A stretch of 64,000 nucleotides of DNA, from NCBI GenBank assembly GCA_914767715.1, contig OU612071.1:18720948-18784947 (forward strand), read 5' to 3'. This DNA comes from Membranipora membranacea (lineage: Eukaryota > Bryozoa > Gymnolaemata > Cheilostomatida > Membraniporidae). A program made the position numbers and the translations under genes. Shown here in pieces: positions 1 to 64,000 of the stretch. Position 1 is the stretch's first letter; each line of letters begins with the position of its first letter. The notes below the pieces were generated by a model that was not told the origin of the DNA, ran no database searches, and saw nothing but the letters and a program-made list of their open reading frames with translations.

Positions 1-700
1 ATCTTTCTATGACCTTGATAAAACCTTACTCAGCTTCACCTTTACACTTCCTGAAAGTTTAACAAAACTACAGAGCGCTCCTCAAGTGCCAGGCTGATCA
101 TAACATAACCAAATAATTAAGATACTTCAAAACACTAAGCCTAGAGTGTAAAGGAGGTTGATTGGATGCCAATGCTAAATGATGAGTAGTGTCAATCGTC
201 AGGTACACATATTTTTATTTATATTGAACCCTCATTGCTGATCAAAATGTTCCTTATAACTGGAACATTTTCATTTTTTCCGAGGTAATATGGTACATGA
301 GATACAGTCCTCTTCTTTATGAAACAGGGGCATCCACAAACCTATATTAGCTGATTGACAAGACATGCCTTTTATTATCCGAGCCTCAATGAAAAAGAGG
401 GGTCCAGGTCAGATCCAATTTCTCCCATCCCTATCCAGGTTGATAGATCACCGGATTCTGATTATGTACATGTGCTCATTTTTGGCGCCAAATACATCAC
501 AACAATTTGTTTACATTTATAAGCAAGAATGTGGTGTCATAAACAATGCCCTATCAATCTAAAATGACTGGTTTACATTCAGCAAATTTTCTCTGTAAAT
601 AGTTATTATTTTTGCAAATCATTATAGCTACATATTCTACAATATCATTATTTGATAATCCTGATGGATCTATCAGTTAAACTTTTGTTAAAAAGAATAA
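1..700. other. No gene recognised
   Basis: AT-rich intergenic sequence. Short open frames here have no recognisable motifs and no splice-site context. It lies downstream of the minus-strand histone-type 3' end at 701-764. Confidence 0.6.
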
Positions 701-764
701 AACAACTCTTTGACAAGTGTGGTGAGCACTGAAAAGGGCTGATCGGGTAGCCCTGAAAAGGGCT
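701..764 (-). terminator. Histone-type 3' end with two stem-loops and a downstream element
   Basis: Read on the minus strand there are two hairpins in a row. The first (764-749) is AGCCCT-TTTC-AGGGCT followed by ACCC, with a perfect 6-bp stem and a UUUC loop. The second (740-725) is AGCCCT-TTTC-AGTGCT, with one stem mismatch, followed by CACCACA. About ten bases further on comes TCAAAGAGTTGTT (714-702), which resembles the purine-rich histone downstream element that pairs with U7 snRNA. This is the signal set of replication-dependent histone mRNAs, but the gene upstream is not a histone. It matches the arrangement at 57725-57764. The second hairpin plus the downstream element is the likely original, and the first looks like a local duplication. 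Confidence 0.75.
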
Positions 765-782
765 GATTTTGGTTACAGCTAA

Positions 783-1277
783 TCCTACTGCTAATCAGGG
801 AACCGTCAGCGGATTGATGCTGTCACAGACTGTGGGATCTTCAGGCTAATCCATCTACCCTGGCGTCCATGTATCCACTCTGTGTAGGAACAATAGGCAG
901 CATAGCAAAACCTCTCATTCCTTGGAATCCTTTGGACATTCACGTGGTATCTGTTGTCCATTCACACTAAGTACTTTTAATAGAGAACAAACTCCTGGCG
1001 CTCCTGGCACGTTTCCCTGACTTGCTCACTCTCCTGGCATCATGTGATATCGTTATGGGAGGTAGCGTGTAATACAGGCCAACATCCAATATTAAGTACA
1101 CCAGTTGTTGTGTGCTAGCCTGTGTTGAAATAGTTGAGCTCGCTCACTCTCCCTTCGGTCCTTCTCAGCTGCACTCACTGGATCCTCTGGGACGTCACAT
1201 GCCCATGAATCGAGGTCCGGTTCATCATCGTCATAACGCACAGCAGCTCCTGGTTCTTGCTCAATTTTGGAACCCAT
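783..1277 (-). pseudogene. Decayed P2X7-C-domain gene
   Basis: The readable part starts at a Met at 1277 (MGSKIEQEPG) and runs through an acidic stretch (DDDEPDLDSW) to NNWCT, then a stop at about 1092. In other frames beyond it I read CQESEQVRETCQE and, near 890-830, AAYCSYTEWIHGRQ and TASIR, then RFPD after a stop. The order WC, CQE, YxxYxxWIHGxxG, IRxxFP is that of the P2X7 cytoplasmic ballast domain, and the same pieces occur in the intact gene at 56631-57702. At least one frameshift and several stops separate the pieces, so I call it a pseudogene. A longer upstream open frame to 1400 contains CHCNNC but may be intron. It ends with histone-type hairpins at 701-764, as the intact paralogue does. 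Confidence 0.6.
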
Positions 1278-1400
1278 CAGAACAATGAATTCACAGTTTG
1301 AAGTTCTTTCAGCTCGCTGACAATTATTACAATGACACCAAAATAACACATCAAAATCGAGAAGTAAAATTATGACACAGTTATGCAGTCCATGGCTCAT

Positions 1401-2089
1401 TATTGATTTTGTAGTGAATTGTAAATCAGCTGGTCATCAAACATCATGCTGAATGCTACTAAGTACGGCTCATTGGAGAATATTGGTAAAAGTAAGTCGC
1501 ATACAATTTTTTTGGTCCTTTATATTACTCCCCACACAAGTAAACCCCTGTAGGTGTACTAAAAAGTCTCTATAATGTATGCTGTACCTTAACTGCTCAT
1601 CCTCTTTTTTTAGACTCTTTACACGTATTACCAAAATCAGTATCATTTGTGGAATGGAACTTAACATATTCAATTTAACTCAACTCAAATCTTCGACTGC
1701 AAATGATACCATGGGATCCTTTCATTTACTTGCAGTTTGTTCATCCTGACTGATAATTGCTATTTTTGGTTAGAAGTTTGGCTGTTTAGCACGCATTCAT
1801 GATACCAAACTCTTGCAATCTATGATTTAATTTTCCCCTAACTGAAGTATATATAAAAATGCAAACAAAAATGCAGATCCTTTCTCACAAGGTTGGAATC
1901 AGAGTATATTGAAGTACACTTTCCACTGTAAGTTGATCAATCCAACAGTACAGTGCAATGTGTAGTCACAAGAGATTAGCATGGGTGCTACACTTGAAGC
2001 AACCACAAAACCTAGGCCGGGTCTTGTTTGCAGCCACATAAGCGTTAGAGCATAGGCTGCAAGTCCATGAAACATTTATCTGTTTATTG
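1401..2089. other. No gene recognised
   Basis: Intergenic or relic sequence. I see no coding pattern and no clear repeat structure. Confidence 0.5.
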
Positions 2090-4014
2090 ATTTATTCAAC
2101 CTCAAATCTTTCGCTGCAAGTAATACCATGGAATACTAAGATTTACTAGCTGTTTCATCAATAAATATCTTATACTGCTTCTCTTCATCCTCAATGGCAC
2201 ATCTTGACTACATCTTGTAATGGCTGTTATCAGAAAATTCATGTTCCGTCGATCACTGCAAGTTCCAAAGCCTCCGAAATCACGAATTGGTTCAAAGACA
2301 TTGAACTTGTTCTCATATCAACCAGCGAATGTTAGGATGTAATCATATGGGCCAGTAAATCACTGCGCACATTAATGGCAAGTGTGCATCAACTTAATGA
2401 TAGGGAGCTCCAAATATCTTTATGAGAGAGGCTTGCAGGCTACTTTGGTTTTTCAAAAAATATGCTGTTTCCCATTGTTCATTTCAAGAACTTCAGCTGG
2501 AAACATAAGACCTTTGTTTCAATCCTCTTGGACGGTCTGTGCAGAGACATGTATGCATGCCAGCATTGACAGCAATAATAGTTGTAAAATGTTACGTTAT
2601 CAGATTTATTTCCATGATCCCGTGTACCTCATCATCGCACATGGAAAAATAACATGTCAATTATAGGCCTGGCAGTAGGCCTCATAGACGGAATTCCATC
2701 TTATTTGTCTATCTAAGCTTTTTAGCTCTTTTCTGTGCACGCTGCAATAAAGATAGCAGTTAATAGCAGGTATATATGATAGTGGGGTTAAGTTACTATA
2801 ATCACTAGAGGAGTGATTATCTGCTACATTTGAGCTTAGCTAGTTTGAAGGTGGCTTAATGTTAGGCATAGACATTCATAGACTGTAGATTGTGTTGATT
2901 GCAGGCATACATACCCTCAGTACATCGCATGCACGGCATATCCATGAGTTAAACATAGCAGAAACTCACCTCTATGGCATACTTGACTTTTGAAGAGTAT
3001 CAAATACTTCAAAAAGTCTTTTACTACCTCTCTGATTGCGCTTAATGTACTCTTTACTGAGCAAACCTCTAGTATTTCTTCACACTCTGATTTACACTAT
3101 GAGCAAAGCAGGAGATATGCTCAAACGGACTCCCCTCATAAGCTTGACAGATGTTAGAAGTATTCTCCGGAGTCACGTAGATCGTTCAGTTTCTGTCTTC
3201 AAGACTATACCTGATTCTGTGCCTGCTCAGTATCATCCATGTCCATATTCTCATCCATCTGATATCCTGCAATTCATTGTTAATGTGGTAAATATGTGAA
3301 TCTTGTCCCAACTGGCCAAAGATCCAATCTGGAGCCTATGCGACACTGGTTCACTGTGCACTATGATATAGATTATTGTAAAATGATGTTTGAACAACAT
3401 AAGGTATGAGGATTAGCCCTTGCACATCAGTCACTCACCACATAGTTCATCAGAAGTATTCTGGTCATAATTATCTGCAACTGTATCCATATCCTCATCA
3501 GACTCAGCGTCGCATCTGGTGGTTGTGGCTCTTAAGTTCCCACTTTTTATGAAGCTGTGTGAACATGATTTTTTAGATTATCCTCATTGTAGCTGTCTTT
3601 TTACTCAGTTGTGCCTATATTGTAACAGTCCATTGCAAAATCCTCTTTGATGAAGTAAAGGGTTTATGCGATAAATCTACCTATTGTAAGAGACGTCCAG
3701 GCAACTGTAGTTTGCGATATCGTACCATGTAACTTAATTTGGTCTTTCACCACGCCTTAAACTTTCAAAAGATTCTCTGAGTATAATTCTGTTATGAGGG
3801 ATTTCCCGAAAGTGGAACATAAAGGAATACCATATCTTCTCTCAGTTGCCTTCATTAGAGCTCTAAAACCACAGTCATCTTTGAAGCTTGCTGGCTGCAG
3901 GTCTAACAGAACCAATCCCAAAATACCTTGAGTGTTGGCTTTAGCCATAGTGTAGTCCTTTTTTAACGGTTCTTTAGTTCTGGTTCCAAATATGGTAATG
4001 TAATGTCTACACAT
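2090..4014 (-). pseudogene. hAT transposase relic, copy A
   Basis: The 85-codon minus-strand frame at 4014-3757 carries LDLQPASFKDDCGFRALM and then ERRYGIPLCSTFGKSLI. This is the pattern of the early part of ZBED-type hAT transposases, a D-LQP-F--D--GFR motif followed by RY--P. Further downstream on the same strand, 2480-2090 reads SQDVPLRMKRSSIRYLL, comparable to the VPTRWNS segment of hAT proteins. The DNA of that part matches 8880-9170 in the same orientation, so both belong to one repeat family. About 1 kb between the two blocks is not recognisable. No zinc finger or C-terminal dimerisation region is readable and stops are frequent. The family call is reasonable for the first block and weaker for the second. 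Confidence 0.55.
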
Positions 4015-5279
4015 CAGTACAAGTCTTTCAACTGCAATAAAGTAGGCTCTTCGCTACCTTTTCATGACTGGTAATTTGATGCCAAAATCCCTGCTTTCCT
4101 GGTTAAGAGATAGGAACTGTAATGTGCGAATTTATATTGTCCGGTCTTTCAACTTTCAGTTTCTTTAATTTCAGTTGGTCAGTCGATGGTGGTCGTGTTC
4201 ATTTCATCTTAGGTATTTCTGGTTCAGTGGTTGTAGAAGATTCGGTCTTGGAAAATATTTTAAATATTTCACCATCGAAGCAAGATGAATGTATTGGATT
4301 GTAATGAATTGGGAAAAATGCTTCTCTTTTTGAGACAAAACTGAATGCTCAAAACTCAAACGCTTTTTATCTAAATATTTTATTAATGTTCTCTCCAGCA
4401 ATTAACACACGGAAAGAAATGTAGTGCAAACAATTGTAACTCCGAAAGCCATGACATTTTTTTACACCTTTCGAGCACATTATGTCAACTGGATCTGTAA
4501 TTGGTTATATTGAACAACTTATTTGGTACTCTGAATGGCTGTCGTTCCATGGATTTTTATTATGGCTCGAGGGCGCATAGTCTCTCATATGACTCCTGGT
4601 ACAAATACACATCGTTTTTTTAATCCATTTGACTGACTCTGTCTTTCATGGTGCCCCTAATCTCACTTATCCAGCGGAACATGATGCCTTTAAATGCAGA
4701 AAGAGATTGAGAGATCAGAAATGATAACAATTTATTGGCCATCAAATTTTATGTGACATAAAAAAGCTCTGTCCTTCAATATAATTAGGGGGAACGACCC
4801 AGCTCATTGACAATTAATGTTTCAATAATAGATTTCTCACATGTCTGGTTTGAGGGATTTTTTTTGGCTTTGTGATCTACTGATGACAACTTAGGAGTGC
4901 GATTCCACATGAAACATGGGCTATGGTAGAGTGAAACAGGAAATCTCACTGGAGGGCTTGTTTGGTTTGTTTGCTAGATTTATTAGAGAATAATTGATAA
5001 GGTACCACAAGACAATACTACAGTTATCAATATGAATGATTTTAATAACCCTTACCGAACACAATGAGGCGTAGCTATCTAACCTATAACTTTCTATGGA
5101 AAATGATTTGTGTCAAAAAAATATTTTCCTTTATCTGTCCTGCAAAGGTCTACTGGAGTCTCACTACACATCTTTCTCGCGACGAGCAAGGTTAAGTTTG
5201 TAAGAGTTATCTGCTCAAAATGCTATAGAATTCATTTAATGGGTTGCTAAGACTTATAGAGCTGTACCAACAATAGCAT
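4015..5279. other. No gene recognised; possible 5' part of the hAT relic
   Basis: Around 4405-4440 (minus strand) a stretch including TAGTGCAAACAATTGTAAC also occurs near 10210-10240 with small changes, so the old hAT element may extend up to about 4520. From there to 5279 nothing is recognised. Confidence 0.35.
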
Positions 5280-5402
5280 TAGGCTGGGGCGGATCTGGAA
5301 AGTTTGAGCGGCTCCCTCCACCAGGCCGGGGGTCCAGGGGGACGCCTAGGCCCACTGGCGGGGTCCGGGGCAGAGCCCCGTCCGCCGGAGCCCACAGGCG
5401 AT
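5280..5402. repeat. GC-rich short interspersed element
   Basis: This roughly 120-bp block is very rich in G and C in an AT-rich surrounding. It contains runs such as CCGGGGGTCCAGGGGG and a hairpin GGGGC-AGA-GCCCC near 5370-5383. The edges are sharp and there is no open frame with a recognisable product. It looks like an inserted short GC-rich repeat of unknown class. Confidence 0.45.
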
Positions 5403-5662
5403 TTTATGAACAAATGCAGCAAATTTGGTATAGTTTTTATTGGGATATATTAATCTGATAAAATCATTTCTTTGAACTGTTGACATGTTTTACTCTCTGA
5501 GTCGCTTGCTCATGGGTGAAGAGCACATAGCTCCGCAAATCTGGGAATTTGTGTTTATATTTTACAAGGAGTTTAACTTCCAATAATTCAATACAAATAA
5601 AACTCCTTGTAAGCACGGTAGTTTTTGACATCTTGGTCGATCTATTGTAGCGTAATACTCAC

Positions 5663-6648
5663 CTCAAATGAAGTCTGGTCAGTCACACCCACTTGCAGCC
5701 TATTGTAGATCCTGTCATTGCTGAGAATTTTGTGCCACTCTTCATAATCCATCTGCTTGAGTGCCTCGGGGATTAACAGCGCCAGCTTATAGACATCTGA
5801 TGAATCTGCAGTGAACCTGAAAGCGAAGTGTGTTCTGGTTATCACAACAAATGTGTAGCTGGTTTGTTACTCAGTTTGTAGTTAGTCCAGTCAGTATAAA
5901 TGACACCTTAGTTGGTGTAAGCCTGGCGAGATGCAGAAAGTGAAGTTTAGTCAGCTGAACTTCTGTGACTCCAATGATTTTTAGTAAAATTAAAGATGAT
6001 AATTGACAATGAAATCGTTACCAACCTAGCATTCATCTCAGATATCATCTAGAAACGGCAATATTAGATTCCTGCGGTAATACTCCTCAGGTGAGCTACT
6101 AGGCGCATTAGCTCTGTTTCTTTGTTTCAAGGCTGTTCGGGGTACGGATGGTTCGATGTTGATCTTCTCACGAAGGCTGACTGAAGCTGCATACAGCATA
6201 GGAGGTTTAGATGTAGCATCGTCACCTGCTTCACTTCTCCTCAAATCTGATAGCTCCTTTCGCACAATAGTGATTGTCCTACCAATATATAGTCATTGTC
6301 AGATGAGCAGCGTTATCAACATTAATTCCTATTTACCTAATTTTATATAATACAAATTTATCTCAATTCACATCTCATGAGTAAAAGTTATATGAATGAT
6401 AGAATCCGATCAAAACACAGGCCTGATGACTGATAGCAAGGTGATAAGAACTAGGTCTAACATTGGTCGAGCACAACCATAATTGACTTCTCATTCAGCC
6501 AGTTCTGATATTTGAAATTTACCTTGTTGCCTGGTACAGGTCAAAGCCTCTAGTCTGTAGCTGGATCTGCTCATCTGTTAGGCGTTCTTTAAGAGCTTGT
6601 GCTATATCTAGAGCTCCTTCTCGCTGGTCTGTCTGTCTGGCTCCGTCT
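5663..6648 (-). pseudogene. ZMYM1/hAT-like gene relic, three exons
   Basis: Three minus-strand exons join with good splice sites: 6648-6523, 6278-6026 and 5816-5663. Exon 1 reads QLQTRGFDLYQATR, exon 2 VRKELSDLRRSE and then EEYYRRNLILPFLDD, and exon 3 FTADSSDVYKLALLIPEALK. The order (an 'LQ-R--DL--A' segment, then EEYYRRN---P-LD, then a SEMNARF-like piece) is that of the region before the C-terminal dimerisation domain in ZMYM1 and related hAT-derived proteins. Exon 2 has a frameshift near 6040-6050. The LPFLDD frame hits a stop, while the overlapping frame supplies MISEMNAR and joins exon 3 in phase. No zinc finger or further C-terminal exon was found. It could be a dying host gene or an old intron-bearing hAT element. 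Confidence 0.6.
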
Positions 6649-8879
6649 CTCAAACCCAATTAATATTCCGAATTAATAGTTACTGGTCTCACCACTAGCA
6701 ATATAGTGTTTAAAAGACTAACTAGTAATTTTTATGTAGTGTGAATAATAATGATCTTACCTGAGTATTGGGGATATTTGTAAAAAGCCACATTCTGTGC
6801 AGGCGCGGCTCAAAAGGCCGCAATATGAGGTATTTTCGTACATTTTATTTTGTGCTCATATCCGTCAAAATAATGTGAATTATGTAGCCGGCAAAACATG
6901 GTTCAAGCTAGTCATAGAACTCAGATACTGATATTCCTTGGGAATCTGAAAAGAGTACACGCAGTTCAGCTGTCTTTCTGTCTGTGCTTAACACGGACAG
7001 GCCAAACAAATTTGTAAAGATATTTTCGATATCATGTCTACTGCTAATGTGAAATGATTGAGAGTCCTGGAATTCATCTATCTCATATCCCTGGGCTATA
7101 GAACCGAGGGAGGTCTAATCACATTTCCCAGATCATGCTCATCATTCTCCCCATGATAGCCGACGCACTATACTTCATGTCGGCTGCAGATTATGGGTGC
7201 TTTGACAGTGTCTTGCACTCGGCTGTCTGTCAAATAATATCGAAGCAACAACTCAAATACTTAAAGCTATATATTCTACGATGTCATCTCAAATAAAGAG
7301 TGAGTTCATTTCTAGCACCCCCCACAAATCTTAGAAAAAGTCTTTGCATATATTCCTGAGCTCTCATATCCAAGTCAATATCGACTCTCTACTGAGTTAA
7401 TGTCACACTCTTATGCGAAGGAAAATCAAAAGCTGTTGCTTTACCTGTTTCTTTTAATCTTACTGATGTCTTGACAGAATATCTGATAAAGCTAATGTGG
7501 AAGGCTGATATACCTCAAAGTTTCATTCCTTCCAGGCAGATATTTGGTGGCGCAATATTTTACTTGGAACTTCAAACACATATAGTTTCAATGATGATCT
7601 TTCATAATCAACGCATCATCCACCATACAGTCTGTCTTGGCTCATAAAATATGGTATACCAGATTCTTACAGTACAAGAGTTTGTTTGTTGGTACCAGCA
7701 AACAAGTTCAAAAGGAAACATTGTGAAACATGTTTAATATGAACAGCTTTTCTTATTTCTGTCCTAATATAAAATCAAAAATCTGTTGTATACTTTTGTT
7801 TCGAACACACTCATGTACGCAGGAATTGTCTTTTTCACTGTCATGAATCATTATCTAGATAATACTGTTCCAAAAACTTGGTACATGTTTTATATAGTCA
7901 TCAATGTTTCAATGGTTGCAGTCTGTAGTAAAGGGAAATATTCATTGTAATCGAGTAATGGACTTTTTAGGTTTTAGCGTCTTGCATGAGGTATTTCTAC
8001 CCTACTACAAGCCTAGTAAACCTTATATATGTATGGTAAAAAAATGGTCCTTTGAGATGAAAACTAAAGCAAGCTTACTTAGCAGTTTTAAACTTTGTAT
8101 TCAAATTAAATATTTAATATATACAATGGAAAAGCTTGGCGAGACGGCAGTATGGGAGCCTGTTGTTCACTTCATCAACTTATCAATTACTTACTCTATT
8201 GTTCTGCTGTTTGGTGATTTATTTAACCTCAAATATGCCGCTGTCAGGGTATTGGGATCATGTCTCGAGTTAAGATTAACACAGTGTAGTGTTCCAATGA
8301 TCTTATTTTGTTGCGGGCTGGTAATCCTGTTAAAAATAATTTAAAACGATGTAAACAAGTTATCAATAAAAGAATTATTTTTGTTATCTGTACACTATTA
8401 AGAAAACCTCAATAAATAATCAAAAACAGAGATAAGCAAATTTGTAAAATATAGCAATACATCACTCACATTTGTCACAGTTATAAGGCAAAGTCTTGCA
8501 CACAATGATTAAAAATTGGAGTCATTATGGTTTATGGAAATAATAATTCATTTAAATAGTTTGTAATACGTTTGAGACAAAAACTCACGATGATCGACTT
8601 CACCTAAAACAGTAGTTTTTAATGGTGTTGGATGTTATTTCTACTTGTGTACGATTGACGAGTTACGAGCAGCATTTATAAAAATACATGGAAATGGTGA
8701 TTGATAAATGTAGTCAATATCATGTCAAATGTTGGGGGTGTTAGAACTTAGAGCAACCAAACACTACTGGCTTGCACTTGCATGACCAATGTTTTATATG
8801 TAGCACCATTACAAATTTAAATAGACACAATAGTTATAAATAGTGCGAATTCATGCTTAGTGACTACCGACATACAGTG
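6649..8879. other. No gene recognised
   Basis: AT-rich sequence. A 146-codon plus-strand frame at 7904-8344 is the longest open frame, but it has no motif, poor composition and no splice context. Earlier exons of the ZMYM1-like relic may lie here but could not be read. Confidence 0.5.
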
Positions 8880-9452
8880 GTACCAATTCTAAGATTTACT
8901 AGCTGTTACACTAATAATGATCTTATACTGCTTCTCTTCATCCTTGTAGGCACTTCTTGACTGGATCCATGTGATGGCTGTTAGCAGGAATTCCATGTTC
9001 AGCCGATTAATGTGGGTTCCAAATTGATTCAAAGGCCGTTAATTTGTTTCTGCGTACATTAATGGTATGTGCAACAACTGCATGATAGGGAGCTCCAAAT
9101 ATCTTTCTCAGGGCGGCGCCAGGATTCTTTGGTTTTCAAAAGGTTTCCTGTCTTAAACTCCGAGACCTTCAGCTTTAAGCGTAAGAATTTTGTTTCTGTC
9201 TTCTTTTGGTCGACCTTGTATGCCATCTCCTGTATTTGGCACATGCTTCTTATCTATGAGAAAAAGATACGGTGGTGGGACATAAAGGAATAATTTTGTC
9301 TTAGACCTCCAATACTGCCAGACAGTAAAAAATAGTAATGGCTTGCACTCTTCAGTTTTCATGTTTTGGAACATTGCCAACATTTCGATGACCTGCATTA
9401 TAGTAAAGCTGCCATGAGAGATTTCATAGACTTTTTTCGTGGGGCTGTGCAA
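8880..9452 (-). pseudogene. hAT transposase relic, copy B
   Basis: A second, more decayed copy of the family seen at 2090-4014. On the minus strand, near 9290-9240, frames give IPLCPTTVSF, which lines up with IPLCSTFGKS of copy A. Near 8990-8900 the reading SSQEVPTRMKRSSIR lines up with SQDVPLRMKRSSIR. The DNA similarity with 2090-2480 is visible by eye, for example the shared GATAGGGAGCTCCAAATATC. Here the two blocks lie close together, so copy A probably carries an insertion or copy B a deletion. Stops and frameshifts are frequent. Confidence 0.5.
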
Positions 9453-11939
9453 AATTAAAGAAAATAGATCTTAATCTTAATCTTGCCATGTTCAGTTAAT
9501 CTGTTAAACTTATAATCTTCCGTTCTGGTTGATTACAGAACCATTCACTGAAGCCACAACAACAATGTCGTTTTCATAGACATGGCCTTATGATGAGCTT
9601 TCCTCTGTGAACATTTCGTAGTGTGATTGAGTCATTATTTCATAGCTACATGTGAATTTTATCGCATTTAGATTTGTTTTTGAATATCCTGACCAAAAGC
9701 AAAAATCAAAAAAAAAGATTTTAAAGATGAAAATTAATTTTTTAATTAATCGGATCGATCTTAAAATGGATTAATCGCGCTAATGTTCTAAATAACTATT
9801 TATATACAGTCGTACCTTTTTGATACCGTGGTAATAAAAGAGAAGATCCGTATCATCAAAAATATTCACATTTTTCTTAACAGTTTCAGTTAGACAACTC
9901 ATGAGCTAATACCAGCTGCCGTTGAATGCAGGATTGCCATGTACCCAGCTTTGCTTTCATTGTTGTATAAGCTGGAATGTTCAGCTTTCTGTCAGAGTTT
10001 TGCGGCATTCTAACGGACTGAATCCTTAATAAATCTTGCGAATATTTTATTTCTAATAGTAATTTCCTTTTATTAAGGCATGTTTGCGCAAATTGTTCCT
10101 CACTTCATTTATAAAGTTTTGGGGATGTCATATTATAATATATATAATTCTGTTCTCTCGTTCCAGAATGGATGGCTGGGACACATTGAAATCTTTATCA
10201 ATGAACACACATGAAACAATGTAGTGCAAATAATTGTAACAGTACTCAGTTATTTAAAGTAAAAAATGCTCAGTTGAAATTATCTCCTCCTTACTTTTCC
10301 AAAAGCTATCTCCTTCCTACAGTTTTTAATTCAGAATAACCACAATTGGTCACCTGGATCGTTAGTCAATCAGCTAACTATTCATTTATTTTTTTCTGCA
10401 TAAAACTCCAAATCTGACAAAAAATCTCCAAGTTCATGTTTTTCTGTTTGGGCAGAATTACATTTCGACATGGTAACTCGCAGAGATCTGGTTTTTTTTT
10501 GGAGCATCACTACATCACATTATCTAAATGAGCTTTTGAGGGCATGTTTGAAATATTTTTTTAACATATTTAAAATTGTGATTTACTTTTTCATTACGGT
10601 GTGCAAAGAGCCTATATATTTTTAGTTTCTTTGTTATTATGTACAGTTTCAAACAAATTTTAATTGCCTTCTATCAAAGGAGTGGAGCAATTTACAAATG
10701 ACAATGGAGATGCTATACTGAACTTAAACAAAAGAATATTTCTGTTGATTGATGTAAGTTTTCAGTATAGATTGTGGTGACCCATCAGTCACCCATCAAA
10801 TTCTATCAGATTGAGTATATACCTCAAAATAATTAATCTTCATCATTCTACATACATGATTATTCAGAAATTCCCAGAATCTATATCCGATTCGATACTC
10901 TGTTTGTCTTGTAGTATTGCACTTCAGCCAGTCAGATCTGCACTTTTACCTCGATAGAATTTTTGATTTATATTATGCAGCGTTAGATATTTCGTAATTC
11001 CTGCTCAGACCAAATATATTTTCCAACCAGTATTCCAAGCCCAAGTTCTGATACACAAATTGGCCCATATTGAGTGTGCCCCGTTTTTTTATATCAATTA
11101 TATTGCATCTAAGATATCATATCATGTTATGTTGAATCAATAGGCTCTAATGGCTGGCTGCTCATAAATTCACATTTTTGAAATCGACCATGATACCTTG
11201 TCGACATTCAGTTATCCACACTCGCTTTACACAACAAAACCATGGTCCTTGCTTCTAAAAAAGTTATACAAGGTTGCGATCACTTCACTCTTGGCTAGCC
11301 GGGTAAACCTTTTTCCGGGAGTTATTGCACAATCAAGTAGACGGTGCTCGGGGGAGAGGTGTTTATGCCATACCATCCTCACTTTGTGTGTTTTTATATT
11401 CCGAAACATGCTTTGGATTTGGCTTTATCAGTGGATACTGTTCAATGATAGCATTTTCAAAATACACCCAAATGTTTGAGCTTAAATTTTACACGAATGT
11501 CATCCCAAAATTTTTAGTATTGAAAAACACTAATGTAATTATGCTGGATGCGTATAGGATTATGATAACTGTGTGTCTGGAGGGCTCACCCCTAATAACA
11601 CACATAATATTCTTGTGAAATATTCTGCTGCATTTTCAGTGAGCTGGTATCTGTATGGTCGACCTTGGTGTATTTATCACCATTTAGGAATTTCAGTCCT
11701 GAAATATCCATTGACAGCATTCATGTTACGGTACATTTTTTCAAAATAGTGCCCTGGGACTGTATCTATACTGCAACAAGTTATAATGTTGTTATTTTTG
11801 AGGATTCGGTTAGCCAAACCGGTGGGCTGCCTCAATAAACAACAAATCTGAGATGGCCTCCAAACAAAATTGGAAGCAATTCTTAACGCAGTGCATTGAA
11901 ACGATCCAAGTACAAATCACTATGGTCCCATGCTTCGAT
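9453..11939. other. No gene recognised
   Basis: AT-rich intergenic DNA. The stretch near 10205-10240 resembles 4405-4440, so the hAT relic B may reach about 10380. Small frames at 11198-11618 overlap on both strands and show no motif. Confidence 0.45.
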
Positions 11940-12340
11940 TTTGTGGCTCACTCCAATTTCGAATGGTTAGAATCCAGTGGATTCAAACCATTCCCATGAT
12001 GGGAAAAACATGAAAAGAATTTGCCGCGGCCGGGACTTGAACCCTGAATTTGCAGGCATTGTGTGCAAGCGCCTAACCATTCAGCCACGCAGCCAATTAG
12101 GATATAGGACGACTGAACAGGGTATGGATATTCACGTCCAAAAAGTCATTCGTCACAATCGGAATTTGACTTTAATGCTGGTTCCATGGGGCGATTACTC
12201 CCGAAATCCTTACAAAATTGACACATGGGAACATAGTGATAGAGACCTAAGCTGGATGAAGATATCAGATAGAGCAATGGGGTGGTGTCAGGAGTCATCC
12301 CTTATTATAGGGGGCGCTGAACAGAGGAGACCATAAAATT
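11940..12340 (-). repeat. tRNA-derived SINE with 3' hairpin
   Basis: On the minus strand a tRNA-like part runs from about 12095 to 12020: an A-box-like GTGGCTGAATGG, then a B-box-like GGTTCAAGTCC. The acceptor ends do not pair well, so it is not a working tRNA. Downstream is a short tail with a hairpin of AATGGTTAGAATCCA and its near-perfect complement. Upstream (12340-12100) is a body including GTCATTCGTCACAATCGG on the plus strand, shared with the composite at 15365-15860. Confidence 0.6.
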
Positions 12341-13125
12341 GGCACTCTTTTATATAAGCTATCATTTGAGCAGATCACACTTTTTGGTCCGTCAGCCAGG
12401 GAAACTAAGATAGAAACAAAATGAGGGTAATTTCATAGGCGGATAATGATGGCTCACTTAATGAGACAAAAATTAACTGCGAATATAATTCTATAAATAT
12501 TATATTATATAATGTAATAAATATATCATTAAAATAAAGAGAAATAATATTCCGGCTTTGAATTTTTAATATTATATAAATCCAACCTGAAAATTTTGAT
12601 TGCAGAGAAAAAAATTCAGAATAACATATATGTTTTATGTTATTGTAATAGAAAACAATTCTATATTTAATACAATAACTTAATATATATGGAATTTTTT
12701 TGCAAAACAAATTAAGCTGTATATTTCATGACACCTTCCTTCCTGACACTAAATTTCATTGTGATTGATCAGGTTTTTATAATTTAATGTATTGTTATTT
12801 AATTTTAATTGTATTAAAAATTAAGATTTTCCGATACTTTTTTATTTCAACATATAGGTCAGATTTTTTGATTACCGAAAAAAAAAATCAATAGTAGTTA
12901 GCAGAAACCGAGGAGTTTTTACAGCAAAAGGTCTCATCTGCTTCATTTATGGCTTATATAAAACTTTGCGAAAGTATGGTCTCATCTGTAAATAATCAAG
13001 GGAGACTACTCAGAAAGACACAACCCCATTACAGACATTGTTTTCTCAAAGTAAATTTTCCAATCCCTCAAAAAAAATCTTAATTGTAAACAACCAGTTG
13101 TATTGCAGTCTCTGTCTTTCATTAC
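12341..13125. other. No gene recognised
   Basis: Extremely AT-rich between about 12470 and 12900, with no coding pattern. The 101-codon minus-strand frame at 12405-12710 is a composition artefact. Confidence 0.55.
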
Positions 13126-13690
13126 AGGGAAGGAATTTGTTACTGTTGTGCCTTGTTTATCTTTTCCAAAGGATTTAAGGGCAATGTAATATTAGAATAT
13201 AAAAATCTGAGGATAATCTTTGTGTCTCAAGACTTGTTGCTTGTTATGATATTCATGTTTTAAGGCATTATTATATCTGATTAAAATTGAAGGTTAATTT
13301 AAATCAGATGTCTTGTCACAAGGCAACCCGAAGCATAGGCGGCGAAATTCGTTGCCTTAGTGGCCAGGCCACAATATCTGCGCCAGGTTGCTCTCTGTTT
13401 GCAGGCAGGTCGGAGCACACCTGGGTGCCAACCAAAGCCCAGTAGACGATGGACCGCAGAAACATTTGATATGAGGGCCTTTTGATAAATTTAAGGTTCA
13501 ATGATTGCACAGACCAAGGATACATTGTGGCAGCATCATTCAAGGATTGTAATAGTTAATCCTATTGTAAAAACTGCCACAATACTGCCTTCCTAGCTAT
13601 ACCCACCTTATCCATTCAGCTAGAATAGTTAGGTGTAATTTGAGCATAAAACATCAAGTCTAATTGTGGAGTAAGGCTGTACAAAGAGAA
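13126..13690. repeat. Dispersed repeat with SINE body, copy 1
   Basis: This segment recurs at 17285-17790 in the same orientation with moderate divergence and a deletion of roughly 70 bp in the second copy. Both begin near GAATTTGTTACTGTTGTGCC and end near GTGGAGTAAGGCTG. Inside, on the minus strand, is a SINE body (about 13475-13320) carrying CCCAGGTGTGCTCCGACC, which is also present in the full SINE at 28951-29200. The tRNA-like head is absent, so the SINE body has become part of a larger repeat. Confidence 0.6.
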
Positions 13691-14797
13691 ATTTTTATGG
13701 GAGAGCCTGCATATTCTATTTTTTACTGTAATCAAAAACTTTGAATTCAGTTCATTCTCCAGAACCCTATAATTGCGACAAATAGATGAATGGCGGCTGT
13801 GTTTTGAAAGGGCTCCTGTAATTATCAGCATTTTAACTGTTTTATACCAGTTATAGCAATCTATCATCAGCTTACTGCATCAACATAGATCGTAAGACCC
13901 TCCTACACATTGGCAGAAGAACTAAATCTGTACAAAAAGAACTCTGGAACAGTAAATATAAGGACTCAGTAAAATCCCAATCACCGGAGATTCTATGGAG
14001 TAAAAAAAGGGGGAGAAGATCAGGAGCCAGACAAAAAGTCAGGGACAGCTGTTCCAATAACAAGATAAAGTCAGCCTTACCTAGCATCTTACTGTCTAGC
14101 TGTCACAACTATCCACACTAAAAAATAATTTAGATACGATCACTTTGGATATTATTAGCAATGCCCGAGAACATGGCTTCTCAATATTAAGACGCTGCCA
14201 AGCTGAAAGTCAATCTATCGGCTATTAAACAAGCAGATAAGACTTTCCTGGAAAAGCGCATTATTTTGCCACCTTCCAATGATATAAATGTCCAACTATC
14301 TGCTTAAAAATCAAGCAGTGTTGACCCTGTGATGAAATATGCATGTCATATCAGTCTGAGATGCTTTGACAGAGAGGCAAGTTGGGGTGTAATGTGTTGA
14401 TATTCAAATTAAAGACTAGATTCATTCAATCATGTCAAGTTCATTAGGCCTACAAGCTAAATTTTAGAAGCATTCTCAAATGCAAATTGGAATTTAGCCG
14501 TATCAATTTCACATAAATTACTTGAATAGGCAGCGCAGTGAGAGCATAGCTTATCACAACTAGAATCTAATACCTGATCAGTCATCAATAATATGACCTA
14601 AATTATTGTAAGGCAACATTTAGCATCGTTTATATATTATTCATCTGCCAACGAGCAAAATCTGAGTTTTAGCTCACATTTCTAAAATCAACTGAGAAGC
14701 CTGAGTTGAACCCGAAAATCTGAGTAACTCGGGCTAAACCTGAGTGGTTGAGAGCCATGGTAATATTGTTTGTGATATGTAATAAATCAATCAAATC

Positions 14798-16715
14798 AAT
14801 CAGGTGAAGACCAGAGAAGGCAGGGGAGGGATTTTGTTTTGCAGCTTAATTTGAGTTAGAAATTTTCCAAATGCAGTCACCAATAGCTCCTCGGCCATAT
14901 GCCATCAACAGCTTGAAGTCAATATGGTTAGTTGGGTATCCAGATGAATCCCAGTATGAAGGTTTTTACTATGGTCTCTAATCTACTGTCATGAGGATAT
15001 TGCTCATTGTGTTAATGGCTGTGATGCCATACAGAGAGCAAAGAGTTACAGGGGCCTAAGCCCATGATAATATTCAAAATTGTATTGTGCTAACCTAAAT
15101 TATTAGCCATCCTTTTGTAAGCCTCTATAAATAAATAAGCAATCACTACTAGTATGCCTACCTGTAAATATGAGAGCACTACGTAGTAAATCATTTGATT
15201 GTATGACCAAACAGAGAGACATTGTGACAACACAAACCATCACAAACCAACACAATTATGAGATTATGTTGACTTAATCTTGTCACCAAACAATAGCTCA
15301 TGCACCTGTTTTTAAAAACAATTTTAATTAGCCACAAATACATATTTTATTATGAATAGCAATGCATGATAACACTCCAATTTCGAATGATGGGAAAAAC
15401 ATGAAAAGAATCTGCCACGGCCCGCGTCCCGCCACACCGCCAGTTAGGAAATGGGTCGAATAAACACGGTATGGATATTCCCGTCCAAAAAGTCATTCGT
15501 CACAATCGGAATTTGACTTTAATGCCATTTCCATGGGGCGATCACTTCCGAAATCCTTACATAATCGACCCATGGAACCATAGTGTACTGGAAATGGCAT
15601 TAAAGTCAAATTCCGATTGTGACGAATGACTTTTGGACGCGAATGTCCATACTCATTGGCGGTGTGGCTGAATGGTTAGCGCTTGCACACAATGCCTTCA
15701 AAGGGATTGCACCCGGGGAGACCGGGTTCAAGACCCGGCCAACCCCGGCCGCGGCAGATGCTTTTCATGTTTTTCCCATCATGGGAATGGTTAGAATCCA
15801 CTGGATTCTAACCATTCGAAATTCGAGTGAACCACAGAATCGACCCATGTAACCATAGTATGAGAAGAATGCTATGTGTATTGCTAGCATAATGAATTAC
15901 GCTGTGTTAAACACTTTCCAGCTCCTATCTCATTTTTAACTTATGAATCCCTATGCTCAGTACCAAGATATGCACATATTTTGGTAACCTTCCGTTTATC
16001 ATAATAGTTAGATTGCAATTAAGTATTTATAGATCAGTTTCTTGCTATAATCAAAGAGAAACCCTCGGGGCTAACCAAACCCATGACCTCTAACGCATGC
16101 TCACTGTGCGATTGACACTCTTAACGTATGTCACCAACTCTTAAATCCATCTCATTTTTGATAGCACGCTTTCTGCATCAAACAATCGAAGCTAATAAAA
16201 TATAATCTATTTTAACCACAATTTCTAAATTGAAAGATTCATCCCCGTTTGGGTTGACTAAATAAGCCATCACAAAATTACAAATAAGATCTTTCCAAAC
16301 CCACAGAGTCAGTATATTTTGGAGGCATGTGCCATGTGAGATTATAATAATAATAATATTAATAGCCATTCACATCATGGTTGCACTGGCTCGCCATGCA
16401 CTTCTAGTAGCTTGACTCAGGAGGCTCTACTGGTCTGGGAGCAAGTCGATTGAATAGTATAAAACTCAAACACCTTCGGGACGATCAGATGTTTGACAAA
16501 GGTGAAAAAACCTATATATACATGAAATTACAACTAAACTACACATGAATAAAAAATCTCGTTGAGATATTAATCCTTGAAATAACATGGGAAACCAATC
16601 AAGACCATTTGTGCCTAAGACTTATTTCCACATTTGATGTTGAATGATGAGATTTCCTGCTAAATTACTGAATTCGAATCATTTAATTCATGATCAGAAT
16701 ATTTTGTAAAATGTA
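14798..16715. repeat. Large inverted repeat, left arm
   Basis: This arm matches the reverse complement of 19345-21655 through its whole length, with moderate divergence. Anchors are the outer end (CAGGTGAAGACCAGAG against CTCTGGTTTTCACCTG), 14880-15060 against 21390-21600, 15180-15350 against 20800-20980, 15880-16100 against 20490-20740, and 16140-16650 against 19420-19870. The left arm is interrupted by the SINE foldback at 15365-15860, absent from the right arm. A short block near 15115-15165 is replaced in the right arm by about 390 bp. No shared protein is recognised. Confidence 0.75.
15365..15860. repeat. Head-to-head SINE foldback
   Basis: Two copies of the SINE seen at 11940-12340 lie head to head. 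The left half reads on the minus strand and has lost its tRNA-like centre. The right half reads on the plus strand with an A-box-like GTGGCTGAATGGTT (15665) and a B-box-like GGTTCAAGACC (15723). The centre is near 15590, where GTCATTCGTCACAATCGG appears on one side and its complement on the other. At the right end, AATGGTTAGAATCCA-C-TGGATTCTAACCATT (bases joined around a single loop base) forms a perfect 15-bp-arm hairpin at about 15785-15815. It sits inside the left arm of the large inverted repeat and therefore inserted after that duplication. Confidence 0.65.
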
Positions 16716-17284
16716 GTATAAACAATTTATAATCTTTGGTAATCACAGTATTAGGCTACCAGTAGCAGATTATAATTTTACTTGTTGCATTTGCGACATA
16801 GGATTATTGTGCCTCATACATTGATTGAATTGAAAGCTTGTTATAGAAGAGGCTTTGTTTAGACAAAGAGAGTATATCAAAGGCTAAGGTCTCTGGTGTA
16901 TTGCGCAACCGTAAGCACACATCAGACATACTTTCAAAAAATAGATATACATGTTACATTTTGCTTGCGTTCAACTTATAATGATGCAAAAGCCGGCATA
17001 TCTGGACAGCCCTATTCTGAGTACCCAAAAGAAATTTGGAAGTAATCGGACTATTGGAAGAAGGTGTGCGATAAATTACTTTGTTAGTAACGGCTGTTTT
17101 TTGTAGATTTCTTTGAGAAATAATATTTTTTTAAATATTATTGTGGCTCATTGGGTTTATATTGGTATAAAACATAATTATATGTGGGTTTAGTTCACCC
17201 ATGATAAATACACTTTCCTAGAGTGAAGTTCAAAGTTTGGTAAGGAGGAGATAATCACCAAAATCAGCCAATACTTTTAATGAA

Positions 17285-17790
17285 CTGAGCAGGGAAAGAA
17301 TTTGTTACTGTTGTGCCTTGTTTATCTTTTCCAAATGATTTAAAGGCAATGTAATATTAGAATATCAAAACCTGAGGCTAACCTTTGTGTCTCAAGACTG
17401 ATTAAAATTGAAGGTTGATTTAAATCAGATGTCTTGTCACAAGCCACATCCCGGAGCATAGGCGGCGAAATTCGTTGCCTTAGTGGCCAGGCCACAATAT
17501 CTGCCCCAGGTTGCTCTCTGTTTGCAGGCAGGTCGGAGCACACCTGGGTGCCAACCAAAGCCCAGTAGACGATGGACCGCAGATACATTTGATATGATAA
17601 ATTTAAGGTTCAATGATTGCACAGACCAAGGGTACATTGTGGCAGCATCATTCAAGGATTGTAATATTTAATCCTATTGTAAAAACTGCCACAATACTGC
17701 CTTCCTAGCTATACCCACCGTATCAATTTAGCTAGGATCGTTAGGTGTAAGTTAAGCATAAAACTTCATGTCTAATCGTGGAGTAAGGCT
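17285..17790. repeat. Dispersed repeat with SINE body, copy 2
   Basis: Direct copy of 13126-13690, with a deletion after the first ~120 bases. The minus-strand SINE body with CCCAGGTGTGCTCCGACC is retained. Open frames on the minus strand of both copies give similar short peptides only because the DNA is duplicated. There is no sign of coding selection. Confidence 0.6.
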
Positions 17791-18244
17791 GCAAATGAGC
17801 AACCAAATTTCAACAACAAGAGATGACAACTTCTTAGCCTAAGATTTGCCCAAATTGACTTTAATGAACTGAGTAATAAATTGTGGCATTGTATGACATA
17901 GCAATACCACAAATTTATCTATTTTCAACTGCAAGCTGCATCATATCTAGCTGCCATTTATCTACATTAACAAAATCTGTGCTATAATAATTTCCACAAC
18001 GCCATTTTCTGACCTTCTTTATTTATTTACTAGCGTCGGAATCTTATCAGGTACAAAATTTTGCTTTGATCGGTCTTGAAGTTCTCTTGTATTTCTCAGG
18101 TTGTCAATTGAGTCCGCAAATGGTTATGTTTCTCAAAGTTGTAAACTGCGGTGAATAATATGGAAAACATTAAATTTATATCTTTGTACATAAATAAGGT
18201 GTAGTAGGGTCAATTCAGGGGTGTTGAAATCAAATCTTGCAATG

Positions 18245-18590
18245 AAAAGGCGCTCAGACCATCCGCTGCGACAACAATTCAGCGTCGGCAGCGAAATCAC
18301 CGAATTTTCAATTAATCCATCTACACGCTTGAATAGTCTAACATAGGTAATTTGATGGTGCTGAGGTTTATTTTTAGGGTTAGAATATGATTAGACCACC
18401 CGCCGCCGCAGTGACGCAACGTCGGCAGCAAAGACACAGAGGTTTTCATTTATCAATATACTCACTTGAACAGTCTAGCATGGGTAATTTGATGGTGCTG
18501 ACATTGATTTCAGGGGTCAACATGTGATTACACCACTCACTGCAGCAATGTCATAGGTCCGGCAGCCAAGTCAATACATCAATTTGTATG
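18245..18590. repeat. Tandem repeat, about 140-bp unit, 2.5 copies
   Basis: Units are marked by GATTAGACCACCCGCCGCC (near 18390), GATTACACCACTCACTGC (near 18530) and a diverged first copy near 18250. Between them recurs AATTTGATGGTGCTGA (18351 and 18490). The spacing is close to 140 bp. It is richer in G and C than its surroundings. Confidence 0.6.
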
Positions 18591-19344
18591 ATTACCGTGT
18601 TTTGTCGAGGATTTTGATGTTGAATCCAGATGTATGTATGAATACACCTACAGGGACCCCGACTAGTGACCTAGTTTAAAATACCACAGTAAACTTTCTA
18701 CTGTGAATATTAGGCAAGATTACCATTACATTACATTACAATTAACTTTTATATCATTTTAATTAATTGCAATAAACAGCAGTTCAAATTAAAATACGAA
18801 GAGTAAAACCAATAATAAAGTGTAAAGTATATAAAATGTGTCATTTGTATCATTTCGACAAGTAAATGCAAAACTAAAATTTAATATAAATACAAAAAAA
18901 AGAATAGGAATAAAATATTCTATACGATACATCACAATATTAAATCACTCTCAGCTCTCCATGTCTCTCTAGAAGTCTTCCATGTCATTCTAAAATAACC
19001 AAAACATTTTTTATTGAATTTGTAGATCATGAAAAATGGTCTTACTTTTTAAACATACGACTACTACTACATGTTTTAATGGTGTTTCCTCCAGGGCCTC
19101 TTTGATGATGATAATGCTAACATTATTATCGAATATAAAGTGATGTAAGTTACACTGGAATGCATCTCATTGCAAATTGTACTGTTATTGGCAAGGTCTA
19201 GCACAGCGGAATTACCGTTATTCCTGTCCCAGGGGGTATTTAGGACATCTATCCATTCTGATAGGTCATCATTGCCAGCGTTGATCAGTTGTGACTCTTC
19301 ATTGTCAGTGCTGCAAAGCTCCGGGTGTTCTCTGATGAACTAGA

Positions 19345-21655
19345 AAGGTACAAAATTTATTCTGATCAAGAAAAAAATTATCGCTGGTGCTGATTCGGAT
19401 TCAGTAATTTAGCAGAAAATCTCATCATTAAACATTATGTTGAAATAAGTCTAAGGCACAATTGCTCTTGATCGGTTTCCCATCTTATTTCGATGTTTAA
19501 TATTTCAACAAGATTTTTTATTCATGTGTAGTTGGGTTGTAATTTCCATGCATATAAAGGTTTTTTCACCTTTGTCAAACATCCGTAGAGCGACCAGTAG
19601 AGCCTCCTGAGCCAAGCTACTAGAAGTGCACGGCAAGCTAGTGTAACCATGACGTGAATGGTTATTATTATTATTATAATCTCATATGACACCTGCCTCC
19701 ACAATATACTGACTCTGTGGGTTCGGAAAGCTCTTACTTGTAAATTTGAGATGGATTATTTAGACAACACAAACGGGTATGCATCTTGCAATTTAGAATT
19801 TATGGCTAAAATAGATTATATTTTATTTGCTTCGATTATATAATGCAGAAGGCGTGCTAACAAAAATGAGGTGGATTTAAAAGTTGGTGGCATACGTATA
19901 AAGGGTCGGTCGCTAGGTGTGAAACGACCTCTTGAGGTTGGAGTTGAATTCCGGATATTTGACCTCGGATTCAACCACAAACCGGATCGGATACGTGTTA
20001 TGTCTGATCCGAGATGATACGTTTTTAATCAACACTTACTTACTTACTAGCATCATTTATCTCACTGAAAATGACAAGGAAAGAAGTATGATAGTCACCA
20101 ATTTGTGGTTCAGATTAGATAATGGAGTTTGGCTGAAAGCACTCAGTGGTGATCAGTCGGCAATCAATACCTATCTTATTTTCATAGCTAATTATATTGT
20201 TGCTGATTAAATTTGATGGATGTGTTTTTCTGCTTAAATTGAGAGAAGCACCTTTACTCAGATCGTTGTGAATAAGAAAATAATTTTTGTCCAATGATGT
20301 TCCCTGTAACAAACTATCTAGTTTAATGTACAAGGTTATCCTCTTCTTCAAAGTAGGAGGACAATTCCTATCCTAGCGTTTGTACGCGTTATCCGGATCC
20401 GATCCGAGGTTGAATTTATCGACCGATCCGATATCCGATCCGAGGTTGCCTAACCCTGATCCGTTCCACCCCTATCGGTCGCTCAGTGCGCATGCGTTGG
20501 AGGTCATGGTTTTGGTTGGCCCCGAGGGCTTATCAACATGCAGCCATGGGTTTTCTCTTTTTGATTTCAGACTTTGCAAGAAACTGATCTATGAATACTG
20601 AATTGCAATCTACCTATTATGATAAAGGGAAGGTTAACAAAATGTGTGCATATCTTGGTACTGAGCATAGGGATTCCAAACTTAAAATTGAGATAGAGGC
20701 TGGACAATGTTTAACACAGCGTAATTCATTATGCTAGCAAATTCAATTGTAAGCAGAGGCTGTACACACAGCATTCATCTTATAGAGTGTTATCATGCGG
20801 TGCCTTTCAGAATATAATTTGCAATTGTTTGGCTAATTAAAATTGTTTTCAAAAACAGGTGCATTAGCTATCGTTTGGTGACAAGATTAAGTGAACATAA
20901 TCTCATAATTGTGTTGGTTTGTGTTGTCCCAATGTCTCTCTGTTTAGTCATACAATCAAATGATTTACTATGTAGTGATTGCTAGCATTAGAGGGACTGC
21001 ACATGTGCGAGTGTTTACAGCTTAGCGAGGGAAAACTGTTTGTTTAGTGGTCTAATTTCCGCCCCTTTTTATAGTAAGCGGCTTATAATTACACGCTACA
21101 ATGCTTCTCGCAGCAGATTATACTAGGGCAATGTTTGCCAGCGAGAGAATAGTCTCATTGGTTAATTAGCAGTATCCAGTGGCACGTTTATGACGGGAAT
21201 CATTAAAAGGCTTTGTTTATGGAATATCATTGGGTGATAGCTAACCTTATGATTATATCGCAGCTTGTAAACACGCTTTGTGTCTGCAGTGAAAAATGAG
21301 GGGATAATGAGCAAAGCTAGAATTTCAAGCTCTATTTTATTTTTACTAGCTCTAGTTTTCTAGCTGGTCTGTGGACGATGGCTAATAATTTAGGCCCTGT
21401 AACTCCTTGCTCTCTGTATTGCATCACAGCCGTCAACACAGTGAACAATATCCTCATGACAGTGGATACCAGAGTAAATACCTTTCATACTGTGATTTAT
21501 CTGGATTTATCCCAATTAACCATATTGACTTCAAGCTGTTGATTGCATTTGGCCAAGGAGCTATTGGTGACTGTATTTGGAAAATTTCTAACTCAAATTA
21601 AGCTGCAAAACAAAATCCCTCATGCCTTCTCTGGTTTTCACCTGATCATAATCAA
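19345..21655. repeat. Large inverted repeat, right arm
   Basis: Reverse-complement partner of 14798-16715. It carries about 390 bp (roughly 21000-21380) that the left arm lacks, bounded by the shared anchor ATTTAGGCCCTGTAACTCC on its right. It lacks the SINE foldback. A segment at 19920-20480 is not matched in the left arm and contains several variants of GGATCCGATCCGAGGTT, a small GC-rich degenerate repeat. Confidence 0.7.
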
Positions 21656-22592
21656 ATAGTAACTAGAAACTAAAAGTATTGTATATCTGATATAGTATGC
21701 CTTCACAATAACAATACTACTACTATTAGGCCAATCTATTCTTAATTATTTTGTTTGAAAGACAGTAATTTATGTTTGAAACGACCCAAATAAACTTCAA
21801 TAATCTTTAATTGACATTGTTTCCTGGATCAATCCTTGTTTGAAATGCGATAGTCTCAGGCCTTCATGTGTATTTCTCAGGATTAAAATATTCCATAATT
21901 GTTTGATGGGTATCCCTGGCTCAACTTTTATTCATATCACTGGATAGGGTCGGTTGATTCAAGTACCAGTAGATGAATTATGCAACCTCATTTAATCCAC
22001 CCACCCAAAAACTAAAACCAGTAGTAATGAATTTGGATTGGAAATAGTGAATCAAATATCTATTGCTATCAATTGTATTGCTATCTTGCAAGTATAAGGG
22101 AATATGGAGAGTAATTTAACCAGATTGACACAATTGATTGTTCTGCTTGGTGCTAGGAGTTCGAAATAATACCTGTATACAGGAAGAACTTGTATGATGG
22201 GAAAACTTCTGATATTTGGAGACATTCAGTTTCGATCCTAGATTCTTCTTCTAAATAATTCTCTCATTTGAGTTTTTATGTTCAGCCGGATACAAGGACG
22301 GGATATGATAAACTAGGCAAAGTGGGATAACTTCTAATTTATAATAAGTGCGACATTGTATGAAAATGGGAAGATAACTCTACAGCAACTTGAAGCTAAA
22401 ATACTTTTAATGAACTGAGTATGCTCTGTGTAATTACCGTGATGTCAAATGTTTTTAGGATTTAAGTTTGAGCACAGCAAATTGGTAAAAGTAGGTCTCA
22501 TAAAAAATTTTTATGTTCATATTATTACTCTCCGTACAAGTAAATCCCTGTAGATAGACTACAAAGTGTCTACAATTAATGCTGGATCTGAA
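21656..22592. other. No gene recognised
   Basis: AT-rich intergenic sequence between the inverted repeat and the LINE fragment. No motif is seen. Confidence 0.5.
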
Positions 22593-23000
22593 TTACACTC
22601 CATCTTTAACCTTTGCAGTATATCTAAAACGAAAGAAAGAGATATAGAAAGAGAAAAGAATATCAAGATGTTTATTTAGCTCATCGAGCTGTAATAATGA
22701 AAGTCTCTCTTCATACTCTTCCTCATATGGAATCATAATTCTGGTGCAGAGGTTTTGAAATCTCACCAGTTTATCCTTATCATTTTGGGAGGTGTGTGGG
22801 AACCAGCACGGAGTTGCATATGATAAAACTGTTAATATTCCAGGTTTGTAAAATAAAATCAGTGAATGAGATCTCACACCAGCTTTTCTTAGCTTTATTA
22901 GACCGTGAAGAGGATGTTTTGTATTGCCAATGGTATGGTTTACATGGGAGTGAAACTTCAGGTGCTCATTTAAGAGTGATTGATGTTATAGGTGTCAATG
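22593..23000 (-). pseudogene. Non-LTR retrotransposon (LINE) 3' ORF fragment
   Basis: The minus-strand frame reads, in order, NEHLKFHSHVNHTIGN, LIKLRKAGVRSHSLILFYK, GILTVLSYATPCWFPHT and YEERLSLLQLDEL. This is the order of the C-terminal part of LINE reverse transcriptase proteins after the thumb region, where an 'ILTVLSYATPCW' type segment is followed by 'K-VRFQN--TRII' and 'Y-ERL--L-L'. No catalytic palm motifs are present, so only about 130 codons of a 5'-truncated copy remain. A stop separates the first piece from earlier sequence, and the frame ends at 22593. The clade is uncertain, and it differs from the LINE at 32986-34560. Confidence 0.7.
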
Positions 23001-23671
23001 TTGAGTGCTTTTGTAAAGTGAAGTTTATTGAGAGAGTTTTGTTAACAATTAACAGCAGAAAGCTATCAGTGCAGTACTGAGAGGTGTAATCGAGTGCTCT
23101 TTGAAGGTGGTTGTCGTTGATAGTCACAGTTGCCTATATGGCTCAACCACACTCTTGAAGCCCATTCTGGCTATTCTGTGATACAATAAAGAGGTCCAAA
23201 TATTATCCAATTGCTAGGAAAATTCTCAAGAAAAAGTATATTTGTATATTTCACAGCTTTCATAACTTTTTGAGCTTCTTAAAGTGATAATGATGACTTA
23301 CTCTGCAAATCCCCCATACCCAACGCGGGAAATAAAATGACAACTTCCATCGAGTGATTAGATCAAAATATATAAAAAAGATACCTTTTTATTTAATATG
23401 TTGTAGATGAAGATGCTTAGAACCAACATGCAAAAGACTAGAGCTTTCTATCTATTATGAAATAATTTAGAAGCTATTTTGAGTCATCAAGACTAGCTAT
23501 CATTTAAATAATGGCGCCCTCAGAACTACTTGAATTACTATGCTATCATTATGTCAATACATTGGATGTATGTTTTTCTGAATATCTTTAGTTGTATATC
23601 TGCTAAGTCACTCGCCACACCAGATATGTCACATTACATATTATGTATCATTGTCAGCCGTATCACTGTCG
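23001..23671. other. No gene recognised
   Basis: Short AT-rich gap between the LINE fragment and the satellite array. Nothing is recognised. Confidence 0.5.
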
Positions 23672-26600
23672 TGATAACCGCCCTTGATATTTTTTTGCAA
23701 ATTTCAAGTCAGCTTAATTACCCCCTATTAATCCGAGGATTCTTATATTCTGGATTTTGAATAAGGCCGATAAGATCTTGAACTGGTCCGAGTTTGATAA
23801 AGATTCAAGAGAGTTTTAATTTTTTAATGCTGCCGTACGGCATGTTTTTTTTTAGCAAAAGTGACCTTAATTAAAACAGATGCTGACGGAGAATGAAGAG
23901 CCCCAGAGCCAAACGGTTTGCAGATTCGCGGTGAGCAGGAGTTGCTCCTCCTCATGAGGTGAGTGAGAAGCAAATGTATTTCATGATCCGAGCAAAAAAA
24001 GCGCGATACCCGCCATTGGTATTATTTTACAAATTTCAATTCAGCTTAATTACCCCCTATTAATCGGAGGTTTCCAATATTCTGGATTTTGAATAAGGCC
24101 GATAACATTTTGAACTGGTCCGAGTTTGATAAAGATTCAAGAGAGTTTAAATTTTTTAATTCTGCCGTATTTTTTTTAGCAAAAGTGATCCCAATAAAAA
24201 CGGACGCTTTTGGAGAATGAAAAGCCGCAGAGCCAATCGGTTTGCAGATTCGAGATAAGCAGGAGTTGCTCCTCCTCATGAGGTGAGTTAGACGCAAATC
24301 GATTTTTTGATCTGAGCGAAAAAAAAGCATGCTGCCCGCCCTTGGTATTATTTTGCAAATTTCAAGTCAGCTTAATTACCCCGCTATTAATCCGAGGTTT
24401 CCAATATTCTGGATTTTGAATAAGGCCGATAAGAGTTTGAACTTGTTCGAGTTTGATTAAGATTCAAGAGAGTTTTAAATTTTTAATGCTGCTGTATGGC
24501 ATGTTTTTTTTAACAAAAGTGACCCTAATTAAGACGGACCCTGACAGAGACTGAAAAGCCGCAGAGCCAAACGGTTTGCAGATTCAAGATAAGCAGGAGT
24601 TGCTCCTCCTCATGAGGTGAGTTAGAAGCATATCTATTTTTTTATCCGAGCGAAAAAAAGGCGTGATACCAACCCTTGATATTTTTTTGCAAATTTCAAG
24701 TCAGCTTAATTACCCCCCTATTAATCCTAGGATTCCTATATTCTGGATTTTGAATAAAACCGATAAGAGCTTGAACTGGTCGGAGTTTGATAGAGATTCA
24801 AGGGAGTTTTAATTTTTTAATGCTGCTGTATGGCATGGTTTTTTTTAGCAAAGGTGACCCTAATTAAGACGGATGCTGACAGAGAATGAAAAGCCGCAGA
24901 GCGAAACGATTTGCAGATTCGAGATAAGCAGGAGTTGCTCCTCCTTATGAGGTGAATTAGAAGCAAATCTATTTTTTGATTCGAGCGAAAAAAAAGTGTG
25001 ATACCCGCCCTTGGTATTATTTTGCAACTTTCAAGTAAGCCTAATTACCCCATATTGATCGGAGTATACCAATATTCAGGATTTTGAATAAGGCCGATAA
25101 GAGCTTGAACTGGTCGGAGTTTGATAGAGATTCAAGGGAGTTTTAATTTTTTAATGCTGCTGTATGGCATGGTTTTTTTTAGCAAAGGTGACCCTAATTA
25201 AGACGGATGCTGACAGAGAATGAAAAGCCGCAGAGCGAAACGATTTGCAGATTCGAGATAAGCAGGAGTTGCTCCTCCTTATGAGGTGAATTAGAAGCAA
25301 ATCTATTTTTTGATTCGAGCGAAAAAAAAGTGTGATACCCGCCCTTGGTATTATTTTGCAACTTTCAAGTAAGCCTAATTACCCCATATTGATCGGAGTA
25401 TACCAATATTCAGGATTTTGAATAAGGCCGATAAGAGCTTGAACTGGTCGGAGTTTGATGAAGATTTAAGAGAGTTTTAATTTTTTAATGCTTCCGTATG
25501 TTTTTTTAAGCAAAAGTGACCATAATTAAAATGGACGCTGATGGAGAATGAAAAGCTGCAGAGCCAAACCGTTGGCAGATTCGAGATAAGCAGGAGTTGC
25601 TCCTCCTCATGAGGTGAGTTAGAAGCAAATCTATTTTTTGATCCGAGCCTAAAAAAAGCGCGATACCCGCCCTTGGTATTATTTTGCAAATTTAAATACA
25701 GCTTAATTACCCCCTATTAATCGGAGGATTCCAATATTCTGGATTTTGAATAAGGCCGATAAGAGCTTGAACTGGTCGGAGTTTGATAAAGATTCAAGAG
25801 AGTTTTAATTTTTTAATGCTGCCGTATCGCATGTTTTGTTTAGCAAAAGTGATCCCAATAAAAACGGACGCTTTTGGAGAATGAAAAGCCGCAGAGCCAA
25901 TCGGTTTGCAGATTCGAGATAAGCAGGAGTTGCTCCTCCTCATGAGGTGAGTTAGACGCAAATCGATGTTTTGATCTGAGCGAAAAAAAAGAGCATGCTG
26001 CCCGCCCTTGGTATTATTTTGCAAATTTCAAGTCGGCTTAATTACCCCACTATTAATCCCAGGATTCCAATATTCTGGATTTTGAATAAGGCCGATAAGA
26101 GCTTGAACTTGTTCGAGTTTGATAAAGATTCAAGAGAGTTTTAAGTTTTTAATGCTGCTGTATGGCATTTTTTTTTTTAGCAAAAGTGACCTTAATTAAA
26201 ACGAACGCTGACGGAGAATGAAAAGCCCCAGAGCCAAACGGTTTTCAGACTCGAGATAAGCAGGAGGTGCTCCTCCTCATGAAGTGAGTTAGAAGCAAAT
26301 CTATCATTTGATCTGAGTGAAAAAAAAGTGTGATACCCGCCCTTGGTATTGTTTTGCAACTTTGAAGTCAGCTTAGTTACCCCCTATTGATCCGAAGATT
26401 CCAATATTCTGGATTTTGAATAAGGCCGATAATAGCTTGAACTGGTCGGAGTTTGATAAAGCTTCAAGAGAGTTTTAATTGTTTAATGCTGCCGTATGGC
26501 ATGTTTATTTTTAGCAAAAGTGACCTTAATTAAAACAGATGCTGATGGAGAATGAAGAGCCCCAGAGCCAAACGGTTTTCAGACTCGATATAAGCAGGAG

Positions 26601-28745
26601 GTGCTCCTCCTCATGAAGTGAGTTAGAAGCAAATCTATTATTTGATCTGAGTGAAAAAAAGCGTGATACCCACCCTTGGTATTATTTTGCAAATTTCAAG
26701 TCAGCTTAATTACCCCCTATTAATCCAAGGATTCCAATATTCTGGATTTTGAATAAGGCCGATAAGAGGTTGAACTGGTCCGAGTTTGATAAACTTTCAA
26801 GAGAGTTTTAATTTTTTAATGCTGCTGTATGGCATGTTTTTATTTAGCAAAAGTGACCCTAATTAAAACGGATGGTGACTGAGAATGAAAAGCCGCAGAG
26901 GCAAACGGTTTGCAGATACGAGATGAGCAGGAGTTGCTGCTCCTCATGAGGTGAGTTAGAAGCAAATCTGTTTTTTGATCTTGGGGAAAAAAAGCGTGAT
27001 ACCCAAACTTGGTATTATTTTTCAAAATTCAAGTCAGCTTAATTACCCCCCTATTAATCCGAGGATTACAATATTTTGGATTTTGAATAAGGCCGATAAG
27101 AGCTTGAACTGGTCCGAGTTTGAAAATGATTAAAGAGAGTTTTAATTTTTTAATGCTGCTGTATGGCATGTTTTTTTTAGCAAAAGTGACCTTAATTAAA
27201 ATCGGACGCTTTTGGAGAATGAAAAGCTCCAGAGCCAATCGGCGTGCAGATTCGAGATAAGCAGGAGTTGCTCCTCCTCATGAGGTTAGTTAGAAGCAAA
27301 TCTATCATTTGGTCCGAGCGAAAAATAAGCTTGATACCCGCCCTTGGTATTATTTTTCAAATTTCAAGTGAGCTTAATTTCCCCCCTATTAATCCGAGGA
27401 TTCCAATATTCTGGATTTTGTATAAGGCCGATAAGAGCTTGAACAGGTCCGAGTTTGATAAAAATTCAAGAGATTTAAATTTTTTAATGCTGCTGTATGG
27501 CATGTTTTTTTTAGCAAAAGTGACCTTAGTTAAAATAGGACGCTTTTGGAGAATGAAAAGCCCCAGAGCCAATCGGTTTGCAGATTCGAGATAAGCAGGA
27601 GTTGCTCCTCCTCATGAGGTTAGTTAGAAGCAAATCTATCTTTTGGTCCGAGCGAAAAATAAGCTTGATACCCACCCTTGGTATTATTTTGCAAATTTCA
27701 AGTCAGCTTATTTACCCCCCTATTAGTCCGAGGATTCCAATATTCTGGATTTTGAGTAAGGCCGATAAGAGCTTGAACTGGTCCGAGTTTGAAAAAGATT
27801 AAAGAGAGTTTTAATTCTTTAATGCTGCCGTATGGCATTTTTTTTTTAGCAAACGTGACCTTAATTAAAATAGGACGCTTTTGGAGAATGAAAAACCCCA
27901 GAGCCAATCAATTTGCAGATTCGAGATAAGCAGGAGTTGCTCCTCCTCATGAGGTTAGTTAGAAGCAAATCTATCTTTTTGTCCGAGCGAAAAATAAGCT
28001 TGATACCCGCCCTTGGTATTACTTTGCAAATTTCAAGTGAGCTTAATTACCCCCCTATTAATCCGAGGATTCCAATATTCTGAAATTTTGTATGAGGCCG
28101 ATAAGAGCTTGAACTGGTCTGAGTTTGATAAAGCTTCAAGAGAGTTTTAATTTTTTAATGCTGCTGTATGGCATGTTTTTATTTAGCAAAAGTGACCCTA
28201 ATTAAAACGGACACTGACGGAGGATGAAAAGCCGCAGAGTCAAACGGTTTGCAGATTCGAGATAAGCGGTAGTTGTTCCTCCTCATGAGGTGAGTCAGAA
28301 GCAAATCTATTTTTTTGATCAGAGCGAAAAAAAAGCGTGATACCCGCCCTTGGGTTTATTTAGCAAATTTCAAGTCAGCTTTATTACCACCCTATTAATC
28401 CTAGGATTCCAATTTTATGGATTTTTAATAAGGCTGATAAGAGCTTGAACTGGTCCGAGTTTGATAAAATTTCAAGAGAGTTTTAATTTTTTAATGCTGC
28501 CGTATGGCATGTTTTTTTTAGAAAAAGTGACCTTAATTAAAACGGACGCTGATGGAGAATGAGAAGCCCCAGAGCCAAACGGTTTTCAGATTCGAGATAA
28601 GCATGAGGTGCTCCTCCTCATGAAGCAAGTTAGAAGCAAATCTATCATTTGATTTGAGCGAAAAACAAGAGTGATACCCACCCTTGGTATTATTTTGTAA
28701 CTTTCAAGTCAGCTTAATTACCCCCTATTAATCGGAGGATTCGAT
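23672..28745. repeat. Satellite array, ~334-bp monomer, about 15 copies
   Basis: The marker TTGAACTGGTC with small changes recurs near 23777, 24110, 24440, 24770, 25105, 25440, 25770, 26105, 26440, 26770, 27105, 27440, 27775, 28110 and 28450, giving 15 monomers and a period close to 334 bp. Each monomer has a poly-T/A tract and a conserved hairpin AGGAG-TTG-CTCCT followed by the palindrome CCTCATGAGG. Most monomers differ by several percent, but 24761-25094 and 25095-25428 look identical base for base, a very recent duplication or conversion. Short open frames repeat once per monomer on both strands and are by-products of the repeat. There is no promoter or protein signature. Confidence 0.9.
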
Positions 28746-28945
28746 TTATGCGGGTTTCACCTCATTCTACCCATTATTTCAGTTTTCTTCAACAAAAAAT
28801 ATTTTTAAACTTCCTTTTGCAAGGGAAACTATGTCAAGCGAAGGAGATGGCTCTAACCAGCTCACCCGCCTTTTGCTCCAACTGAGCAACTCACAGCTGT
28901 ATTTCAATATAAACATCCCGGTTTGATCTTCTTTGATCTTCTCGG

Positions 28946-29200
28946 GAGTAGGAGGTGGCTCAGTTGGTTAGAGCGACTTGGTTTCTGCATGAAAATGTTG
29001 GAAGTCGTGGGTTCGAATCCCACTGCAGTCTACTGACTACTGGGGTTTGGTTGGACCCCCAGGTGTGCTCCGACCTGCCTGCAAACTGAGAGCAAAATGG
29101 CGCAGATATTGCAGCCTAGCCCCTAAGGCAACTGGTATTTCGCCGCCCATGCTTCGGGAAGTGGCGAGTGATATGACATCTGATTTCAATCAACCTTTTT
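28946..29200 (+). repeat. tRNA-derived SINE, full copy
   Basis: An A-box-like GTGGCTCAGTTGGTTAGAG (28955) and a B-box GGTTCGAATCC (29010) define a tRNA-like head. The head has no matching acceptor arm, and a SINE body follows with CCCCAGGTGTGCTCCGACC. The same body, without the head, lies on the minus strand at 13320-13475 and 17440-17590. A related SINE with a head lies at 38745-38936. It abuts the right edge of the satellite array. Confidence 0.7.
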
Positions 29201-32200
29201 AATCAACAATGGCAATTGTATTACTGGGATTTCAGACGTAGCAGTTGCTGTTTGTTTGAATGTCAGTGCGCGCCTCAAACGAAGACTTACAGTTAGGGGA
29301 GGGTTTCGATATTTACCAACTACCTCAAGGTACTTAAAGTTTTTGATAGAAATGGCCTCCTGACTAATGAAGATGGTCTTGTACAATCACGGTACAAACC
29401 AGTATTGCAAATATAGAGAAGGACTCTCTGAGGTGTTATGACAGGCAGACAGCCAGCGGGTAGCTACCGGCGGTACGCTTAACTATTTTGACGGGCGCTA
29501 ATATAGAAACATGGGGGTCAGCAAATATCGACTTTCTTTATGCCAAAGATCTCATCAAAATGTGATTGGATGACGTTGCGTCAGTTTATCAAGGAAAAGA
29601 GGCCGATGTGAAATTTTATGCAACGATTTTATATAGATGGAGTTAGAATGAGTCAATTTTATTGCTTTTGTCCACTGAAGTGCTGTTCAAATGACACATA
29701 CGCCAATTTTAAGCGGTATTAAAAACCTATCAAAATTAGCACAGACCAGCGAATGTAGATCCAGTCAGCGTCACTTTTTCATAATGCCGAACATGCTATC
29801 GAAAGAACCATTACTGAGGCCATACAAACATGTTTTGAAATTTCTCACATACTAAGCCGCTTTGATTGAGCATAGAACAAGCAAGAGATGCCAACAGAAT
29901 CCGGCACTACTTGCCAGTTAAGCTATTATAATAAATCAAACTAAATTCTTAGTAAGCGGTTTAGATAATAAGACTAACTTCTACATAAGATAAATATTAA
30001 GATGGGCGGGATTGGAGACAATTAATGTTTATTCATATAGCGATATGCAACTAGCTTTGCCACGCAGGTACAATTGTTAATCTTGTGAATGCAAAAACAG
30101 TGACGGTGTGACAAGATTATAATACCACAAATCCCTCTTATACTCTGAGATAATGGATACTAAGAAACAAGAGCTCGGGAGCAGGGGCGCAGTTAAGGGA
30201 TGATGGAAGGGGAGGGGGTTGTTTTTGATGGTGTGAAGTAACACCAGGTGGGACATGGTAAACTCCTCCTGAGGAGTCTGGGGTTAATCCCAGCCTCCAA
30301 AGCGTTTCAATTATATAATAGCATATAGCAGTCCTCAATGAGCTGATTCTTCTATATCACATTATTTATCATTCTAGCGTAAGCAGTTCCTCACTGTCTC
30401 CCCTATAAACTACGGACCTGGATGTATTATCTGATTATCTCACTCCTGTATTTTCACAGAATCATCCACAGGTGCCTAGGTAGCTGCAGAGGGTAAAAAT
30501 AAACTTTAGACACACCCAGAGGATTAAACTCCGTGAACTTCCTGTAACATGGATACCTGGAAAATGAGATTATATCAGATTAGATCTGAGGATTACGTCC
30601 CTTTTGGTAATTCAGATCTAACGTAGTTAACAGTCTTACAACCCAATTGAAATTTTGTTTGGGTTTCAACAAACAAGCTAATAAATATTAGTTAATTGCC
30701 ACTTACAGTGAAAGAAGGAGGGTTAGCTTGTGCCGATCACAGCTCCCAGCCGGTTAGCTTGTGCCGATCACAGCTACATTTGCTGCTCACAGATATAGTA
30801 GCTGTTCTACTAAGTCATGATTTTAAGCCTCTTTATTCATACTCCTATAAAGATCCTTGATTTCTGTGAGGACCTACTGCCCAAGATGAAATACATAAGC
30901 TGCATATTGCCTTATACTGCGACACAATAACCAAGTCAAATATGTATTACAGAGTTTTCTCTCAATCGGAAAAAGCCTAGGATAGTTGTAGTTATAGCTA
31001 GCAACTAATTATAAAAATAAATCTCGCAATTAATTTATTAGTACAATCATCGCTCTCAATGACTGATTCAGGTCACTCCTGTTAGGAGTAGCAGTGACTG
31101 TATGTGTGAATGTTAGTATGTGCTCCAAACGAGGACTTACAGTTAGGGGAGGGTTTCGATATTCACCAATTACCTAAAGGTATTTGAAGATTTTGATAGG
31201 AATGGCCTCCTGACTAATGAAGATTTTCTTGTACAATCACGGTACAAAACAGTATTGCAATTAAAGAGCAGGACTCAGTGTGGTGTTATAACAGGCAGCG
31301 AGCCAGCGGGTAGCTACCATTGAAACGCTTAAAAACTTTTGACGGGCTTTAGGGTAGAAACACAGGGGTTAGCAAATATCGACTTTCTATACACTGTTAG
31401 AAAGCTGCCGAGCTATTGATCGCTAAGATCTCATCAAAAATGTGATTGGATGACGTTGCGTCCTTTTATCAAGGAAAATAGGTCGATGTGAACTTTTATG
31501 CAATGATTTTAAATAGATGAAGTTAGTAAGAGTCAATTATTTTGCTTCTTTCCACTGAACTGCTGTTCAAATGGGACACATGCCAATTTTTAGCAGTATG
31601 AAAAATTAATCAAGATTAGCACAGGCCAGCGAAGGTGGATACATTTGGCGTCATGTTTTCGTAAGAGGCCAAAATTTTACAGCGAATGAAATGCTACCAA
31701 ACCCATTTGTCAATAGGTTTCGCATCAGTTGTGTCTGAAATAAATGTCATGGGCGTATTAACATTACATGACGTTTAATTACTCAACCCCCATAACAGTG
31801 CGCAGCCCAGAAGACAAAAGATGATTAATCAAATGCTGTCTGAGCCGTATCATCGGATACTGGGGCTATCAGATTATATCACTGCATAGGAGCGAATTTA
31901 AAAAAAGGGGAGAGGGCAAAATTTTTGGACCTGCAAGGGTGTATTAACCTCCTATTGTGGGGGCTCACAAGCACTTAAAGGTATATAAATAGAAAGTACA
32001 GATTCTCAATGAGCTGATTCTTCTATATCACATTATGTATAATTCTAGTGGAAGCAGTTCATTCCTGTCTCCTCTTTAAACTACGGACCTGGATGCATTA
32101 TCAGATTATCTCACTGCTGTAATCCACCAATCAGCACTGATTACCACAAGCGCGCGCTCAGGAGCTAGTTTAGAGTCACAAAAAACTTGCCAGTTAAGCT

Positions 32201-34700
32201 ATTAAATTAAATCAAACTGAATTCCTGTAAGCAGTTAAGATAATAAGATTATATTCTACACACAATAAATAAAAAGATTGGGGGGTTGATCAGAAGTAAA
32301 ATGATAGAAGAATGTTTTTAATGTTTATTCATATGGCGATAAATAACTAGCTTTGCCACGAAGGCATGATTGTTAATCTTGTAAAATTGATAAACAGAGG
32401 CGGGGGGGGGGGGGGGTGACAAGATTATAAAACCACAAATACCTCTTATACTTTGAGATTATGGATACTCAGAAAGAAGAGCTCCGTTGGCAGGGGCGCA
32501 GTTAAGGAATAATAGAAGGGGAGGCAGATATCTTAGATTGTGTGAAGTAACACCAGATGGGGCACTGGAAGCTCCTCCTGTGGAGTCTGGGGTTAATCCC
32601 GGCCTCCAAAGCATTTGAACTATATAAATAGCATATGGCAGACTTCATTGAGCTGTTTCTTCTATAACACATTTTTTATCATTCTAGCGTAAGCAGTTCA
32701 TCCCTGTCTCCCCTATAAACTACGGACCTGGATGTATTATCTAATTATCTCATTCCTGTATTCCACGAATCCACGGAGCTAGTTTAGACTAATGAGAAAT
32801 TTACCAGTTAAGCAATCATAATAATTCAAACTAAATTCTTAGTAAGCAGTTAAGATAAAAAGATTACATTTTACATACGATAAATATTAAGATGGGTGGG
32901 TTGGTGAGAAGTAAGATGAAAGAAGAATGTTCTTAATATTAATTCATAGCGATGAATAACTAGCTTTGCCACAAAGGCATTATTGGCTGGTTGGTTGGTT
33001 TATTTTGTCACAAACATTAGGTATGCTGCGAGATTGAGTGTTTATACTGTTACATGAGTAGGGAATACCAAAAAGAAACATAAACAAAATGAGTAAAGTA
33101 AAGTAAAAACTGACTTCTAGTTGATTAAAAAATATCTTGTAATATCAAGATCAAGTGTCTGAGGAATGAGTCTTTACCTCAGGCAGTTCTGTATTTAAGG
33201 CTGCGATATCTGCCTGAGGGGAGTTTCTCAAGAAAATTGTTTAAGAAATGTTTTTCATCATGTATTATCTGCAGGGCCAGGTTCTTTGTACATTTTGATA
33301 TGACTGAATCTAGGTCCCCAATATCAAGACCTAGTCTGTCGCCTTGCTTAAAAAACTTTCTCAGAGCTTTCTTGTCTGGTGAAAAAATAGGTAGGCAGTA
33401 GGTTAGAATGGATACAATAAAACTTTTAAATAACATGCAGGCTAAAGGCTTTGTACTATGATAATTAAGGGTTCTGATGACAAACATTCTCTGATTTGCT
33501 TTGGATACAACATTATTGATATGATCTTCAAAAAGTAATTTGTTATCAAAGAAAACTCCCAAATATTTAACATTGTCACAAAAATCTATTTTTACACCAT
33601 TTAATTCTAGAGTAGGACTGTCAGGTTTATCTCGCTTAGTGGAGAAAAGCATCTCTTGGGTTTCAGAAGGATTAAGTAATAAGTCGAGTTCTTTGCATAG
33701 ACCAGAGATTCTATTGAACTCATTAAAATAATTAGACAAGTCATTATTATCAGAGATGCAACCAACAATACAAGTGTCATCAGCGTATTTTAAAATAGTT
33801 ATATTGCTCTGTTCTGACCTAATCCTTTTTGTATACACTGAGAATAATAAAGGACTGAGGACAGAACCCTGGGGTGTTCCTGTGTTGGTGGTGATTGATG
33901 TTGAGAGAATATTGTTTACTAATTGTTCTTTGTGTTCTGCCTGTCAGGAAACTCGACATCCAGTTTGTAACTCTGGAGTCTAGATGTTGCAGTTCTGTGA
34001 GGAGATTACTGACACTGATGGTGTTAAATGCAGACGAGAACTTGAGAAATAGGCATCTTGCATAGTTGGCAGCTTGAAGGTCTATGTAACTAGTTATTGT
34101 GGTAATAAGTCATAATACTGCATCCTGGGTTGATCTTTTAGCTCGGTAGGCAAATTGGTGATTGTCGAGAGGAGTGTTTTTAACTATATAGCTTTTCAGC
34201 AGAAGTTCCATTGTCTTACATAAGCAGCTTTTCAGGGCTATTGGTCGGAAGTGTTTAAGTTGATTTGGCTTGTCAGTTTTTGGCAGTGGTTTGATGATGG
34301 CCAATTTCCATATATTTGGAGTTGTTTGAGAGTCTAGAGAGAAGTTGAATATATCCGTAATTACAGGCGCTAGTTGGTCAGCACAGAGTTTTAATGCTCT
34401 TGGTATCAGACCATCAGGTCCAGCACCCTTTCTAGAGTTGAGGCGTTTGAGTTGTATCAGAACTGATTTTCCATCTATGGTGCAGGGAGGAGCAGCTAGG
34501 TTTTTGTAAGCAGAGTTTCAATTTGTAAACAAATACCTGAAGCATGCAGATTGAGTAAGGTTAATCTTGTAAAATTAAAAACAGAGGCGGGGTGACAAGA
34601 TTATAAAACCACAAATAGCTCTTATACTCTGAGATTATGGATTCCCTGAAAGAAGAGATCCGGGAGCAGGGAGTGAGAATGAAACGTCTTTGTATTTAGA
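29201..34700. repeat. Locally duplicated segment, three partial tandem copies
   Basis: A block marked by GACTTACAGTTAGGGGAGGG occurs near 29285 and 31135. A second block marked by GTGACAAGATTATAA occurs at 30113, 32416 and 34593. A third, marked by CTGGGGTTAATCCC, occurs near 30280 and 32590. Copies follow one another in the same orientation about 1.9-2.3 kb apart with different indels. The third copy is split by the LINE at 32986-34560: its left part ends after GCATTATTG and the right part resumes with TTAATCTTG. There is a run of 15 G at 32402-32416 in copy two, and a 32-bp period direct repeat at 30721-30776. No protein is recognised. Confidence 0.7.
32986..34560 (-). mobile_element. CR1/Rex1-like LINE fragment with reverse transcriptase
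   Basis: On the minus strand from about 34500 I read KGAGPDGLIPRALKLCADQL, PLPKTDKPNQLKHFRPIAL, a stop, then FSSAFNTI, GTPQGSVLSPLLFSVYT, the catalytic KYADDTCIVG (near 33780), NGVKIDFCDNVKYLGVFF, SILTYC and LPSGRYRSLKYRTA. These are the ordered RT motifs of CR1/Rex1-type LINEs. There is no endonuclease, so the copy is 5' truncated. An in-frame TGA near 34110 and a frameshift near 33930 mean it is dead. Its 3' end carries a short (AACC)n tail at 32986-33002, typical of these elements. It interrupts the third copy of the local duplication, so it is younger than that duplication. Confidence 0.8.
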
Positions 34701-34828
34701 TACTTTTTGTTTTTGCAAGGCTTAGGTTAATGTGATTTTACTGGTGTAGCAACCAAGGGATTAGCTTAATTACGACTGGGTCGGTCGCAATTTAATTGTA
34801 CAACTTCAAGTGCTTAATCCAGATCAGG

Positions 34829-34836
34829 TATATAAA
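34829..34836 (+). promoter_or_regulatory. TATA box of the TSP1-repeat gene
   Basis: TATATAAA lies 57 bases before the last base preceding the ATG at 34893, which places a start site near 34858-34862 and gives a short 5' leader. The ATG has a good context (ACCAACATGG). Confidence 0.6.
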
Positions 34837-34892
34837 CAAGGTCAGGGGTGTTTGAGTATCATTGATCCGGAGACAGCGCAGCAGTGACCAAC

Positions 34893-37800
34893 ATGGAATT
34901 AGTGAAGATATTATTATCATTTGTTGGTAAGTGTTTTTACAATTTATTTTCAATCGACTGCAAAATTCACTCAAAGAGTACTATGTTTGTTACTGTTATA
35001 ACATTGCTAACTAACTCATCTTACATTGCAGGTGTAGCAGTCGTGTGTCTCATGGATTATGTACAGTTCACAGCCTCTCTACAGTGTGAGTAGAACAAAC
35101 ATGAATAAAGAATATACATTTACAGTTCACTCCTTGATTTGTATTTTGCATTGCATCAAGCCTTACTGCTTTTCAGTGTGTCAATCGAATTCAGAATAGA
35201 TTTTAATTTTTCTTAACACATATAACGCCAGTAATCTTATTTTTGTAGATGATTCGTGTTCAAGCTGGGCAGATTGTTTTGACGTTATCCAAAAGCAGTG
35301 CGATATTTATGGGAACAGTGGAAGATTATGTCTATTACTTCGACCAAACTGTCTTATTGATAATATCGATGTAATCAACTTCTGTGTGGATGGTATAATC
35401 TGTAAGTTTCCTATTGTCATAATCAATAACTATGACTGTTAAGATCTGCTCCAATCTGCGTTATGCTAACTGAAATAAACTTGATACACTGTTTTCTTTA
35501 ACAATTGGGCAATATTATACATTGTCCCATCATGAGTGTGGTAATAATAATTAGTAATAACCCAGTTTGTGTTTTTAGCTGAGGAATAATTTAATTTTGG
35601 ATCTTCGAGTTTTATCACGGTCTGTGAGGAATTTAGAGGTGCATCACAACCAGCTTCGGTAACCTTTACCTTTGAAAGGTCAACAACAGCTACTGGAGGT
35701 TAGTAAGAAAAAGACTAGGTGTATATCAAAGCACTTTTATATCATTCTAGTCACCAAATATATATATACATATATATATATATTTATATATGTCAGTGAA
35801 CATGCAGAGAAGTCAATGCTCGCTTAGTTACTAAACAAACAATTTAGATAGTAGTGTTTGTGTTTAAGAATGCAACTTGAAGACATGACATAAAGCTGGC
35901 CATCTGTAATTTTAAGTAGAGATTATCATAATCAATTATTTTAGTAGCACCACATGACATGGCGTTTTCTATTTATTTCTTTTAAAGGATCAGAAGGACC
36001 AAGCAGCTTAGGAGCTGTGCACCTCCCCTATCAACCATTTATTGTTGGATATTCCAATGAGAGGGAGGAACCCCGTGTTCCTTGCAACCCGCCTTTGAGT
36101 GTGGAAATTTCATGTGTGCCTCGTCTAGTCTCGACTAATTTGTGTGGACCGGACGCTTCTGACGAGAATGACAATTACAACCGTCCTGTTCTCACAGTTG
36201 CAGTCACACGACCATCAGTAAGTGAAGATAATAAGGGGGGAGTAAGCTCTATCACCTATCTATTAGGATGATTTAATGGCTTTATTAGATTCTAGCAATA
36301 AAATGGCGAGCTTCTGTGGATTTCTGACCTTACGAAGGCTAAAAAGCCTAGATTTCCAGTTAGATGAAATAGTTTTGACACTTCGGAGCTATGCCCTCCT
36401 ACATCAAGTCTATGTAGAGAATTGACCCTGATGTTATTATGTGTGAGAGCAATTTCCGTCCAAACCAAAATTCAAACTTTAAAGAGACATTGTTGTCTGG
36501 TATCACAAACTTCATCCACGTTTGACATAATTTTGAATTTGTTACTTTTGATTATTGATTCGTGGTTAGTGGAATGTTGTCTTTTTGGAAGACACTATTA
36601 TATTATATTGGTAAGTTCGCTGTCATCAACCACTTTAGCTCCGACCTTGTAGCTCTATGCTTCATTCTTCCTAAGCAACACCTCGGTGCAGTAACCGTCT
36701 ACCTAGACAGACAGACACACTATTAAATGATGAATGTGATAACCTAGTGAGGTTGTTTTTTTCAGTGTCCAATAAATGGTGGTTATACCGTGTGGGCTCA
36801 CTCCTCATGTTCTGCTACTTGTGGTGATGGAACTGGCTTTAGAACAAGGAGTTGTACTAACCCAGCACCAGCAAACTGTGGAGCTGACTGTTCTCGTTTT
36901 GGTGATGCCACAACTGAGACAACACCTACTACTTGTAACCTTGGACCGGTGAGTATTCCTATGTAAGGCTGGAACGGGTTATAAACCCGGTCCTGAGCCG
37001 CAGGTCATGACACCTCGGGTCAGTACCGGGTTGAGTCAGGCTCAGCCACCTTGGGTCAGTACCACTTCCTCAGGCCTTGTCAGTAATTTGAAATACCCTT
37101 AAGACTAGTGAGTACTCCTATCAGTGTTAACACATCTCTCTGATCTCTGATTCACTTTGTCACACCCCTGGATTAAAGAAAGCATCATCACATACAATTG
37201 ATGCAAATAAACGCTCAAATAAAGTAAAGTAAATCTGGAGAGCTAATATGATCTCACAGCCAGTGTGGCAGTGACATTCTATAGAGAGTCATCCTACTGG
37301 TTCCTGCTTGAAGCACTCAATGCAGTCTGTATAATATTTAGTTCAAGCTTTTGATTGTGATGTCGGTGGGATTGCAGTGCTTAATAGTGGTTGATGGAGG
37401 GTTTACTGAATGGGCCGTCGCAGGTCAGTGTTCTACGACCTGCGGTGCTGGCACTTTGCTCCAAACTAGGACATGCACGAACCCAGTACCTTCAAATGGC
37501 GGAGCAGGATGCGTTGGCCCCCTGGAGCAACAATCTTCAGTAGCTTGTATTCCAGTCATCCCTGTAAGTATTTTTAGATTAAAATGATGCACTGAACTCA
37601 GCGGACGAGAGACTGTCTGTACAAGTTTGCCACATCCAATTTTCATTGATGTTCAATGTATATGAGATGTGTTAGTGTAAACGTCTGAGTATTTGCACAT
37701 TGTAATTTATTGCACAGTGCTGTTCACTTAATTCCATCCTCTGGAGACCACAACAATTTTTCCTCATTAAGTTGAGTCTGAATTAAGTGACTTTAGAATG

Positions 37801-40800
37801 CATAGAGATCTGGCTGAAGGGACCAATTTTCCTTGAATTAACAGGAGTTTTGAATTATAAAGTCCGAATTACCCAGCTTACACTGTACCTTAATTGCCAA
37901 GTTGACCTGCTGACCTGTTGACCTGTTTTACCTGTTCCCTTCTTTATCCTCAGTGTCCAGTAGATGGCACCTGGTCTGAGTGGACCCCATCAGGCGACTG
38001 CTCAGCTACCTGTGGACAGGAGGCAACTGATATCTTCACTCGTGAATGTACCGGGCAGACAGGTGCTGGGGCAGGGTGTATGGGTCTGGATACTAAGCGG
38101 TCCAGATGCATTCCATCTGTACCAAGCGTAAGTTGAGCAAGGGTTGTTTAATCTCTTTGATGGTGTATGATATCATATGGTTGAATTATGGTATATATAT
38201 ATATGTATATATAAATGTTGGGCAAAAGGACCAGATCACTTTGAACTTGACTTTGGCCCATATTTAGACTTCATCAATGTTGTTGAGTAATTTTAGTAAT
38301 TGGATCTGCTGGCCTTATCAACAAGATTAATAGACCAACAGGTTGCACATCTGTAAACTTATCGGTATTAATTTCATTTAAACTAATTTTAATTCTGTGT
38401 TTATTTTCTTAAAGAAGTTGCAGAGCAGTCTCTAATTTGATTGATATTCTGTGATACATTTGCCTGATATTAATTTGTTCACATTTTCAGTGTCCGGTGA
38501 ACGGAGGGTACTCTGACTGGGTGACTGTCGGAGATTGTTCTGTGACTTGTGGGTCAGGAAGACAGACAAGGAGTAGAACTTGTAATAACCCTGTACCTCA
38601 GTTTGGTGGATCTGATTGTTCGTCATTAGGTTCTGACATACAAACAGAATTTGTATGCGAGTCAAATACTGCGGTAGGTATTTGAATGTGTTTTACTGTA
38701 ATGATTTGTAGGTTAAAAAAAACTTGTGGGTTAAACTTGCAAGTTTTTGTCTCTGTCTGTAGACTGAGAAATACAGGTACCAGAAGGGCGCAGCCGCCAT
38801 ATTCGGCGCCAAGATCACACCTGGTGTGTCAATTGAGCCCAGTAGTCAGAAAACTGCAGCGGGATTTAAACCTGAGACCTCTAACGCTTGCGCATTTGAG
38901 GGCAGGCGCTCTTGCCAACTGAGCTACCTCCTGCTTGTGTTGAGAGAGTAAGTAAGTGCCCTAAATCAGATGATGCTCTACATTGCTACTGACAATGGCA
39001 CCCTTTTCTTATGCATTCTGGAGTGTCAAAACATTGTTGCTGTCCAAATTGCAGTGCCCAACAGACGGCAGATTTACTGACTGGACACAGTGGGGGAGTT
39101 GCTCTACCACATGCGGACTGGGAAATAAGCAAAGAACCAGGGAGTGTACAATGCCGCAACCGCTGAATAATGGAAACGATTGTCAAGGTTAAAGATTGGA
39201 ATCCAGATCATGCTACATTACAGCTGTGAGTAAAGTTGATTAATTCCTTGGTCAAAAGTCCTGAGGTCAGAAGTCCTGAGGGAAGAGGTCAAAAGTCCTG
39301 AGGTCAAAAGTCCTGAGGTCAGAGATCAGAAGTCCTGAGGACCTGTTTGTGAAGTAATCAATCAAACAAAGAAATATGAAGTAAGGGAGGGAAGAGTCAA
39401 TAATTTGGCAGGCCAGCATATTTACAATAAAATCATCCTTGAACTCACTCACTCACTGCATATTATAATATCGGTGATATATTATTTAAATGACCCTTTG
39501 AATTGTATGTGAACAAAATCGAGCTTAATAGAACATAAATGTCATACATGTTGAGCAAAAATGGTTTTATTCAGAAGTTACTCAGAGAAGCAAGCTGACC
39601 CACATTTTTTCACTTACTGTCCCTGATATTAAAGGACTCAATCATCTTTCAAAATACAAAGACCAACATTTCATGTTTGCCTAAATGTCAAACAGATATG
39701 CCAAACATTAAACAGATATGCCAAACATTAAACAACATGTTTCCTACAAAATTTAATGAAGTAGTTGTCTTGAAATCTCTAGCTCCATTAACCAAACGAT
39801 TGTAACAGATAATAAATAATAAATGTTTTGTTCATTACAGTGTGAGATGAATGGCAATTGGGGAGGTTGGCAGCTTGGTATTTGTTCAGTAACTTGTGGT
39901 ACAGGATCACAAACTGCCTTTAGAACGTGTGATAACCCACCCCCTGTAGCTGGGGGTCAGGATTGTCCTGGAGAATCTCTGCGGACAGTGAGCTGCAGTC
40001 TCGGAGCGGTAAGTTCATCTCACAGAAAGCCTGGTTTGTTTTATTGTACTCGAACCTGTAATGGTGACCACCTCATCTGTCTTTGAGTTGGTGTGTGTAA
40101 AATTTTCTTTTTCATTGGCTAATTTCAATCAGTTAACTTTGAAATAAAGAAGGACTCTGCAATACCTCCCCAAACACTTCACTTATTTATTGGATGTTAA
40201 AACACAAGCTATTGTGAGATGGCATGCCATTGACCTTGACAAGAAACTGCCATCCCTTCCCTATAGTCAGAACAGTGGAAGACAATTTCAAAATTACGCA
40301 AATTCTAGATAAAAAAAAATTACGCAAATTATTACGTGTAATTACGCAAATTCACAAACCCAAGCATACCAACGGTTTGAAATAAAGATTATATTATGAT
40401 ATTATTATTATCTAGAGTAATGTACATGATTGTGAAGGAGACTGCAACAAAATCAGAGGAAATCTAACAATATTGAAATTTATTGTCTTCTGTACAACAC
40501 CTTTCTCATTCTGTTGAACAATAATTGATAAAGTGACATTTTACTCAACTTAAAGTTGTAAAATACCCTCTGATACCAAGTGAGAAGCCTTGATGTTGTT
40601 TGGTTTCATTTCTCCTATCAGTATTGGTCTACAGACTGTAATTTTATGTGGTACAGGAGCATGAGAGGTCAGATGTCCTCCTTGACTCCACCGTGATCTG
40701 ACTTAGCCTTGCTTTGATTTGATCTGATTTAGTTGTAAATTTGCTTTAGTGTGATGTAAATGGAGGATTTACTGAATGGCAGAGTGGAACCTGTTCTGTC

Positions 40801-43123
40801 ACATGTGGTACTGGGACACAGACCAGAACAAGATCATGCACCAACCCATCCCCAGTAGGGAATGGAAATGGTTGTACAGGAATCACTACGCAGGCAGGCT
40901 TTCCATGCACTCAAGATGTGAGTAAACTATGTGTGAGATTTGTTTTCTGGCTTTGCACTATAACCTTGTTTTGAAGTCGGATTATTATAAATATGCTCAC
41001 TGCAATTTGTTTTATCTATAACTGAGCATTGGTTACTTTGATTGTGAAAGTAGTCTCAATCTACATTGTTTCTGCAAAATGATAAAATCACAATTCAGAA
41101 AAACAAATTTCATAATTGCATGATATTATATAGGATACTTACATAAACCTTCCATTGCAGTGTGATGGAAACTGGAGTGATTTTGGAAAGTATGATGTGT
41201 GCTCGAGACCATGTGGCGGTGGTACAAAATCTAAATCCCGTACTTGCACTAACCCAGAACCAGCAGGAGATGGACAAAATTGCCAAGGAAGTGCCACAGA
41301 AAGCAAAGCTTGCAACACTCAGGTAATTGGTTGATTGATTGAGTGATTATTGGTAGGTCGATCGATCAATTGATTGGTTAGTTGGCATTCACATACAAGT
41401 ATGTTGCAAAATTTGTTGGGCAGAAGTTTTTACCGAATCAAGTTTTATGACATATCAAGTTTTATGACACGTTGCTCCTCATTTATCCCCTAGAAATACA
41501 TTCCTTATTAGAATTGAGAGCTTGGTATATTGCAACAAAATCTCATTCTGGATAAGGGGTAGTATTATGAAGCTCATGAGAGATCAAAGACAAAGGGATA
41601 TTGTAACATGCCTATGATGTCATTTTGCGTTTGTTGAGATTGTTAGGATTTATTGGTACAAATTTAGTGTCTAGGTAATAGCAGTGGTTTACCAAACCAT
41701 ACGACATTGGAATCTATCCAGGCGTATCTCATCAATAGACAAATGTGGGTACTTCAAGGATTGAGGTTCTTAACAAAGGCTACTGCCTCGTACCAAATAT
41801 ACTGAACATGTTTGATTAGTGATGTTATCATGAAATGAGATGACACATATAGTGTAAGCTGGTTAATTCAGACTTTTTAATTCAGAACTCCAGATCTCAA
41901 TGAATTCTAATATCACTTAATTCAGACTCGGCTCAATTAGGATATATTATTGAGGCCCCGAGAGATTTGATGTAAACACTTCACTGTAACTTTTATTTCT
42001 AAAACAGGCCTGTGCTGGTACACGAACATCTGCTGGACTTGGCGGTGGTCGCTGCAGAGAAACATCAGGAGAATGTACAGTAACCTGTGGTGAAGGCTTA
42101 CGGACAATTAAAAAGATATGCGGTGGAACAGTTTCAACTACAAGTGCACCATGTGTTTTACCAGTGAGTTGCTTAGTAAGAATATGAAGATGATATTAAA
42201 ATTTATTTTGGATCTTGTGATAATTAAAATTCAGCAGCACAATTAAGCACATGATCCTTGATACCAAATGGCAGCGCTCTCATTTTTCCAACCAACTATT
42301 TCTTTAGGCGGGTAGTCTTCCTTTCATAATTTTTCTCATATTTTAAATTATTCTCTAGGCATGCCCTACTCAGTCACCTACACTGTCTACTCTGCCTCCT
42401 GTGTCAGTCAAGAATGGTGGCTATGGATCGTGGTCGAATTGGGGATCTTGTTCTGTCACCTGTCAAACACCAGGAGTATCGGCGATTCAGACAGCTGTGA
42501 GAGTTTGCAACAATCCCCCTCCATCTAATTCTGGACTAAACTGCATCAATGGTGGATTGGGAGAGGCTGAGAAATCCCGAAACTGTTTAATTTCAGTAAG
42601 TTTCACTAGTAGTTGATAATCTTCTAGCTCTACAATAATTTGCAAGTTTTAATCTGAACCAAAGTGAGAGATAAGCAAAGCATTGTTTTCTCATACTAGC
42701 AATCTTATTCCACGATCCGTCCGAACCTAATATGTGAGTTATCATATTCCTGATCATATCACATTGTCATTGGAGTTTTCTTCAATTTTTTAGCTATGTC
42801 CAATCGTTGATACGAGACTTGGCACAACAACACTGCGTTCAACAGCTCCTCTAGCCTGTGCACCCTATGAGAGGGTTTGCGGTAAGGGTCTACGATGCTG
42901 TCCGAGAAGGAACACCAGTGCTGTCAGGGGTGGGGGTAGGAGAGTTAACAACCGAGGGAAAAATAATGGTGGCAGGAGATCTCGAAGCGGTAACCCTATG
43001 CGAAGAAATATAATTCTGACTGCAAACAGACCTAAAACTAGGATAAACGACATCACCAGACAAAGAAATGGAATCAGAAATGCCGGTGCACCTCAAAGCT
43101 CAAGAAGAAATGTACAGGGTTAA
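34893..43123 (+). CDS. Secreted multi-TSP1-repeat protein, 16 exons, two in-frame TAA codons
   Basis: Exons read by eye: 34893-34926, 35032-35085, 35249-35401, 35579-35698, 35988-36217, 36766-36948, 37378-37563, 37954-38127, 38491-38673, 39055-39225, 39841-40008, 40750-40917, 41161-41322, 42008-42163, 42359-42595, 42794-43123. All introns are GT-AG and all phases agree, giving about 902 codons. Exons 1-2 encode a signal peptide ([18 protein letters not shown]). Exons 3-5 form a Cys-rich N-terminal region I do not recognise. Exons 6-15 each encode one TSP1 repeat, most starting at a Cys (for example [18 protein letters not shown]). The repeat in exon 14 is degenerate. Exon 16 has CGKGLRCC and a long Arg/Asn/Gly-rich basic tail ending in TAA. 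Family members act outside the cell in matrix or ligand binding. In-frame TAA codons lie at 35587-35589 (exon 4) and 39190-39192 (exon 10), with coding pattern conserved after each. The gene is either newly broken, misread in sequence, or handled unusually. Confidence 0.85.
38745..38936 (-). repeat. tRNA-derived SINE in intron 9 of the TSP1 gene
   Basis: On the minus strand, GGTAGCTCAGTTGGCAAGAG (A box, near 38925) and GGTTTAAATCC (B box, 38872-38862) form a tRNA-like head. A body with CTGACTACTGGGC and CCAGGTGTG follows, the same family as at 28946. It lies between exons 9 and 10 in antisense orientation and does not touch splice sites. Confidence 0.7.
39252..39342. repeat. 15-bp minisatellite in intron 10
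   Basis: About five imperfect copies of GTCCTGAGGTCAAAA in tandem. A second tiny direct repeat (20-bp unit, two copies) is at 39692-39733. Confidence 0.75.
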
Positions 43124-43347
43124 CTTCTGCTATAGCTGGTTAGACTGTGCCAACACTCTCTCTACTCGTTGTCAGACGCTCAACCTCCTCACCGTGATGG
43201 TGTCATGAATATCGATGTTCAATATTGGACAACAGATTACTCTTTGGTCATACCAAATTTTTTCTGCAAATGAAATGACATGTTCTTGTGCTAGTTTTAC
43301 TACTTAGTGTACTAACTCTTATCATAGCTATCTGTTGTATTCAGGCC

Positions 43348-43353
43348 AATAAA
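43348..43353 (+). terminator. Poly(A) signal of the TSP1 gene
   Basis: AATAAA, 225 bases after the TAA at 43121-43123. It is the first such hexamer downstream. Confidence 0.6.
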
Positions 43354-44121
43354 CGCAAACTCTCCTCATACCTGTTATGTATTACATAATCTCATTATCT
43401 TTTAAATTTATTAAATGAAAGCAAGACTAAATGTAGTGTAAAGTCAAGTCGAGTGAATGCTCAAATAATTCTGTCTCACAAGAAGTGGAGCGAGCTGAGT
43501 AGGGATTGTGTCTTTAATACTCAAATCAAAGTAGTTTATTCACTGGAGGGTGCAACATCAAAGTGAGTCTGACTTAGATCTAAAGCATTGACAATTTTGC
43601 GCTGAGGATAAAAGAGATGGATTGAGATGCTCATTAACAAACAGGGGTGGCTTCATGCTGCTGGGGACAGCTAAGATGAGGCCGTACTAGAGAAGGCCTT
43701 GAAACAGCGCTTGACTCATGGTTTATAGCTGAAGACCAGTGATATGGGTTCAAATGTATGTTGTAACTCCCCTGACCGTTCCCAATGCACCTTTTTATGC
43801 TTACAATGTAAGATTCAAACTATAAACCTGACTGACCCTCAAATAATGGTTGTGGATAACACATGCTTATTTATGGTGGCTTATTATTGTTGGTTATGTT
43901 TTAATATTTTATGAGGAAATACTAAGCACTCTATATATAACTACCTGAGTTCTGTTGATGTGACAACTTTCTTGCAATGAATGTTATGACATCATAAACA
44001 TTTCTTTGAGGGGAGGAGGAAGCAATATCCAATCTTTCAGCCTTCAAAGAAAAGTAAGCCTGGACAAGATCCTCTTTAAAAGTAAATTCTTTGGATTAAG
44101 GGCTAATTTATAGAAGCGTAG
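43354..44121. other. No gene recognised
   Basis: Intergenic sequence between the TSP1 gene and the direct-repeat element. No coding pattern. Confidence 0.5.
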
Positions 44122-45840
44122 TGTAACGTTTACTGTGTGTGGTTTATTAGGTGTAGTTTTACAGGATCATGTCGATTCGTAATAACTGTAAAGAACAGTT
44201 GAGAGATAATTAAGTTGACATTTTCAGTGAAAGTGATGTGGTAAAAGGCACATCATAAAGCAGAGAAATAGCTTTGCAATAACATACAAAAAAGAGAAAG
44301 TCTCAATACATCAAATAGTAGGACGTATAAAATCAAGTATGTCGGAAGAATTATATACCTTATTAGCCTTATTTGCACACAGTACGTTCCCTCAGCAGAT
44401 TTTGAGTAAAAGTTAAAAGGTTTTGAATGTGATAATCTGCCATGAGGTAATAGCTAGATGATGGTCTGCTCCGAAGGAGCTCATGGCAAAGAGTGAAATC
44501 ATTATGGTACATGTAGTCAATGTACAAATGGACAATGAAGAAAGCTTTCACTATGCTATAAGGGGAAGTTTTACATGAGATAGCTTTAGGATTTGTTTAC
44601 GTGTTTAGTCATAATCATTGATATATATTCATATCAATGGTCATAATTATCAGTCATGATATGCTATTTGCTGACCGTTACACTCCCTCCGAAAACGGCT
44701 GATGTTTTCCAGTTATGGGGTCAGCACTGTGGTAGCAGCTGCTAGTAGAGATGAGACAACTCCACAGCTGCTGAGAGTAAGGTAGTTATTGCCGATGAGT
44801 TAATGTGATCCTATCGAACTCCCTGTTGGAGAACAAGCTTGATACGCAAGGAGTATTTGATCATGTGATGCGAGTCGATTAAGAGTGTATGGCGTGGAAG
44901 TTGGCTGAGTGACTTTTTGTCAATCATGGGCGAAACCAATGCAACAGCTCGTTCTGTGTTTCACGAACTGACCTGCCTGTATCCTAGTGCGCTACCGTCC
45001 GAAACACTGCGAATGATCCTTTTATTTAAATTCAGTCAATGAATTTACAGAAGTAGGCAATTGTGATGAAATTGTTCGTGGAGTTTGTTTGTGGAGTGTG
45101 TTGGTGTCATAGCGAAGTTTTACCCTAGATAATGTTGACCGATGTTCAACATGACTTTCCAGATGTCAGGGTGAGAGCTGTCATTTCTGTGACATCACAG
45201 CGTCCAGCACTGATGAGTAGAGTTCGATTAACACACTGCATTCAAGATACCGAGGAACAGAGTTGAGCTGTAACTCCCTCCGTTGTAGAGTTGTAGCTCC
45301 CAGGTTGAGACTAAGTTATGACTGTAAAGTTTCCTGTGTGTGGTTTATTAGGTGTAGTTTTACGATTCGTAACAACTGTAAAGAACAGTTGAAAGATAAA
45401 TAGGTTGACATTTTCAGTGAAAGTTATGTGGTAAAAGGCACATCATAAAGCAGAGAAATAGCTTTGCAATAACATACAAAATGCAGAAAGTCTCAATACA
45501 TCAAATAGTAAGACGTATAAAATCAAGTATGTCAGAAGAATTATTTACCTTATTAGCCTTATTTGCACACAGTACGTTACGTCAGCTGATTTTAAGTAAA
45601 AGTTAAAAGGGTTCGAATGTGACAATCTGCCATTAGCTAATAGCTAGATGATGATCTGCTCCGAAGGAGCTCATAGCAAAGAGTGAAATCATTATGGTAC
45701 ATGTAGTCAATGTACAAATGAACAATGAAGAAAGCTTTCACTATGCTATAATGGGAAGTTTTAAATGAGATAGCTTTAGAATTTGTTTACGTGTTTACTC
45801 ATAATTATCAGTCATGATAAGCTATTCGCTGACCGTTACA
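44122..45840. mobile_element. Direct-repeat-flanked element, TRIM-like
   Basis: Two long direct repeats, 44122-44682 and 45323-45840, are highly similar (small indels and scattered changes). They surround a 640-bp middle with no open frame. Each repeat starts TGTAA(C/A)GTTT and ends CTGACCGTTACA, so it begins TG and ends CA with inverted TGTAACG ends, as an LTR would. No primer-binding site or target duplication was found: the flanks are GCGTAG and CTACTG. The first copy contains an AT-rich hairpin with CATTGATAT arms near 44615-44640, missing in the second. Reading it as two copies of a non-autonomous DNA element that inserted near each other is equally possible. Confidence 0.5.
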
Positions 45841-46651
45841 CTACTGTATCGAATAGTTCTGTTTTATCCCGTGAATGACGCAGGTGTAAGAGTTCAAAGA
45901 ATTTTATTTATCTCCAATAATCTGGTAATCCTGTAACATGGATGGTTTCGTTATAAGACATGTTTGAAAAGTATAAGCGTTTGAAACAAGGTTGACATTA
46001 TGCAAAAACGGGATCATAATGGCATTGTATGGAAAAGTTATGGTATTACATAGACACAAAAATTAACATTGAACATTACAATTGATACAAAACTCACACA
46101 TTATGGTGGAATAGGGAATCCGATAGTGAGCAATAGTGAGCAATTATGAATGGTGACTAGTCGGGATGACATCTAGCTAAAATAAGAATGCCAAAATGAT
46201 AATGGTATGTCTGAAAAATGCAACTGAAATGAATATCTGATACAACAGAAAACAATATCCACATGTAATGTAATGAGATGAAATGTAATGCATGTATCAG
46301 TAAGTTATTAAACTGTAGGAATATAGAAAAAGTAAGTACCACTTACAATATTAATTAGAGCTCCTGGTTAAAAGATGTATCCTTTCCAATGTCTGGGTGA
46401 CTAGTGACAGTAAATGGGTGAAAAGGTGCTTTAAATGGGTAAATGGGTGAAAAAGCTTTCCCCATTGTATTGAAAGCGATGACTCGCGGTTAGAAAGAAA
46501 GCTTAATAGATGAAGCAGTACATTTATCATGAACGCAGTTTTAGAACAATGGTGGGCTTTGTCAATGCTATAACACCGATTACCAGACCCCTAACGCCAA
46601 GCGCAACTCCCACGGTTACACCCCCAACAGAATACGCAGTTTTCTCTCTAG
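45841..46651. other. Possible 3' LTR region of the BEL/Pao fragment
   Basis: This sequence lies directly downstream (minus strand) of the pol fragment. TGTTGGGGGTGTAACC at 46629 read on the minus strand could be an LTR start, but no second LTR was found to compare. No gene is recognised. Confidence 0.3.
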
Positions 46652-47580
46652 TCAGTGGTAGTAGGTTGCTGTTGATGTGGAAGTAGGAGGACTAGTTTGT
46701 GTATGGGTCTGTCGAGAAGCTGACCATTGCCAAGATGCAGCTGCATCCTTGCATAGTAGACCATGTTTGCTTGGGTAGACTGCATTTACTAGCGAGAGCT
46801 TCCATTCACATCTGGGTTGATGTGATTCAGTGAGCAGCACAACATCTCCAGGCTGAAGGTTTGGCTGAGGGGAACTCCGCTTCTGCCTAGATTGAAGATG
46901 ATGCAGATATTCCTTTATCCATCGTGAGCAGAATTGTTGAGATAGAAACTGCACCCACCGCCATCTTTTCCTAGAGTACAGGTCAGGCTCATCGAAGTCA
47001 CATGGTGGTGATGAGTGAGGTTGTCCTTTCATAGTAAGCAGCATTTACTGAGTAAGTGGAAGACGTTCTATTGTGGTTTCTTGATTCAGCTGCTCTACTG
47101 TTAGTGGTCTGGAGTTGATGATAGCCATACATTCATAGAGTAGTGTCCGGACACTAGCTGAGTTGAGTCGACATGATGATTGTTCCAGGAGAATGCCTTT
47201 CATGACATTCCTCACTGTTCTTATTAGTCTTTCCCAGCATCCGCCCATATGACTAGCCGAAGGAGAGTTGAATTTGAATTGACAGTGCTTAGACTTCAAA
47301 TAGGTTTGGGTGTCAATATCCATCATATCCTCTAGTGATTTCTTGAATTCGTTTCTTGCTCCGACAAAGTTGGTACCCTGATCGGAAAGTAGTGTCTGCA
47401 CCGGTCCACGAATAGATGTGAAACAACGGAAACTGTTGATGAAGCTGTCAGTTGTCATATCCTCTAGTAGCTCTAGATGAACGCCTCTGCTTGCTAAGCA
47501 TGTGAAAATGAGTCCATACCTCTTGCTTTCCTTCATCCATCCTCACAGCTGTAAGAATCCACAACAAAGTAAACCGCGAC
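46652..47580 (-). pseudogene. BEL/Pao retrotransposon pol fragment (integrase and C-terminal domain)
   Basis: The minus-strand frame from 47536 contains YGLIFTCLASRGVHLE, LLSDQGTNFVGA, SHMGGCWERLIRTVRNVM and INSRPLT, in the order of the integrase core of BEL/Pao elements. It is followed after an in-frame TAA (47042-47044) by DFDEPDLYSRKRWRWVQFL and LQPGDVVLL, the domain that follows the integrase in this group. Only the 3' part of pol is present. Upstream of 47536 a frameshift joins a short VDSYSCEDG piece, and homology stops near 47580. No protease or reverse transcriptase is present. It is in opposite orientation to the gag relic at 49067, so the two are probably from different insertions. 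Confidence 0.8.
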
Positions 47581-49066
47581 ATTGTGCCTAGTATATTTAT
47601 CAATTTTATTTTATTATCAATTTATACGCTTGCCAATTATGTTAAAAAATAACTAAGCCGCGAATCTCGTTTATGGCTACCACAAATTTCTAATCTGATC
47701 TCTCGCTGAACTTCTCCCTCTAAATATTGACCAACATTAATGGGGTTTACAGGTCAACCTGCACCTAACACAACAAGATCACGGTCATTTCTTACCACTT
47801 AGTATTCAAAACATAAAAGATCAAGTGAACGTCATCTGGTTCTATCAATTCAGTTATGTGTAGAAAACCATAGAGTCAAGATGTGAAAACCAATATTAAC
47901 TAGGAATACACCAGAGGTATTTCAATTTTAACTTTTAATTCTGATTTGAACTCTAATTTTTCAATGGTATACATCATTTGAAGCTTATTGTTTTATAAGT
48001 ACATTGTAAATGAATATTCTTGGAAAAACCATTTCAATTTCGTTTTTGATAATTTGATCATAATTTGATTAGTGTTACTCATGTTTTTTAAACAATTACA
48101 GGTTCCACGGACTTTAAATGGAATATCAAATATTATGGATAACAGACAAAATAAAGAAATCGTAGTTCAGTGAACTTTGTCTAGATAATTCTAGTTATAA
48201 GAGTTCTACACCTAACCCGAACGAACGGCTAAAGTTCATAGATAACTTTATAGTGAAACCTTATGACAATAAGGAAAATCGTAAATCATTCACAAGCGGT
48301 GAGCTCAATTACGCTCAATCACGGAACTGTGGATCCACATCAACACAGTTAAAAAACGCTATACGGACTCGTGTTACACACAGGTTATGCTTATATAACA
48401 CAAGATAACCAAGATTCCTTACTAACGGTTTTCTGCAGAATCGCATCATCGAACGTACATCAACTGTCGTCAAACAAGGCTAAAACAATAAGGACAGTTC
48501 GTACACACAGCATACTGCAGTTTAAAATCTCTCAATTACGGACTAAACTCGATACAGCTAGGATACTAATTGGATTGCATCACTCATACTGCAGCTGATC
48601 ATCACAGAATCTACCTAGCTTCAGACTGTCAGCTAAGTACAACACAATATTAATTGAGGACAATCATAACAAACTCTCAGTGTGTTAATGAACTTCGACT
48701 GGTATCACATAACCAGACAGCAACGACCCAAAATACCATAGTATACAAATAAAGAACATTTTGCTCATTGTCTGTACACACTGCATTGTTTTATACACAC
48801 ATTAAAGTTTGGAGTTGTCTTATGACAAGATAACATTTTATGAATTTTCACTACTGTGTGCATTGTTATTGAGGTATTAAGATCTATTTTGGAACAAGGG
48901 AAAATTTTTTAGATTTCATAGTTTTTATTTAAAAAGTAAATTCGACAGAGCCAGGTAAATCAAAACAAAAGTGCAGTTTACATCAAACCGTTGAGTAATT
49001 GAATTGACAACTGAACAATAAGCCTTGTAACCAACGTAAATAGTAAGAGCGTAATCCTAAAGTGTC
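47581..49066. other. Probable 5' LTR and leader of the plus-strand BEL/Pao element
   Basis: No long open frame. AATAAA at 48748-48753 and the leader-like stretch before the gag Met at 49067 suggest that an LTR R region and leader lie in the last ~400-900 bases. I could not fix the LTR edges because the 3' LTR is missing from the window. The first few hundred bases are unassigned. Confidence 0.35.
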
Positions 49067-49680
49067 ATGATGTCGGACAGTCCAGGGTCAGAATTGGCTT
49101 CTCAATCAATCGAGTCAGAAAATCAGTTAGATAGCTCAAATTCCCCTGTGAACCCGGATGATCTGCGCTCACAACGTGCTCAGTCGCGCCAAGCAAAACA
49201 GCTCGAATATGAAATTTTACAACTTAGCAGCAAATTTGTCAGCGAAATTAACCAGCAGTCAGCGTGCATGATAGATTTCTTGGATAAATTTACTCATTCT
49301 GTTGAAAGTGAAAGTCATTCAATTTCTACAAAAGATGTTGATTCATTTGTAAATGAAACTGAGCTCAAGATCAAGGATATTGTTGAAACACATGAGAAAC
49401 TCAAGGTAATAAATGAAAACGAAGTCAACCATGGACATGAAAAGCTCTTAAATGAATTTCTTTCCGATGTCGATACATTGAAAACGCAAATACAAAGCCG
49501 TCGACAAGAAGAAGAGGAAATTCTCAATGAGGAACAGGCGCTGCACGATGCAAAGGAAAAACTAGAAGAAAAAATGCAGGCTTACAAAGGGGGGTATCTT
49601 CCTAAGAAAGGTTGAGTCAACAAAGGTATGTTCTCCCTCGCTCGTCAGTCCGCATACGAGAGCGGCGGCGTCTTCAACAC

Positions 49681-52600
49681 CAAACACCGACACTGCGTTT
49701 CATACCCAAGAATTGTCTGACAATTCTGTACAATTCTAGAATTGTCATAAACTGACCTATATATCATAACCCAACCAGCAACCATTATTGTGTAATTAAC
49801 CCTGCCTGCTAAATAAATTACTTTCATTATTGATATTGTATAGCCATAGTATAAGCCTTTACAGTTCTAGTCAATATCATACAATTGGATATGCTGTAAT
49901 GAATAGATATTGCTGTGCAAGGTAGCATCAAAATCTATATTGCGGGAGGCTTTTTGTATCATCATGATGGAAAATGAAAGCATTCCATTTGAATAGTTGG
50001 CTCACAATTTTTGTAAGCACGGAAAACTCTTAGTAATGAGTATGATGACGCGACAAAATACTTATGTTCAACTCTTCTGTGTTGTACCATACCCTACGTT
50101 ATATTTTGTGCAATCTGTTAATATTGGGAGCAACTGCATAAATAGAATACATCAGCTAAACTATGCTAGCAGAATTATCAGAAAACTTTGCTACTAATAA
50201 AAGTGTACAACGTCGCTCCCCAGATGAGCGAGGAATTACTTTGTATCAACTGTCCTACATGCCTAAGTGGAGAGAAGTGATATGTGAATGAGGCCATATT
50301 ATCCACAGAACCACTGACTACTGAAAATATGCTGACTGATGCTAAAAAAGCTCAAACTTGGTGTCACAGCAAGTAGTATGAGTGCTGATTATTGGCATAG
50401 TCTAAATTACGCCCCTTGTGATTATTGAGAGTGAATGGCTTTCAGCTATTTCTATTTGTTGGACAAAGATGCTCTGAGCATGGAGTTAGCTCTGAATGTT
50501 ATGGTATGTGGGCTGAGGGAGGCAAAGGTAAATCAACTATCGTAAGCCTGGTATATATTCATTACCTGTCTACAAAGGAGCTCTTGATGTTTTACTATAT
50601 AATTCTCAGCCATCTCAGCTTTATGGTGCACAAGAAGCAATTCTGGCATAGTTCTGTCTCACTCTTGGATGGTAGTTCCCTAGTAGGTGTTATCACTAGT
50701 ACAGATAGTATTAAAATGTCAGACTAGTGGCAACACCGTTTAATGTAATAAATTTTAATCTGTCAGCTTGAGTGCCACAAGCAGGGAGATTGGCCAATAA
50801 CAGGCATAATTACATAACTACCTTGATATCCTTGTTGTCAAATTTTTTAATTCTCCAATTAAGTATAATTAATACTGTTTGTTAATCCTTCACACACATT
50901 CCATTGCACTTGTAACAAGTCATCATGACACACTTGTGGAATCAGAGAGACAGGAGTCATTGTAAGCTGCCCTAACTTCCTGTCTTTTGCCGCTGATAAT
51001 GACTGCCGTGAATTTTTAATTTCGCGAATATTCATTTTTATAATGATGGTTTGTTTGGGTGTAAGTGCAATCATGATCATTCTTTGACGGAAGAGTGAGG
51101 GGGCGGGAAGTTGTAACATTTTATGCAAAATTCTATCAGGCAGATTAAACAGTGCATTGTAGCCATTAATTGAATTTTATGGTATATGGGTAGAGAGAAG
51201 CAAGAGTAAATCTAACAGGCCTATTATTCGATGACACAATAGAACTGTTTGTACAGAATGTCTGGTGGTCACTGTAAATTCTAAATTTATCAATGCAGCG
51301 GATAATAATAATCTGAGAGCTTTGAAAGATTATCTGCCAAAAGGCTGTCCAGGCAATAATTTATCGCTTTAAAATTTAACAGCTGTAATGGCCCTGCAAG
51401 CCCCTAATCTGAATTTGTTGAAATGATTGGAATTTCAGGTTGATAGAACCTTTAACATACCAAACTCTTTGATGCATACAATTAATGGCTACAGTGTACA
51501 GTTTGATCATTTTCATTGAGATTAGCTTATTATTGAATTTGAACAAGATTCTCACAGTGTCAACTGCCAATTGTTTACCTTTCAATTAACATCAACATCT
51601 TAGCCAAGCATAATTGGATGTATTGTTGGTATCCAAGTTATTTACCCATGAAGTCATAATCAAGATAAGCCAGTAAGAATGTTAATTTTGTTTACACTGG
51701 CATTCATAGGCACCTTCACAGAACTTATGAGGTACCAGTAGATTTGTAAATGAACCACCCTGTGGATAAACACACAGATTATCATATAATGCTGGCTCAA
51801 CTCTTGAAGTTGACCAAGAAGCGCGGAATATCAATGAAACTTTTTTGCAAATACTGGAGAATAAGGGCGCCAGAGAATTTAAGGTTTTTTGCGAGGCAAT
51901 CTCATTCTTGGCATAATAACTCTGTACAATGATCAGCTTTGATGCAGAGTTTGGTGAAATAATTTGATAAAAATATACAAATGGAATTTGGACAATTATC
52001 TAGTTTTTTGCATAAAATGTTACAACTTCCCGCCCCTCACTCTTCTGACAAAGAATGATCATGATTGCAATCACACCCAAACAATCATCTTTATAAAAAT
52101 GAATATTCGCGAAATTTAAAACTCAATTCATTATCAGCAGCAAAAGACAGGAAGTTAGGTCAGCTTACAATGACTCCTGTCTCTCTGATTCCACAAGTGT
52201 GTCATGATGACTTGTTACAAGTGCAATGGAATGTGTATGAAGGATTAACAAACAGTGTTAATTATACTTAATTGTACAATTAAAAATTTTGACAACAAGG
52301 ATATCAAGGTAATTATGTAATTATGCCTGTTATTGGCTAACCTCCCTGCTTGTGGCACTCAAGCTGACAGATTAAAATTTATTACTTTAAACGGTGTTGC
52401 CACTAGTCTGACATTTTAATACTATCTGTACTAGTGATAACACCTACTAGGGAACTACCATCCAAGAGTGAGAGAGAAATATGCCAAAATTGCTTCCTGT
52501 ACACCGTATAACTGAGATGGCTGAGAATTATATAGTATAACATCAAGAGCTCCTTTGTAGACAGGTAATGAATATATACCAGGCTTACGATAGTTGATTT

Positions 52601-53228
52601 ACCTTTGCCTCCCTCAGTCCACATACCATAACATTCAGAGCTAACTCCATGCTCAGAGCATCTTTGGCCAACAAATAGAAATAGCTGAAAGCAATTCAAT
52701 CTCAATAATCACAAGGAGCGTAGTTTAGACTATGCCAATAATCAGTACTCATACAACTTGCTGTGACACCAAGCTTAGGTTTTTTTAGCATCAGTCGGCA
52801 TATTTTCAGTAGTCAGTGGTTCTGTGGATAATATGGCCTTATTCACATAACACTTCTCTCCACTTAGGCATGTAGGACAGTTGATACAAAATAATTCCTC
52901 GCTCATCTGGGGAGCGACGTTGTACATTTTTATTAGTAGCAAAGTTCTGATCTGAACCTGGGCCTCCCGCAATATAGATTTTGATGCTACCTTGCACAGC
53001 AATATCTATTCATTACAGCATATCAAATTGTATGATATTCACTAGAACTGTAAAGGCTTATACTATGGCTATACAATATCAATAATGAAAGTAATTTATT
53101 TAGCAGGCAGGGTTAATTACACAATAATGGTTGCTGGTTGGGTAATGATATATAGGTCAGTTTCTGACAATTCTAGAATTGTACAGAATTGTCAGACAAT
53201 TCTTGGGTATGAAACGCAGTGCGACAGA
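49681..53228. mobile_element. 3.5-kb palindromic non-autonomous DNA element
   Basis: Flanked by TTCAACAC at 49673-49680 and 53229-53236, an 8-bp target duplication. The left arm (49681-51128) is the reverse complement of the right arm (52011-53228), with high similarity. The left arm carries about 210 bp (near 49960-50175) that the right arm lacks. The central unique part is 51129-52010. Near each tip are two short palindromes, GAATTGTC-T-GACAATTC and ACAATTCTAGAATTGT. The outermost 10-15 bases match poorly; the inverted repeat is clear from CACTGCGTTTCATACCC inward. The duplicated short frames in the arms (for example around 50425-50727) show no known domain. An 8-bp duplication fits hAT and a few other superfamilies. 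No transposase is seen. Confidence 0.75.
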
Positions 53229-53407
53229 TTCAACACATCTAATCTACCAAGTGCAGATGAAACAAATGGAGTTCAGCAACCTCAAACCAACACCCAGGAG
53301 ATACTCAAGGCATTCACTGACAACCTGGCTGAATCTTTTAACTCTAAGCTACGGGGGATAGCTGAAAACCAACCCAAACCTTACAGAAAGTCTATGGAGC
53401 CAAATAC

Positions 53408-55680
53408 GGGTAGGTACGAAAAACCGAACCACGAACTCACGAACTACGAACCCTCTAAAAACCGAACTCAGGATTATCCTCTCCTGCTTAAATCAATTTG
53501 CTCAAAGTTTAAATTGTCAGTAGCCAATGAAATGTCATGTTTTTGATAAGTGACCAATAATATAACAGACATCAAACTTTGACTTTTAATAGAGCTCATT
53601 GCACCCTAACTAGGTGCACTAGCTCAAGGTCACTTGATGTAAAATTATGGAGAGCAAGATGGCACAGTTTGGTACACACCAAGGAAATGATGCCATTGTC
53701 AAATTAGTCATCATGAATCCAAATGAACTTTTGCATTGGAGAGAGGAATGGTTTGACTATATATATTCCTGCAAGTTTGAAAATGATGGAAGTATGAGGA
53801 GCTACTACAGAAGGCTGTAATGGAGGACACACCACACTTATTTATTAGATTGGAGCCCCTTTGACTCGTCACAGGAGGAGCAGAAGGCTGCCTCCTGAAT
53901 CATCACCTCTCAACAGAGTTAACAAGTATGTACTATGGGTGTTGGCCTATCTTGAAATATTGTTTTGAAAGTTCATGGCTGTTCTTTGGTTTCAAACAAA
54001 GCATGAGGGGGAAAGTAGGACCTCTAATATACATTAAAATTCTTCTATAAAAAATTGAGCTTATTTACTATATATATAACTATAACTGTTAACTGTTAGG
54101 TCTTACATACAGCATTTTGTGCTACTTTAAGAGATATCAGATCAGTGTTGCCTCTCTGAAATTTACATTAGCTTGATCAGGCTTCATCATCTATGAAATG
54201 ATCCTACTAGTATGAAAGTGGTTAGGCAAATACTATATATTAATCTGCATATTCTGTAATAACTAACATAAGAAATCTTGTGTTTGTAGATATCCATGCG
54301 GGCCCTTACTCATTACAACCTCAGCTATTGATTTCTCTGACTCGTACCACAGAATACAAAATTATTTTGGTCCGATGGTCAGACTAACATGCTGTACTAT
54401 AGCTGTGTAACGAAGTCAGGTTCAAGCTGTGGTGGCCCGGACTAAACTGATAATGATATTATCCTAGTCTTCTGAAACGGCCTCGTGTAAAACAACTACA
54501 TAGTAATTAAGCTGCAAGTTGGGTCAGGTATGTACCAAAGTTAATTGGTATATTATTCATTTTATCCCAGTCGAGCATGATTGATAATGTAATGTGGTGT
54601 GAGCTTCACCAGTCACCATCTAGCCATGAAAAAAGCAATTAATATTAACCGGCAATGAAGAAACAGGGAGCTTGCCTCATGCTGCCCTAAAGCTATGAGT
54701 AGAGCGCAGTGAGCAAAAAGTGAGTTTTAGATTTTAACTGCTAATATCATGACATATGATATCAAACACTTCTCTTTGAATTTGAATGTGATATTTTCTG
54801 TTTTTTTAGTTACGCAGTACCAGAAGTCACAGCACAATCCTAGTGATAGCTGTTATGCAACAGTGATGGCTTGATAGTTAGCTTACTGTCATTAACAACG
54901 TACATTGCCACTACGATTGGATAGGAACTGCTTTATGTCCCCGATGGTCTACCATCACACGTGTATTCACAGCCATGAATGCTCACACTTCAGTATTAAT
55001 CCACCTGAGCCATTACTATTCTCTCAGGCCTTTTTTTCTGCCTCTCATTTTGCCGCTTTTTCAGGCACCACAATATACAAATAAGTTCATTGAATACACG
55101 TGTAAACACCATCAACAGTCTCTTCTCTGAACCATTACCTTTATTTGAATGCGCATATAATATGTTATCTGATTGGATCACCTTATCACTCAAACAGTGC
55201 AATGATCACATAAACAGAGTATTTGCAAGCATCATTAGTAAGTAAAAGCATCACTGCGTGCATTTGTGCATAATCACTCAATTATCCAGGATCAGTCGCA
55301 CCACCATGGTAATAATCACTAAGTTTGAACTTGGTGGCTCCCAGCTCTCCGGAACCTCTGTCTCAATCTGGAAATCGTTCAGGCCATGATCTAGCCTGGT
55401 GTCTCTTCTAGAACAAAATCCCCTTCTTTGTTCAGTCGGGGACAAACTCCCTGTTCCCTTCCCACTCTCCCTGCTCATATGTCCCAAACTCTCTGCTGGG
55501 ATTGGAGTTGTCCTCTACCATTTGCCAAAGTGCAAGAGAGGATAACTGTTCATCAAAATTTTGACTTTTTGTTACAAAGAACATCATTGGCCGAAATTAT
55601 GTTATCAGACACATTGAAGGTTCGGTTTTTTAAAGGTTCGTAGCTTGTGAGTTCGTGGTTCGGTTTTTCGTACCTACCGG
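53408..55680. mobile_element. 2.3-kb TIR element without transposase
   Basis: Terminal inverted repeats of about 60 bp: the left end begins GGGTAGGTACGAAAAACCG, and the right end read backwards begins CCGGTAGGTACGAAAAACCG. The repeat continues with only a few differences to about 53467 and 55620. Both sides carry the 8-bp target duplication CCAAATAC (53400-53407 and 55681-55688). The interior has no long open frame and no recognised domain, so it is non-autonomous. The 8-bp duplication suggests hAT or a similar superfamily. Confidence 0.8.
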
Positions 55681-56308
55681 CCAAATACCTTCAGTGGGAA
55701 CACTTTAGAATTCGGAGACTGGGAAGTTGATATGGATGCTTATGTGTCTGATGAAAGTCTGTCCGACAGAGAAGCCCTGCGTTATCTCAAGAAGTTTGTT
55801 GCAGGGGATGCCAAGAAAGCCATCTTTGCACTACTGACCTACAGAAATGTAGACTCGTGAAAAGCTACGTGAGAGGTTCAGCATGCAAGGCTGAGTGGCA
55901 AGGATACTACTCCAAAAACTAGACAACTGGCCAAATATTCGGCACAGCGATGGAATGAAGATGAGAGAGTTTGGTGATTTTCTGGACCAGATAAGGAGGA
56001 GTAGGAGCTCTACAGAAGGTTTGAGGATAGTGGACACAGAGACATACAATGAAAGAATATGTCACAAGCTGCCAGACAATGCTAAGTTTGCCTGGACTCA
56101 GAAGGTATGCAGAGCTAGGAGACAAAAGATTGACCACCCCTCTTTCTCTGTTTTCACTGAGTTCATACTTGAACAAGCAGATTGTTATATGAGCAGCATC
56201 ATGCAATCTACAAGCAAAGAACAGAAGTCTGAAAACTTAAAGGAACAATACACTTCTGATCTCTGTTTGACAGCCAACGCAGCTCTGAAAAATGTATGCA
56301 GGTACTAA

Positions 56309-56630
56309 AACTCTGGTAATATAGTGTAAAAAACCCTGTTCTGCTCAAATATGCATTCAAAATTGAAGTTGTGCATCCCCAACATGAAATAAGACAACTA
56401 ATAGAATGAAGTTTTTAGCTGAAATAGTCTGCTTTTCTCAATAGGTTGTCTGCTCCTACCTGATGAATTTATACAAAGGTATCATAATGCGCATATGCAT
56501 GATGTAATATTTTCTAGCCACCCAAACATTTTGCATTTAAGCCATATCCGGGAGGTTTTTCAACAGAAATGACTTGCAGCAATCAGAGGATTTTCTGAGT
56601 TTATCAAACATTCACTGTTGAAACTAAAAG
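56309..56630. other. Upstream region of the P2X7-C gene
   Basis: AT-rich, no clear TATA box. Lies between the end of the gag relic and the ATG at 56631, so the gene's promoter borders or includes retroelement sequence. Confidence 0.4.
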
Positions 56631-57702
56631 ATGAGTTCTAAACCAACGCCGTATGCTTTTGCTCCAACCAAGAATGGCCAGAAGCTTCCTTGGGAATTGG
56701 GGATACCTGAAGATGGGAGAGTTCTGCCTCCTGTCCAAACTGGACACAGAAATACTAGTGGGAGTACAAGTACAGGATCATCATCATCTGCTACTGGGAG
56801 TGCTGACCCCTCACCTTACCGACCAGGAAGGATGTGGGAGGCCTTTAGAGAGGAACAGCATGAGCAACAACATGTTGATCAGGTAATGTTTTGTAAAATT
56901 GCTTCAAGCTTTCATATATTTTATATAACATTGATCGCATCTGCATCCATATTCACACTTACATTACATGGGTCAGATCCTATAAATCTAAAACAGCTAA
57001 GCGAATACAATCCTTATTCAGTAAGATCAAGACCACGATAGATTATGTTGCTAAATACCTATTTCAGAAGTGGTTAGAAGGGTTGCCTCAATTCTGGCAG
57101 CATGTGAAATGGTAGATACTTTTTTACTAGGGCATGATTCCAGGTTGGGGTAGTATATTGACTTCCCTTTGATTGTTATTTAGGTCGAACAAAGACCATC
57201 GCCGCCTCCACCACCGCAGGCAGATGCTGTAGTCAGGAGGAGAGATGTCTGTACCTGCCAGAGATGTCCAGCAGATATGCCAACTAGAGCTGAAAAGAAA
57301 TGTTGTATGAAAGAGGACATAGTAAAGACATATTTTGAGGGGTATCAGGAAGGTGTCTGCCTATCTACAGCTGCCGAGGTGCAACATCTACTTCATCCCA
57401 TCTCTGTCAAGACCTCATGGCTAGCACAGCGTCAATACCTTGGATATCAGGGAGAGGACTTAAACTTTGAACTGATGACGAACGAAAATTACAGATACCA
57501 CGCCTATCGGAACTATACCAAGTATATTCACGGTATATTGGGGCAGTTCAGGAGAAAAGTTGTGCCAGCCTGCATGGTGACAGCTATTCGGAATACATGG
57601 CCCTCTGAAACTTACAGAGGATTCATTGATGTCAATGAGGACGGCCAGCCTTTACCACCTGATTATGACGAATTAGAAGCTCTTGAAGGAGAACAAATCT
57701 AG
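56631..57702 (+). CDS. P2X7-C (ballast) domain protein, soluble, two exons
   Basis: Exon 1 is 56631-56882 and exon 2 is 57184-57702. The intron is GT-AG with phase 0, and the protein is 256 residues ending in TAG. Residues 1-84 are low complexity (Ser/Thr/Gly-rich, then REEQHEQQHVDQ). Residues 89-95 are a proline run. A Cys cluster follows: CTCQRC at 107-112 and CC at 124-125. Then come YRYHAYRNYTKYIHGILG (about 187-204), VVPACMVTAIRNTWP (about 210-224) and YRGF. This order of Cys-rich segment, AYR-Y---HG-LG, P-C---IR--(F/W)P and Y-GF is that of the C-terminal intracellular domain of vertebrate P2X7 receptors, which binds zinc through cysteines. No channel or membrane segment is present, as in many invertebrate proteins that carry this domain alone. 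Its function is unknown. It is followed by a histone-type 3' end at 57725, and a decayed paralogue is at 783-1277. Confidence 0.85.
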
Positions 57703-57724
57703 AAGACTCCACCACCAACCCAAC

Positions 57725-57764
57725 GGCCCTTTTCAGGGCCACCATCTCTTATCAAAGAGTTGTT
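57725..57764 (+). terminator. Histone-mRNA-type stem-loop and downstream element
   Basis: The hairpin GGCCCT-TTTC-AGGGCC (57725-57740) is preceded by CAAC and followed by ACCATC. It matches the metazoan histone stem-loop: a six-pair stem starting GG, a UUUC loop, and an ACCA tail where cleavage occurs. TCAAAGAGTTGTT at 57752-57764 resembles the purine-rich histone downstream element that pairs with U7 snRNA, at the usual distance. The hairpin starts 22 bases after the TAG of a gene that is not a histone. No AATAAA is seen close by. If used, the mRNA would be non-polyadenylated, bound by SLBP and probably limited to S phase. Confidence 0.8.
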
Positions 57765-57891
57765 CCAACATTTTTAATTGATAAAATGATCATACAGCAG
57801 CACTGTTGAAGTCATTCCATAAACAATGACATGCAATGCTAAGTATCAAATGCCCACATAGTAGGGATTTGATAACTTTCTGATTTTTATC

Positions 57892-57990
57892 TAGGTTGAA
57901 CAAAGACTAGCACAACCTCCACAGGAAGATGTTGGATGATTTTACACGCTAGATGTGTCCTGTCATTATGCTAATAAGAGCTGAACGTGG
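57892..57990 (+). pseudogene. Decayed tandem copy of P2X7-C exon 2 start
   Basis: The end of the intron and the start of exon 2 recur here. TTATCTAGGTTGAACAAAGA matches TTATTTAGGTCGAACAAAGA at 57176, then both continue with Pro codons, a GCAGATG/GAAGATG block, AGATGTCC/AGATGTGTCC, and (C/A)TAATAAGAGCTGAA against CCAACTAGAGCTGAA. A TGA after about 14 codons and later decay make it non-coding. It probably came from an unequal duplication of the gene's second exon. Confidence 0.6.
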
Positions 57991-59640
57991 TTCAAGGTCA
58001 ACAGCTGATACCAAACTGTGAAACATTTGAAGTACTTGATGCTGAGGTTAGTCAGAGTAAGTATAGTCAGCATCAAAAGACAATTTCAACAAATTCTTGC
58101 AATGGTGTACAGAATGTTGCCACTGAACATAAACTTTTACTGGCCACTGCAATATGAATGAACCATTGACTCTAGAACCAAGTTTAATGATAGAGACCCT
58201 CTGAGCGGCCATGTGCAAGTGGGTCAGTGCTGATTTAGAACTAAAATTATCTGGTGCTTCAAAACAGACAACTATTGAAGCCAATAATGTGATGAACTTT
58301 TTTTTATTATCCTGAATAATCTTTTTTTTTCAGGAAATACAGGATTCAGCGGACATACAAGACAACAAATAACACTATACATAAAGAGACACCGCTGAAA
58401 AATATGAACCCGAAATACAGCTAAACTCTTACAAAAAGTTAAAATACTATTCTGTAAAAAATGCTTATAAAATGTACACATAAAATTAGCTGCACATAAT
58501 ATCATCTTGATTTTTCCTGAGTTGCATGCAAAGTATCAAGTCAAAGAGTTATGCTTTTTACAACCATGAGAGCAAGAATTCTGAATAAAGTTACACATAT
58601 GTACAAGGTTTCCATGTTCACCACTAACACACTACAGTGAGACACGGTCGACTTATGAACACGACTTATGATTAAAACGTTATTCTGTAAAAATTATGAG
58701 TTGCTAGCGGAGAACCAAAGGCACAATCTATGTTTTCTATAAACATAAGAGCAATAATGCTGAAATAATATTGCTCATATACTACTTATTTTGCACGTAA
58801 CAAGCACGGAGTCAAATGGAAGCTTCATCTTCACAAATTCTAAAGGAATTCGTCCCAATCAGGGTTAGGATATACAGGGCTGTAACAATTATTATAGATA
58901 CAGTTCTAACTGCTAACAACGGACTTTCTCACTGTTAACACCCAATATGACGAGGTATCTATGTATCCTCGATCGCCGGGATTTGGGGAAATTTATGTAT
59001 AATAAAATTGTGATAGTGTTGTTTTGATGCTGTGCCATGCATGTGGGTGTATGTTGTGATATAATATGGTTCAGGTTCTTACGTGTGTTAACTATCCTGT
59101 CATTCATGTACGCTATTAACTCCTTCATTTGATGACAAATCACAAAACATCTGGAGAGAATCTATGATCAGTAAATTTGATGGCTCAACTAATTCCGTGT
59201 GAGACAACTGAACTACAGACGAAACCCCATCAAACCTCTCAAAGTTAACGTGAATAGAATGAGTAGTCAGGTTTCCTAGTTTTCAGATCATATTTTTCCA
59301 TCCAACTTTTTGGTGATTTGTCATCAAATATAGGAGATAAAGAATGTGGGTGTATATCTATGAGTTTTTACATCTATAGGTCCAAGTTTCAAATTTCCAT
59401 AATTGCGGAGCTTACGTTATTATAATTACTATGTAACCAGCTGCTTACTGTCATTGGTTTCTCCTCATGAAATACTTTGAGCGTCTTGTAGCTCTTCATT
59501 ATCATCCACTATTAGATTTCCCCAATAAACAAGGACGGGAGTTGCAGTAAACTATATAAGTATTTCATGAGGAAATAACAACAACAGAAGACACTCAATT
59601 TCCAGCCTAGTATAAGTAATCACTTTTTATTTAGCTGCTC
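57991..59640. other. No gene recognised
   Basis: AT-rich intergenic DNA. A short inverted pair, CTCATGAAATACTT at about 59466 and AAGTATTTCATGAGGAAAT near 59555, could bound a ~115-bp MITE. No coding pattern. Confidence 0.45.
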
Positions 59641-59908
59641 TCCAGCATCTTTACATGAATATAATGATACAGATACAGATACATATAAGATCGATGATAC
59701 AAGATACATAAGATACATGAAACACAAGATTGATGATACATGATACGACTCATCTAATTAGCGCACCCTTGTACAATGTAAGGGTGGGCAAGCTAGGCCA
59801 TTGATCGGAGAGCTCACCTCCTTCAGCAGAATGGGTAGTGACCGGGATTCGAACCTGCAACTCTCAGATTGAGAAGTTCGAATCCTAACCGCTACACCAC
59901 CCGGCCTG
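59641..59908 (-). repeat. tRNA-derived SINE with (GATAC)n-type tail
   Basis: On the minus strand the A box TGGTGTAGCGGTTA (59899-59886) and B box GGTTCGAATCC (59854-59844) form a tRNA-like head within GGCCGGGTGGTGTAGCGG. The 3' end at 59641-59755 is an irregular GATACA-type microsatellite, likely the SINE tail. The head differs from the SINE families at 11940 and 28946. A working tRNA is unlikely because the acceptor halves do not pair. Confidence 0.65.
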
Positions 59909-60223
59909 TAATTTCAATATTGTAAGCTCTGGCGTTATGTCATCTTGAATGAGGGATTCCAAAACTAATTCTTCTAGCTCATAATTTCGACACACTGTTT
60001 CAGTTAATTTGAAATTTGGACCCAAATATGAAAAAATACATGGATAGTCCGAATAAGATAAACTCCCATAGTCAGGCCTCCCTCCCTCCCTCCCACATCC
60101 ATAATTGAGTATATGAATGACATGATAATTAGCACGTTAAACAACCAGAATAATATTGCATTACAACAATCACTTACAAACATGGCTAAGCATCAATGCA
60201 ATAATATTACAATTTTATTTTAC
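59909..60223. other. No gene recognised
   Basis: Short gap between the SINE and the likely poly(A) signal of the minus-strand gene. Contains a (CTCC)n run near 60078. Nothing else is seen. Confidence 0.5.
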
Positions 60224-60229
60224 ATGAAG
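60224..60229 (-). terminator. Possible poly(A) signal of the transposase-like gene
   Basis: AATAAA on the minus strand, about 310 bases after the TGA at 60538-60540. Confidence 0.35.
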
Positions 60230-60537
60230 TTTCCCAGTTCTTGACCATTGAGGCAGCATATAAACCTCGTCATATTTTGTGCAGGGTGTATAATAGTACA
60301 AAAGCAGCTTTTAGCAATGAGAAAGTATGTTGTTAGCAGTAAGAATTGTCATCTATAATTATTCTTAGAGCACTACAAATCATAGCACTGAATTGTAATG
60401 ACTTCTTTTAGAATTTGTCATGATAAATCTAACCTTCAATTCTATGTCTGTCATGGGCAAAACTTGTAGTGATATGCACAAGGTTGTCTACAGGTGAACA
60501 TGTTACATGGTGAAATTGTGCTGACCAGATTACTGCC

Positions 60538-63451
60538 TCAAAATCTCTTATACTTCAGGTAGTCTGCTTTCAGCGCCTCAAACTCCGGCTTAGGGGTGTC
60601 CTTGCTAAGTCGTGCTCCTCTATCCTGAAAAAAAAAAATTGAATGCTTTGTATGTTGGCATAATACTGTAAGGTTTTGTATTTATGTGGTATGACGGCAG
60701 CAATGAAGATACAAAGTTTTGTACCATGTCCACTTTGGGTTTCCAAATGAAGACAATGCCATGTTGATCAACATTGACGACCGCAGTATACACACACATA
60801 ATTTCTAATGCCCTATTATCAAGTATTGAGTATTACATCAAAGCTATAAAAGCAATGGTGCTCAACTTACTGGTTGCAATGGAGCCTTTGGATATATACC
60901 CTCCGCATCAGTAAGGATGTCGGCCAATTTATCCTTCCTGAAGTTGTAGGTCTTGGGGACGTATACTGGACGCATCCGGAAACTCTTAGCACTTTTAGTG
61001 TATACCATACGGAGCTTTGGGGTTCCATCTTCCTCTAAAGTATAGTAAACAAAGATGTTGCTCTGAGTATTATTATTACATTACAACAAACGGGTACAAC
61101 ACTGATCGACAACACACAAAAAAGACTGTTGACAAGAGATTTTTTGTGCTGACATTGAATTTTTGATTTTCCCAATAATTCAGTGTATACCAAGGGTTCG
61201 GTTCTGGACTTTTCAAAAAAATTGTGCGTTGAGAAAAATGCAAAAAATTTTCTGATGGGTGCAACTTACCATATATCACTGTCCTTGAGCAGTTCTCATT
61301 GTGGTCCATGAGAGCCAGCTGAACACGAGCGTTGTAGCTGGGAGGGTCGTAATCCACCCGCTTGCTGACATAGGCAAGGAACAGAGAATGAAGAACCTCC
61401 AACTTTCCTGTATGAACTCCGTGAGTACAGAGCCTGAGTTGGTCAAGGAACGGCTTAGACTGGATGTGCTGAACTAACACCTGATGTGCCGCATCTCCAG
61501 CTTTGAGAAATTTCACTTCTCTCTCCTCATTACTGCAAAACAGATATTGGATCAGATGATTAGTATTACACAGATAATACAATAAGAAAAGAATTTAAAG
61601 TTTACCATTACAATAGAGACACACCCAAAGACACATGAACTTCTTAACCATTAGATCCTTCCTATAAACTGCAAACTCATTTGAATTTCTCAATGCTAGA
61701 TGGTTTTAATAGTTATTTGTCAACCAGGGACTTTCTTTATGGAATTATGTATCCAAGCAAATGCAAGACTGTACAAACCAGCCTTTTCATCTCTAGCTGT
61801 TTTTTGCAACTGTTCCAAGCAAAGCAGCAGCCATGTATTTATTAGTGAGAAAACAAATTAGTGTGAATTGTACTCACTTGGATAGTTCAGGATGAGCCCA
61901 TTTGGTGAACAGCTCATGTCCTGGAAAAGCAGCGTGTCTGTTGGTAACATGAAAGTTCATGCTGAGGACCATCTCCCTCAGTTTCTTTTCGTCCACCTCG
62001 CAACTAGCAGCACTCCACCAAACATGGTTTGTGAGGTGTTGGATCCAGCCAGTCAGAGCTCTAGATGCCTGATTGAAAAAGATAAAACAAACTTTTATCT
62101 TGTATGCCAGCGTTGGGATGCAGCTGTTAATAGTTGTGTGTTTATTCTGTATCGCTGCCACTGACACGCTGACATTACAGTTACACAATCTGTATGACGC
62201 CTTGACCGCACCATCTTCATGCATAATATTCTTATAGGTATCGAATAGGTTTTGGAATTTGAAATGGTATTGAATTTATTTCTGTGTTTTTTATGAATCA
62301 TGTTTTCAATATCAATGTAGTACGGCGCATGATGTGTAGCGGGAATATAATGTACTCACAGCAGTTTTAGCTTTTTTGGCAAGGTTTTTGCCAAGATTCT
62401 TGCACAAATGCCAAACATCTAGGCCGTGTTTGACTGCTGTCTCCAATCTCATGTAGGCCCGGATCGACAGATTCCCATCTGTGGTCACTGATCTGAGGTT
62501 GAACAGCTTCTTGGCAGCTTGGTACAAGGTAACAAAAGCCTCCTTCTCACTGGCAACAGCTGATGACCTAGTGGCCGTCTCTACAGTGAGGTTATGTGTC
62601 ACCTTTCCACTAGCCTTCAAAACAAAATTAAAAATCAATATAACAACAATAGAGACCCTTGACTTTCTCACAAACATGTACATAATGGTTTTACTATTAT
62701 TAATTGACATTGTGTAAAATATAAACTGTATTGTGACTGTGATATTGAATGTGAGTTAGACAGCAGAAGGGTAGAAATCTAACTCGGGGCTTCTAAAATT
62801 CACACCATTTATGTGTTTGACTGTATGGATTTTTAAAGATTGTTTACCAAGCTCAGGTCTTACTGCATTTTGGTAATTATTGTCGCTTTATTTAGGCTGT
62901 GGTGTTATCGCTGCCTGTTATGTTCATATCACAGAATATGTTGAATACTGAACACTGCTAAACCAAGACTTTCTGAGTAAGATAAATAATCCATGTCGGA
63001 TATCTACACTTACAGAGTCCATGAGAGTGTAGGTGCAGTATCTGGCTGAGTGACCTGGACTATCATATCGTCCGTCTCCAGATAAGTCAACAGGCTCACC
63101 TGGTAAAATGTATAAATAACGTTGGAAACATTTAGGTAAAATAGTGAAAATATAACAGGTAGAATCAATGTTAGAAGGACACAGGGACCCCACACAACTA
63201 TTTAAAACTTCTGTGAACAACTTGCTCTCACAGAAAATTTTAAATATTAATTTAGTTATGTATGAGATATAGAGTAGGAAATATTACCTCTGGCTATAAC
63301 CTCTTCTCGAGCTTTCTCTAGGGACAGTTTGACATGTCTCTGTATCTGGGGTATAATATGCTGCCTCTGGTACTTGTAAAAGGTCGTCGCCGACACAAAC
63401 TGCAGATCAAGCAGTTGGAAAAACTTCTGAATACCTCCGAACATCTGCCCA
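60538..63451 (-). CDS. Intron-containing transposase-like gene, 5' part outside the window
   Basis: Seven minus-strand exons join in phase with GT-AG introns: 63451-63288, 63099-63014, 62614-62360, 62068-61878, 61532-61270, 61034-60871 and 60624-60538, ending in TGA. Signatures in order are FVSATTFYKYQRQHIIPQI, SGDGRYDSPGHSARYCTYT, RSVTTDGNLSIRAYMR, HGLDVWHLCKNLGKNLAKK, GKLEVLHSLFLAYVSKR, YNARVQLALMDHN, and a basic C-terminus (YLKYKRF). The DGR-DSPGH, TDG and DVWH blocks look like the spaced acidic residues of a DDE-type nuclease. Proteins of this family are widespread and uncharacterised in fishes and invertebrates. I associate them with Kolobok-type transposases, but that assignment is not certain. 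All readable residues are intact, with no stop or frameshift. The first exon here starts in mid-codon, so at least one earlier exon, perhaps with a DNA-binding domain, lies upstream. Confidence 0.8.
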
Positions 63452-64000
63452 CTGTGAAGTACAAAAATAACTGTTCAGTATGGGTGTAAATATCGAAAAG
63501 CACCAATGACCACAAAATTCATCCTGTTTATGTCTTCAAGGACATGTAAACATGAAAGAAAGACCAAATTTTTTGTTACTATTGTAATTGAAGTGTTAGT
63601 TGAGTATAATCAGGCAAGTTTGGAGGTGACTGAATAAAACCTAGGACTAATCTTTGGCTAGCTGCGGGGAGGGGGCAAGTCTATATGGAATGTAATCAAT
63701 TTAGCATATCTAAATTATTGGAAAATAACAAACTTTTTTTCCTGCAAATACTATACTCATCAGAGGTATGTCATTGATGGCCCCACGTACATGAGAATTC
63801 AACATTCAATAATTATTGCATTATAATGTCAAATTCTTGGTTCAATTTTCCACCAGTTTGATGCCAGCACTAGGTCTACAACTTATACTTTGTTGCTAGT
63901 TGCATCTAGTCAAGGTTCTCTGCAAAGCAATATTACATAGCTAACAATTGTACTGCAACACAATTATATCTAACATTGTGATAAAGATAAGGTGGTTATG
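63452..64000. other. Upstream intron of the transposase-like gene
   Basis: No exon could be recognised on the minus strand between 63452 and the window edge. The acceptor at 63452-63453 needs an upstream exon, so this is probably intron. Confidence 0.5.

What the first reader, a model, noticed from the sequence alone, without database searches (positions are those of the whole stretch)
56631..57764. A non-histone gene ends with a complete histone-type 3' processing signal
Seen: 22 bases after the stop of a P2X7-C-domain gene lies GGCCCTTTTCAGGGCC followed by ACCA, then TCAAAGAGTTGTT. Known: this hairpin plus a purine-rich U7-pairing element is the hallmark of replication-dependent histone mRNAs, and very few other metazoan genes have it. 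Inference: the mRNA is probably made without a poly(A) tail and tied to S phase, which would be an undescribed link between this domain family and the cell cycle. This gene also has an intron, unlike most replication-dependent histone genes.
Basis: partly seen in the sequence, partly recalled or inferred. Interest (0 to 1): 0.88.

Follow-up and report, generated by a model that had tools for sequence, protein, structure and literature searches.

The report
Transposon genes with histone-type mRNA endings
The gene is not a lone receptor-like gene but the accessory gene of a jumping DNA element, and it, like genes of several other jumping elements in the same animal genome, ends with the signal that normally marks histone messages made during DNA copying, suggesting that these elements tie part of their activity to S phase.

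Summary
Observation confirmed. GGCCCTTTTCAGGGCC (57725-57740), ACCA and TCAAAGAGTTGTT form the only Rfam Histone3 gathering hit of the window (37.4 bits). In the window's own 339-Mb genome, 48 of 50 histone genes found have the identical hairpin and 39 of 50 AAAGAGTTGTT; the gene's 41-nt signal differs by one base from a string found in seven of them.

The interpretation needs changing. The gene is KolX, the accessory gene of an 11.1-kb Kolobok (Kol0-type) DNA transposon: TTAA on both sides, 389-bp terminal repeats, a convergent THAP transposase gene without the hairpin. Of 73 genome hits, 50 are histone genes, 20 lie in four dispersed transposon families (this one 2; a second KolX family 10, nine of them slightly under Rfam's cut-off; a third TTAA family 5; a P-element-like one 3), 3 are unassigned. 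Between the first three families the signal is the only DNA match found.

Most likely these mRNAs are cut by the host histone machinery, unpolyadenylated and S-phase-bound. The signal is shown; processing and timing are inferred. Copies without the hairpin could not be counted. My literature searches found no such report.

The parts
56237..64000 (.). Kolobok (Kol0-type) DNA transposon, family A; the element proper starts at 56241 after TTAA and runs on to window-equivalent 67375 (rest in L009)
   Evidence: Boundary where copy L011 and the window begin to match; TTAA on both sides; inverted copy of the left end at 66992-67379
56237..56624 (+). left terminal inverted repeat (TTAA included); partner arm at window-equivalent 66992-67379
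   Evidence: 389-column match at 94.3% between the L011 left end and the reverse complement of the right end; the window's left end matches L011 from 56236 on
56631..56882 (+). KolX exon 1
   Evidence: open frame, GT donor at 56883
57184..57702 (+). KolX exon 2 with most of the P2RX7_C (ballast, zinc-cysteine) domain and stop TAG 57700-57702
   Evidence: Pfam PF20478 E 1.1e-08 on the spliced protein, residues 76-231
57725..57740 (+). histone-type hairpin, 6-bp stem and 4-nt loop
   Evidence: Rfam RF00032; fold -16.1 kcal/mol for 57703-57768, z -3.66, of which part is a second helix between the spacer and the downstream element
57741..57744 (+). ACCA, expected cleavage site just after it (inferred)
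   Evidence: sequence; cleavage position from recalled knowledge of histone pre-mRNA processing
57752..57764 (+). purine-rich U7-type downstream element TCAAAGAGTTGTT
   Evidence: AAAGAGTTGTT stands after the hairpin of 39 of 50 host histone genes
60537..63474 (-). 3' exons of the Kolobok transposase gene KolT (about 63445-63288, 63099-63017, 62614-62363, 62068-61880, 61532-61272, 61034-60873, 60623-60537), convergent with KolX; the THAP exon lies beyond the window at about 66968-66648
   Evidence: Mutator-like PF20700 26.4 bits, just under its cut-off of 26.5, and THAP PF05485 E 5.5e-10; exon borders read by eye; no hairpin at its 3' end
688..1275 (-). decayed relic of another KolX-like gene followed by two tandem histone-type hairpins (764-749; 740-725, the latter with one unpaired position) and the same TCAAAGAGTTGTT (713-701)
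   Evidence: tblastn to KolX 919-797, weak, E 0.003; 45% over 42 aa to the second KolX family, E 4.5e-07; 43/53 identity to the target 3' UTR. No transposase match nearby. Below Rfam's reporting level at E up to 1

Best explanation
The gene is KolX of a Kolobok DNA transposon, and its 3' end is a working host-type replication-dependent histone processing signal. Shown: the element, its ends, its two convergent genes, and a 3' signal that matches the host's histone genes. Inferred: (1) nascent KolX RNA is bound by SLBP at the hairpin and by U7 snRNP at AAAGAGTTGTT and is cut after ACCA, giving an unpolyadenylated mRNA; (2) like histone mRNA it accumulates in S phase and falls when DNA synthesis stops; (3) the transposase gene, which starts just inside the other, nearly identical terminal repeat but lacks the hairpin, is polyadenylated, so the two mRNAs share promoter sequence but differ in 3' end; (4) KolX is therefore the S-phase-limited partner that restricts transposition to the time when a sister copy exists to refill the gap, or when the unreplicated part of the genome can still be hit, so that cut-and-paste movement raises copy number. 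Oocytes and early embryos, rich in histone-processing factors (recalled), would be a favourable setting.
For: Element ends, TTAA and terminal repeats; KolX and THAP/Mutator-like matches; published definition of Kol0 with KolX and TTAA (PMC9587614, passages). The 41-nt signal of copy L011 is letter for letter that of seven histone genes (six H2B, one H1) and the target differs from it by one base. In families A, B and C, unlike each other in DNA elsewhere, hairpin plus downstream element is the only pairwise match at E up to 1e-3 (A-B 87.5% of 48, A-C 83.0% of 53, B-C 79.2% of 53). Stop-to-hairpin 22 and 19 (A), 31 (B), 15 nt (C) against 24, 29 and 31 for one H2B, H3 and H4. Stem-keeping changes on both sides in family D and in the relic. 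No AATAAA/ATTAAA within 500 nt after the hairpins of A and B. The relic at 919-797 was found by protein similarity, not by its hairpin, and still has the signal.
Against: No RNA evidence. KolX of family A has an intron, which histone genes lack (B and C read as single open frames). The downstream element is exact only in A and the relic: B has AAAGAGTTTGTT, C AAAGAGATTGTT, D AAAGAGTCGCTGTT. Nine of ten B hits score 33.4, under Rfam's 34. D matches A, B and C nowhere, and its stop is unsettled: the frame ends 99 nt before the hairpin in L014 and L016 but runs through it in L015. No U7 snRNA was found, but the controls were silent too. Copy L011 has lost its KolX frame in exon 1. One H2B also has AATAAA after its hairpin, so that point discriminates weakly. 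One covariation measure, further pair types, did not exceed its shuffles (480 of 500 reached it).
Confidence: 0.66

Rival explanations
1. The signal was captured from a host histone gene (most like H2B) and is carried along without use; the mRNA is polyadenylated further on.
For: Six of the seven host genes with exactly the 41-nt string of L011 are H2B (L002); some animal histone transcripts pass such hairpins (recalled).
Against: The signal is the only DNA similarity left between families A, B and C, stands in sense after the stop in each of them, and is kept in a relic whose coding part has decayed. No poly(A) hexamer within 500 nt after A and B.
Confidence: 0.18
2. KolX at this place is a domesticated host gene (a nanor-like gene) with its own S-phase role, no longer part of a mobile element.
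For: The frame is open and spliced; Nanor is proposed to be a domesticated KolX (PMC9587614 passages).
Against: TTAA ends, 94% identical terminal repeats, a transposase gene inside, and a copy on another contig that is 97.6-98.2% identical over two long blocks speak for a recent mobile element.
Confidence: 0.08
3. The hairpin serves a transposon DNA function (transposase or hairpin binding) and only looks like the histone signal.
For: It is a palindrome inside a transposon.
Against: It carries the host-type downstream element and spacing, lies at one site after a gene and not at the ends, and is the same hairpin as in 48 of 50 host histone genes.
Confidence: 0.04

Closest known systems
Kol0-lineage Kolobok DNA transposons (Kolobok-1_XT type, with KolX)
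   Same: TTAA targets, 5'-AG...CT-3' ends, THAP transposase, KolX with the P2X7 ballast domain
   Different: a histone-type 3' end on KolX is not mentioned: 'histone' and 'stem-loop' occur 0 times in the main text of PMC9587614 and of PMC6004289
Replication-dependent histone mRNAs
   Same: hairpin, ACCA, AAAGAGTTGTT, spacing and stop-to-hairpin distance as in this host's own histone genes
   Different: codes for no histone; lies in a mobile element; has an intron
P2X7 receptor and Nanor-like ballast (ZCD) genes
   Same: zinc-cysteine ballast domain; P2X7 chains of the PDB match the profile of A1, best E 6.8e-07 (PMC7016195 sections 10 and 11 read)
   Different: no P2X channel part; inside a transposon
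P-element/THAP9-like transposons (family D here)
   Same: TNP-like RNase H N-terminal domain PF21787, 25.8 bits over the cut-off of 24.6, on a protein joined by hand from frames of one copy
   Different: the transposase gene itself is followed by the hairpin; not known to me for P elements (recalled)

Membership tests
Kolobok superfamily, Kol0 lineage | TTAA target site duplication | tested here: met
   TTAA on both sides of the window element
Kolobok superfamily, Kol0 lineage | 5'-RR and YY-3' termini with terminal inverted repeats | tested here: met
   TTAA|AGGAAC...GTTCCT|TTAA, 389-column repeat at 94.3%
Kolobok superfamily, Kol0 lineage | transposase with THAP domain | tested here: met
   PF05485 40.3 bits, cut-off 23.9
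Kolobok superfamily, Kol0 lineage | DDD/E catalytic domain with C/DxxH signature, H2CH motif | tested here: inconclusive
   PF20700 Mutator-like 26.4 bits, just under its cut-off of 26.5, on exons joined by hand; DVWH seen by eye; catalytic residues and H2CH not mapped
Kolobok superfamily, Kol0 lineage | second protein KolX with ballast fold | tested here: met
   PF20478 35.7 bits, cut-off 23.5; the fold itself was not predicted
replication-dependent histone-type 3' end | conserved hairpin | tested here: met
   Rfam RF00032 37.4 bits, gathering score 34; identical to the hairpin of 48 of 50 host histone genes
replication-dependent histone-type 3' end | U7-pairing purine-rich element as in the host's histone genes | tested here: met
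   AAAGAGTTGTT as in 39 of 50 host histone genes; in families B, C and D it is altered by a few bases
replication-dependent histone-type 3' end | complementarity to the host's own U7 snRNA | tested here: inconclusive
   U7 not found by Rfam model; the controls were silent too; pattern searches unanswered
replication-dependent histone-type 3' end | mRNA without poly(A), S-phase regulated, SLBP bound | not testable with these tools
   no RNA data at hand
replication-dependent histone genes | codes for a histone, no intron | tested here: not met
   P2RX7_C protein; 301-nt intron; no core histone gene in the window, best tblastn E 0.033
P2X7 receptor | P2X channel domain | tested here: not met
   only P2RX7_C matched in the spliced protein

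The most novel reading that the evidence does not exclude
Several DNA transposon lineages of one animal genome (three TTAA lineages with a KolX-like or accessory gene, and a P-element-like transposase) put one of their genes under the host's replication-dependent histone mRNA pathway, so that its product exists only while DNA is being copied: a mobile-element cell-cycle clock built from the histone 3' end, possibly inherited as an old feature of KolX genes and so perhaps present in the ancestors of Nanor and of the P2X7 tail.
Probability: 0.5. Interest if true: 0.93.

Novelty: new variant of a known kind. Interest (0 to 1): 0.86.

Why it matters
The histone hairpin is generally treated as the private mark of histone mRNAs (recalled). 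Here 20 of 73 hits in one genome lie in transposons. If functional, it gives a direct, testable mechanism for a long-standing question: how cut-and-paste elements confine themselves to S phase, when excision can raise copy number. It would also explain why such mRNAs would escape poly(A)-selected RNA sequencing, and it offers natural non-histone substrates for studying SLBP and U7.

Tried and rejected
Rejected: the hairpin as chance; a histone gene close by donating its 3' end (no core histone gene in the window); a lone P2X7-like host gene (element ends).

Led nowhere: related loci in viral contigs and genome contigs gave no relative; protein searches found 4 and 10 relatives (in one search only the 7987 candidates sharing most words were scored), but no DNA of theirs could be read, so 3' ends in other species are untested; U7 by Rfam gave nothing, controls included; NCBIfam gave nothing for 3 proteins. 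Four papers were opened: PMC7016195 (outline, sections 10 and 11), PMC9587614 (outline and passages), PMC4124161 and PMC6004289 (passages). bioRxiv and most subscription papers are not held. The left ends of families C and D were not found within the stretches read. Three hits stay unassigned: L018 (two, in a 665-bp tandem duplication) and L028.

Known weaknesses: 73 is a lower bound (one search scored 75 of 69,523 first-look candidates), and one of its 14 control genomes, a bacterium, gave a match under the cut-off; the 20 transposon loci were found through the hairpin. H1 assignments (L012, L020, L037) are by reading the sequence. In one search some exons of the transposase query stood in a wrong frame; one search used frames corrected by hand. 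In one search the tblastn step gave no assignments (a wrong option, as I take it); it was run again. In one search the '0 exact' line is an artefact of slice length (41 against 42 letters), replaced. The model R1 was built from the sequences it then matched; only its silence at the transposase 3' ends is used. In one search the two A-U cells are the relic's two tandem hairpins, so they may be one event.

Full report
Observation. The hairpin GGCCCTTTTCAGGGCC lies at 57725-57740, 22 bases after the TAG at 57700-57702, followed by ACCA and by TCAAAGAGTTGTT at 57752-57764. Rfam Histone3 matches 57720-57764 over its whole length with 37.4 bits (gathering score 34) and is the only gathering-level hit of the window; at E up to 1 three more matches, to other families and under their gathering scores, appear. 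The upstream gene has two exons (56631-56882 and 57184-57702, GT/AG intron) and codes for 256 residues with the P2RX7_C domain.

What the gene is. Kojima and Bao (PMC9587614; passages seen) report that the KolX protein of Kol0-type Kolobok DNA transposons has the P2X7 ballast fold and that Nanor is probably a domesticated KolX. I tested this. A copy on another contig (L011, C3:22.93 Mb) matches the window from 56236 on, in two long blocks at 97.6 and 98.2%; its first 388 bases also match, inverted, window-equivalent 67379-66992. The element is bounded by TTAA on both sides, begins 5'-AGGAAC, measures 11.1 kb, and continues 3.4 kb beyond the window (L009). On the opposite strand, convergent with KolX, lies a spliced transposase gene: a THAP domain (E 5.5e-10) and a Mutator-like transposase match (26.4 bits, just under its cut-off of 26.5). 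TTAA, RR/YY ends and KolX are given for Kol0 Kolobok in PMC9587614, THAP, DDE and H2CH motifs for Kolobok transposases in PMC6004289 (passages). Catalytic residues were not mapped. KolX starts just inside the left terminal repeat and the THAP frame just inside the right one, so both genes appear to start from near-identical sequence (inference).

The host's histone signal. A search of the window's own genome with Histone3 gave 73 matches, 61 over the gathering score (75 of 69,523 first-look candidates were scored, so this is a lower bound; 1 of 14 control genomes, a bacterium, gave a match under the cut-off). I fetched DNA at all 73. Fifty are histone genes: 47 core histones by tblastn (39 of the 42 short pieces, of which 2 more were KolX-B and 1 unmatched; eight genes) and three H1 by reading (L012, L020, L037). 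Of the 50, 48 have exactly GGCCCTTTTCAGGGCC and 39 have exactly AAAGAGTTGTT within 34 nt after it. A 41-nt string of the KolX copy L011 is found letter for letter in seven histone genes (six H2B, one H1), and the window's KolX differs from it by one base.

Transposons. Twenty of the 73 hits lie in four dispersed repeat families; 11 of these 20 are over Rfam's cut-off and nine, all of family B, score 33.4 against 34. A: this element (window, L011). B: a 7.26-kb TTAA element with KolX-B (PF20478, E 8.2e-09) and a convergent transposase-like gene (tblastn to the A transposase; THAP 22.4 bits, under its cut-off of 23.9), ten copies (L017, L021-L027, L073, L074). C: five copies (L004-L008) with a TTAA right end, a 261-aa open frame with no Pfam match whose tail resembles the ballast domain by eye (frame interrupted in L004), and on the other strand a PF20700 transposase piece, 28.2 bits over the cut-off of 26.5. 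D: three copies (L014-L016) in which a P-element-like transposase (PF21787) itself is followed by the hairpin; its frame ends 99 nt before the hairpin in L014 and L016 but runs through it in L015. Three hits (L018 twice, L028) follow unidentified non-histone sequence.

Selection. Comparing elements A, B and C pairwise with blastn at E up to 1e-3, as far as C was read, the only match is the hairpin plus downstream element (A-B 48 nt at 87.5%, A-C 53 nt at 83.0%, B-C 53 nt at 79.2%); D matches none of them. The downstream element is altered in B (AAAGAGTTTGTT), C (AAAGAGATTGTT) and D (AAAGAGTCGCTGTT). Stop-to-hairpin distances are 22 and 19 nt (A), 31 (B) and 15 (C), against 24, 29 and 31 in one H2B, H3 and H4. 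On 21 chosen sequences, 99.2% of pair cells are standard, and two pairs change on both sides while still pairing (family D; the relic, whose two hairpins may be one event); the count of further pair types did not exceed shuffles. At the other end of the window a KolX-like relic, found by weak protein similarity (E 0.003) and not by hairpin, has two tandem hairpins, one with an unpaired position, and the same TCAAAGAGTTGTT. The hairpin model made here finds no such site at the transposase 3' ends of A and of B copy L022. No AATAAA or ATTAAA lies within 500 nt after the hairpins of A and B, while AATAAA lies 318 nt after the transposase stop of A; but one H2B also has AATAAA after its hairpin.

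Limits. The 20 transposon loci were found because they have the hairpin. The protein, Pfam, DNA and pattern searches that would count KolX copies without it did not complete. The U7 search gave nothing, controls included. No other species' DNA could be read. No RNA data were available. L011's KolX has lost its frame in exon 1; the window's reads open.

How it most likely works. Host SLBP and U7 snRNP would process KolX RNA after ACCA; the mRNA would be unpolyadenylated and confined to S phase, whereas the transposase mRNA is not. KolX would then license transposition during replication. Steps up to the presence of a host-type signal are shown; processing and timing are inferred from the known histone pathway; the role of KolX is a proposal. 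Expression of nanor from the midblastula transition, cited in PMC9587614 and in PMC4124161 (passages), fits an early-embryo setting but is indirect.

Known or new. Kolobok, KolX and its kinship to P2X7 are known (PMC9587614; PMC7016195 sections 10 and 11 read). In searches 'SLBP' + 'DNA transposon' (3 papers) and 'histone stem-loop' + 'transpos' (2 papers), none looked relevant by title and abstract start. I therefore rate it a new variant: known transposon, known RNA signal, an apparently undescribed combination in several families.

Noticed in passing
L018 (C1:8.265 Mb), hairpins at 6838 and 6164 (minus): A non-histone open frame ending ...CTTPVKVKLD is followed by the same type of hairpin; a 665-bp tandem duplication carries a second hairpin. 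No Pfam match.
   Followed up: partly
L028 (C8:12.55 Mb), 2952: A single hairpin plus CGAAGAGTTGTT after non-histone sequence, 32.7 bits (under Rfam's cut-off), without a Pfam match; among the loci fetched only short pieces of it match anything.
   Followed up: partly
window 57881-57922: A partial second copy (81%) of the KolX exon-2 acceptor region (57170-57211) lies about 140 bases downstream of the hairpin.
   Followed up: no
window 46652-47536 (-), 53085-56308 (+): Pieces of retroelement-like genes: an rve integrase match (25 bits, under its cut-off of 32.6) and DUF5641 on the minus strand, and gag-like frames by eye on the plus strand; the last plus-strand frame runs into the Kolobok left end.
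   Followed up: no
window 56525-56540: ATTTTGCATTT upstream of KolX resembles the ATTTGCAT octamer in the H2A/H2B intergenic region of L002; may be chance.
   Followed up: no
L014 5767-4274 (-): A 498-aa open frame, the first 147 residues of which gave a UvrD_C_2 helicase match (25.5 bits, under the cut-off of 27.4), downstream of the family D hairpin in L014, in a stretch shared with L016 but not L015.
   Followed up: no
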